A DNA stretch of 64,000 nucleotides from Thozetella sp. PMI_491. Its lineage: Eukaryota > Ascomycota > Sordariomycetes > Chaetosphaeriales > Chaetosphaeriaceae. Below the pieces are notes generated by a model. It saw nothing but the letters and a program-made list of their open reading frames with translations. It was not told the origin of the DNA and searched no databases. A program made the translations under genes and the position numbers. Every line of letters starts with the position of its first letter. The first letter of the stretch is position 1. This document shows, one piece after another, positions 1 to 64,000 of the stretch. The stretch lies in NCBI GenBank assembly GCA_021432635.1, contig MU270015.1, positions 1,523,360 through 1,587,359 of the forward strand, in the 5' to 3' direction.

Positions 1-784
1 CGGAATTTACATCTTTGTCGCGAGTCAAGGTTATACTGAATGCCATCACTGATCGGCAATGAGGATGAAGATGTCTTCGATTGGATATTATTATCGCCGG
101 CGCTACGAGAAGGGTAAGGAGGAAGCTGCGCATGCTTGTAAACCCCTTATGTACTATCTGTGCAAGCTCTGGCCTCAACCCGGCTCAAGGGAACCCCAGG
201 CCGCACGAGCTGCGATGAGTAAAGCTGAAAAGTCGGGGCAGTGGTTCGAGCACCGGGCATAACTGAACCCATTCGGACCGTTGGTAGACCGCAATACCTG
301 CACACTATCTTGAAGAGGGAGTCATATATTGGACTAAGGAATCTTTCTAACCAACTAGACGAGTCGACCACCCTTAGATATCGATGCCCCGCCTCCTTCC
401 TCTCTCCACCTGTACTAATGATTGCCACTCTTAATTACCTCTTCGACGCGTACACCAAGGGTCCACGTTTGGCTGCTTCAGGTCTTTCCGCAGAACCTGT
501 TTACAGGCCTCTTCTTCATACAAATTAGGCATATCGCTGAATAGAGGGGTGGCTCCCAGCTAGGCAGAGACATTCGTGGCCAGGAATGAATCGAGTGTTT
601 AGGCACAGCAGCATGAGATAACCGACCGTATTATATCAACGAAGAGAAAATAGAGCAAACGTTAGCGAAAACTAACGAGTCAACCAAACCAGAAAGTGAC
701 AACCTCTCCAGCATTTTGTATTTTCTGCGCGAATATGATTGGATATATTATTATTATCCGCGTGGGAAACCTAGCAATACCGCT
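1..784. other. Left-edge non-coding stretch
   Basis: I see only short ORFs of low coding quality, without recognisable domains or spliceable partners. The stretch lies downstream of the giant minus-strand gene that ends at 785. A gene truncated by the window edge cannot be excluded. Confidence 0.4.
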
Positions 785-3700
785 CTACCCGCCGGCTACT
801 GCCACATTGTCATTCGGTTTGGGCGGCGACGGCACATTGACCAGAGGCGCTGCTAACTGGAGAAAGCCCTCTACAAATGTGTAGGGGGCTGGGTCAAGGC
901 GCAGCTTACCGTCTTCGTTACTAACCTCCAGGGCATTGTAGTGCGTGGTGAGGTCCACAGGGGCTGCTGCAGCTGAAACGCCATTATTTGGAGGGCTGAG
1001 AGGCGGTGTAGGAGCGACTGCGTAGGGCTGTAACCATTGCCAGAGGCCCCTTTGTCCCGCGATAGGTAGGGATATTGGAGCGACAGAATTATTTGTGGAC
1101 GTGTTGGACTGCGCTTGCATCCAAGTGCTGGGCGTAAGCGGGCTGGTGCTATCCCAGAGCTTGGGGACGTCCTTCGTGAGGAGAATAGGGCCCATTGTAA
1201 AGAAGGCAGCTATGGGAATTATGTGGTTAGCATTTATGCCGACTTTCAGTAATGCGACGAGCAAGAAGGGCAAGAGGGCAGCATACTCATGTTCTTCATA
1301 GCCTGTTGCATGGTCCACGCCGGCAGCTGAAGGCTCGCAATGGGCAAGATGCCACTATATACATGAACTGGAGTGTATGGGTCGATGAGCACTGTCTTCG
1401 TGGTCATCTGCGCAATACTGGCCTCGATAAAGCCAGTGCCGGCCGTATAAGCAGCCGGGTCAGTGAAGAAGGGATAAAGCCTGGGAAAGTTGTCTGGCGC
1501 GATCTCCTTGCGTACACCATCATCCTTGTCGGCAGGAAAGTAGGTGTAAATGCTGCCGAAGGGGTTCTGAGCATCACCTGTCCTTTGGTCGGTAGCATCC
1601 CAGTAAGCTACGACGCCGTCGAAGGACCGGTCGGCCTTTCGATTTAGCGTTAGAGATGAACCCTTTACCGAGTAACCAAGAGGAGGCAGGAGGACAAAGA
1701 CCTGTAAGGACACTCACATCACCCATCTTGACTGGGAATGGATAATTCGACAGCTGTTTCATTGCATCCGTGCGAAGAGGGTCAACGGTAGCCTTATCCG
1801 GAACCGCCAAGGGCGACGGCATAGTGGACTGCTTCCACCACGCCGGCTGGGCAAGCTCCAGACTCAAGCCCACATTGGTTAATGCAAGAGGTTTGCCGAC
1901 AATTGCATTGGCGTACTGGGCGTAGTCACTTGGGGGGAATGGCATACTTGAGATGGCTCGCCTGATGAGGTCCCATAGGGCATGGAAGTACGCTCTGCCG
2001 GCTTCACCGCCAGCCGTCATCTGCTTGATCAGAGCATCGAGCTGAGGTTTGATATACTTCCCTGGATCGGCAGGGGGTTCGAATGGGAGGAAGCTGTTAG
2101 ACTGTATGATGCCTTTCGGGCCGCCGTACTCCAGCGCCGTGTAAAAGATGCCCTCCCCGTTGAAGAACTGCAGGGAGGAGTCGGCATAGTTGACAATAAC
2201 CCATCCGAATATGGGGTTCTCCCAATCACCGCGAATGCTCCATGTCGTTCTGGGATCCCCGTGACCAGATTGTGGTTCTACGAAGCTGAGATTGATCCTT
2301 GCTTCCTGGTTAATGGCCGGTGTCAGCTGGATAAACGGCGTCATGGGGTACCCCGACTTGGTGGCCAGGTCATGAGTCTGCGCTGGCGTATAAACTGTAT
2401 TGAGTGTTTTTCCATCTGACAGGAGACTGGGGAGCAACTGTTCCGAGAGGCATGGGTGAATAAAGTCCGGCGTAGCAGTAGGGTCGACTACCCGCGGCGT
2501 GCGACCCATTGTCTGCTTGGGGAAAGGGTAGCAGATAGCCTGTCCAAATTTGTCCACTATAGTCAGTTTGGTGATAGCTAGACAGATATCTGTTAGTAAC
2601 AGCGATCCAAGAGGGTGCTGTGGATGTACACTCACCGAATTGCCCATGCTGCACGCCCTTGAATGGGTTGGAGTTGACATTCTCGAAGTCTGTCAGTGTG
2701 CCGTACGGCGTTCGTCCTGTCTGGTCACCCATGAGAACAAAATCGTTATCCTCTATACTTAGTGCTTTAGCCACAGTCCTCGTAGCCGCTGTCATAGGAA
2801 TGGGATTTTGTCCCTGTGGCCGCACGTTGGGTTTGACGTGCTGCCCATTTGCCATGGTCAGAAGTGCGTCCGTCAACCCTGTGAGCTGACCACTGATAAA
2901 CTTGAGCTTCTTCACCCCGGTCTTCAGTGCATTCTTTTGGGCGTCCGTCTGTAGGTCGTCCGGTAGATCACCGGGCAGCGCAGCTCCTAGTACTTGGGAG
3001 ACCACGGCGTCGAGAACAAATATCGGCTGCGGAAGCACCAGCATACGCCCAGAGATGTGTCGTTGGTCACTGAGTGGGCCGGTTTTCGCATCAAGTTTGG
3101 ATAGGTCATTGGGGTTTATGTAGGTGACTTGGGTATGATTGCTATCGCTAAGAGCCGTCTGCGTCAAGGCGATTTGCCACTGGTCGTCGGCGATGTGATA
3201 GTAGACGCCTTCCCATTCGACAAACTGGGGCTGGAAAGGCTGTCTATCCCAAATTTTGTGCCCGTGTAATGCTAGAGCATCTTGATATCCTCCCGAGGCT
3301 TCTGTTAAGAGCTTGGAAACGGTGTCGTTGAGGTCGGAAGGAAGCCGAGACAGGACGTTCGCGAGGGTCCCTTTCGTCAAGGAAGTATCACCGTGGCCCG
3401 GACCAGAGATCTGGTGGACGAACCGTGTTGGCGTGCTGCCGCTTAAGAATTCGGGGTCCCAGCCCGCATCTATGCCAGCCAAGCAGAGCGATGGGTCGGT
3501 TCGCTTGTAGAATGCTCCGTTAGACACTTTCTTGAGGGGCATTTGCGCCTTTGTTGGATCTGCGCCGCCGGTTATCTTGTCCATGTTGCCCTGCAGAGTC
3601 GCTTGCTCTGCTTGGAGAGCGATAGCCTCATTTCGCAGAAGGGGGATCCGGCTTGTGTAGAGCGGCATGCGGTTGGCATCATTAGTCGGATCGGAGACGT

Positions 3701-5258
3701 ATTTGAAGAACTCGGAGAAGAGCGCCCAGCGCAGTTGATCCAGTTTACGGTCGGCCGCATCCCAAGCCGACTGGTACTCGTTGAGACTGGCCAAGACAAC
3801 TTTTTCCGAGTCTGAAGGAATAGCAGGCGGTTCATTGTCACCCTTTTGCTTATTGTAATGCCAGACAAAACCACCACCACTGCGCTGGAAGTTGTGCGAA
3901 TAAATCAGGTCAGCCGCTTTCACACGCTGGTCGTAGTCGTCTTCCGTGGCATAGAGCAGCTCTTGAATTTGCATTAACGTCTTTGCTGTCTGTACAGTAT
4001 CATCATCGCCGAACATGGCTGACTCAAATGAGTCGTCGCCTTTGTGTGCCTGAAAGAAGGCTAGAACTGCATCCAAGGGTGTCGTGCCTACAGAGACGGG
4101 TTCCATGTCAAGATTAGGACTGAAGTAGTTCGCGTAGTCGTCGGCAGGTGTCTTGGGCTTAATGGCAGCCTTTCCGGAAGTGAAAGCGACTGAGTATCGT
4201 GCAGCATGGCAGATGAGTCGCGTGGCACCGCCGTCGTTGTTGCCAGATACCGTCTGCGTGTCAGTGGTGTGCTTGTCATCTTTGCCATCAGAATTGGTCG
4301 GCGCAGCACAGAAAAGGTGACTTAAGCGGGAACGAATGGAAGCAGGTGCGTTTGGGTTGGCAACAACGCCGAGCGGGTCATCTCCCATGGACGAGTGCCA
4401 CCCGGCCACAAAGTAATCGCAAGTCGCCGTGTCCAAGTAAAGAGGGTTGTTAAACGAGTCTGTGCCATATTGAAAATTGTCCTTGGTTGAGAATACATTG
4501 GGATTATGGATAGCGTAGTCGGCAAAGACGGGATTGGAGCTGTTCATGACCGTCAAAGGAACGCGGTCCACCTTTTGTTCGCCGTTCCAAGCTGCTAGAG
4601 TCGTCCGGAGGCCGATGTAGTTTTCAGCCTGGTTGTTAAGCAGATCCGCGTTGTTCGTAGCGTCATTGCTGTAGGCTACGAATGGTGTCACGTCGGTCTC
4701 GATGTCGACAGAAGAGTCAAGAGTCTCAATTTTGCGCAGCCGATCCGACTCAATGACCCATGCCGTCGCCCGGTCCGGGTTCGCCGTCTTTGGCGTCCAG
4801 TCCCTAAGGATACGGACTATGAGCCATCGATTGGGCACTAGCGGGAACTTTGGGTTCGACTTTGTCGTTGCCGCGCTGCCCGGGTCTGTGGAAGAAGCTT
4901 GACTGGCCGCTGAGCGGTAGGCCCGTGGTATGGTCCAATGCAGATAGACTCCGAGGCGTGAGCGGTCAATGGTTGTGAATTGAGTCGGATCTACATTCGG
5001 GCTGAGGGTGTTGAGAGGGATGAAGTCACTACTGAACGTCTTAGAGATGCGCGGGTTCGCAAGTGATGGCTGTGAGTTGTGTAAGTCGACGTGCGGTAAG
5101 ATGTCATGTTGGATCAGGTTGTTCTGTAACCGCAGGCTAACATAATTGGGCATGGTGATGGGCGCTATCCGGGAGCCGCCTGAATCACATACAGCCTCGT
5201 TGAGCACAAACGCATCGAGGTTGATGGGAAGACAAACATCCTCAAGTGTAGATGCCAT
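785..5258 (-). CDS. Giant bacterial-like protein A (1440 aa, function unknown)
   Basis: Four exons: 5258-2636, 2577-1718, 1701-1287 and 1209-785. Together they give 4323 nt, or 1440 aa, with no internal stop. The ATG at 5258 is the first in frame. Introns at 2635-2578 and 1286-1210 have good GT/AG ends and CTAAC branch points; the third gap is only 16 nt (see its own entry). Near residues 110-150 the sequence reads GVYLHWTIPRAYRS and then PLVPNRWLIVRI. Further on come FVAGWHSSMGDDPL, FGWVIVNYADSSL, PVHVYSGILPI and, at the C-terminus, FVEGFLQL. From memory these correspond, in order, to blocks of large uncharacterised bacterial proteins, so the full length appears preserved. No signal peptide, membrane segment or catalytic motif is evident. 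Giant protein B lies 3.7 kb away in divergent orientation and is also bacterial-like, which suggests a joint role. Function is not known. Confidence 0.8.
1702..1717 (-). other. 16-nt pseudo-intron with intact splice ends in giant gene A
   Basis: On the minus strand the segment is GTGAGTGTCCTTACAG, a consensus donor joined almost directly to a consensus acceptor. Removing it joins residues 1161 (Asp) and 1162 (Val), and the frame then continues through VFVLLPPLGYSV into the conserved C-terminal part. Leaving it in shifts the frame and ends translation at 1574 (about 1208 aa). Sixteen nucleotides is too short for normal spliceosomal removal. It may be an intron that lost its interior, an assembly collapse, or a true frameshift. 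Confidence 0.7.
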
Positions 5259-5961
5259 AGGCAACTGGTGATGGCTTCCCTAATCGTGCTTGCAAGTTAC
5301 GAAGACGATGGCCCAAGGCTATGGTGTGAGATGTTCGCGTTTGCTAGACGAAACCGTTAATCGTGCCCCAGGTGCTGAGTATGAACAAGGTGTGAGCTTC
5401 TTCGGAGCTGGTGGAGAAGTAGTTAGGTAGCGCTTAGTGGCAGGACTAGTTCCCAATCGCATTGATACAAAGCCCTGTAGGTAATCAACAAAAGACCTTC
5501 AGTAAAGCTGGTTAGAGCGGCGCGGATCGAAAAAGCAGATGCTTAAGCCGCCTGTTGTTCTGGGCCAGTCCAATGCCAAGACTACTGAAATCCTGCAGCG
5601 TAAGCCGAAACATGGGGTCAAACCAGAAGAGAATGTGGCGCATCTGGTGCTAGCTGAGGCGGTCCTAAATTGAGCTGAGCTCTAGAGTGCGGGGCAGCAG
5701 TGATGTACTGTACCTCGACACTCATGGCCGAAATTACCACTTTCCTGTTCAATACCATCCTTGCTGGCCATTTTTGCCTAGACGCATATTATGGTTAAGC
5801 AGAAGCTTTCCTTCCTCCCACCACTAGACAGGGTTCAAGCAAGAGGTTAGGTATTGATGGTATCACAGGCCACTACTATACTTTCTCTGTCAGCAGGCTT
5901 CCGGTGAGCGCGCACAGCAGCGCGCCTTGCCCGCCCTGCGGGTTAGTCCATCTTCTTACCT
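5259..5961. other. Non-coding upstream region of giant gene A
   Basis: No coding ORF with domain content was found. This is the presumed promoter of the minus-strand giant gene that starts at 5258. I see no clear TATA box or repeat. Confidence 0.4.
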
Positions 5962-6672
5962 TTGGCAACACCTCAAAGTATCCCCTTGGCAGCAGGAGTA
6001 ACGCTCTTAGCAAAGATACAAATCGCTCGGATCCAGGCATTACCGCTCGAGGAGCAGGCACCGCACTCTGCGGTCCTCCATGACAAGATCTTGGAGAACT
6101 TCAGGGCGATTGCGGCAGACAGTACGTCTATGTCAGTAAGCAACTATCTAGTCCTGCTTGCGGGATTCGACACCAACTCTGCAGAAGCGCGGCGCGATAT
6201 ATACAATAAAGGCTGTGCAAGGCCCGTGGACTTCGTTCCGATCGTATCACACCGCGGCCACGACTAATATTTGCTTCTAAGCGAGGAAGGGCTCCCACAG
6301 TCGAAGAATCTGGGGTTACTCTGGTGGATGCGATGCTTACCGTCCCCGACTTGGTGGATGCGTACCGAACTACATAGATGCTGGGCCACTCGCCCGGCGG
6401 ACTGCTTTTCGAATTTGGCATGAGCTTGGGGATCATTTCCCATGTACTACAGGGTCATTTGACAGCAGAGCAACCGTAGATCTCGACAAGCCAGAATCAA
6501 CAAGCTTTTTGTCGCCCTCAACGCCGTCAACAAAAGGATCTGGGCAACTGTCGACTGCCATTCCTTCACCCGCAAAGAAAATTATTATACAGACGACGAT
6601 TCGGATTTGGGCAGGTTGTCTGGGGATGACTGGTATCAGATAGGGAAAACAAAGATCGACCGATCAGCGTAG
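5962..6672 (+). pseudogene. Possible decayed or unresolved gene of unknown family
   Basis: Three protein-like stretches follow one another. One lies at 5962-6267 (contains ILENFRAIAADSTSM and ARRDIYNKG). A second, in the -1 frame, spans about 6255-6378 (APTVEESGVTLVDAML). A third, back in the first frame, runs to a stop at 6672 (ARINKLFVALNAVNKRIW, then SGDDWYQIGKTKID). There is no ATG for the first block. An intron at 6244-6465 would join blocks one and three in phase but discard the second. I do not recognise the family. A degenerate gene seems more likely than an intact one, but only expression data could tell. Confidence 0.3.
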
Positions 6673-7084
6673 AAGGTCGAGACTGCAGTCGTCGACATCA
6701 TTATAGTTGGTGGCCCATGGACGAAAGGTGCTCCCATGGGCCATAAGATGCCGGCTAGAAGGGAAAGGCTGAGTAGAGAGACCCATCATCAGTGATAAAG
6801 CTGAAGCCATAGTATCTCCGTAGCTAATACAACTTGAATGAAATATTCCCCCTGTACCTCTGATGTCAGGGAGTATTCTTCTGTAGACACACATGTGGTT
6901 CGCAGGTTGACTGTCCAATCTCACCCTGGCAGTACAGAAGTATACATTTGAGACACCCACGCTGAAGAAGAGTACAACTTTTCAGCCACAAACCAAATAT
7001 CTTTCCAGGGCTCTCTTCTTTCTCAAGATTGCATTAACATATGTATTTATATGTACTCCGCTTTCGATCTCCTAGCACCTAACC
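6673..7084. other. Non-coding stretch downstream of the tetraspan gene
   Basis: I see no supported gene. It lies between the possible decayed gene and the 3' end of the minus-strand membrane-protein gene. Confidence 0.35.
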
Positions 7085-8050
7085 CTACCAAAAGCGTCCT
7101 GGGATTCCCCAGCTCGACCCAGCTATCCCTGCTGCAAGGAGCGCCGTCGTCCATGCAATGGTAGCATACGTATTGAGGGCCTTTCCGATAACCCAGTCAT
7201 GCCCGACAAAGAAATTTTCTCCAGGCATGGTCTGGAAGATCCATGCTCCCGCTCCCGTCGGTGAGGCGAGGACCGTCAAACCAAGCACGCCGAAGAACTG
7301 CGCCAACAGTTGAAGCAAGACCCCAATAACCAAGAAGAGCACCCTCGCCCGGAATACGTAGGCAGCAGGACCAAGATGCGACAAGGGCGGGTAAGGACGA
7401 TGGTGGTGGCCGTGCTGGCGGACAGTTTTCCCTCCGCGAAAAAACTTTCCAGCTGTCTTGTCCTCCCCACCTGTCTCTTCTGCCCTCGGTTCCGTGGCAC
7501 CTTCGGGCTCACTATCCCTCCAAGTCTGACGAACCATCGGGACGGCAAAGAGGCCGAGACTAAGTATAAGGCCTAATGTTAGGAATACAGATGCCGCTAT
7601 TTGGAGGTTGCCTGCATAGTGAACTGTGTCATTCGCTGGTCAGCTAAGTCTAAAGCATGGCTTTAATGCACTCTTGCCTTGCTGGCATTCCTGATCGCCG
7701 CCGAGCAAACCTTCCGCCCTATTGGGGTAATTCCAGGTCCCGTTGAACTCGGCAGGTGAGCGGCAGCTCGTAGCGTTGTAGCCATAGGGCGGGTAGAACT
7801 GGCACGACGGAATGTGACAGGTGCCGTTTTCGTAAACAATCGGTATACCGCACTTGTAGAAAGGCGAACGCGATGCAGTGCAAACTGGTGTTATGTCGAA
7901 CTGGCCGTTGCCAGAGGCCGCGCCATTGCTGGCTTGGTAGTATGATTGCGTTGACCACTCCGGAGATGTGGTGGCAAGCAGGACGAAGGTTGTTGAGACA
8001 ATAGACAGGACAAGGGCAGCAAACGAGGAGACTATGGTAATGTAGCGCAT
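7085..8050 (-). CDS. Tetraspan membrane protein with cysteine-containing loop (305 aa)
   Basis: Exons are 8050-7672 and 7623-7085 (918 nt, 305 aa). The intron runs 7671-7624, with donor GTGCAT and acceptor ACACAG. Residues about 5-30 form a first hydrophobic segment (YITIVSSFAALVLSIVST), followed by a WSTQSYYQ loop with six cysteines and several NxT sites. A second segment lies around residues 130-155, then a charged His-rich hydrophilic loop (GGEDKTAGKFFRGGK), then two more hydrophobic segments (VLFLVIGVLLQLLAQFFG and IAWTTALLAAGIAG). This topology recalls fungal SUR7/PalI- or claudin-like tetraspans, but I see no diagnostic motif. It sits between the two giant genes, and its 5' end faces giant gene B across 0.9 kb. 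Partnership with them is only a positional inference. Confidence 0.7.
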
Positions 8051-8967
8051 GACGGGCAATTGGCGACTGCTCCCTCTTCTCTGTCCCTAGACTCTACGAG
8101 GCGAGTGTGCAGTGAGTAGTGGGGGACCAGTATTTGTCCGGTGCGAGAAGGATGGTGCAACGAAACAATCTCACTACGCAGACGACAACTAGGGAGGGGA
8201 ATAAAAAGCAAGCCGGCCTCTTGCATGTTCGGGCAAGCTAAGGGAGACAAGATTAGGCTTGTAGGCATATGTCGAGGCACCTCGATAACAAAATGGACCG
8301 CGGAGCTGGGGTGGCACTGAGTAGGACAATTGAGACATTCCGCTATGGACATCTTCTTGTTCTTCCTCCGGGTACGGCTTCCCATGGGAAAAGCGAGCTG
8401 TCGATGCAACGACGTCATTGCAGCCTCAGCTTGAAAGCTATACGCCACTGTCTCATTTGAGTCCAATTCGGTATTAGAAGCTTAGGGTAGGGGTGGTTAT
8501 AGAGCCACCCCATTGCATCAAAGCAACGTGGGCACAGTAAGGCTTACCTTGACGGCTACTGTGCTTGCGGTACCCCAACAGCGCCTCTAATTGGGTGGAT
8601 CCCGGAGCTCTCGACAAGCTTAGAGCAGGTTCCTTCAAGCTTGCCTGATATGTCTCGCGGCAACACGACGTTGCGAAGAGCGAAGGTTTCCTTTTTTTTT
8701 TTATTCCGCCGTCCAAAACGAAGAGAGCGTGGTGGGCTCAGCTAGCCACAGAGAGGCTCTATCGACGCCGTGCAAGCCCGCTGTCGGTCATGAAAGCCGA
8801 GTCCCCGAATGCTGTGGTATCACCTCCCTGGCAAACGACACTCATACTTGCTTTGAGCCCCGGGAAGCATTGACTGTAGCTAGTCGCTTGGCTGCTAGCT
8901 CACGCTCGTGAATCTACAACACTCTGCTTGACCAAAACCACCGACGTTGAAACCCAAGCGGGCAAAA
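8051..8967. promoter_or_regulatory. Divergent intergenic region between tetraspan gene and giant gene B
   Basis: This 0.9-kb stretch separates two divergently transcribed starts (8050 minus, 8968 plus), so it likely holds both promoters. A run of eleven T lies at 8692-8702. The ORFs here look random and carry no domain. Confidence 0.45.
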
Positions 8968-11900
8968 ATGGCGAGGTCTCTCGTGCAGAGCAAGATCGCT
9001 AAGGAGATCCAGGATGCTTCGGGGGCCGCCTCTGAGAAGGATGACCTCCAGCCGGGCCACATGAGGTTGTATAGCTACTATAGCCCTAGCTTGTGTGCGC
9101 ATCACCGTCACCGTCTGATCCGAAGGTTTCATGTAGGGACTCACTAACAAACACCCAGCGGCGGGCCTATATGGCATCGAGGTCCGGCAGACGGTCACGG
9201 CCATTGCCGGTGATGATCTGCCGGAGAAGGCGCAAACGCTTCCTATTATGAACCAAACGGTGGCTAAACCAGGGACGACACCCGTCATCGTTCCGCAGGA
9301 GTTCAACGTAGTTGCCCCGCAATTCTCGCTAGATTCCAAACTCATCAACACCTACTACCCGCCTGACGGCCACCAAGATGAGGGCCGTGTACTACCTCAC
9401 ATTGTCTTTAATGACCCCCATGTACCCTGGTTCCGCGAAGCGGGTACCCTGAACTGGGAGACGCAGCCTGTTGATGGACCACAGGAGCGGCGGGGCCGCA
9501 ACTTCGTGCCTTGGCTTGCCTTAATGGTGTTTGAGCCGGACGAGCTCAAAGTTGAGCAGCCAGCCGCTGCGCTCTTGAAACTCGATCAGATTCCATCTTA
9601 CAACTCGGCGAGTCTGCCAGCCAATGGCTCCTTTTCCATGACAGTTGGCCAATATCTTTCCCTCATCAGCTCTCGCCCCTACTACGAGGAAGGTTATCAA
9701 GGTGACGCAGCAGCAACCTTGACGGCTCTCAAAAACTCTACAGACAAGCTGAATGTCATTTTCCCAACCAAGTCGCAGCTGGCCGATGTATTCGCTGGCC
9801 CTGGCAGCAACCTGGACCCGTTGAAGGCGCAAAAGTACTTAGCTCACGTCCGACACATAAACACTATCGGGTTTCCAGATGCCGGCGTCGAAGAAGAGGG
9901 CTTCTTCTCAGTTGTTGTATCGTCAATGACGGGGAACCAGAAGGAGCTTATTCCGTCGACTCACGTCGTTCATCTTGTATCCATCGAGCATTTCGACACA
10001 ACCTTTACAGCGAAGCCGGATCCGAAAAGCACTCCGCCCGTTCTAGGATCGACTTGGTTCTATCCCGACGACGTGAACTCGGACCGCATCGGCATTGTCT
10101 CGCTTTTCTCTTGGACCTACACCTGCATCCCTGACGCTATCAGCTTTTACGAGACAATGCAGGTTATCGGCGCAACAGCACAACCGTTACGGCCTCCGCA
10201 GAAGACGCTCGACAATCTGTGGGCAACTGCAAAGAATCCCAATCCGCAAAACCCTGCAGCGGCGCCGATCGCACAGAAACTCTATGACCGCCTGAACTCT
10301 GGATACACAATTGCCCGTTGGAGAACAGCGACGGGAGAGGAGACTACCGCATTCAACCGGGGTCCGCTAGTGCCGATGAACGTCCAAGAGGTCCCTGGGC
10401 CAGCGGCTGGAGCCTCGGCGGCGAAACCCTGGCCTGGGCTGTCCATGACTGGCAAGGATTATACCGTGTTTGACAAGTCAATCGGCATGATGGACACTAC
10501 GTATTCTGGCGCATGGTCACTGGGCAAGCTGATGGCGATCTCTGACTCGGCCTTTAACCAAGCGTTGATGCGCTTCCGCAGCTCCATCTGGGAAGCTGCC
10601 GCGTCATACACCCGCATGCAGGCGAACAATGTTACAGCGGCGGGATCGGTGCTTTCGAATGTGAAGCGGGCCTTCCTTGCAGCACGTGCTGTTACCCCTG
10701 AGAAGTTCAGCGGGCCCGTCATCCGCATAAACAAGCCCGTCATGCAGGGGGTCACCACGTCGATGGACGATCCAAGTATAACCGAGGAGTTCCAAGAGGC
10801 CATCCAGGCCAAGGTGGCTACTTTTGCTAGCATAGGCAAGGGCACAACTGCTCCTTTGTACAATGGATTTGATGGTGCGCCGGGGAACAACAGTGACTGG
10901 GAAATTCTACTCAATTGGGTACATGACATCATGTACCTTGGCACTATCCCTTCCCACGTCCTTTTTCCAGAGCCATCCCATCTGCAGAGTCACAACGACA
11001 GCCCAATCATGCCAGGCCAGCCAACCTACCATCCTGAGGCCTTGCGGTGGTTCCATATTGACCATGCCTGGATCGACTGTTTCCTAGACGGCGCCCTTAG
11101 CTGTGCCAACCACCTCGAGCCTGAGTATGACTTCACAAGACTGTGTGTCAAAGACATCTTCAACAAGTTTCTGTCCACGCCGATCGGCAACACTAGCATT
11201 CTTCCCCCAGTACCCAGGTACGGATTCATCCTCAGGTCTGCCGTGGTCAAATCGACACCGGATATACGGCTGGTTGTCACCTGCTGGAAGTTGCAGAAGG
11301 CAGCGGATGGCACACCATCGTGGGTGCAGGACCCAGACCGCGACCCCTTGGTTCGTCACACCAAGATGGATGATTTTACCATTCTCAGCCTTGTCGATTG
11401 CTCTCCAGAAGAGATTCACACTGTAACACTAGCGCAGCCACCCCACCAGCAACGGTTCTCCATTGGGTGCGAGCCATCTTATGACCCAAAGACGGGTCTG
11501 GTTACAGCTGTAGCTGCCGATATCAAACTGAAAGAGCTGTTCACCGATGCTAGTCAAGTGCCTGTACCCACCCCTCAGGACCCAGAAGTTCCTGTATGGA
11601 GCGAGCTGCCCGAGGAGCAACAGATCCCCATGTCGCAGCAGACCCTATTCTATAACGATGCAACGCGTTGCATCGATGCCGCCGCTATTGCCACGGCGGC
11701 TAACAGCACACTGAACTCTTGGGCTAGTGACCCTACCTATCCAACTAAGCCGTATGATGACGCCGTAGCCAATTCCACTGTCTTCGGACTCGAGATGAAT
11801 GACCCTTCTTGTAAGTTGACAGTCAGCTTTTTAGCCTGCTTTCGAGAAACTAAGACCCGCCAGACCAGCTGCGTTTCACCAACCCAGCTCCAAAGACATT

Positions 11901-12978
11901 CGAGCCATTCCCGACCTGGACCAGAAAGATATATACCGGTGCGGCGCCGACGCCCCCTCCTTCCGCAATAACGGTTAATGCGGCCTCAAAGACGCTAGCC
12001 CGCGGTCCAATTGTCGCCAATATCTTAAGCAAGACTGGGACTGTTTCCATAGAAGCAATACCTAGTGTTAAACGTCAACGTCCCGCGCAACAAGGTCCGT
12101 CTCTATATCAAGCTATCCAGCTGGCACCTCCAGATCCGACCCGGCCGACCGCCCTTCCACCAAGGGTCATGCTCAACTCCATGAGGGCAGTCCCTCGCGC
12201 CTTACCAGCTGCTCACATGGCACTTGCACGGCCGCCTACGCCGGGCCCTTTCAATCCTTGGGCGCCGATCGGGACGCCGCAGTTCGAGCTCCTTGTCCAC
12301 CCTGACTACCGACCAGCACCCCCACGGCCAATCCACGACCCAAATAACAACGTAGCAAACGACGTTTTCTCCCCCTTTGACTACATTCCAACCCAGACGA
12401 CCTCACTCTTCGATCTTGTCTTTTCGATTCGGCGCAGAGTCAATGACAATACGGACCTCCAGTTACAAAGCATCACCATCGAGATCCCTGTCTCGGACGG
12501 TTCGGACAAGAAAAATGCGGATGGCTACATTCGCGAGCCGCTCCTCGAAGCCGGAGACTACTCTGGTACGGGCGTCCACATGTGCTCCAACCCGCGATTT
12601 GTCCCCGCCATCTTTAGTGGAACAGCAACTCCGATCGGATCGGACAAGTGGGACAACAAGCCCGTGGTGGGCATTCGGCTCGTGCCGCGCACCGGCCAGG
12701 CAACCGGTACGCTGCCGCTTGTGGCGGACCTCAAGTCCAAGGACGCGGGTTTCAGGCTGTCGGAGCCGAGGATCAAGCCAATTGTCGACCACTCGACATC
12801 AGCGATGATTGCAGCTCTCAACAGCCAGGGTAACCCAACCAATGTGCAGAAGGTTATTGGGAGGTGCATGATTCGCATGTCGGAGCAGTATGGCCCAACA
12901 CATACAGATACAGTGAGCTGGTGCACTGTGTTAAAGGCTGACACCGGGGATCACGATCCCTGGGGGAATCAGATCTAA
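8968..12978 (+). CDS. Giant bacterial-like protein B (1297 aa, function unknown)
   Basis: Exons are 8968-9094, 9159-11810 and 11864-12978 (3894 nt, 1297 aa). The ATG lies in a good context (CAAAAATGGC). Donor GTGCGC at 9095 was chosen over two better-looking ones at 9066 and 9069 because only it keeps phase; it yields SPSLSAGLYGIEVRQTV. The second intron (GTAAGT...CAG, 53 nt) restores the frame into LRFTNPAPKTFEPF. Blocks such as VVAPQFSLDS, YYPPDGHQDEGRVLPHIV, FVPWLALMVFE, YLAHVRHINT and FFSVVVSSMTGN match, from memory, the order of blocks in unnamed bacterial proteins of about 1,200 residues. The C-terminus adds a hydrophilic region rich in Pro. There is no signal peptide or transmembrane segment. 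Function is unknown; the pairing with giant protein A is the main clue. Confidence 0.8.
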
Positions 12979-13188
12979 GGTTGTCGGCCGGCCCGGGACT
13001 AGGTCCTGGCGACGCTTTATGTGGTTTTTTCTTCCCTACAATAGCTAAGTAACGCAGCTTTTACCCGTAATAAATATATTCAATTCGAGCGAAGCCTGCA
13101 GCGAGACATGCCTTGATACCTCCTATCAAGCTGTCTCGGTCCTCTCTGCTCTGCATTGCTTAGGCTAGTGACTATCGCCCATAGGTAC

Positions 13189-15000
13189 CTATCGACGTCC
13201 TCCTACTTCTAGTGTCGGTTGTAATAGCTTCCGAAGTGCATCATCTTCGCTCTGGTGCACTTCGGCCTCGTGAAAAATGTAATCGTATGTTTCGGCGCTG
13301 TGTCTGAGTTCGGGGGTCGCGTCGAGCCGAGTACTCTTCTTCTTACCAGACTTCACGTCCAGGGCGGTTACATTGAGCTGGTAGGCCCAGTCCAGTTCGA
13401 AGGAAATTTCGATCGTTGCCCTGCCACGAGGAGCGGAGTGAATTTCCAGTTCGAATTGACCGAGGAGGAAATTGTGCCTGGCCAACAGTCTCTCCCCTTC
13501 ATACACTTTGACTACAACTGTTGTCTGGTTGTCGACGGCTGTTGTAAATCTTAAAGTCTTTCTTATCGGAATCAGAGTGTTTCTTTTGATGACTTTCTCC
13601 ACGACACCTGTTACCGTTTCAATCCCAAGACTGAATGGGGTACCGTACATGATAGGGTAGTTGCAGCCACTGCAGCCACTTTCATAGTCCTCCACAATCA
13701 CCTGGGCTTGGATGGCAGCGCCGATTACAACGGCATCGGCCGGCTCTGCGACTTTGCTGGCCTTGATTCCCAAATATTGCTCGAGGAGTGGTCGAATCTC
13801 TGGGATCAAGCTCGAGCTGCCGATAATAACAAGTTCTTGAACTTGGTCCTTGGAAATTTTGGCATCCTTCAGCGCGGACTCCAACACAGCGAGGCTATCG
13901 TCAAATATATCGGTCACCATAGTCCGCGAGCTTATTCCAAAAGCGGATTCGATCATGTTCATCGCTCCAACTGCGTGTTCTCTCGGCGATAGCCTTTCAT
14001 TGCGGTTGTATGGCGCTATCCCTATATCGTGGATGTTTGAGAGGCACTCCAACACACCAACATCGGATGATAAGATGTCAATATTAAGAGTCTCGTCGAG
14101 ACCGTACACAAGAATCAGCCGCTCATCTTGAAAAATGTCGAGTCCATGGGCGATCGCTGCTGCAGTTCCCTCGTTTATGAGTCCGAGAACCTCTATTTTT
14201 GCAATCTCGCCAGCCTTCTTGACGGCAACTCGCTGGTTGTCGTTGAAGGAAAACGGTACGGTGATAACACCTTCTACCACTTTTTTTCCGGTATAAGCTC
14301 CCGCGACCTCCTTAATTCGAAGAAGCATCATGCCGCTCAGCTCTTCAGCTGTGTATTCCTTGAGCTGGCCGGAGACGGTAACTTGAATGATCGGATGATC
14401 TGCCTTGGAGATAACTTTGTATGGCAAGTGGTCGATGTCGGCTTGAATTTCGGAAAACTTTCGTCCTAGCAGCTGCCTTTGGGTCAGTTAGTGTTGTATC
14501 CCGTCATTTTGAGGTTAGGTGGAGACTTAAGCACCTACCGAATACCAAATACTGTATTTCTCGGATCCACCTGAGCGTAGAGCCTAGCTTCCTCCCCGAA
14601 AAGTGTGCCATTTTCAGTAAAGGCGATGTACGATGGGCTAAACTTGCTTGCTGTAACAGGACGCATTTATCGTTTAGCAAGTCACGACGGCGAAGGCGTG
14701 ACGGGTGATATACGAACTGTATGCCGGGGGCAGAACCACGATCTTTCCATGGCGCATAACGGCGGCCCGATTATGCATCGCGCCCAGGTCCTATAGATTG
14801 CGTTTGAGAAGGTATTCTAGAGGCAGAAAGCCTTTGCAGGATCTTCATACAATTCCCACGTAGCAAGTATCCTCTTGTACATCTCTTGGGGCAGGTGCAC
14901 ATAGTGCAACCAGGCATATCAAGATGCTGACCGTGCATGTTGTTAATAAGAGAGAAGGATGAAGATCTCTTCTCCCACCATCTCTTCCCCCCATCGCCAT
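13189..15000 (-). CDS. Divergent BiP-like HSP70 with degenerate ATP-binding motifs (540 aa)
   Basis: Four exons (15000-14851, 14790-14718, 14650-14539, 14476-13189) sum to 1623 nt, or 540 aa. The N-terminus has an Arg-rich start and then a hydrophobic stretch (SILICLVALCAPAP), consistent with a signal peptide or anchor to the ER. HSP70 landmarks follow in order: VGIDLGAMHNR at 48-58, PSYIAFTENGTLFGEEA, DPRNTVFGIRQLLGRKF, NEGTAAAIAHGLD at 213-225, LVIIGSSSLIP near 328-338, and a substrate-domain block YGTPFSLGIET. Key nucleotide residues are altered: canonical DLGTT is DLGAM, and canonical DLGGGTFD is replaced by YGLDETLNID (about 236-245). Part of subdomain IIB looks shortened, and the helical lid and an HDEL-type tail are absent. 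The chaperone fold is probably kept while ATPase activity is doubtful. The second intron uses a weak donor (GTTCGT). Confidence 0.75.
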
Positions 15001-17040
15001 AGTGTCCGATGCGCGAGTGTATCCCGTTGGGTAACGAGGTAGAAGCTGAGTGAGGTGGCGTAGACTCTTGGGGTTTGTTCACAGGGAATACTCGAGAGCT
15101 ACCAGCCAGGGGGTACAGAGTACAGTACGAATGGTGGCAATTGTCAAAATGATGTATTTTGAGAAATAGATGCGGATTGAGAAGATGACAAGGGCAATCT
15201 AATATACATGCATTTTATTCTTATTTAATCGGCCGGATCCGGAGCAGTCGCAGTGATCTGTCATCGCCATCTGTCGTTGGGCTATCGACTGATACCCTTT
15301 CGTGTTTTCCCATACGTGGCTTTTACACGGTCGTGAGTCACGCGCAGGGATGCACCACCGCTCCAATCAGGTATCTAATTCCAGTTTTTCACAGCTAGGG
15401 GACTGCTGAGCCGGAAATCGCTTCTCTCAAGACTTAAAATCGACCGAAGGATTTCCAATTAGAGTAACGAGGATAATGTATAAGGCATAGCCGTAGTAGA
15501 GTCGTAGTAGAGTCGTAAGTAGTCAGAAATGGGTCAGCCTAGAGGTGGTACATTTATAACACATGCAGGCCCGAAGTTCGCCGCCTTACCCCGCATCTTA
15601 CGGCTAGATTCTTGTGAGGTCAGGCTATACCAGCATGCTAGCATACTAACTATAATTGCCGAGGGTCGGAGCTTTTGTAGAATCGAAGCCCCTTTCCTCT
15701 TTACTGTGTAGAAGGTAAGAAAACTATAGGGCGGGGGAAATGGTAGGATAACCCCTACTAAAATGTATATGGGAGATTGTCTGATCGCTCAACTTCCATG
15801 GCGGGGATGGTCAGCATGCCCAGTATTAAGTATTGAGATATTTCCAACAAGGCACGCATGAATGCGAACTTGGGCAATCACCTTGGCAGCGCCCTGCGGT
15901 ATAGTTAGTCGGAAGTCGGGTGGATTCACGATTGTAGAAGAGCCCCGGCCAGATATTCCTCAGTCCGAATAGCCTAGGAGCAATAATTGCATCAAAAGGT
16001 TCGAGTTGATGGTGCCATAAAAGAGGCCCTATCAAAAAAGCTTGGTTTCCACGCTTATATCAATTCGACTCCGAAATATCTACTTTTTCAAGGGGATGAT
16101 GAGAAAGTAGTGTAGGAATAGGCAGTTTGATGATTCAGTAGGGTTAGTTTATACGCATCTGTAGCCTGCTATTCCAATAATGCTCGGATCTGCATCTTTA
16201 CTCTGCTCCAATGACTTCTAATAAGCCCATATCATACCTAGCTGCCATAGATCATGGGTTATACTTCCTTAGCTACACTCGAGGACCTAACAGGTTCAAT
16301 TGACTTAGCTACATAGTCGACCGAAAGCAGATAGCATTTCTCTAATTACATCCTATGAATCCGAGATCCTGTTACTAGCTAGTGCGGCGCCGCACATGCG
16401 CTATAGCGACTAGATTATGTGTATTAGACGCGACTGTGGTCTTGGCGCCCTTGCTTGGGAGGGTATCAATGCCTATTCGGGGTCTGGGACGAGTTATTTT
16501 TTTAATGGCTCGCTTTTCTTTTGAGCAGGTGCTTAGTCGGAGCCCTACCGGCCCCCGCCCGTATCAGCAAGAAGCATTGGGGTGCCAAAGATCGAATCCA
16601 CGCTAGCCTCTTGCATTATCATTGGGAGCATTCTCCTTCCAGAATAATACGACCCATTGCAACTCTGCCCACCGCTCACCTTCCCCTTGCAGATTTGACC
16701 AAAATCGCTAACTATGAGGAGATAAAAATAGTATTAGATGCCAAAAAGAACTTGCCGATAACACCAAGATGTTGGATCTACCAGCAACACTTGTAACTTG
16801 GCCCCAGTTCAAGGCGTCGGACAGGCATGGCTTCTTGGCACGATAGGTATTTCAGCTTGCCAGCCCTGCGAGTCGGTGCATATAAATAGTTCTTCGTAGC
16901 CGCAAAGATTGACGAGGACTCTGTGCCTTGGCTAGGTAGACTCCAACAACGCGGGCTATTCTACATTCGGCCAGGGTCCCATCCGGCCTCCTTCACCTCA
17001 CTCCAAGGGAATTTATACTAGAGAATTAGCAGATATCGGA
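15001..17040. other. Two-kilobase AT-richer non-coding region
   Basis: No ORF here shows domain content. The sequence is AT-richer than its surroundings, with many TA-containing words and short duplicated words such as GTCGTAGTAGAGTCGTA near 15496. It could be old, mutated repeat DNA, but no terminal repeats or transposase remains are visible. Confidence 0.4.
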
Positions 17041-20000
17041 ATGCGGTCGCTGCCATCACTCCTACTTCCGGTCTTGTGCTTCCGGCCCCGCTTAGCCTCA
17101 GCCTGGGAAACTGACGACCGTGCCTTTATTATCACGCTCTCCTCAGACCCCGTGGCGGCTTCTCTTGGTGGAATTTTCCTTCGCTCGGCTGACCATCATG
17201 AGTTCTTCCACCAGCGGGCCGCTGAAGCATCGATCTCATATACAGTACAGCATGAATTCGATAGCGTGGGTCCATGGCAAGGGATTTCTGTTCGTGCATC
17301 CGGGGATGGGTCCGTTCAAGAGTTTAGAGACCGTCTTGGGGCCTTAGAGGGCGTGGTGGCAGTTACGCCAGTCAAGAGACTCTCAAGAGCACCAGGCCTA
17401 CACAAAGACGAGTTCGCCGATGGCGGCGTACAGCCACGCAGCCTCGTTGGTCGTGCAACCAACCCCACCACGCCTATCAATATCAACAAGACGTTCGCCC
17501 CATACGCCAATGCAAATGGCAATCTTCAATCAACCCTTGAAATGGGTGGTGTCGACAAGCTCCATGCGCTAGGGATAAAGGGAAAGGGAATGAAGATTGG
17601 AATCGTCGACACCGGTATTGACTACAGGCATCCGGCACTTGGTGGTGGTTTCGGCCCAGGATTCAAAGTTGCCGGAGGAGGAGCACTCATCAATCAGACG
17701 ACAGAGCCATATGTCTGGGACCCAGATCCTCTTCAGACATGCTTGGTTGCTGGCCACGGCACTCATGTAGCTGGTAAGCTTCATTTTCTTCAAGTGATAC
17801 GATGCCTTGTTTGGTCTCCTATGTTCATCTCAAGCGGAATAAGGGACGAACGAGCGCCACTGAATGTTGAAAATATCTCATGGGTAGAGATTCCACATGT
17901 CGTCTCTTGGTCTGCGCGTATTCGTGTGTGTGGTCTCTTCACGCCCACTCTGGTTCGAGATCTGATTTCGTTTAAAACCCGTCTTCTTCCCCATTTCTTA
18001 CCTTAATTACCGCTCCAAGTTAACGAGCTTTCAGGTATCATCGGCATGGATCCTCTTCCTTCCGGAGAGGGATTCAACATTTCTGGCGTCGCCCCGGAAG
18101 CCGAGCTATACATGTACAAGATCTTTGATTGCAATCAACAGGGCGGAACGACCGACCAGATGATTGCCGCCCTGTTAAAAGCTCAGCAGGACAGAGTAGA
18201 TATCGTGAGCATGTCACTGAGCGAGGGCGTGAATGGCGAAATCGACGAATCTTTCAACGGTGTGGATCCCATGATTGGAGTTATCCAGCAACTTCATGAT
18301 GCAGGCATTGCCGTGGTGATTGCCAATGGAAATGCTGGCGGATCGAGTGCCTACGCAAAGGTTGTTTACAAAATGGACTACCCAGCAGACGCACCAGGGG
18401 CCTTTTCCATTGGATCCATTACCAATAAAGACTTCCCCCTCGTATACGCCGCGACGGACTCCTATGGATCCCAGATACCCTACGCGTCACTCTGGCCCAT
18501 GGGTCTCACTGGCGACGTCGATGTCTTTTTCATGGAAAGCGATGCCTGCTCAACCTCGAGCTGGACTGACGCGGTCGACCAGCTGGAAGGACTGGGCATG
18601 TTAAATACCACCGTCATCGCCTATTACGTCAATGATGGATGCCTGTCACCCGCAGCAAGGCCCTGCTGCAACCAAGCCAATACGGTCCCTTTGTGGATGA
18701 TGGCGCTATCTCAGGGAAGCAGCAATGTCGCCTACGCCGACTACCAGACCGACTCCGCTGGATGGTTTGGCAACGCTCAGCAAGTCAGTGTTCATTCCGA
18801 CGACACCCCGACGTTCATAAACAACTATAACGCGGCGGGAGGATTTGGAAAATACAAACTTAACTTCGACAATCAAAGCTTCGCGTCCACCCCGCAACTA
18901 GTCGGTGGCCTTGTTGACTACTACACCTCTGGAGGCCCCGTATATCGGACGTATGACATGAAACCAGATATATCGGCTCCTGGGGGGGTCATCCTATCGA
19001 CATTCCCGTTGTGGACACCACTCGGCAACTACACAGTCTTATCTGGCACCTCCATGGCAACCCCCTATGCTAGCGGCTGCTACGCCCTCATCAAGTCCCA
19101 ATTTCCCGAAATGTCCGTTGATGAAATTGTCGCACTGCTTCAAACCACTGCCAAGCCTGTGGTCTGGGAATACAACACCGCCATGCTGTCGGGCACGTAT
19201 CAGCAAGGGGCGGGGCTGATTAATGTATACCAAGCATATGTCTCTAAGTCAAAGTCGGTCGTGACTCCTGGAGAGCTCCTCATCACGGATAACTCCAGAA
19301 CAGTCTTTGGGAAGGCAAACATTACCATCGAGAACAAATCGAATGCTACCAAGACATATTGGCTGTCGCACAAACCCGCTGCTTTGGCCCCTTCTGTTCC
19401 AACTGGAATTGGCGGTCCATTTCCGGAGCTTGCTCAACTTCCGGTCTATGCATCCGTGGACTTTCCGGTCTCCAAGATCCAGGTTTCTGCAGGTGACACC
19501 ACGACAATCACATTCGACGTGATCCCCCCCGAAGGTGCGGTACCTGCACAGGTGCCTATCATGGGGGGGTATATTCAAGTGAATTCCTGCGGCGAGAAGT
19601 ATAGCGTACCATATTGCGGCCCAGCGTACTCGCTTTATAATGCGAAGTATCTGGTAGCGATACCTAATGTGCTCCCCTATATCCGATTCACCTTTGCCAA
19701 TGGTACTGAGGCAGACGATTGGGACATTGCTACTGTTGATTCGACCACGAAATATTATGCTCCTTTTACCATCCAACAGTCAACGCTTTTCTTGCGAGCT
19801 TTCCTTTTGCCCGCCAATACCACGATTGATCCGACATATCTTGGCTTTAACTCATCTATAACACACGACTACGTGTCCTCTACTACAGCACCTCCAGAAA
19901 CAGTTTTTGGGGTGGCTTCTTATGGTCTACTTTCCAACCAACCAAACTTGCAGGGTGGTGGCGCTTCGTACTATGTACAAGGATCCGGCGTTGCCACAAC

Positions 20001-20145
20001 CCTGACTGACGGCACGTCGTTCCAGCCAGGCCCAGGAGACTACCGATGGTTAGTCGCGGTCACGCGATGGGGAGGGGACCCAGATGTATTCGAAGATAAT
20101 GAGACGTGGCTCTCGGCGGTGGTTCGGTTTGCAGCGGACGTCTAG
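17041..20145 (+). CDS. Secreted subtilisin-like serine protease, Vpr-like (S8, 947 aa)
   Basis: Exons are 17041-17773 and 18035-20145 (2844 nt, 947 aa), joined by a rather long 261-nt intron (GTAAGC...TTTCAG). The join completes the active-site His block GHGTHVAG. The order is a hydrophobic signal segment (residues 1-21), an inhibitor-like propeptide to about 140, then the peptidase S8 domain with catalytic Asp190 in IVDTGID, His239 in GHGTHVAG and Ser584 in SGTSMATPY. A long insert between His and Ser (about 380-500, cysteine-bearing) sits where Vpr-type enzymes carry a PA domain. The C-terminal part resembles Fn3-like domains. All three catalytic residues are present. It is predicted to degrade extracellular protein. 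A decayed copy of its tail lies 0.4 kb downstream. Confidence 0.88.
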
Positions 20146-20578
20146 AGAGGTAGTTTGATGCAGACAAAGGTATGGAAGGCTTTCAGGGAAACTTATATAT
20201 AAATCAACCGACCCCCTACGAGGGAACTTGGGTTGTCTTCACACGAAGCGCGATACAATTTCGACAGTGTGTGATACTTGACTCTCATTATTTTATTCCA
20301 TTGGACGTTACAGTGTGCTTTAACCTCGGTCACCTTACCTAACACTTGGGGAGGGTTCGCCGGTATGCCACGCCTAAACCGGAGGCTTACGCTGTAACGC
20401 TGAACCTCTAGAGCCCCATGGATATCCATCTCAACCCAACCCCTAGCTGCAAGAGCCACACGTGTAATGACTCTATAGATAGGTATACCGGCACTTCTTA
20501 ATAAAGGAGAATTAAGCTTTATCACACACAATTTACTCATACTTGGTTAGAAAGAAGTTGTATATACTCGTCCCGATA

Positions 20579-20699
20579 GTTCTTATGGTCTACTTTCCAA
20601 CCAAGCAGACTTGCAGGGCGGTGGCGCTTCGTACTACATACAAGGATCCGGCATTGCCACAGCGCTGACCGACGGCACGTCGTTCTAGCCAGGAGACTA
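20579..20699 (+). pseudogene. Decayed partial copy of the subtilase C-terminus
   Basis: About 120 bases closely resemble 19917-20043 of the protease, sharing TATGGTCTACTTTCCAACCA, GGCGCTTCGTACTA and ACGGCACGTCGTTC. The copy carries scattered transitions, including one that turns the Gln codon after TCGTTC into TAG, and it lacks six bases of the GGCCCA type. No upstream protease sequence accompanies it. It is a fragment left from a tandem duplication, not an exon of the neighbouring gene. Confidence 0.75.
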
Positions 20700-23049
20700 G
20701 TGGTTTTACCCCGAGCGTAGGCCAATTAACCTTCTGGCCTGAGACTATAAGCTGAAGGCTCTGCTATGTGAGTCCGCTTAGAGACGTTAGGCCTTTTTGA
20801 AGGGTCGGCTATGGGTTGGTCGTAACAATTTGAATGTAACGGCTTACCCTCTAAACCCTACTTTACACGTGTAACACTCTCCCCTAAAGCCAATCAGGCG
20901 AAGCAAGCGATGGTATCAATGCTTATTTTATCCTAGATACAGAGATTGATACTGGAGGTGCCTCCGAATCGCTCCCGAGACACCAGCGATCTGGCTACTT
21001 AGGCACGTAGCTCCCTATACTGAGTAGTGGCCGCCCCACTAACCATCCTTACACGACGTAAGATCCACGCCTACTTCCTGTAAAGCCGTGCTCTTGACCG
21101 CTCGTGGTCACGCCTTAACAATAAAACTGTGGCAATATTTCGGATTATATAGATTCGGGGAATATAGAGAACCGATTGGACCTAAGGAATATTACTGATC
21201 GTTTGCTTTATATATAAACGCTTGAAATTCCTCTTTTAGCTATTAGAACTAGTTATAGCTCCTGAATAATGCGAGAATGCTTTTGCCTTGCTTTTATAAC
21301 ATATACTCAGCAGGATCGTCTCTGTCTATTATACCTAGTATTAAAACTATAACTGTTGGTTCAATACTAGGATCCCATTCCTGGGGTAAAACAAAGGGCT
21401 AAAACTGGTTCATACTGTTGGTCTGGTCTTCTCTGTGTATCTGGTGGAAAGCAGTCTAGGAGCTCCAGAGAGCTCTTAAATAGCTTCCATCTTGATCACG
21501 TGGTTGCTCCCCACGTGGCTCCCATGGAGCTTCCAGCTCCCATATCCACAGCGAGCGAGCGCTGCGAATCTACTGTTCCAACATCTACCTTTTTATTTAA
21601 CATCATTCTGTTTCTACATGTTGTCATTTTATGTTGTCACTTTTAGCTTCGGCATGTTCTAGCCAAAATGGGGGTATATAATTCGCGCCAGGCAGCAAGG
21701 CGAAGAAACTAGCAGCTGCATTGCAAGAGGATCTCACGCCTTCCTCGTAAATGCGCATAACCCCAGAAAGGACGGTGTGGTTAGCGGTTGACCAGTCGAG
21801 TCTATTTCCAGTTCTGTGCCACCGCCGCCTCAACACGGACTTAGTTGACCACGAGTATTTTCTCGCAGCCCCAATCCTCGAATCTCTCCATGTCAGCGGC
21901 ACAGATCATCTGAGTAAGCCCTATGCCTCAGTGGCGTACCCCGACTTTTAGCTATCCTATCTGAGGCAGTATAACCATGGGTAGAGTCTTGTACTTCGGC
22001 GTTGGAAGCCTGACGTTCGGAGACAACGCGTTCTGGAATGTCTCACGAGCGGCGCGGTGACTGCAGTGGTGTGCATGGATTGAGAATCACGAGCCGGTTG
22101 AGAACCACAGGTTGCAGTTTCGACAACCGACGCTATTATGACTGCCTAAAGGCAAGTCGCCTTGAACTATGTAGGCAGGTAAGGTAGCCGATCATTTTCG
22201 GTAGCGCCGGACCAATCGCGCTTGTTGACCGCAGTCCCCCGACTCACCCCTGGCTTTTCTCCATTGAGGCACATGCGACATCCACAGTCAGAAAGACGAT
22301 TGAAAGAGGAATGATGCGCCCTGCACAACTCGGATTCCACTGGCGGAAGTACTGTGGGCAATGAATTCAGAGCATACATGATCAACAAAGACGAAAAGCC
22401 TGTCCCAGAAGCTTGGCGACGGCAGCCATCAATATAAGAGGTGGTGGGAAGTAGCACATGCCAACCATAGTTATGTGTTAGTTTCGTTCGCTTGGTAAAC
22501 CTGCATCCAGCACGGGCTTGGGATCCCGCTATCCAGCCTGGAGCTCTGCGGCAGATTTCGCCCGCGCCACACGGCAACCGGGTTAGATGGGGGAACAGGT
22601 ATCACAATCACACGGCACATTATTAACAATACCGCCTAGGCTGAACATGATTTGGGGTAACAGAGCTATCGCGCGCCACGAGCTGGCCGGTTGGGTTGCA
22701 ATTTCATATAGAGCTACAGGACGCTAATCGCATATCTGTGGGTCGTCCTCACGAGGTAAGGGCGAGGGTGCACATTCAACCGCAAGAATAGATTGCTTCC
22801 GGCGGCGCTGCCAGCACAACCATTTGTTTCCGTGCGCGATCTCCCCCACATACGTACGCAGAATATCTCGAACAAAAATAGCCCAAGGCTCTCTCGGTCA
22901 TATGTTATTGCACCCGTGCCCACTCGCGGCGTGCAAGACACTCTCCCGGCAAGCGGTAAGTCTTGGGCTAAATCTCTTGTCAGGAGGCATTTTTGCAGCT
23001 CCAAACCGTCACCTTCCCCCAGGCGCATTTGCTGGCCGGAATCCGCAGA
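20700..23049. other. AT-rich non-coding region, possibly old repeat DNA
   Basis: No supportable gene was found. The part at 21120-21440 is markedly AT-rich with many TATA and TAG words, unlike the coding neighbours, and resembles repeat DNA degraded by repeat-induced point mutation. Two CCACGTGG/CACGTGG-like sites lie near 21497-21515. The 22700-23050 part is the presumed promoter of the chitin-binding gene. Confidence 0.4.
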
Positions 23050-24132
23050 ATGCTTACTCACCGGCCCTTCAGCGCCGCTGTTCTGCTGGTTTCGGCTCTT
23101 TGGTCTTGGAGAGCTGCCGCGCTAGACTCAGAGAGACCACAAGCAGCGAGCGTGAACCCTGCCCCTTCGCCCAGCCTCGCCGTAAGCAACGATGGCACCT
23201 GCGGGGATGGCAAGACATGTTTAGGATCACAAATTGGCCAGTGCTGTTCCAAGTACGGCTACTGCGGTAGCACGGATGGCTATTGTGGCACGGGATGCCA
23301 GCCAGCCTTTGGCATCTGCAGCAACAGCTCGTCCACCGCGGATCATGCTAGCAGCCCCTCGACTACCGCCGATACTACCAGCAGCGTCTCGAGTACTACG
23401 GATTTAATTACTAGTACGTCGTCGACTACCCCGACTGTGATCAGCATTTGCATCGTAACGGCCACAATATTCGTCACTTCGACTACCAACGTGACTAGCA
23501 CGGTATTGGCTCCCAGCACTTCGGTGACGTTATCGACTAGCATTTCGCTCATACTAGCAACGACGACAACTACTTTGACGTCTGTAGTTACGAGTACAAG
23601 CGTGGCGATGACGACGAGCACTGCGATCGAGAAATACACGCAAATCATACCAGTGACCTCGACGGCCTTGCTAACCAAGACAATCTCAACCACCGCAACC
23701 AAGGAGGTCACCACGACGAAAGAGGTCGTCACTACAGCGACTACAACAGCAACACAAACACAGACCGTTAGCACGACAGAAACAACGACCCTTTCTGTCT
23801 CCACGACCGTGACATCGACTTCAGTCGAGACGTCTGTAACGACCAGCACCAAGATCCTGACAAGCATCAGTTTGAGCGTCATCGTTATATCCTCAACCAC
23901 CACCGAAACTGACACATACTTCAGCACCCTGACAACAACTCTAGCGACATTCACTCTAGCATGTTCGCCCACATCTACGCCCCCTAGCCCTCCGCAGCCC
24001 CCCGTCACGATCACTAGCAGCCGCGGCATGAGCACGAGCACGGCCGACAGCGCTCCATCCCCGACACTACCTGGGACAACTAAAAATTGTAAGACTATTA
24101 TTACCACCCTGGCCTTCTATTTCACGGGCTAA
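23050..24132 (+). CDS. Secreted chitin-binding (CBM18) Ser/Thr-rich protein (360 aa)
   Basis: The ATG at 23050 begins an uninterrupted ORF of 360 codons. Residues 1-25 form a signal peptide (FSAAVLLVSALWSW, then RAAALDS). One hevein-type CBM18 module follows at about 48-90, with eight cysteines in the expected spacing (TCGDGKTCLGS, CCSKYGYCG, YCGTGCQ) and aromatic residues typical of the GlcNAc-binding face. The remaining 270 residues are almost only Thr, Ser and Val, an extended and probably O-glycosylated stalk. No catalytic domain or clear GPI signal is seen. Proteins of this build bind chitin in the wall or matrix. An extra 3' exon is possible but not needed. Confidence 0.8.
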   Translation: MLTHRPFSAAVLLVSALWSWRAAALDSERPQAASVNPAPSPSLAVSNDGTCGDGKTCLGSQIGQCCSKYGYCGSTDGYCGTGCQPAFGICSNSSSTADHASSPSTTADTTSSVSSTTDLITSTSSTTPTVISICIVTATIFVTSTTNVTSTVLAPSTSVTLSTSISLILATTTTTLTSVVTSTSVAMTTSTAIEKYTQIIPVTSTALLTKTISTTATKEVTTTKEVVTTATTTATQTQTVSTTETTTLSVSTTVTSTSVETSVTTSTKILTSISLSVIVISSTTTETDTYFSTLTTTLATFTLACSPTSTPPSPPQPPVTITSSRGMSTSTADSAPSPTLPGTTKNCKTIITTLAFYFTG

Positions 24133-24911
24133 CAAGCGCTCGTAGGCAAAAAATGGCATCTCACCCAAAATGGTGATGTTTGTAATACCCTGAGGCTCAA
24201 ATATGGTCTTGACCTCGGCGAAATGTAAGTGAATAGAGGCCGCAACTCCGGGAGAGCCTGACGCTGGAAACTAAATGTCGACTATTAGCCGAGTTTTGAA
24301 CCCGGCCTTGGTGAGCACCTATGACTCCGGGACCACCATTTGCAATACTGGGGACATGAACCAGCTACAGGCGGGTAAATGCAAGATCAGGTGCTCGAAC
24401 CTGTGGACGGGTTACTATCTTTGCGTAGGCAAGTGAGATGGTATGCAGGGTGACGGGAGAAGCATCGCGAATGTAAGGAAGTCAGCTCGCTCCCGATTCA
24501 CTGCGAGTCGCGAATGATTTAGGACATAGTCATGGTATAATGCAAAGGGCATCAGTGAACGTAGCACAAGGAACTCCTCAATATTAGAATAGACTGCTAA
24601 TTCCAACGCCGCCGTGTTCCGATGCCAACGTGCACGTCATAATGACTTCATCTACCGCAAAACTAAACATAAATACCAATCCTGACTTGTACCGACGAGA
24701 TGCAGCTTATCTATGCAAATATCCCCGAGCCGTCTTTTTTTGTCCTCACATGCATGTCATTATTTAACGGAGTATCCTATGTTCAACCATATTTCGACTC
24801 TACCGTCCTGCTCCCTCCTGGGGGCGTGGGATGGGGCGTGGCACCGAGCTGCGCCCGGTGTTGCATTTATACGGCTAATCGTATCGTAATCGAGAGAAGA
24901 TATGTGGCATC
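24133..24911. other. Intergenic region between convergent CBM18 and MFS genes
   Basis: This lies between the 3' ends of two convergent genes. No convincing ORF, repeat or RNA gene was recognised. Confidence 0.4.
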
Positions 24912-26396
24912 TTATATCTTGACTTTGAGCTTCCACCCTGTTCTAGATATCCGCAGAGCCGTTAGGAAGCACGCGGACGTAGCGAGGATAAACCCGTTGA
25001 ACAGCTGAACACCGAGGTAATCACCCCTGGCCGACAGCAGGGCACCAGCGATGGGCGGCCCGACCTACATGTACGTTAGAAATGGAGAATGGGGATATAG
25101 GAAGCGGCGTGCAGCTCACCAAGGCCGCCAGTCCGTTCATTAGGTTGGCGACGCCTAACCGCGCGCCCATAAATCTCAAGTCTTCGGTGATGGATGCGAG
25201 AATAACTGAAGGCAGACTGACAATGCCGCCAGTCCAGAATCCATACATGATAGCGAATACCACGTTTCCGGCAGTGGTGTCTACCGCAATCCAGGAAAAG
25301 GCCACTATGGCGGCGACAGACGCCACGATGAGAAAGACATTGGTAGGTCCAAGCTTGGGTACGGCAAGCGCTGGCGCTAGGCGGCCAAGAATAGAGCCCG
25401 CGTTGAGAATCGCCACGAGATTGAGGGCTAGATTGTTATCTGTGACGCCGTGGCTCATAGCGTAGGTCTGTAGATAGAATATAGGAGCAAAGAAACCGAA
25501 GTTGCTTTACGGTGTCAGTTAGTGACGAAGGCTATATGCCCAGCTAGGGCGTCTTTAAATCGGGGTATAGGGAAGCATATAAGGGAGCAATACCAGAAGA
25601 TCATGGTGCCACAGAACAAGAGATAGGGTGTCTCGCGAAAGGCCGAGGGATCAATCAGCGAGCGCACCTGGCGCGGCCTGCTCCGGGCCCGCATGACGAC
25701 CAGGGAAAACGAGAGAGTCGCAAGGCACATGAAGCCAATGACGCGGTTAGTCCAAGCGAAACCAATCTTGGTCACAAGGCCCTGGAAGACGAGGGGATAG
25801 ATGACTCCGCCAAGACTCGATCCGACGACGGCGATGCCGACCGCTAGGGCGCGACGACGCTCAAAGTACTGCGGAAGAAGCGAGAAGGACGGGGTGATGA
25901 GACAGCCCGCGCCGAGGCCCATACAAATGCCTTGGGCGAGGAAGATCTGCCAGTACTGCGTCGCGAGGCTGTTCATCATGAAGCCCAGGGTAATGCAGAA
26001 GACAGCCACGGCGATGAGGCTCTTGAGCAGACCTGCGTCAAAGAGCGGCCCGGACAGCACGCCCATGCCAAGGAGCAGGAAAGACTGAACCGACCCGATC
26101 CATGAGATGGCCCCCGGCGAGCTCGAGTCTTTGAGCAGCTCCGTCACATAGTATGTCTGGAATACGCCGAAGGAATTTACAATACCCCTACCTCGTGTTA
26201 GCACAGCTCGCACCCTCGGCGGCTAGACACGGGAAAAGAATGCCCACCAAGAATTGAAGCAGCACAGGAAGCTTCCCGCAACCTGGAGCCAGGCCGTCAG
26301 GCCGCCGTCCGGTATGGGCCCGGTAGGCACCGGAGTCAAGGGAACCTCCTCCACCGGCTGGGCCGCCGCGGCAACCTTCTCGGCGCCGTGCTCCAT
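24912..26396 (-). CDS. MFS transporter, monocarboxylate-transporter-like (426 aa)
   Basis: Exons 26396-26248, 26187-25594, 25504-25120 and 25064-24912 give 1281 nt, or 426 aa. The hydrophilic N-terminus ends in PIPDGGLTAWLQV, the motif that precedes TM1 in fungal MCT-type (MCH) carriers. TM1 spans the first splice junction and reads FNSWGIVNSFGVFQTYY. About eleven further hydrophobic helices follow, with the central loop RARSRPRQVR between the two halves. The last exon supplies GPPIAGALL and the final helix. Introns are 60, 89 and 55 nt with normal ends and branch points. The substrate is unknown; related fungal proteins carry carboxylates, riboflavin or other small organic acids. The gene runs convergently towards the CBM18 gene, with no linked pathway genes. 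Confidence 0.85.
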
Positions 26397-29135
26397 GGCG
26401 GCGGTGGCTGTCGTGCCTAACACCGAGGTTTGGCGGCGGTGACTGGGAGCAGGGGTCCGGGGTCGCGCTGGAACACTCTGGTGGGTACCTCTCTCCGTGA
26501 AAAAAATCGCACAGCAAGAGGTGCGTTTCAATAGCCCGCGCGGTCCGCAGCAAGGAGAAGGAGGCTCAGGTCACGATCGTTCCACCTCGGCAAAGGCAAT
26601 GGATCCGGGGCAGCTGTGCGCCTCGTCCTCCCGGTGTTGTCGTTCCGTCCCCCATCTTCGGCTAGACGGCAGCGGAGTTGCGAAAAACTTCTCCCTACGC
26701 CGGTGTCGGTGGCTTTTAGGTAACTAATTCGCTAATACGCGGGCCTTTAAGGTCGTCTCCATCCTAAACCCGGGCAGCCCATCTACACTAAAAGGCAGCG
26801 TTCGTGCGGAGAAGCTCTCGCTCCGTCCTGGCGCTAAGATAGGCAAGAGGGGGAGAACCGAGAGCCGAGCCCCATCGTCTTTAAAAAGTGGCGGGCTGCT
26901 GTTTATGCTTGAACTTGGAGCACGCAATTTGGCGTGCAGAGCAGTAACGGTAAGGAGAGGGCTGCTCAACCTCTACCTGCCGGTCCAGCTAAGTTTAACT
27001 GGTGGTCCCACGGTTTTGGCATTGACGCAAGTCACTTGCTGTCTCCGCTCAGATCAGAGGCCCTGGCCGAGGATCCCGTTGCCACCCATGGCAATGGCGG
27101 TCTAGAATTACGAAAGGATTGTTTCGCAGCAGCGACCCATTCCGATAGTGGACTGTCGCTCGTCAGACTGAAATGTTGGGATGATAAACGATCTAGAGCA
27201 GGACTAGAAGGCGGCCCGCGGAATCTTCGGCGGTGACAGTCGGCCGGGGGAAACTGCACGGCCATCTTGCCTCGAACCGTCGTAGGGCGTCAATTTCTCC
27301 ATTTGCGCGGCAACAGGTTTCATCACTGAGTCAGAAGGGGCCAGCCAGAAGCCCCAGCACCCAGGTCGCCGAAGGCCTTCAGAGCCCCTGGCCCCCCCAT
27401 CATGCGGGTCCAGCAAGCAAATTTAAACAAGGTTCAGCCTCATCCGGGGCGCAAAATAGGTACTGGTCCGGACTCCGAGGCGGGCTTGTCCCCTTTGTAG
27501 ATCGAGCCCGCTGGGCCAGCCGACTGGCAACGGCGCGCTAGCAAGGGCTGCCTCGCCGGGCGACTTTCGTCCCGTCTCGTCCATGACGTGGAGAGGCGCC
27601 TGGAGGAACCAGGACAGAGCAGGGGGCGGAGACTGGGAGGCCGAGGCGCTCGTAGCTGATTGGCCCGCCGGCTCGCGACCGATGGGTTGGGCCCTGGTCG
27701 CTTGTCGGTTACAGCTGTCGCACCAACCATCAGACGAGTTTCACGACCGAGGACTTGGGATGAGATGGTAAGACGCTTCTACATAGTATCGCAAGCGAGC
27801 GGTTCGTAGGGCCGAAATCCATGACTGGCGATCCTCCCCTCGCTTTGTACTGCTTCTACGTGCTTATCGTATTGGCAAACAAGCCTTGGAGAGTGGGACT
27901 GTTGTTGATCTCGTTCGACACCCTAGGATCGATCTGTTGACTTTGGCCTCGACAGCGTGTCAGTTCGTGTAAACTTGCCCTCCTTCCCCGGCGCCTCCCT
28001 GTGTCGCCTTGGAGAGGTCAATGATCGCATGGCGAGCAGCCCGCGTGAACAGCCCGTGTTGCTGGTCCGTGTTGATCTGTCATTTCCCATTCCTCGGGAT
28101 CGCGTAGAGCCGTGGAAACCGCCTCACCTGCCTAGCTCTCTAATGGACAGAACGGCCGCGTCTAGGGAGGATCCCGGGGTGGGCCGCCTCTGCATGTGGC
28201 TAGCGACGGGCGACTGTGGGGTCGCTGGGCTAAGGTAGATTTGCTACCTTACCAAGATTCGCTTGGAAACCCAATTTCGACCAAGAGGTCGTTGGCGCAT
28301 ACTTTGGAACCTCCTCTGGATGTTTTAGGAGAAAGGGGCCAAGGGGGGGGCGCTCCACGGTTGGCGCTAAGTTCTACATGCGGGTTCTGCACGCGGGAGC
28401 GAGGACATCGATTTGGGATGCCACGGACTTTTGTGTGCGCAGGGGTACGCTCGTTGAGCACGAGTACCACGCGCTGACACACTTGGGCTTGCCGCTGCTG
28501 TTGTTAATTATACCAGACCACAAAGCATGATTTTTTCCCACGAATCACATCATGGGATGATGCAATTCGCAATGATCTCCGGATCTTCATGCTCAGATGA
28601 TTTTCGTCCCAAGTTGGCCCCTCGAACCTCCAGGCGACAGCTGCCATGAAAAACAAGGGGTCATCTTCCTCGTGTGGGCGGGGCTGGGGCAGAATCCAGG
28701 CAAGCTGCACAGCAATCCGAAACACCTCCCTAAGCCTCAACGTCGCAACCCGCTTGGGAGGCCAGCAAGCAGGGGCCACCGTGGCTAACCAGGTCCGGCC
28801 GCTCGATCGCTGCCGGGGGAGCGGGCAAGGGCCGGATGAACCCCTTGACGAGGGCTAGGCTAACTGTCGTCGTGGACGGGAGCCGTATATAATGAGTCGT
28901 CCGCCGCCCGCCTAGAGTCACGATCTTTTCTGGTTCATCACAAGCATCTTGCAGTGCCTCACTCTCTTTTCTTCGGTTTCCGAATTACCTTCTTTTTCTG
29001 TTATTTTCGCTTCCAATACAGTTCTGTGAACTGCCCACTTGTACGCTTCGTCTCGCCAGTCGATCCTTTTCAGGTAACAACATCGTATCTTCACCAGTCC
29101 TCTCGTTGTATCCCAGACAACCCAAAATCGCAAAC
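26397..29135. promoter_or_regulatory. Long intergenic and promoter region upstream of the circumsporozoite-like gene
   Basis: This 2.7-kb region has only low-quality ORFs. A TATATAA box lies at 28886-28892, about 250 bases before the ATG at 29136. It is followed by a pyrimidine-rich leader around 28955-29010, typical of highly expressed fungal promoters. A GGTAACAAC donor-like site near 29074 could mark a 5' UTR intron, which I cannot confirm. Confidence 0.5.
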
Positions 29136-30380
29136 ATGTACGCCAAGACTGCTGCGGCTCTTCTCTTCGCGGCTGCCGTGGAGGCCCGCTTCGGCCAGGA
29201 GCAGGGCAACGGTGCCATCACCGCCATCGGCGCCCTGACCGACCTCGGCTCGCCCGGCCAGGCCGCCACCCTCGCCGGTGGCTCCATCCAGTTCCTGCTG
29301 GCTGCCGCCAACCCTTGCGGCAAGCTGACCCAGGCCGACAACATCATCAAGGAGCTCGGCACCAGCGACGCCGCTGTTGCCGCCGCCCGCGGTCTGGTCG
29401 CTGCTGAGCAGAACTTCAACCCCTTCGTTGTCAGCGTGCCCTCCATCTGCAACGACCCCACGCTCCCCGCCAGCCCCGAGCTTCGCGGTGTCGTGCCTCT
29501 CATCGACCCGGCCGTCACCGGCTCGAATCTCGAGAACGCCAACTCGGCCACGTCCGTGAAGACCCCGTTCAGCGCCAACGGCCTGAGCGTGGCCCAGATC
29601 ATGGTCGCCCAGGGCTTCTCCAACTTCACCGCTGTTGATGCTTCTGGCAACAAGGTTGATGCCAGCACTCTCTCTGGTGCCTCTGGCTCCGGATCGAACA
29701 CTGGCAGCAACAACAACAGCAACACCGGCAGCGGAAACGCCGCTGACACTACCACCGCTGCCGCTGCCGCTACCACCGCTGCTACTTCGTGCGCCGGCCA
29801 GGTCACCGTGACCGTCACCGCTGGTGATGCTGCCGCCGTTGCCACCACTGCGGCTGCTTCCAGCGGCTCGACTGGCGGTTCCGCTAACGCTGGTACTGGT
29901 GCCGCCCGTGACACTGCCACCTGCACTGGCAGCGGCAGCACCAAGGTCTGCCCTGCCCCCGCTACTGGCGCCGGCGCTGTCACCGACGCCGTCAAGGGTA
30001 ACTTCGACGGCTTCGTCGCCTCGTCCATCTCCGGTCTCGACTTCGGTCTGTGCGTTCCCACCATCAAGTTCGAGGCTGGTCTGAACGGCCGCAAGGACAC
30101 CGAGAACACCTTCCAGGCCATTGACCCTCTCGTCAACCAGGGCCAGCAGGAGGCTCTCAACCCCGCCATCATCACCAACCGGATCAAGGATCAGCTCACC
30201 AACGTCTGCGGTGCTAACCAGGCCGCCAAGGATGCCGTCGTTGCCGCCGCCGCCAAGGTCGCTGCTCTCGGCGTTCGCGATGTCACCGTCGCGGATACCT
30301 GGAACACCGAGCTCGGCTTCGCCGGTACCAACACCAACCCCGACAACGCTCCCCAGACTGGCCTCGTCGGTCACACCTAA
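29136..30380 (+). CDS. Circumsporozoite-like secreted cell-surface protein (414 aa)
   Basis: The intronless ORF starts at the ATG at 29136 (AAACATGT context) and encodes 414 aa. A short signal peptide (MYAKTAAALLFAAAVEA) is followed by a conserved N-terminal block, GNGAITAIGALTDLGSPGQ, then AGGSIQFLLAAANPCGK. The middle (about 185-270) is Ser/Thr/Ala/Asn-rich and of low complexity. The C-terminal block, with DGFVASSISGLDFGLCVPTI, resembles the N-terminal one in composition. Fungal databases often label such proteins 'circumsporozoite protein' because of the repeats alone; the relation to the parasite protein is not functional. C-ending codons dominate, so strong expression is expected. Likely a wall or matrix protein. 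Confidence 0.75.
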   Translation: MYAKTAAALLFAAAVEARFGQEQGNGAITAIGALTDLGSPGQAATLAGGSIQFLLAAANPCGKLTQADNIIKELGTSDAAVAAARGLVAAEQNFNPFVVSVPSICNDPTLPASPELRGVVPLIDPAVTGSNLENANSATSVKTPFSANGLSVAQIMVAQGFSNFTAVDASGNKVDASTLSGASGSGSNTGSNNNSNTGSGNAADTTTAAAAATTAATSCAGQVTVTVTAGDAAAVATTAAASSGSTGGSANAGTGAARDTATCTGSGSTKVCPAPATGAGAVTDAVKGNFDGFVASSISGLDFGLCVPTIKFEAGLNGRKDTENTFQAIDPLVNQGQQEALNPAIITNRIKDQLTNVCGANQAAKDAVVAAAAKVAALGVRDVTVADTWNTELGFAGTNTNPDNAPQTGLVGHT

Positions 30381-32013
30381 GCGATTCGTTTCGCCAGGTA
30401 TCTCTGGAGAAGCATGGGTTGAGTGGTGTTCTTTTCTTAGTCTCGGGGTAAAATCCCGGCCAATTTGGTTTTCATGACCCAAGGGCTCTACCGGGAGACC
30501 GGTGAAGCTCGCTCAATGTATCATATGATGATGTCTACCGATCATAAATGAAGAAATTTAGTGTTACACTGCAAACCTTGTTCCACTGCACAATCGTGAC
30601 TCTCGCGTAGGAAATTGTTCTCCAGTCGTAACTATCGTACACCCACTAGCGTACTACAATACATAACACTAGGGACCTCTGTAACAGGTACTGTGATTAT
30701 CAGGAGCGCATGGATCCATGGCCAGGTCCAATCTCTTCGGTTTCTTAACTCCCGTGTCCAGACTGAAGGCTTGTTCTGGGCTAGCTTTCCAGCAGGCTCA
30801 GTTCCAATGGTGGGTCTGATATTCGTAAATTGATCTCATTTCTGGGTACGAGCCTCGGATGCGTGTGCTTCCTGCTGAGGTTGCCGACCAGGGGCTAAGG
30901 CATGTACGCCACGTACTGAACCGAGATCCCCACGGACGGTAGCTGAAGTTGTACTCTAAATATCGCTTGTTCTGTACTTTACGAGGTGTGTCCCCTCTTT
31001 TTGCTTGGAGGCCACCCCGGAAGTTCCGCTCGAAGGAGTTGTCCGGGTAGTTCCCTATACCCAGAGTTCACATCGCTGCTCATCTCTGTAGGCTTTGTCG
31101 CGTTGATATGACCGGCGTCCCGGGCCGATGCCGATGCATTGGTCTTGGCTCGATGGAAGGGCTTGGTTGTCTCCTCTACGCAGTCAATAACAGCCTTTGC
31201 GGATGATCCTTAAACCTCAATAGGCGCAGGACCTGGCGCCGCCTCCTGGCATCGATCTTCAGTGCCCCAATGCCGCTTCGATACGACGTTGCCACAGACT
31301 TAACACGATGGGGGCATACAGAGCTTATTTCTCTGTTATTATGAAGCCATAGTACAATGTCACACAGATACAGGCACAGTTCGACCTCGAATGATAGTAT
31401 GGTTGGGAGGCTGCTGTAGGTCACTCCAAGACGAATTCTTAGGGAGCCTTCTTCTTCAAGCCTCTCTCATACTTGGATACCTTGTATAGCAACAGTTCTC
31501 CCCTGCAGCTTCGCTGACTCCCTTCCAATAAAGGCGAAAGAAATTAAGAGAGAAAAAAGAATACTCTTAGATTTCTCGCGATTCATCGTTACTCATGTTA
31601 CAAGTTATAATTGCGTCTCGTAGTCCTAACCAGCTAACAGAAGCCAGCAGAACGGCCATTGTTGCCTCATTTCCAAGCAAGGCATCCACGGCCAGAGATG
31701 AGGGGGCCTGAGGTGTTTAGGTGGCTTTGTGTTCTGGCAAAAATCAGCCTTGGTGCTTAAATTGGCCAAATCCGACTCAGCTGAGCCGCCTTCAAGGGAT
31801 GGCGCGCACTGCATGAGCGGGTTGGACATATGCACCCAAGTCTGCCTAAAATTCAACGATTTCGTCGACGACGCAGAACCATCTCTCCAATCAATTCAGC
31901 GCTAAGAACCTTCGAAGTAGATTGCTACCGCGTCGGCCACCTAATGCGTCAGGCCCGCGAGTACCGTTGCCTCGCAGCCTCGTGTCGCCCCTTATCGCAA
32001 CCCGGACACAGCC
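30381..32013. other. Intergenic region
   Basis: No ORF with recognisable features was found. The left part is the 3' flank of the surface-protein gene and the right part the presumed promoter of the ankyrin/NLR-like gene. Confidence 0.4.
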
Positions 32014-34658
32014 ATGGACCCCGTAAGCGGCGGGGCGAGTGTGCTCGCCTTTATTGGCCTCGCACTTCAGTCGGCTACAACAATCTACACATTCCTAAAT
32101 GGTATTAGCAACGGATCGGAGAGCGTCGTACAGGCGGCTTTCGCGGTGTCTACGTTACAAGCATGCTTGGAAAGGATACAGCAAAATCCAGCTGCGATTG
32201 ACTCGGTGTCTGCCCAAAATGTCTCAACAATTCAAAGATGCTCGGATGAGCTCGGCCTCTTTGCTGCCCGAATATCGAAGCTTCAAGTGAAGGACACTGA
32301 CACGATTCTCCGCAAGACCTGGAAACGAACAGCAACAGTTTTCAAGGAGAAAGACCTTCAGAAGATGGTCAGCATTATTACCAATCATTCCTCAACTTTG
32401 AACCTGTGGCTTTCATCTTCCAATCTGTAAGAAAAACATGGTATTTTCTGAGTGAACGTTTACTAATACATTTTAGGAATACTTCGCTGGATTTGAGAGA
32501 TAGGATATGTACATTAAACCAGACGGCCACGACACATCTACAGCTGGAGTCAGATCACTTGAGCTCAACGAGCGCATCTTTGCTGGAAGCAGCTGCTCGG
32601 CAAAAACAGGCGGCAGCCATTGAGAAGATCCATTTTCAGGCATTATCCACAGCAATTAATGAATCGAGTGTAGAAACAGCGCGGCGCTTTGACAGCTTCG
32701 AAAGCAAGACCAACTTGGTGCTTGACTCGCTCCAAACTCTTCTCTCCTCTTTCACCATCGCGGGAGACGACACGCACAAGACCCTATATGGGCTTCGTGA
32801 GCAAGCACGGTTAATGCAGCGGGATTGCCTAAGTTCTAACGCTTCAATTCGACCATTTGCCGAGGATAAGAACCAGTCGCTGCCACCCGCCACCGATTCT
32901 CGGGTCCTGGGTGACTATGAGGTTCTAGAAAGCATTGAGCTTCTCTCCAGTCTATCAGACGACGGCGAGCGAACTGCCTGTGCTGAAGACATAGAAGACA
33001 TCATCAGAGCCATGGAGAGGGTTCTTGCGGCTGCCCAAGATCAAAGCGATGAACTTGAAGATCGACGTAATCTAAACCGAATAAATGGCGTGATATCTTC
33101 GGCCCGACGCATTGCCATCAACAAGAGATGTATGTACAGCTAGGCTTACTCTCGGTTTGATTCATATGCTGATCCTAGGTACCAAATCCTTTTAGTTGCA
33201 TGTCACTTCAACCCAACGCAGTATATTGTCAAACAAAGCCGCAAGAGAAAGGAGTACGAACTCGGAACCGGTGTGCTGAACATCGCGACAAAACGACAGC
33301 TCATTGCTACTGGATCGGGAGACACTGAGCGCTTCGAATCACGCTGGACGTTTCTTCCTCATCGGAGAAGCGGGGCAACAATGATTACCTCGGCTATACA
33401 TCAGGACTCTCGATGGGATGGCACAGTCCTGTCGTCAATACCACGGCTTGAGGCAAACAGGATAGTTCCCAATGACTCTGCAGTTTTCAAATTGATTCTG
33501 GATGGTCAACTGCTACAGCTTCAGCAATTGCTTCAAGCCGGCAAAGCGTCTCTGAGAGACCACGACGAAGATGGAGATTGCCTGCTCTCCGTAAGTGACG
33601 CGGTTTCTTTCTGCTCGATATAAAACTGGTGTTTTCGATTATTTATCATGTGGCTAACCTCCATATCCTAAAGTATGCTGTTGGTGCTTCAAGGCCTGAA
33701 ATATGCCGATTCCTTGTGTCTCATCACGCCGATCTTGACGTTTTTGGTTGGAAAATGAATGATCTATCTCAACATGCAACCCTTCTCGATGGACACGACC
33801 CAGATGAAAAGTATATGGAGGCTGAAAGATGGATAAGGATGCATGAGTGCCGGAGGTTTCTTTTGGAAAAGGGAGTTGATCCGACAGAAAGCGTTACTTG
33901 TCTTGGCAAGAACTCAAAGCGGACAGCAACGACCAGTTGTTTCACAAACGTGTTTCGACATGGTAAACTTGTGAGTCCAACAGCCTCGTTAGCTTGGGCT
34001 GGCCTGTCATCTCGGCCGCAAGATCTACATTTTATCATGGAGACTCGCTACCATCGGGAACTAATCATTGATACAGGAATCGATGCGGCTTGTCCTGGAT
34101 AACAACCAATATTTGGCAAATATCAACACCCGAATCGGCAATTCCCCAACCCCTCTGCTAATCGTCAGTAGGAATCGTGGTTTTGGATACTCGAAAGATG
34201 TATTTTCTTTTCTCATCAGCAGAGGGGCCTCCACCATGGATAGGGATAGGTGGGGTTCATCATGTTTACATTTTTGCTTGTTCTATGCGGGCGATGTCAC
34301 AGAGGCCGGTGAAGTGCCCCTGGAAAGAGAGCAGGCCGCGATAACCTACCTGATCCAGCAGGGTGCAGATGTCAACGCCAAGAAGTACGACGACACCTCG
34401 GTTTCTGACCTGGCGCGCAAGTCACGGCCTGATGCTATCACTGGAAGCTATCGACAGGATCTGTGGGATTCTGTTCTTGCGATATGTGGCTTCAACATCT
34501 CCGAAATACGTGGGCCGCGGGTGTCCGGACCATTGTATACCGATAGCGATAGGATTGGCGGAGCGTGCCGGGCTAAATACACAAGACACCACTTCCGGAG
34601 ACTGTGGGCTGGTTACGAATCTCTATGCCCATACCCGATGGAATTAGAAGATGTGTAA
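32014..34658 (+). CDS. NLR-like protein: fungal STAND N-terminal domain plus ankyrin repeats (779 aa)
   Basis: Five exons (32014-32426, 32477-33129, 33196-33590, 33674-33970, 34077-34658) sum to 2340 nt, or 779 aa. The start MDPVSGGASVLAFIGLALQS, then helices with SVVQAAFAVSTLQACLERI, is the pattern of the fungal STAND N-terminal domain (PigL_N type). A helical, probably coiled region follows to about residue 330. From about 450 ankyrin-like units appear (FKLILDGQLLQLQQLLQAG, then RPEICRFLVSHHADLDVFG, and later ITYLIQQGADVNAKKYDD). No Walker A or B motif is present, so the nucleotide-binding module of a full NLR is missing. It may act as a recognition or scaffold protein in non-self recognition, which is an inference from architecture. 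The third junction has an alternative acceptor 17 bases upstream; the chosen one keeps frame. Confidence 0.75.
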
Positions 34659-37600
34659 GACAGGCCCTGTGGCCGGCGATAGGGGCTGGACGAGAAATGA
34701 GCTAGAGAGATAAACGTGATATGGAGAAAAATTGTAGCTGTACCTTTTCGCTGCTCCTTGGTTGGGCCAGACGGGTAGAGAACGGTTATTTTCAGCTACG
34801 AATTTCATGACTACTCGGTTATAGAACAACCTAGCTTCGAATCGCGTGATTAGGCCACACTATATGTTATAAGGCACTGTGTTAGCATGTACAGTAGGTT
34901 CACCGATAACTTGCTAGTTTATAAAGCGCCCTCTAACCCCGACAGCTTTCGTCGGGTCGAAACGAGTCTATGTATTGTCATCTACTTCGTCATCGGACTT
35001 TGCGATTTCTTGGATTAGCCGCATGCCGATCTGCGAATGACCATGTATGACAAAACCTAGTTTGGAGCATACACCGTACACTTTACCAGAGGATACGTAT
35101 CGCAGCAGATACCTGCTGTGGAAGGATAGGGGGTTGACGTGGCCAAGTCGGATCTACGGCGCGGGTGTAAAGAGGGGTAGGCAGTGGGTTGCCCATGTGT
35201 GTTGTGTAGAACACAAAGCTCTGACAACCGATCGAGTGCATTCCCAGCAGACTTGTTGTTGTGTTACTGGTTTCAACCGACGTGAACTAGCCAAACAAGC
35301 ATGACGGCCATCAACCACAAGAAACTCTGGCCCGTTGCCGCCATCATGATTTACTCGTGGACCCTGAGATGTCACGCCTGGCTGCAGACACGGCAGCTAT
35401 TCAGATACTTGTTGCCGGTGCTTCTTCACAAAGAAACCAGCTAAACATTGCAACTCGCGCGGAGGCGGGATGCGTCACTCGCCCAGCAAAGTATAAATCA
35501 CTCGCAGCTCGCCCTTGCGACTACTATCTTTTGCTCATCTGGCAATTCATGACAACTCTGCACAGGAAATGCTTGCCAGCAACCACCAGCTCATTGGTGC
35601 CCCAGGGCTAAACTGTCGTCTACTAAAGTTGCACGCGGCTTCTAGCATTGTACGAGCTTCAGCTGGGGAATTCACTCCCCTAGCTAGGTCCATCAAACTG
35701 TGGGCGAGAGCGTCCTGATGCCAGCACAGCAACTAACGATAGGAGCAGGGAATGTGTCACTACAGAGTCTACCTCTATGCTGGCTGCACGCGCTGCAATA
35801 GCACTAAAGTGCACCTGTGTGCTGCAGCCCGCGCTGCAAAGCAGGCTTGTTCTCGGGGAGCATGGGGTTGTGTTAAAGTACGACTGAAGCCTGGGAGATG
35901 TCCGACTTGTCCAGGAATAATACTACCAAATTCCCGATACGGCCGGAGGTGATGCCCTTCCCTTTTCCTTGCGGAGTCGTGCACTTCTCGGGCTGTACAA
36001 GGAAGATGTACATTGGCGCAATGGCACGAGATGGAACTGTTCTTCGACGTTCCATCCCTCTAGGCGAGGTAGAGATATGTCGAGCTAGATGGATCAAGTG
36101 CTGGCCGTTTCCAGAGCGGAAGGTTTTGGGCGAACTGGAGCGATATAGCCCCCAAGTTCTAAGTAAAGATAGAGATAGCGGCAGATGCGGCAGATAGTAG
36201 TTCTGTTGAGTGGAAAGAACATGGTGGGAATTACGCATTTGCATGCGCATTTCGTGGACGCATAATTATCCTATTGGTAATCCTATCGGTATGACAGTGC
36301 CTATAGCCGGGTCCTGCTACCGACTTGGGGGTTTCAGACCCCGAATGGCGCTCCTTCGGGAGGATTGGTCTGTGCCCCCAACGAGCCGACTTATCGACTC
36401 CTCGAAGGCACCTCGCGGGAGGGGCAATCATGGTTCGACTTTTCTCATTGAGAGCCAGGCATCCAAACCGCTTCAGCTACTTTGAGAACTGCACTTTTAT
36501 TCATAAGGCGCGAGGGAGTAGCGAGTCAGCCAAGGCAACGGCAGAGGCAGGGCCAAAGCCTTGTCGTGGGTTTTGGGGGCGGCTTGCGGGAACTTCCCCG
36601 GGCTTGTTTGTCTACGCCTAACCCGGAATATGACAGACATCCTCACGCCTAATCTCGGTACGGAAGTTTGTACGCGGCCGATTCACGAAGCCCCTGCTCC
36701 AACCGTTCCTTTGCCCCGGTTCGAGGTGCCCTCGAAACGAATCGCTACGTAATTGATAGGCCACTGGATTCTGAGCGAGGGAAAAGCTCAGGTGACTAGA
36801 AGTGGTACTAGAGGCCCGCTGTGGCGGGGGAGCGAGATGTGCACGGTTAGGGTAATTAGCGCTGCAAACAGCCCAACGTCGCTGGGTGATCCTCGCCCTC
36901 TCTTGGGTCGTAATCGACAGAGCTGGGCTGGACTTCTCGGTTGCTTCAAAAAGAGAGCCCATTGTGAGGCTGGGCAGTGGCCGCGAAACCTGAGAAGGCT
37001 GGCCTTGGCTGGCCGTCGCATTGCGCGGATCGTCCCGTCTGGGCGAGGCTCTCCTCCGCCTGGAATGCACCATGCACTACCATCCAATGGTGCTTCCAAT
37101 GCTGTTTGCCGGCATTTCTGCCCACTCCCCGCGCACAGCCAGGCTGCCAAGACTCGCTCCGCTCCATCACCCCCATATGTCGAATCAGGGGAAGCTAGCG
37201 ATTGTAGCCTGCCGCCGGAAGGAAGAAAAACAGCAGACGGCAATCAAGAGGATAGGCACTCCGTAAGCAAGGTCCTATCCTGCGTCCAGCCTGCTGCAGG
37301 TAAGCTCCAGACGCATCGCAATATATGCCAATTGTGTGCTGTGCGACTCGACTGAAAAAATAAAAAAATAAAATAAAATAAAAATAAAAAAACGGCCTGA
37401 CCACCCAAACAGCAAAATGCTTTTTGTTTTGACGCCCCTCCGCGTCGATGCGAGATCCTAATTTAACCAAAACCTTCAATGGCGGCGCCAAAGGTGGCGC
37501 AGCCTAGCCTGCTCCAGGCGTTTGGCTGCAGGAATTGGGAGCCGGGCAGGACCGAACCAGTTTTTCGCACCCAAGATCGCCCTCCTAATGGGCTGCAGCG

Positions 37601-38020
37601 GAGGCCATTGGAGGGCCGGCCAAGGCAAGGGTTGGGGGAGGACCCACTCGGCTGCCAGGGGAGCCCCACTTGGCGCGCTCACTTCCCGTGTACGAACTGG
37701 GACGCGGTCGATCGTCAGGGGCGGCCCAAGGAGCTCTGGTCTTGTCTTTCTCTTTTCACGGAGTGCTCCTCCTTCAACTTCTGCATTCTTGCACTTTTTG
37801 ACGATAGTCATTCTTGTCACTCATTCTTTCGGCCGTTCGCTTGCCGTCACGTCACTCTTTTTTTAGACTATTTCCAGCCGCTCTTTCCCTCCCCTTTTTT
37901 CGTTCTTTACTCCGGGGCTCGCGACCTTCGGACCACCTGCGCGATTCCACTCGCTTCCCGAATTCCCATCGGACGAACCACCCGCCCCTCCGACCGAATT
38001 CGAGAATCCACAGCCCAAAG
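34659..38020. other. Long intergenic region upstream of the GH17 gene
   Basis: Many short ORFs occur but none has a domain, signal peptide or spliceable partner. An A-rich low-complexity tract (repeated AATAAA and ATAAAAT units) lies at about 37353-37392. The last 200 bases are pyrimidine-rich, as in strong fungal promoters, and lead into the GH17 start. Confidence 0.45.
37353..37392. repeat. A-rich low-complexity tract
   Basis: About 40 bases consist of A runs broken by single T at near-regular spacing (AAAATAAAAT type). It may exclude nucleosomes in the promoter region, but this is not tested. Confidence 0.8.
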
Positions 38021-39199
38021 ATGCGTTACGCTCCCGCTCTGGCGGCCTCCGCCCTCGTGTCCAGCGCCTCTGCTGCCACCAACTACCTCGGCTTCAACTC
38101 GGGCGCCACCAAGGCCGACCGAACGGCCAAGTTCCAGGAAGACTTCGAGGCCGAGTTCAAGACGGCCCAGGGCTTGGAGGGCGCCCCTGGCACCTTCAAC
38201 GCCGTGCGCCTGTACACCAACATCCAGGCCTACAGCGACTCTGACCCCATCTCGGCTTTCGAGGCTGCCATCAACACCAAGACCTACATGCTCCTCGGCA
38301 TCTGGACGTCGGGCACAACCAGCATCGACAAGGAGCTTACCGCCCTGACCACTGCAATTACCAAGTATGGCAGCGACTTCACCGACCTTGTCATCGGCAT
38401 GTCGATCGGCAGCGAGGACTTGTACCGTATCTCGGTGACGGGCATCGCCAACGACCCCACCGGTGTCGGCAACTCCCCCGCCAACATCGTCAACTTCATC
38501 AACGACTACAAGAAGGCCGTGGCCGGCACCGCCCTTTCCAGCGTGCCCATCGGCCACGTCGACACCTGGGACGTCTGGGGCAACGCCTCCAACAAGGCCG
38601 TGCTGGATGCCGTCGACTGGGTCGGTGTCGACGAGTACCCCTACTACGAGAACGGCAAGGGCAACACCATCAAGAACGCCGGTAACCTCTTCGACACGGC
38701 CTACAACAACGTCGTCAACACGGTCGGCGGCAAGCCCGTCTGGGTTACCGAGACTGGCTGGCCCGTGACCGGTCCCGACTGGGACCAGGCCGTGCCCAGC
38801 GCCGAAAACGCCAAGTACTACTGGGACGAGATAGGCTGCCGCAAGCTCTTCAACAAGGTGAACACCTTCTGGTACAACCTGCGCGACTCCAACCCCGACA
38901 ACAAGGCCAAGTTCGCCATTACCACCAACCTGTCCACCACTCCCAACTTCAACCTGACCTGCCCCACCACCTTTGACACCGTCGACACCACGTCCTCCGC
39001 CTCGCCCTCGGCCACCTCGAGCAGCGGCTCGTCTGCCGCCACCGGCGTCAGCGCTACCACCTCGTTGAACCCCAGCGGCACCTCGGCCGCCGCTTCCTCC
39101 ACCACCACCAAGCCTAACGCCGCTCCCTCGGTTGCCATGCTCTCCACCGCTGGCTACGCCATCATCGGCCTGATGGTCGGCGCGTTCGCTCTGCTCTAA
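38021..39199 (+). CDS. eglC: GPI-anchored GH17 beta-1,3-glucanase (EglC-like, 392 aa)
   Basis: The ATG at 38021 (CAAAGATGC) opens an intronless 392-codon ORF. Residues 1-19 are a signal peptide (MRYAPALAASALVSSASA). The catalytic GH17 barrel begins with NYLGFNSG and shows the proton donor Glu132 in GMSIGSEDLYR and the nucleophile Glu244 in VWVTETGWP. After about residue 315 comes a Ser/Thr-rich stalk, then a hydrophobic tail (STAGYAIIGLMVGAFALL) preceded by small residues, which fits a GPI-anchor signal. Enzymes of this group act on beta-1,3-glucan in the fungal wall. Codons are strongly C-ended, as in the gene at 29136, so high expression is likely. The start chosen is the first that leaves the signal peptide N-terminal. 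Confidence 0.92.
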   Translation: MRYAPALAASALVSSASAATNYLGFNSGATKADRTAKFQEDFEAEFKTAQGLEGAPGTFNAVRLYTNIQAYSDSDPISAFEAAINTKTYMLLGIWTSGTTSIDKELTALTTAITKYGSDFTDLVIGMSIGSEDLYRISVTGIANDPTGVGNSPANIVNFINDYKKAVAGTALSSVPIGHVDTWDVWGNASNKAVLDAVDWVGVDEYPYYENGKGNTIKNAGNLFDTAYNNVVNTVGGKPVWVTETGWPVTGPDWDQAVPSAENAKYYWDEIGCRKLFNKVNTFWYNLRDSNPDNKAKFAITTNLSTTPNFNLTCPTTFDTVDTTSSASPSATSSSGSSAATGVSATTSLNPSGTSAAASSTTTKPNAAPSVAMLSTAGYAIIGLMVGAFALL

Positions 39200-39232
39200 G
39201 CTATCGGCTTGGGTAGGTTGGAAGGAGATTGG

Positions 39233-39250
39233 GTGTGTGTGTGTGTGTGT
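39233..39250. repeat. (GT)9 microsatellite
   Basis: Nine consecutive GT units lie 33 bases after the GH17 stop, in the presumed 3' UTR. It is a candidate length-polymorphic marker. Confidence 0.95.
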
Positions 39251-39651
39251 CATGGCGTGTGTCGAAAGTGCGAACCACGGTACAATCTTGAGCAATATAG
39301 GCGCAGGTAGCAAGCATCCTAATATAGACGCGTAAATCCCGTGGGGGTCGCAGGCTTTCTTTCGGTTAAGGTTCCATCTCGATCTCGAGGCTAGGCTATA
39401 GGACGAATACAAGGACATTGCATACGATACCTATATCGAAGAATTTCCCAGTGCTAGCAGTAATGAAAAAATGACGGCGTGCCACGACAATCGCCCCTCC
39501 TCCAAGTCCACTGCCAGTCAAGCAAGCCTGCATTCCTACGGCCAAGGGGCAGCGGGACTAGATGGCAGGAGTATCCACGGGGGCGGTTCATGGGATTGGT
39601 TCTCCAGATGCGTGCCAAAGGAACGTGGGGTGACGTTACTGCAGGTGGCTT

Positions 39652-39835
39652 CGACACGTGATTACGGTTTCAGTAACCCTTCCAACGCAGGCTAGAGGTG
39701 GTGCATCAAGATCGAGTATTGGAATGTGAGCAAGAAGCCTGCATTGTGCTCTCCGTACCTCGACACACGTGATTATGGGTCTCGGAAGGTGGCTCTTCCA
39801 GGAGAGACTAGAGGCAGTGGACCAAGATCGAACAC
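39652..39835. repeat. Imperfect direct repeat, period about 112 bp
   Basis: A first unit near 39652-39722 (ACACGTGATTACGG, then CTAGAGGTGGTGCATCAAGA) is echoed near 39763-39835 (ACACGTGATTATGG, then CTAGAGGCAGTGGACCAAGA). Each begins with a CACGTG palindrome. The units differ at many positions, so the duplication is old or the units are copies of a dispersed repeat. Confidence 0.65.
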
Positions 39836-39901
39836 GGCTCGCTGCATTCTCTGGAGACGATCTTGAGTGTCCTTGCAATAACCAACGTCTTTTCGCCCTC
39901 G

Positions 39902-39920
39902 CCCCCCCCCCGGGGGGGGG
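39902..39920. repeat. C10-G9 homopolymer palindrome
   Basis: Ten C are followed at once by nine G, flanked by TCG on the left and CGA on the right, giving a nearly perfect inverted repeat of about 12-base arms with no loop. It could form a hairpin, or it could be a junction artefact of assembly. Confidence 0.9.
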
Positions 39921-39992
39921 CGAATCGTTCTCCATACCTCGTGTTGCGTGTGCCCCTAAAGTAGCTGGTCACTGCAGCGCCGAATCTCTGAA

Positions 39993-40345
39993 ATGGTGGG
40001 CCGCCCAAAAGTGCAGCTGCTCTCAGGACTACATCTGCAGTTTGGACAACAATATTCGTCTCATGTTATCCCTGCGTCCGCCGCCTTTCTACTCCTAGCC
40101 GGTGATATAGGCCGTCTTATCGACTACGGGCAGTACCTGCGGTTTTACAACGACAGACCGAAAACTCCGGACTCATTTTTCTCGTCTTGGGGAACCATGA
40201 GTTCTACGGCCTTGACTACGAATCCGGCCTAGCAAAGGCCCACGCGCTCACAATACTCAATATTCGCAACTATATAGCCTTGCACACTCGTGTTACCCAT
40301 GAATTATGTTTTGTGGTTCGTTCGTTCCAAATTTACTGGTGCTTG
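39993..40345 (+). pseudogene. Decayed metallophosphoesterase (calcineurin-like) fragment
   Basis: One frame reads VQLLSGLHLQFGQQYSS and FLLLAGDIGRLIDYGQYLRF. After a shift of frame near 40150, the next reads IFLVLGNHEFYGLDYESGLA and then NYIALHT. These are the metal-binding blocks of fungal calcineurin-like phosphoesterases (normally SDLHLE, GDIG and GNHE). The first Asp is Gly here, the frame is broken, and the C-terminal half with its His motifs cannot be traced beyond about 40345. No intron with proper ends would mend the shift. It is read as a pseudogene. Confidence 0.7.
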
Positions 40346-41462
40346 TTGTGGTGGAATAATGAGATCTGCCGCGCAAAAAGGTGTTAGGACTCCGATGCGG
40401 CTATATGGTGCACTTTTGGACATTCTCAGCAAGACCTATTCCTCAAATTCTAACTAGCTAACGCTATGGTGCCGGCAATAGAGCTCTTATTGATAGCGAA
40501 AAAGATCCTTGCATGACACATCCGGTTCATGCTAGTTCGTTTATATTTAGGAAGCGCGGTTCTATCCTACAACTTGGCTCTAACTACAGCGTTCCGAATT
40601 CCTAATGTCGCGACCCCTTCTCCCCCGAGGATAAGAGTCTCCTAGAAGTTCTATTAATTGAAATAAAAATAGCAAAAGAATGACGCCACAGCTCGCCTAT
40701 AATACGGAGCCGCGGGTCGACGTCTCAATGGTACAGACCAACAACACTGCCATCATGTCGAGCCCCTCCGACCTACCACCATAGATAACAATTGTTTACT
40801 CGGTCTGTCACAAACTGTGTCCAATAAAAATGGACACGATGCCTGTCTGCAGCTGGAAATGTGTTGCAACGCGCGTTGACGAGTCGTGGACTATCATCAC
40901 CGCTCTGGGGACATACACCATCACCTTGATCGCTCTTCTCATTCCAAGTTCGTCAGCTACCTAATCCGTGATAGAAGACAGAAACGGGACCATTGGAGCT
41001 TTAATGAGACAGATATTGAGCACATGAGATCTAGTTGGCAAGCAGATATGATGGGGTCCATCTGTCATGAAGATAAGCCTAGAGTTTGCTCCTTGAACCT
41101 AGCCTGGACTCTGGATGCCCTCCATCCTGGCCAAACTCCGGCGGTTATCATGACGTTGCAGGAGAAGACTTGGCTAGGTCGTTAGGGTCTTGGGACATCA
41201 CCCTCGTCGCAGTCACGGACTCTTCCCACGTAGCTGCCGACACTACTTTGTTCTCACCACTCGATTGGCCGGGGTGCTTCAGTGCTGAAAAGAACAATAT
41301 GTCTAAGATTAGGTCATTAATACCCAAATTTTGTAAGTATACATTCTACCGCGGTTTTGTAAGGGGCAGAATCTGACAACAGTCTATCTTTTAAATATAT
41401 ATATATCGACCCAGCAGACTTAATGAGGTCTAAAGGCTTTTACTATGTGCTACACTTCTAGT
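40346..41462. other. Non-coding stretch after the phosphoesterase remnant
   Basis: It may hold further degraded remains of the same gene, for example near 40890-41190, but I cannot align any block with confidence. A TATATATATAT run lies near 41394-41406. Confidence 0.35.
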
Positions 41463-42406
41463 CTAAGCTGTTAAGATTGGAATGTCACGGCCACATCGGT
41501 CATTCCAGTATACCTAGGTGATAATTAGCAGGTCTTATAAGAGATGTCAGGAAATATTGCCGACTTACATGCAGCGCCGCAAAGGCCCAGTTGTCAGCAT
41601 TTTCCAACGCTGCATCTTCGTCATCTCTAGCCAGGTCAACACATGCCGTTCCATCACACCATACATGGTCTACCAATGGCTCGTCGAGTTTATACGCCAA
41701 GTGCCCAACCTCATGAAGCAGAACAAATGCTGCGCAGCAAGTGTTAACTTTCATCGTATAAAAAGATGGTAAGGGAGCAGTTTCCCAAGTACTTACATCC
41801 GGTTTCAAATTCCCCAATCACGCGATCCTGTTCAGTACACCATTGCGCTCCATTAACCTCCGGATCAGGTAGGTCAAAGAAGGGATCACAAAGGACAAAG
41901 TCATGGTTATTAACTGTGACGGCGTATGCCACCTGGCCGGCGGGAGCTCCTGGTGGGGTCTGGGTGCACGCCACGTCCTTGTCGTTGCCACAGCGGACTT
42001 TGACTTCGAAGTTTGTGTCAGAACCCAATGGAATGTACCCATAAAGGTAGTTGTCTTGATATTCCTTCACCGTGGCGTCGTCATGGTAGGACGCCCCGAA
42101 ATACATTTGCCAAGTCGGGTTGTCTTTGTTGACAAGTCCAGATACTCTGTCCACATAGCCCATGCCTAGGGAGTAGTCTCTTCCGAAATCATTGAACTGC
42201 TCCTCTGTGCACGCATCATTGACAAAGGTACGTTTCCCTATTCGTCTTTTCATCCCATCAGTAATTTTCGATGTCAAGTCCAAAAAAGGTGCGACTTACA
42301 AAACCGAGGAATCTGAAAATGACGGCAGGGCATGGGCGGTGCCTACGAAACTTAAAAGGCTTGCAACCCCAAGGAATGACGAAATGGAGATGGCAGCACA
42401 ATACAT
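41463..42406 (-). CDS. Secreted M35-like (aspzincin) metalloprotease (261 aa)
   Basis: Four exons (42406-42300, 42245-41797, 41747-41569, 41513-41463) give 786 nt, or 261 aa. A signal peptide (ISISSFLGVASLLSFVGTAHA) is followed by the Lys-Arg-rich short segment RIGKRTF and a cysteine-bearing middle domain. The zinc motif HEVGH lies at residues 197-201. The C-terminal block ALENADNWAFAALH at about 232-245 matches the ENADNYA-like segment of deuterolysin-like peptidases, where an Asp just upstream normally supplies the third zinc ligand. The family cleaves proteins outside the cell, often at acidic or lysine-adjacent sites; which applies here is unknown. All introns (54, 49 and 55 nt) have GTAAGT donors. 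The size is somewhat short, which suggests a compact propeptide. Confidence 0.8.
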
Positions 42407-43519
42407 CTTGACAATTCTTTTCACAGTGCTGGCTCGCGGTTCAAGATAGAGTAGCCGGTCCAAGGCGGTTAAACAAGACTCGGAAGTGACCGCAGTATTT
42501 TCAAGAATAGGCCCCTAGAACGAAAACAAAGCAGATGAACATATCAGTCCAGTTGGGTTTCCGTCATTTATACTCCACCTTCAGAGAGTGAGAGGCGCTG
42601 ATAGCTCCTTTCACGCCGCACAATGTGCCTTACAAAAGTCCTTATACCAATGGGGGCTAAGAGGAGGATCAGAAGAAACTTGATTTCACTCTATACCACA
42701 TTTCTGTCAGAATTGAACTTACCGATGGTATACTAGAAGCTTGATCTAGACAAAGTTCCATGGCCATGTCATGCGTAATAAGGAATCAATGCCAAGGCTG
42801 ACAAGGAAGACGAAGTGGTACCTAGAATAGCAAGAAGAAGAAGATCATGCTTGGCTTTTATTGGAACCCCTGTATTCACAGCCCTAGAAGTCTTCTGCCT
42901 TGCAAATCGTTTGCCTAAGCTGCATAGCATAACCAACGTACTGTCACGGTCCATTTGACCTCAGCCGAATCCATCTTCCATTAGAAAGGCACAGCGGGGC
43001 TTGGGCGGCGCACGAACCGACCAACCAACAGCCAATAGTCGGTAGGCCTAGGTTTTGTGCCGCAAAAAGAGACACAGGCCGGAGAAGCAGCTCCGATACC
43101 AAAGGCCATGTGCTTATTTCCGCCGAGGTCAGCCATCGAGATGCATCCGCGAACCGGAAATACATCATTGTGACACAAGCCACAGCCCACCTCGTGACCA
43201 CAAATGTCGCTAGGGTGAGGCGAGCCACATGACAAAAACCGCGTTCTTACTGTGCGCGGTTATGGCTGGATAAGGATTGCTGCCTATCTACTGCTTAATA
43301 GTTACCTTATAGTGACGTATGCTAAGGCCCATTTCTAGCCTGTTCGTTAACAGATACTTGGTCAGCAACTTGCGTCCCATTTTTTTTTCTTTTTCTTCGT
43401 TCACTTTATGCCAAAGACAAAGACTCTGCAATAGGCGAACGGTGAAGGAACCCGTCTCTTCCGCATCGTCGAAGGTCTCTTAACTCTTCAGGACGAGAAG
43501 ATATCGATTTGATTCTAGG
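42407..43519. other. Divergent intergenic region
   Basis: This lies between the 5' ends of the metalloprotease (minus) and the unknown gene at 43520 (plus). The ORFs are short and featureless. A T-rich run lies at 43380-43398. Confidence 0.4.
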
Positions 43520-44361
43520 ATGCATCCTGCAGAAGAGATATTAAATCAACCATGGCCAGAGAATCAGGGGAGTCAGCCGCCGCAAGACAGTGATGATGTG
43601 CATGCCGAAGAAGCAGACAACATTGACGAGTCCGGAAAGGTGTTTGGTCGCGCAGAAAACGCCACGCGCAGGCGTGACCTTCTAGAACAGAAGAAAGGCG
43701 CTTGCCCCGTTCTTACGCTGTCTCTGAGAGCTAACGATACACAAGTCTACGAAGACTCCTGCATCTCTTTCAAGGCAGTTCTACACTATGAAAGGGTGCC
43801 GGTCGGGGACAACATACCTATCGTTGCTAAAGTTCTTGGTGGTTCCGACGGACCACTTGGAGACACGGCCGTAGAGTTTGGACAGTATCAAATCTTCACA
43901 CAGTCCGACTGCAGCGCCGCTAGCCGGATCCCTTATTCGACCAAGTACATCACATTCAGGAGAGCTAGGGGCCCAGATGGAAGGTTCCTCCCCCTTCCAG
44001 ATCAGACAGAGGAGGTTCTAGAGGCTCATGGTTGGTCGGAGATGCTGGTAGGGGATAGCATCACGCGCGAGTTCACTTACAATTTAGAAAGTAACCAAAG
44101 TTGGAAAGGAAATCTGAAGCGAGGTATGACATACTGGCTTGCTTATGCACCGCCTGGGAAAATGCCACTCCAACGCTCAGAGCTGTCGTCGTGGAGATAC
44201 GGGAGCATGGAGGTAAGAATCTCGTCGCAGCACGCAAGTCCTGGCCACTGCTAATATATAGTGCTGCACAGAGCTGGAGAGGGAAGAAGGTTGACCTAGG
44301 GGACGAAAGATGGATCGGAATTCCTATTAAGATGTCAAATCCGATCCAATTCACTTTCTAA
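43520..44361 (+). CDS. Hypothetical protein (260 aa), unknown family
   Basis: Exons 43520-44212 and 44272-44361 (783 nt, 260 aa) are joined by a 59-nt intron with donor GTAAGA. The acceptor TGCACAG was taken instead of TATATAG, 10 bases earlier, because only it keeps the frame. The N-terminal 60 residues are acidic and hydrophilic (PPQDSDDVHAEEADNIDESG). A region with beta-strand character follows (VLTLSLRANDTQVYEDSCI, then SFKAVLHYERV) and a Trp-rich end (WRYGSME, then WRGKKVDLGDERWIGIPI). No signal peptide or transmembrane segment is present. The second half may form a beta-sandwich, but I do not recognise the family. Confidence 0.65.
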
Positions 44362-45412
44362 CACCCCACTAAATCACGAGCGCGTTACGATCCGGAACTC
44401 TTATTACAATGCGATGGCCGTACAAAGCTACGAATATATACTTGGAAGAACGCTGACACGCTACGCCTACAAGACCATATATTGGTAGTTATATAGTGAC
44501 CGAAGGGCGTATAATCAGGTGCTATACCTTAAATCAAGTGTGCGTGATAAGGGTTGATTCTTCTCTGATATTATTATATAACTACGTGTGATTATATGTA
44601 TATAATACATTTAATTAAGTGTGGAACGCTTGATATGGGCAAGCATTATGCTTATAGGGGTATCTTTAGAGTTTGATACCAAGCTTGACATTACGAAGAT
44701 AGCCTTAAACTCCCTGCCAGACCACTAAGTACGTGGTGTTATATGTGGTAGCCTTCCCTAGGTGCTGGATAAGGGGATCTCTAATGCATATACACAAGCA
44801 TTTGAGAGATGGGTATACGCTCAGAATTAGTTTAATAGGTTTTTAAAACGCTTAAGGATAGGTAAAAGTATATTAAGGAAGATGTTTTCTAGGCTAACGA
44901 ATAGCTAAAAGGAAAGAGCAGCCTGGGACTGTTGATCTGGGTGATTCTCAGTCCAAAACATTAGCACGTCAGGGAAATATTTGGTTCATTATTGTAGTAG
45001 TAACTGTGATGTTTGTCTGAGTTGCTGTTGTCTGCCAAGTCCTTTCATACCGTCTCTCGAAATTTGGCTAGAATAGCATGTCGACGGTAGGCGCCTGTGA
45101 CTGGCGGCCAGTCGCGAAACAGGACCAAAAGAGGAGGGGAACTAGGAGGTATTTAATCCTGCAATGGTGGCCGTGATACCAAGCTCCTGATCTCCGCTAT
45201 TCTGTAATATGGGATGGATCACTTCATAGGCCTCAAGTTACTTGTATAGGGTGCTTTGGGGGATTTAGGTTGTAATCTTGGCCATCCCCAATAGTAGACT
45301 ACCTTGATTCTGGATATGTTTAACCAACTTGGTTATGCCACTATCAGGAGGCGCAAAACTCTTGACTCTAGTGATAGGCGATATAGCTCCGATGAGTTCA
45401 TCCCATGGCCCC
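44362..45412. other. AT-rich non-coding stretch
   Basis: AT-rich with many TATA words at 44400-44900, resembling repeat DNA degraded by mutation. On the minus strand near 45185-45300 broken frames read like a helix-turn-helix of a transposase, but too weakly to call. Confidence 0.4.
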
Positions 45413-47217
45413 TCATGACTGCAATGCCGACTGAAGTATTGTCATCTGCGGATTGTTCTCAAAATCTACTGCAAAAAGCTCTGCAGTGTGGATGCCGGTT
45501 ACCGCCGCAATAGCCCGAAGGCGAGCGCTAATCCACTGGCGTATCTCAGGGGTGTTGAGAGGCACCTTTGCGGATTCGATGACGGCTCTACAAAAGTCTC
45601 AGCATCTCGAAATATTTGAATACTTGGCCTTGGGATTTGACGCCATCGATCCCGGTGTCTCGTTGATGTCTAGCACTCACCCCATGGCATAATAGCAACC
45701 CGTCATCGTAGGTCTAGGTTGACTAATTAAATCGGAGCCGCCCGGGTGGTGAACATAACCCATCAGCTGGGGCACCGTGGCAAGCAGGGCATCTCGGAGA
45801 TTCATCATGCTGTTTGCGGCTCTTCTCAGCTTTGCAGCAAGCAGGCTTTGGGTTCCTTCTTTCAATTCTTGAGAGATGTCTGTCCCCATATCCTTGACAA
45901 TGGCGGTGCTGACGAATTGGTTTGCCATGATGCGACAAGACCGCATGAAGTTCCACACCTTGGCGTAGTAAATATCAGCGTAGACGTGGTAAATGCCTTG
46001 GTGAACAACCTGTGGGTTAGCTCGCGGAGATTTCACCGTCTTGTAGCGCCATTGAGGCGACATCCTGGAGAAAGCAAAGTGATAAGACAACTCTATGTCG
46101 ATTGCCAACGCCTTTTGCACGAAGTCGTCGACGGGAAGACGGTGCATTGCTTGCAACAGCTTGGTCAACTTTAACATCGCAGTGCTGACGGCTCGTTCTG
46201 GCTCAGTGGCCATTCCACGCATCGATGCCTCAGGAATGGGACTTAGAATGGCAGGATATTGGGGGTGGGCGGTTGTGCAGAGCTAACATCCATCATAAGT
46301 CAGACAACTCTCCTCAAGGCCAAAGCTGGCTATACGCACAGTTGCAACAATCTACCGCTGTGTTAGTCAAGGAAACATAAAATAGAGCTATACCGGGAGA
46401 TGCTCACGCCCAAAGTAAGGGCTACGGCCTCCTGGTGCATTAGCATGCCTTGTCGTGACGCGAAGTTGCTATTGCCGCGCCGCATCATTAATGCTATCGC
46501 CCCAAAGTTGTGGGCAGCCCAGTTCGCCATGTCAAACTTGCCTTTGCAAGGTGTGAGCAGCTCAAACTGTGCCGCCATGAGTACCGCTATGATTGTACTG
46601 TCTTGTACCGATCTGTCTGTAGCCTGGATAACTGCGTTGATCTCCTTTAAGGATTTGGCGTAATGCGAGTAAGCTTTGTCTAGAAGACCCGACTGTCTTG
46701 TTTTGGTGGTGAGAATTGCAAGTCCAACCGCCATGATGGCCTCATCCAACATCTCGGATCCTGCATTATTCTGTCCCCCTCCGATGGCAGCCCTGGCCAA
46801 ATCGAGACATCCTGTTGGAAGGCCGCGTGTTGTAGCTTGGTCAAAGAAAATCGTCTTGGCGGCGCATTCTATGTTTTGGCTATCAGGGGCCGAGAAAACT
46901 GTGACTAGCCGGCGGGGCGGCTGACGACTGACGACGCCACCACGATGTACGTCCGTCTTGTTATTTGCCAACGTGCCCGCCGATACTTGGCCATAGGCAC
47001 GATCCCTTATCGAATGCCTGCACTAGGTCTGGTTTAGCGCCTCGGACGTTGAAGGTAAAGGCTCCTAAGGTGCTTGATCCTGCAGGCACCATCGCGGCGA
47101 AGCTGTCGGAGATGGACTTAAACGAACGACAGGCAGGATAGGGGCTGTATTTACCTTCCTTTTAGATTTCCGACACGCCGGACAAGCCGATATTACCCGA
47201 AGGCGAGTTCTTTGCAT
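45413..47217 (-). CDS. Fungal transcription factor with incomplete Zn2Cys6 cluster (486 aa)
   Basis: Five inferred exons (47217-47155, 47116-46987, 46898-46408, 46282-45681, 45587-45413) total 1461 nt, or 486 aa. The start MQRTRLRVISACPACRKSKRK shows the first half of a Zn2Cys6 cluster (CxxCRxxK). The expected second half (CxxC and later Cys) is absent in this model, where exon 2 reads SISDSFAAMVPAG. The body has the alpha-helical pattern of fungal-specific regulators (LDEAIMAVGLAIL, then SHYAKSLKEINAVIQ, and later PEIRQWISARLRAIAAV). The first intron would be only 38 nt, so the join is uncertain and a different exon could hold the missing cysteines. If the model is right, DNA binding is impaired. 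Its targets cannot be read from context. Confidence 0.6.
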
Positions 47218-48056
47218 ATCTCAACGAGAATCCCAACGCCATGCAGTCGCTGTGATGTTGCAGATAGGAAGTTTTACTCGAATTTCTTTGGCGCGAGAGA
47301 GACTAAGGTACCTACTTCGTGGGGTCCTTGCTTACGCCCCACCGTCTCACTGTAGCCCTCGGTAGGTAGGATATGGCTCTGCTTTATTCTTTTGGGGGCC
47401 AAAACCCGCGGGCTGGACATTTACTTAATTCGGGCCGCCAAGAGGAGCACCTACTACATTGAGTAGGCGGTTGCCTGTCTGCCTGCAGATATGTTGTAGA
47501 GAGATCTTTTGTCTTACCACGAAGTTGCCACGATTGGCAAGGCACGTGAACCGGCTCTGGGCCTATCAATGGCGGCAATATTATCAATGCAACAACTTTA
47601 CTAGCTAACAATGTACCTTGTCCTTGATTTTGGTAAAGAAATTGTGTGTAGGCCGATTTACAACCAGTGCCCAGTGTCTGTGAGAACGACTGCTCTAATC
47701 CACTTTGCGAGGTGCAAACTCCTGCCTCGAAAGCATCCGACAAGATCTCTTCTTTAATTACCTACTTTCTATATCTGTATACACAAAATATATGGTAATA
47801 AGTAGAGCGGTGACGCGGCAAAGGCCCACTAGCGACCTCATATGACATGTTGGTGATGCAGCAAGATAGGCTATGAGGCACCGCCACTAGACCAAAGTTT
47901 CGAACCCAGAATCATGACTGGACATAACGAAGGTTATAAATTATATAGGATCCCCAGGCAGTTGTGCCTCGAAATCCCGGCCTACTTTTTACTTGAACCG
48001 CAGCCCACTCAAGCTTTCTCGCCAGTCTCAGCAACATATCCGCACAATCGCCAGCC
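47218..48056. other. Intergenic promoter region
   Basis: This lies between the divergent regulator (minus) and the small cysteine-rich gene (plus). No further gene was recognised. Confidence 0.4.
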
Positions 48057-48329
48057 ATGCATTTCTCGACACTGTTTGCCTTAGTCTTCATTCTGATCGG
48101 TGCTAGTTTTTTCACCCCAACAGAAAGCCTCACTCTAGACAAATGTGGCGACTTGGACTGCAACTGCCTGGGCTGCGCTATCCGCTGTAATACCAATGGA
48201 ACAACCTGGTGTGCTGATGGGCTCCTGGTCACATGCCGAGACGGATGCACCTGCCAAATTTTGAACGCTAGATGCTGCCTGAACTATCGAGCAGTAGGAA
48301 AAAATGAGAGCACTGGAGTTTCGTTGTAA
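48057..48329 (+). CDS. Small secreted cysteine-rich protein (90 aa), effector candidate
   Basis: The ATG at 48057 opens a 90-codon ORF. Residues 1-24 form a clear signal peptide (FSTLFALVFILIGASFF). The mature 66 residues hold eleven cysteines, arranged in pairs and clusters (KCGDLDCNCLGC, then RCNTNGTTWC, GCTC, RCC). I do not recognise the family. Small size, secretion and high cysteine content are typical of fungal effectors or apoplastic proteins. An odd number of cysteines implies one free thiol or a dimer, or a missing 3' exon. It lies convergent with the sialidase-like gene at 124 bases. Confidence 0.7.
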   Translation: MHFSTLFALVFILIGASFFTPTESLTLDKCGDLDCNCLGCAIRCNTNGTTWCADGLLVTCRDGCTCQILNARCCLNYRAVGKNESTGVSL

Positions 48330-48453
48330 ACAGCCAAGTTTATCTAGTGCACTATGGAAATCAAAGCTCGGTGAAGGTCAAACACCCAACGAATGCATAA
48401 TTTATAAGACCCAATGCGTCTAACACCCCGGAACTATACCAATCGCGGACTCC

Positions 48454-49533
48454 CTAAGATATGCTAATGCGTTGCGAAATAGCAGTGCCATTATTTTCGC
48501 AGAGCACGAGCAAGCTGCCGTTGTCAATAACAACTTCTCCAGCCCAGTGACAATTCTTATGCACCAGCGTCTTCTGGCCCCAAGTAATTCCGCTATCGGT
48601 GCTTGTAACAATCTTGACGTTGGGAAGCTTCGCGTCTCGGTCGTCCTCCCAGGTAGAGAAGCTGGCCACAAGCGTCTTGTCTACTCGAACAACCTGCGGC
48701 GCAGCCTCGGTCGCCGGCTCGGCACTTTTATACACCACGCGACGGTCTTCGATCCAGGTGTTGCCATCGTCTTTGGATCGGATCGACCTGATGCCGGTGT
48801 TCGGGGACAGGCTCTCGAAAACCACGATCATCTCCTTCGAGCCGCGCTCGAGGCGGACTTGGCCAATCATCCCATCCCGCTTTTGAATCCCACTGCCGGA
48901 GATGGTCTGCTCCTTGCCCCACGTCTTACCACCGTCGGTCGACCAGACGAGAATACTATTCTGGTCCTTACCGTCGGTCCTCGTCTCGCGGGAAAAGAAG
49001 AGCATGAGCGAGCCATCCATTCCACTGGTCATAAGCGGCTCCCAGATCCCCAGTCCAGTTTCGTTGGTCGTTGCCACTGTGCTCAGAGGCTGCCAGTTTT
49101 TTCCGTCATTGTCGGAATAGCAAACTGACATGATATGCTTTGTGTACTTCTTGGCTACTAGGTCGCGCTCGTGGTTCCGGAATGCAGCTAGAATCCTGTT
49201 GGAATCCGGCAGTTTGTAGAGGTAACAATTGTTCAGTCCATGGGTTTCTTCGACTACCGAGATGATGGTGCTTAAAAACTTCCAAGTCTTGCCGCTGTCG
49301 GTCGACGTGACTGTCTCCAGAACCGCATTCTCGCCGCGGGTGCCTCGGTAGCATCCTAGCAGGGTTTTGTCATTGATGTACCACGCTCTAGGGTATGTGC
49401 CTTCTCCCATAACACTGGGCTCTCCAACAAGCGTGATAGCGCGTGGAGAGAGGCTCGGTGCTGCCAATACGAATGCCGCCGAAAGCGAGAGCAGGATAGT
49501 AACGCCGGTGAGAGGGGAATAAAATGGCGCCAA
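48454..49533 (-). CDS. BNR-repeat sialidase-like secreted protein (359 aa), start codon altered
   Basis: The reading frame runs from a TTG at 49533 to 48454. Residues 1-25 are a signal peptide (GVTILLSLSAAFVLAAP). Five Asp-boxes follow in order (STDSGKTW, SDNDGKNW, STDGGKTW, SKDDGNTW, STDSGITW), which define a six-bladed sialidase/BNR propeller. An Arg after the start of the propeller (PRAWY) and a Glu-rich blade are seen, but the full sialidase triad is not assured. Sialidase-like fungal proteins act on sialic acid or other glycans. No ATG exists upstream for 150 bases. The sequence CAAAATTGGCG looks like CAAAATGGCG with one extra T, so the start is either lost, non-AUG, or misread. The frame is otherwise intact. 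Confidence 0.75.
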   Translation of the reverse strand: MAPFYSPLTGVTILLSLSAAFVLAAPSLSPRAITLVGEPSVMGEGTYPRAWYINDKTLLGCYRGTRGENAVLETVTSTDSGKTWKFLSTIISVVEETHGLNNCYLYKLPDSNRILAAFRNHERDLVAKKYTKHIMSVCYSDNDGKNWQPLSTVATTNETGLGIWEPLMTSGMDGSLMLFFSRETRTDGKDQNSILVWSTDGGKTWGKEQTISGSGIQKRDGMIGQVRLERGSKEMIVVFESLSPNTGIRSIRSKDDGNTWIEDRRVVYKSAEPATEAAPQVVRVDKTLVASFSTWEDDRDAKLPNVKIVTSTDSGITWGQKTLVHKNCHWAGEVVIDNGSLLVLCENNGTAISQRISIS

Positions 49534-50457
49534 TTTTGGAAACTTCTGAGAAATTTCTGAGAAAAGGATGTATTACAATTATTCGGTATGATGGTTGGGT
49601 GGAAATGACCTGTGGTTGAGAAGAAAGTGGGTGCCTCGAGCTAATTTATGCTCTTCTGTGATGATCGGCGTGCCACAATTCCCTTCGAGGCACTGCAAGA
49701 TATTCGAAGAGCCGATGTCTCAATAAGCTGAATCCTACTGATGCTGACCGCCAAGAACTATGTGTACGCCCAACATTGCAATGCTAAACGCTGCGGTGCC
49801 AGGCTGTGTGAAGGAATGAGCAGTGGCGTTGTACATGCTGGATGCTGTAGTCTTAACCAATTCTAGTATACACCTGGCGACGGAAATTATTCTTGATTTA
49901 CTCCACCTCAAGAACATTTAGGTAGTTGAGCACGAGATCTACTGCAAGTGAAATGCCAGCCGGGCTAATGTTGCTCAGCCCACGCGTGAATGTAATAGCG
50001 AGCAGCGCTGCGATACACCCTTTTAGGTAACTGTGTCACAGCCCGGTTGGCATAAGCTTGTAGTACAAGCAACCTTGTAGAGATCTAACAAGGCTGTCTG
50101 ACATCAGATCTGAACCGAGATACCCAATGGACGGCTTATGGCTAACAAGATTTAGTGGCCTCGATCCGAAGACACCTTTGATAGGGGTAACTGTATAGCT
50201 GGGGAGGGCCTTGTTTTTGCTAGCCACTATTAGAAGCTGAGCTACCTGGAAGTCAAGGTTGGAAGGCAGCGCCGGTGGCTGGATGTTGAGGCCTGAGAAT
50301 GGCACATCGGCCGAAAAGGTACCGGTCTGCGATTCAAGGACCCTCCAGCAGAACCAAATGAATTGTCCTGTCAGTTTGCAGAAATAATTCTAGAAAATTG
50401 CATTGGAAATTGCGAGCAATCGATGTATGCTTGGATGCCATGACATGCTCTTATCTC
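49534..50457. other. Intergenic region
   Basis: It separates the sialidase-like gene from the GH43-like gene, both on the minus strand. No supported feature was found. Confidence 0.4.
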
Positions 50458-52258
50458 TCAATCGATTTTCACGTAGAAACTCATCTCCTTCCCTGGCATA
50501 GCAAAGAGGGGATAACGGCCCTGCTGAATTTGTGACAGAAATGTCTCTGGTTCCCCATTTACCGTTTCTGAAGTGTTGGTTGAGCGGTACATGTAGCAAT
50601 ACGGTATGCTTCCGCCAGGAGTGCTCATGTAAATAGCATAGTACTCATCCTGCAAGAGATACGTTAGCAATGACTGAGACACAGATTCGCGGGATGGAAG
50701 ATCTAGCAAGACATCGCAGAGTAAAATACTTGCCTTTGTCACGGTGACATTTGGGCAAGCTGTGACCATGGGCAGCGCCCACCCTAGCGAGCTCACTGGC
50801 CTCGCAGCAGACCAGAGGTTTTTGACGCCACCGGATGGGGTGTAGAGATCTGCGGGGTTTGGGGATGTCGCGTGGCCAAAGTAGAGTTGAAGCTGGTAAT
50901 CGTTTGCCTGTTGGGCAATATTGACACCAAACTCGATCACGGTACCGTTTTTAGGGGATCGGAAGAACTGGTAGAGAAAGTTTTCGTGGCGAGTCCCTAG
51001 ATCGCAAGACCAAGTATAGTTTCCCGGCCCACTGACCACCGTAGCACTTTGCATTATCGGAGCTACCTGTGGCGACTGTGTCTGAATGTTCAGTTCGTAA
51101 CTGTCAGCGTAGCAGTCTAGTGGCTTAATATCACCGCCTTCGGTGAACTTCAGAGGCTCCCAGTGGCTCCCCGCCTTGCCTTCATTGACGTTGCTAGTCC
51201 ACGTATCGGAGCCATACAACCAAACATAGGGATCACTGCTACAATTACCCTTCCGCGGGAGCTGTGAGACCATGGTGTGCTGGCCACCGCACGAACTGTT
51301 GGTGATGCGTACCCTGTCGGCCTCGCGCCATGGGCCGAGCGGGTCGCGGCTTTTAATGTAGCTGGTGTCTGTAGAATCACAATAGCCACAAATATGCCCG
51401 AACTATGGAGACTTAGCAAACTGCTTGGGAGAAGGTTGTCGTTGGTAGAAGATGTTTACCGTGAGATACCACCACCCATTGCGGTAGAAGATGTCAAAAG
51501 CCTCAATGTTCGCGAGCTCAGTGACAACATAGGCCGCCTCAGTAGCCTTGTAGTCTTCAGTAAGCTGTTGAACTATGCCATATGTGATATTTGGGTTAGA
51601 AAATAGCGGCGGTCCGGATACATGTGGCGTAGTGTCGTAAGCTATATATCCAACACCTTCTGGCCCAATGTGAATACCAAAGTCACCATTGCCATAGCTG
51701 CTGTCGCCACGGGCGTAAGGCATGACGGGTTGGCCGATCTCAACAAATGGCCCTGTTGGGCTGCTCGAGTTAAAGACTGTGTAGCTGTACGTCGAAGCTC
51801 CTGAATTCTGCCCAGACTATCAGCCATAATCTTGCGCAGAAGTAGGAAACGCGAGGGAATGAACAACATACCATCCACATGATATATTCTCCAGTTCTAG
51901 GATTGCGGAGGACCTTTGGACGGAAACAAGCGGCTGTATTAGCACACGCATTCTGCCAATATGCGTTTGTCGCGTCGAATAGTAGGCCTTCATCTTCCCA
52001 GACAAGTAGGTCCGTTGACGAGTAGCTCTTAAATCCGCAAAACGGTGACGTGAAATTGGACGTGCGCCATCGGAAGCCGCAATTGTATGCCGTGCCGTAA
52101 AAGTAGTACTTCCCATCAAAATAGTACAATTTACCGTCGTGTGCGTCGAGTAGGTTGCCTTTGGTGTCGAGGCGGTAGTGGTGGTTTGGGAGAGTGAGTC
52201 CAGCCACATTGATAGCCACTAAGAGTAGGCTCAGGGTATACTGGACAAGGAGTGCCAT
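50458..52258 (-). CDS. GH43-like secreted glycoside hydrolase (531 aa)
   Basis: Exons are 52258-51872, 51807-51460, 51402-50734 and 50649-50458 (1596 nt, 531 aa). A signal peptide (LSLLLVAINVAGL) is followed by LLDAHDGKLYYFDGKYYFYG, the first blade of GH43 five-bladed propellers of the exo-beta-1,3-galactanase type. The Asp there is the likely catalytic base. Further blades show SSTDLLVWEDEG, FRPKVLRNPRTGEYIMWM and GDFGIHIGPEGVGYIAYD, the last two near the usual transition-state and acid positions. The C-terminal 270 residues form a second domain with FGHATSPNPADLY, not identified. The third intron is GC-AG and in frame (see its entry). It likely cleaves plant or fungal arabinogalactan side chains. 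It lies between the sialidase-like and aldehyde dehydrogenase genes, all on the minus strand. Confidence 0.8.
50650..50733 (-). other. Probable GC-AG intron (84 nt, in frame) in the GH43-like gene
   Basis: The exon ends AAAG and the intron begins GCAAGT, the consensus for GC donors. It ends TCTTGCAG after a TGCTAAC branch point 12 bases earlier. Its length is a multiple of three and it has no stop codon, so an unspliced transcript would add 28 residues (with ILLCDVLLDLPS) rather than truncate the protein. GC-AG introns are a known minority class in fungi. Confidence 0.7.
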
Positions 52259-52773
52259 CTTGAAACTGGCTACTTCCTAGGACCAGCGACCCAAATCGGT
52301 ACCGTTTCACTTGCTAGTCCCCATGTACCAAGGATCCGGGGACCTGAATTTTCCCCGCCGGTGGTTATATACTTGAAGACTCGGGTGTCGGCAGTCCCCA
52401 ATCTCGGGATTAAATCGCCCGAGTACCATTCCCGCGGCTCTAGAAGAGGTATAGTGGCTGCCTTTGTCTGCTTCTATCCTCTTTCGACCCAATCCTTGGT
52501 TTAGTATGGATTGGCTTCATGTTCATCCCGGGGATCTTAGCGGGGGAAAGGCGGGGATGAAGATCGTTTGCGGGGCTCCAGACTTTGGCCATAAGCCCAT
52601 CGTTTGGTACGAGGTAACATGCCGACGCCGGATAAAATCGCGCTATCTTAGGAGAAGAAGGTACAATAAGTTTAGACTCTAGTGCCTTTGCCCATTCTGG
52701 CGACACGTACGACGGGCAGTGGCCCTTCGCGCAGCATGAGAATCCAACGCATGAAAGTCTTGCCAGCAAGAGA
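52259..52773. other. Intergenic region
   Basis: It holds the GH43-like promoter and the 3' flank of the dehydrogenase, without a recognised gene. Confidence 0.4.
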
Positions 52774-54416
52774 CTACCTTGCAAACTTGGATGTAAGCAT
52801 GGCAAGCTGCTCCTGGGGCACCATTATATAGCTGACAAGCAGCGCAATACCTACTCCCCATTTAACCCATCCGAACGGTTTGATGTCCTTGCCATCTCGA
52901 TCAAAAGGCGGCCGCACAAGAGGAGCCACTTTCTCGACTGCGGCCAGCGTATAAGGCGGGTATCGGAACCACATCAAGCTTTCCATCCAGGACGGTAGAC
53001 CCTCTATATGCGGGCGGAGATGCGAGAAAGCCAGGATACCGTAGCGGCCATGGTACGCTCCCGTTCCGGAGTTACCCACTCCTCCAAAGGGCACGTCCCT
53101 GGCAGCGACGTGCATGAAGCAGTCGTTGAAGGTGACGCCCCCCGACTGCGTACGTTCAAGAATGCGTTCCTTTTCGGCGGCGTCGGCCGTAAATCCATAC
53201 AGCGCGAGTGGATGCTCTCCAGAAGCAGTCACGGAAAGTGCATTCTCGAGATCTGCGTCCATGATGGGAAGGATAGGCCCGAAGATCTCCTCGGACATGA
53301 GGATATCGTCCGGTTTGATCAACACGATGGTCGGGCCGAAGAACTTTGCCTCGCGGTTACGGGTTCCGCTGTAGAGAACCTTGCCGTCAGTCTTCTCCAG
53401 AAGATTGTCGAGGCGGTCAAAATTGCGCTCGTTGATGATTGTAGAGTAGTACTCCGGCAACTCCTTCTTGCTGCCTAGAAAGATATCAAAGTAGTGAATG
53501 AGCCGATCAACCAGAGCCTCGCGAACACTCGGATCGACCAGAACATGATTTACGTTGAGACATATCTTGCAAAATCATCAGCTAGAGTCGTGAGGGAACC
53601 ACTGGTGGCCTACTTGACCGGAATTCATAAATTTAGCCGAGGCGATCCGCTTAGCAGCGATGTCGATGTTTGCGGATTTGCAGACAATAGCAGGCCCCTG
53701 ACCGCCGAGCTCGAGGGTGACAGGGGTCAGATGCTTTGCTGCAGCCGCATACACGATCTTGCCTACGTTTGCCGAGCCGGTGAAGAAGATGCAGTCGAAC
53801 CGCTGCTGAAGGATGTAGCCCATCTCGCTGGGCCCGGCAGTGACCACTTGGATGGCGGTTGGATCTAGGTACTTGGGAACTAGCTCCTTTAGCAGTTTTT
53901 GGCTGGCTCGAGCAACATCTGAAGGCTTTAATAGCATGGTGCATCCAGCGTCGATGGCGCTAGCGGCTGGATGCAGGACGACCGAGAAGGGGAAGTTCCA
54001 GGCTCCGATGATAAGAGCTGTACCTAAGGGAACCGTTCGGACGGTGGCACCGCCCATGAAGTTCAAAAAATCCGTCCTGGCGGGGTATTCGGGGGCCGTC
54101 CACTTGTCCAGCTTGTCAAGCGTCTGCAGAATTTCCTTCTGGACCCCCATAAGCTCCATGACGGCCTCGAAGGGATGCTTGTGGAGATCTTCGAACGACG
54201 CTTGGGCCATCGCGTCCTTGTTGTCCTCGATCATCCACTAGAGGCGTTTAAGTTGCTGGCGCCTCCATTGCTTGTCCTTCGTAGCACCCTTGGCAAATGT
54301 GGCGCGAACGGTGTCGAGGGCCTTTTCAGAACGTGGTCAGCTGGCGCGGGGTATTTGGAGCCCACGAATTTGATCGCACTCACTAGGTCGACTTCTATCG
54401 CCGTGCTGAAAGACAT
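52774..54416 (-). pseudogene. Membrane-anchored fatty aldehyde dehydrogenase broken by a TAG codon
   Basis: Exons 54416-54384, 54321-53614 and 53565-52774 form one frame of 511 codons, interrupted by a TAG at codon 39 (54240-54238, context RRQQLKRL, stop, WMIEDNK). Where relatives have a sense codon (for example Lys AAG) this has TAG. Everything after it is conserved: NFPFSVVLHPAASAI, FFTGSANVGKIV, Glu in LELGGQGP, and the catalytic Cys at 249 in FMNSGQICLNV, split by an intron. Also conserved are EEIFGPILPI and a C-terminal hydrophobic anchor (VGIALLVSYIMV), as in ER/peroxisome class-3 dehydrogenases. The enzyme family oxidises long-chain aldehydes with NAD(P). If real, the gene is dead or read through; an internal start at Met41 would still include the active site. 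Confidence 0.8.
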
Positions 54417-56618
54417 AGTTCTGATCCTGGGCGAATGCACCGATAGGATAGACGATCTGATGACTTGAAGGGGTTAGAGCAGTGTGGACGCTGCTCCGCA
54501 ATCCCTGGAGTGGCTGGAGCAAGTGTGGGTACCGCGATCTCTGGTGGCCTAACAAGACAGACTAGATAGACTTAGTGCTGACGATAGGACAAACCGTTTC
54601 ACGCGAATCTGGAGAAGGATTCCGGGGCACCTTAGTTGGGAAGATATCAGCGTCAAACCGGAAGATCAGTTCAAGTGATGCGGATTGCGCACGGGAGAAT
54701 TGTGAGAAAATCAATGAGGGGCGAGAACTAACAGCAAGTTGAGATATAGCATGGGAGGGAGCATGCGGGGCGCATGCTGGTTAAAGCAAACAAGCAAGTC
54801 AGACTTTTCGAGAGCCGGGGTGTTTCGACAGCCGGGGTGTCGAGTGAGACAGTGGCTGTTAAATCTACGCGACCGTTAAGTCAGCAAAGATCCAGCCCTC
54901 TCATCTAATGATAGGAGGGCATTACGATTGGGGATGATTGAGGGCGCCACAAGGTGGCACCAGCATGCTGCCCTTCCTACATAAATCGCCATTTCCAGCA
55001 ATCTGGGGGAAAGTTCTCCGGCACGTGTTCCCGCGACATGTATGAGGACGATATATCATTTCCGCCACAGATTTGCTGAGATGCGTCCTGTCGAGGAGGG
55101 GAGATTTCACACTTCGGCTTCGGGGTGAGAGAGAGACCAATAACGGACACAAAGACACGGAACTATAGTTCGATGAGATCCCAACCAGTTAGTTATCGCG
55201 AGCGTAAGGCTAGTTCAATTGCAACAACCCAAGACATGTATTGTCGCCTCAGGACTTTATGCCTTATTAGGTACCTATGCTTGATGCAGTTGGTTCAAAC
55301 ATTACCAGGCCCAGATCTAGCACAATGCCTAAAAACGGCAGATGCCGTACTCACCGTGTGCAAATGTTGCTTTATCGGCGAAAGCCTCGAGCAACAAGCC
55401 GGTCGTAACATGCTGACGTTCCTCTTTGCGACTAAACGCGAAGGAAGAAGGCTACTTGTACTGTGCCTTAACCCTGTCTATCCCAACCGCCACATCCTTA
55501 TTCCATGAAGCGCTCAGTAAAGACTGGAAAGCTGGGAATCCTGGTTATGATGAGAGTCGCCTTCGCCAGTGGTCACACAGACCCAAGGACTCGGTACTCG
55601 CCGCGTTGACACGCAGCGGATGCTATAGTCTAGTCAGCTTGGATGTAGAGAGCATTTTCTCCACAGCAACTCTCGCCGTAAACCCAACGTGGTCAATGGT
55701 GAAAGACTTGGCAGCTGACCCTGAATCTCATCGCATGGAAATAGTGCCTGTGCGGAACGTGGTAGGGTGCCGATTGGCCGGAACCCGCCCGACGAGTTCG
55801 GGAATGTAACGATGGAGGACCGTGGTAAACCGCTACATTATCCGACACGGGCCCATTTCCACCCCCGGCGCGGGCTACTAATTGCCCCAGACCGAGTTTT
55901 GACAGGTGGGTACCGGCACTCGGTGGGCCATCGTATCGACTTCGTCGGCTCCGGCATGCTATTAACTCCGCTTCTCTGTATCCATTGGGCGGCTTCGTTT
56001 GCTTCCTGCTGTGCCACTTCACCCGATAAGCGCCATGCCTATTCCCCCGTTTAAGTTCCGCATATCGTTAGTTTCTCGTCGGACGCTGACACGCTTAACC
56101 CCGATGTCGTTTTCAAGGCTGGGAGGTCGTCTACAGCATCAGAGGAGTGCTATCGCGCTGTACCGTGTTATCCCGGCCCTGTCGAGTGGACCCATAGCGG
56201 AGGCTTGCTAGGATCCTATCTCCCTATCCCTGGAAGCCACAGAAATGGGCTTAGCTGCCTGCGCAGCGTGCTCCATAGCGTCCATTGTTGGTGTTATGGA
56301 GCGGTGTATCTCTTGCCAGCGCCTGCGTGATGCGCATGCGAGACTGCGTGGAGCTGCGTCTGGCCCGTCAGCATGCACCCAGTTTACAATAGGTAGCATT
56401 CTTGGCCTGTCAGCACCCAGTGTCGCGTCGACCACGGCCGCGGCCGCGGCCATGGCAAGCATGGGTCCGCCCATGCTGCAATACTTAAGCATCCGTCCCC
56501 TAGAACATGCATGCCTACCTAGGTATCGGCTCTGCGCATCGGAGTGTGTAAATTGTTCACCTTCTACCCCTCCCTATTGTCCCTACTTCGCGATCCGTAC
56601 CTACGCACACGGCCCATC
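54417..56618. other. Long intergenic region
   Basis: Short ORFs only, none with a domain. A CCGCGGCCGCGGCC tract lies near 56438. The aldolase promoter is in the right part. Confidence 0.45.

Positions 56619-64000: not shown

What the first reader, a model, noticed from the sequence alone, without database searches (positions are those of the whole stretch)
785..12978. Paired giant bacterial-like proteins as a divergent locus in a fungal genome
Two unrelated-looking giants (1440 and 1297 aa) are encoded within 12 kb in divergent orientation, with a tetraspan gene between. Both show block-by-block agreement with large unnamed bacterial proteins as I recall them (A: VYLHWTIP, VPNRWLIVRI, VAGWHSS, PVHVYSGILPI, FVEGFLQL; B: VVAPQFSLDS, VLPHIVFNDP, LAHVRHIN, FSVVVSS). 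The fungal copies carry introns, so they are not contamination. If the bacterial relatives are also neighbours, this is a two-gene module acquired or kept across kingdoms, with unknown function.
Basis: partly seen in the sequence, partly recalled or inferred. Interest (0 to 1): 0.82.

Follow-up and report, generated by a model that had tools for sequence, protein, structure and literature searches.

The report
Shared bacterial-fungal giant-protein module
Two huge fungal proteins of unknown function turn out to belong to a set of partner genes that bacteria also carry side by side, which points to an undescribed large protein machine shared across kingdoms.

Summary
In Thozetella sp. PMI_491 (a fungus) A (785-5258, minus, about 1418 aa) and B (8968-12978, plus, 1297 aa) diverge, with a tetraspan gene T between. 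Neither has a Pfam, NCBIfam or PDB relative. Bacterial relatives exist and are neighbours: in 84 bacterial loci found with A, B precedes A on the same strand in 84 and a DUF6603 protein D precedes B in 82. Found with D instead, 16 of 17 type-1 loci have both A and B. Most bacterial operons add a gene C, fibre-like by sequence, after A. In fungi T belongs to the module: 12 of 16 T relatives on long contigs share the contig length with an A or B hit. Thozetella has a second locus with A, T, B and D. A and B distances correlate (r 0.83, 0.87). Models of A and B are confident but match no solved fold well. So this is a conserved cross-kingdom module, not just a pair. My preferred mechanism, a toxin-complex-like assembly with adhesive fibres and sometimes a hydrolase in bacteria, membrane-tethered in fungi, is inference (about one in three). 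No paper naming DUF6603 was found.

The parts
785..5258 (-). Gene A, giant protein, about 1418 aa (deposited model P0001 1405 aa). Exons 5258-2636, 2577-1718, 1635-1287, 1209-788, stop 785-787. The deposited model removes a further small piece between about 5030 and 4989.
8968..12978 (+). Gene B, giant protein, 1297 aa (P0121). Coding pieces about 8968-9093, 9161-11810, 11864-12975, then stop.
7085..8050 (-). Gene T, tetraspan-like membrane protein, 292 aa (P0251), pieces 8050-7712 and 7624-7088; conserved cysteines in the first loop; partner of A and B in several fungi.
6037..6663 (+). Probable relic X: match of 24% identity, E 1.8e-7, with stops inside the aligned frame, to a 262-aa gene that lies between T and B at the paralogous locus on contig C70.

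Best explanation
Shown by sequence and gene order: A and B, with a DUF6603 protein D, form a module kept in bacteria and fungi. Inferred with high confidence (about 0.85): A, B and D are subunits of one large complex. B is a two-lobed protein that some bacteria encode as two genes; A is a multidomain scaffold with a long helical hairpin; D brings a conserved core and a variable N-terminal part. Inferred with moderate confidence (about 0.35): in bacteria the complex works like a toxin complex or tailocin-like particle. It carries C as adhesive fibres with varied tips, and in some loci is paired with a hydrolase gene just upstream of D, which would be cargo. In the T-bearing fungi the tetraspan protein T would tether the complex to a membrane, so the machine would act at the fungal cell's own surface.
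For: D-B-A order on one strand in 82 of 84 loci, genes mostly overlapping or close. D-found loci: 16 of 17 type-1 loci have A and B. A second DUF6603 type has a B relative in the B position (HH probability 94) and a giant third gene. B is split into two adjacent frames in 11 loci, the first ending at residue 406-506 and the second starting at 467-513 of the L044 protein, around the low-confidence loop 461-476 of the B model. C follows A in 73 of 77 loci with room; one of nine C proteins scanned has an F5/F8 lectin-type domain. A hydrolase or hemopexin-like gene lies just upstream of D in 30 of 116 loci, MBL-type 16. One locus has a TcdB/SpvB-like gene beside C. T is linked to A and B in fungi. 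A/B distance correlation r 0.83 and 0.87, 0 of 2000 permutations each. pN 0.23-0.27 against pS 0.74-0.75 between the two Thozetella copies.
Against: No direct evidence of assembly, secretion or target. The upstream-gene association covers 30 of 116 loci; the other 86 have none of the queried genes, and the EEP, M91 and most MBL Pfam matches are below the curated cut-off. The fibre reading of C rests on its consensus, not on a structure. TcB adjacency was seen in 1 of 116 loci. A, B and D carry no Tc domain. C was not found in Thozetella, by a single-protein search without a positive control. Secretion signals were not predicted by a dedicated tool; a crude hydropathy window finds a hydrophobic stretch in 6 of 84 A, 8 of 84 B and 52 of 82 D proteins. 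Ten of 27 D-found loci are of a distant type without A.
Confidence: 0.38

Rival explanations
1. An intracellular conflict or immunity system: D-B-A is a sensing scaffold that switches on the linked hydrolase, as in multi-part bacterial defence systems, and fungi kept it for self or non-self recognition.
For: Varied hydrolase-like genes upstream of D; patchy distribution, 26 of 1185 non-bait genomes over the D cut-off; present on plasmids; few hydrophobic stretches in A and B.
Against: No PADLOC model matches the A, B and D proteins scanned except a weak Csx24 hit, E 0.013, to one B. No NTPase domain appeared in the A, B, C and D proteins scanned with Pfam. C with varied tips and T with a cysteine-bearing loop suggest an outward-facing role.
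Confidence: 0.25
2. A surface or extracellular structural assembly without cargo (adhesive appendage or coat): A, B and D build the body, C or T joins it to target or membrane.
For: The models show strand-rich parts and long helices and have no significant match to any solved structure, enzymes included. C is the most consistent fourth partner. Weak fold matches of B include filamin, S-layer and Ig domains.
Confidence: 0.22
3. Lipid or envelope handling: D forms a hydrophobic groove or barrel, with A and B as bridging parts.
For: To the eye the D core has many aromatic, strand-like stretches (consensus; sequence; no computation was made); 52 of 82 D proteins have a hydrophobic stretch; T is a membrane protein.
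Against: D was not modelled; no lipid-transfer domain in Pfam. The module occurs in Gram-positive and Gram-negative bacteria and in fungi alike.
Confidence: 0.1

Closest known systems
DUF6603 (Pfam PF20248)
   Same: D meets this family well above its cut-off.
   Different: The family name says nothing of A, B, C or T and gives no function; no paper in the held library names it.
Tc toxin complexes (TcA/TcB/TcC)
   Same: Giant partner proteins in one operon, variable enzymatic and adhesive parts (inference), a published precedent for a Tc complex in a fungus (PMC13236867, passages seen), and one SAR324 locus with a TcdB/SpvB-like gene next to the module.
   Different: No SpvB, TcdB or RHS domain in A, B or D; order and domain make-up differ.
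Phage tail fibres and tailocin tips
   Same: C has a conserved N-terminal part, LTVxG-like stretches and variable ends; likeness to fibres is recalled, not tested.
   Different: No PHROG matched A or B but one weak hit of unknown function, E 0.01. A was not found in phage records with a fungal or a bacterial query, nor in one scan of viral contigs.
Claudin/SUR7-like tetraspans
   Same: T has three to four hydrophobic segments in 4 of 5 copies examined by a crude window, and conserved cysteines in the first loop.
   Different: No Pfam match but a chance-level Apelin hit; the named T relatives are all fungi, 27 relatives in all, mostly on contigs with A or B where long enough to tell.

Membership tests
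DUF6603 (PF20248), for protein D | Score over the curated cut-off of 27 bits | tested here: met
   Thozetella C70 and C116 genes 339-352 bits; two bacterial D proteins 360 and 382 bits
DUF6603 (PF20248), for proteins A and B | Pfam match | tested here: not met
   No Pfam match over cut-off in the fungal exons and in two bacterial A and two bacterial B proteins
Tc toxin complex | SpvB, TcdB-mid or RHS domains in the subunits | tested here: not met
   Absent from the A, B and D proteins scanned; present only in neighbouring genes of L044
Tc toxin complex | Pentameric translocation channel | not testable with these tools
   No assembly modelled; no TcA among the listed Foldseek rows for A or B, which does not exclude it
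Known anti-phage defence systems | Subunits match a described defence family | tested here: not met
   PADLOC scan of 7 proteins: only a weak Csx24 match, E 0.013, to one B
Phage-derived particles | Structural proteins related to phage protein families | tested here: inconclusive
   PHROGs scan of 6 A and B proteins: one weak match of unknown function, E 0.01; C, D and neighbours not scanned
Claudin/SUR7 tetraspans (protein T) | Pfam model match | tested here: not met
   No family for the T paralogue or the first T exon; Apelin E 0.037, below cut-off, on the second exon
Claudin/SUR7 tetraspans (protein T) | Four membrane spans with a cysteine-bearing first loop | tested here: inconclusive
   Five copies by crude hydropathy: 4, 4, 3, 4 and 2 segments; cysteines conserved in 14 aligned copies

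The most novel reading that the evidence does not exclude
A whole class of cross-kingdom nanomachine, built on D-B-A, in which bacteria use fibres and enzyme cargo against other cells while fungi carried over the giant subunits and refitted them with a membrane tetraspan as a new anchor.
Probability: 0.25. Interest if true: 0.92.

Novelty: categorically new. Interest (0 to 1): 0.77.

Why it matters
A set of giant proteins kept together in six bacterial phylum-level groups and in fungi implies a real machine, yet two of its three core proteins have no family in Pfam or NCBIfam and no significant match in the PDB by the searches run. Naming the set gives many anonymous genes in fungi and soil bacteria one shared context, and makes function directly testable in harmless hosts such as Streptomyces. 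If fungi rebuilt a bacterial device with a membrane anchor of their own, that would be a rare case of a multi-subunit machine crossing kingdoms and being rewired.

Tried and rejected
Assignment of A or B to a known family by Pfam, NCBIfam, PHROGs, PADLOC and PDB sequence search gave nothing convincing. The Pfam Hepatitis_core match to A (E 0.019) is below cut-off and taken as chance; PDB profile matches of A to coiled coils (best E 0.15) likewise. Common descent of A and B was not seen (HH probability 0.1). Viral origin: no match in phage records with a fungal or a bacterial A, none confirmed in one viral-contig scan, no BFVD match at E 0.001; plasmids do carry the module.

A2 (the giant third gene of the second DUF6603 type) could not be tied to A by profile comparison (probability 1.7). 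An early idea that intron 2 of A has 16 bases was dropped when homologues fitted the 82-base intron of the deposited model. Literature: DUF6603, PF20248 and IPR046538 found no paper in the held library. Broader searches gave context only: of PMC13236867 I saw passages, of PMC3710099, PMC12419801 and the Thozetella papers the listing and the start of abstracts.

Full report
What is there. The window is contig C1 (1,523,360-1,587,359) of a 72.3-Mb genome that deposited names identify as Thozetella sp. PMI_491, a fungus. Gene A runs on the minus strand from 5258 to 785, gene B on the plus strand from 8968 to 12978, and a tetraspan-like gene T lies between them at 8050-7085 on the minus strand. 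All three are interrupted by introns. The deposited A model is 1405 aa; the open frame supports 1418 aa. B is 1297 aa. Exons of A and B have no family over cut-off in Pfam, none in NCBIfam, and no relative below E 0.1 in the PDB.

Relatives in fungi. One search found 222 proteins for A and lists 120; by my count 37 of these rows name a fungus and none names a bacterium, the rest being unnamed, mostly metagenome, proteins. This is a lower bound because each list stops at 120, and it shows shared contigs, not distances. Two species have near-consecutive locus tags (H2200_008181 B and 008183 A; Q9209_004484 A and 004486 B).

The tetraspan gene. A search with the paralogue of T found 27 relatives. 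Of 16 on contigs of 30 kb or more, 12 share the contig length with an A or B hit, two of them Thozetella's own; the other 4 had no listed partner. Locus tags are consecutive in several species (H2200_008182 between B and A; PAC_02605/02606; PAC_18230/18231; ONS95_007360/007361; IFR05_008580/008581; M1813_007948/007949). T shows two to four hydrophobic segments in five copies examined and conserved cysteines in its first loop, but no Pfam model. T is therefore a member of the module in one branch of fungi; many A-bearing fungi have no T in the list.

The second locus. Contig C70 of the same genome holds A', T', a 262-aa gene X, B' and a DUF6603 gene within about 22 kb. A second DUF6603 gene is on C116, with no A or B in the 30 kb read around it. 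By the searches run, the genome has two A, two B, two T and two D. The window locus itself has no D, and only a probable relic of X remains at 6037-6663. Between the two copies pN is 0.23-0.27 and pS 0.74-0.75, dS near saturation, over 864 codons of A and 809 of B, which fits purifying selection.

Relatives in bacteria. Translated searches found A relatives on 8 plasmid records. A scan of species genomes gave 241 confirmed stretches, of which the best 80, from 68 genomes by my count of titles, were kept; more distant ones were not seen. In these 80 loci plus 4 plasmid loci, B lies before A on the same strand in 84 of 84, and a DUF6603 protein D precedes B in 82. The two without D are the Paenibacillus sonchi plasmid L006 and L014, whose contig begins inside B. 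A few loci are near copies. Start codons were chosen by rule; with them D-to-B gaps are overlapping in 23, 0-50 bases in 34, 51-200 in 23 and longer in 2 of 82, and B-to-A gaps 26, 21, 33 and 4 of 84. Hosts are mostly Actinomycetota, with Bacillota, Pseudomonadota, Chlorobiota, Bacteroidota and SAR324.

A check without A as bait. DUF6603 was sought in evenly drawn genomes of four phyla: 12 of 296, 1 of 299, 9 of 299 and 9 of 296 exceeded the cut-off. Without the 5 bait genomes seen there, that is 26 of 1185. One weak match (G123) was below the cut-off and not examined. The 27 non-bait loci were fetched. Of them 17 hold the D type of this module: 16 have both B and A within the stretch fetched, one (L127) has B only, and in L126 A lies on the other side of D. 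One of the 16 (L152) is a close relative of a bait and two (L144, L145) are close to each other; without L152 and one of that pair the count is 14 of 15. The other 10 hold a distant DUF6603 type with no A; 3 of these show a weak B match. Five extra D loci in bait genomes gave 4 with A and B and 1 (L119, distant type) without. In six loci of the distant type a protein of about 930-1180 aa adjoins D; the profile of these six matches B over 226 columns (probability 94, E 1e-7). It is followed by a protein of about 1600-1900 aa with no detectable link to A. The three-part layout may therefore be older than the A sequence family.

The fourth partner. A family C follows A on the same strand in 73 of 84 loci, in one to three copies. 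Of the 11 others 7 have under 500 bases left, L067 has two copies upstream instead, and L003, L006 and L062 have none. C has a conserved N-terminal part, stretches like LTVxG and a variable end; one of nine C proteins scanned carries an F5/F8 type C domain. Reading C as a fibre is inference. C was not found in the Thozetella genome, by a weak test.

Genes upstream of D. In 30 of 116 loci (the 116 include two re-fetched baits) a gene similar to one of a few queries lies just upstream of D on the same strand: MBL-type 16, endonuclease/phosphatase-like 4, subtilase 3, hemopexin-like 3, M91-like 2, LanM-like 1, M64-like 1. Pfam names over the curated cut-off were seen for MBL in L048 and L057, subtilase in L061, L128 and L130, hemopexin in L076 and DUF4135 in L082; the EEP and M91 names and the other MBL ones tested are below it, L071 gave no MBL match, and the M64 name is my recall of a motif. 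The remaining 86 loci have none of these. The SAR324 locus L044 has a TcdB/SpvB-like gene near C, the only such case in 116.

Evolution. In a tree of 66 A proteins that I chose (36 of the 84 bacterial loci, 30 of the 120 listed proteins), the 30 fungal or metagenome rows are one clade with full SH-aLRT support on a long stem. The root is a midpoint and the program warns of long branches, so direction and number of transfers are not settled. Bacterial rows mix phyla: a Paenibacillus pairs with a Chlorobiaceae genome, next to an Azospirillum, which suggests transfer among bacteria.

Mechanism. The evidence is strong for A, B and D being parts of one assembly: fixed order, tight spacing, joint presence in independent draws, agreement of distances and the fission of B. 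What the assembly does is inferred. I favour a toxin-complex-like or tailocin-like particle in bacteria because of C and the recurring hydrolase-like genes. In T-bearing fungi, T would be a tether. Rivals are an internal defence system, a structural appendage and a lipid-handling device.

Novelty. Only D belongs to a named family (DUF6603), which has no stated function. Searches for DUF6603, PF20248 and IPR046538 in the held library found no paper; a description under other names, or outside this open-licence library, cannot be excluded.

Noticed in passing
window 13189-14427 (-): Frame of 412 aa that reads like a divergent Hsp70 (recalled motif), directly beyond the end of B.
   Followed up: no
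window 6037-6663 (+): Probable relic of the 262-aa gene X that is intact at the paralogous locus on C70.
   Followed up: partly
G000:C116:19878-21411: Second DUF6603 gene of Thozetella with no A or B detected in the 30 kb read around it.
   Followed up: partly
L128, L129, L130, L132, L133, L155: A second, distant type of DUF6603 locus with a B relative and a protein of about 1600-1900 aa, without any Pfam match in the one scanned; a subtilase gene lies upstream of D in L128 and L130.
   Followed up: partly
L044 16294-23584 (-): TcdB/SpvB-like and RHS-repeat genes next to the D-B-A-C module in a SAR324 genome.
   Followed up: partly
   Followed up: no
L035, L039, L059, L064: Hemopexin-like genes lie downstream of A, near C, in some Streptomyces loci.
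   Followed up: no
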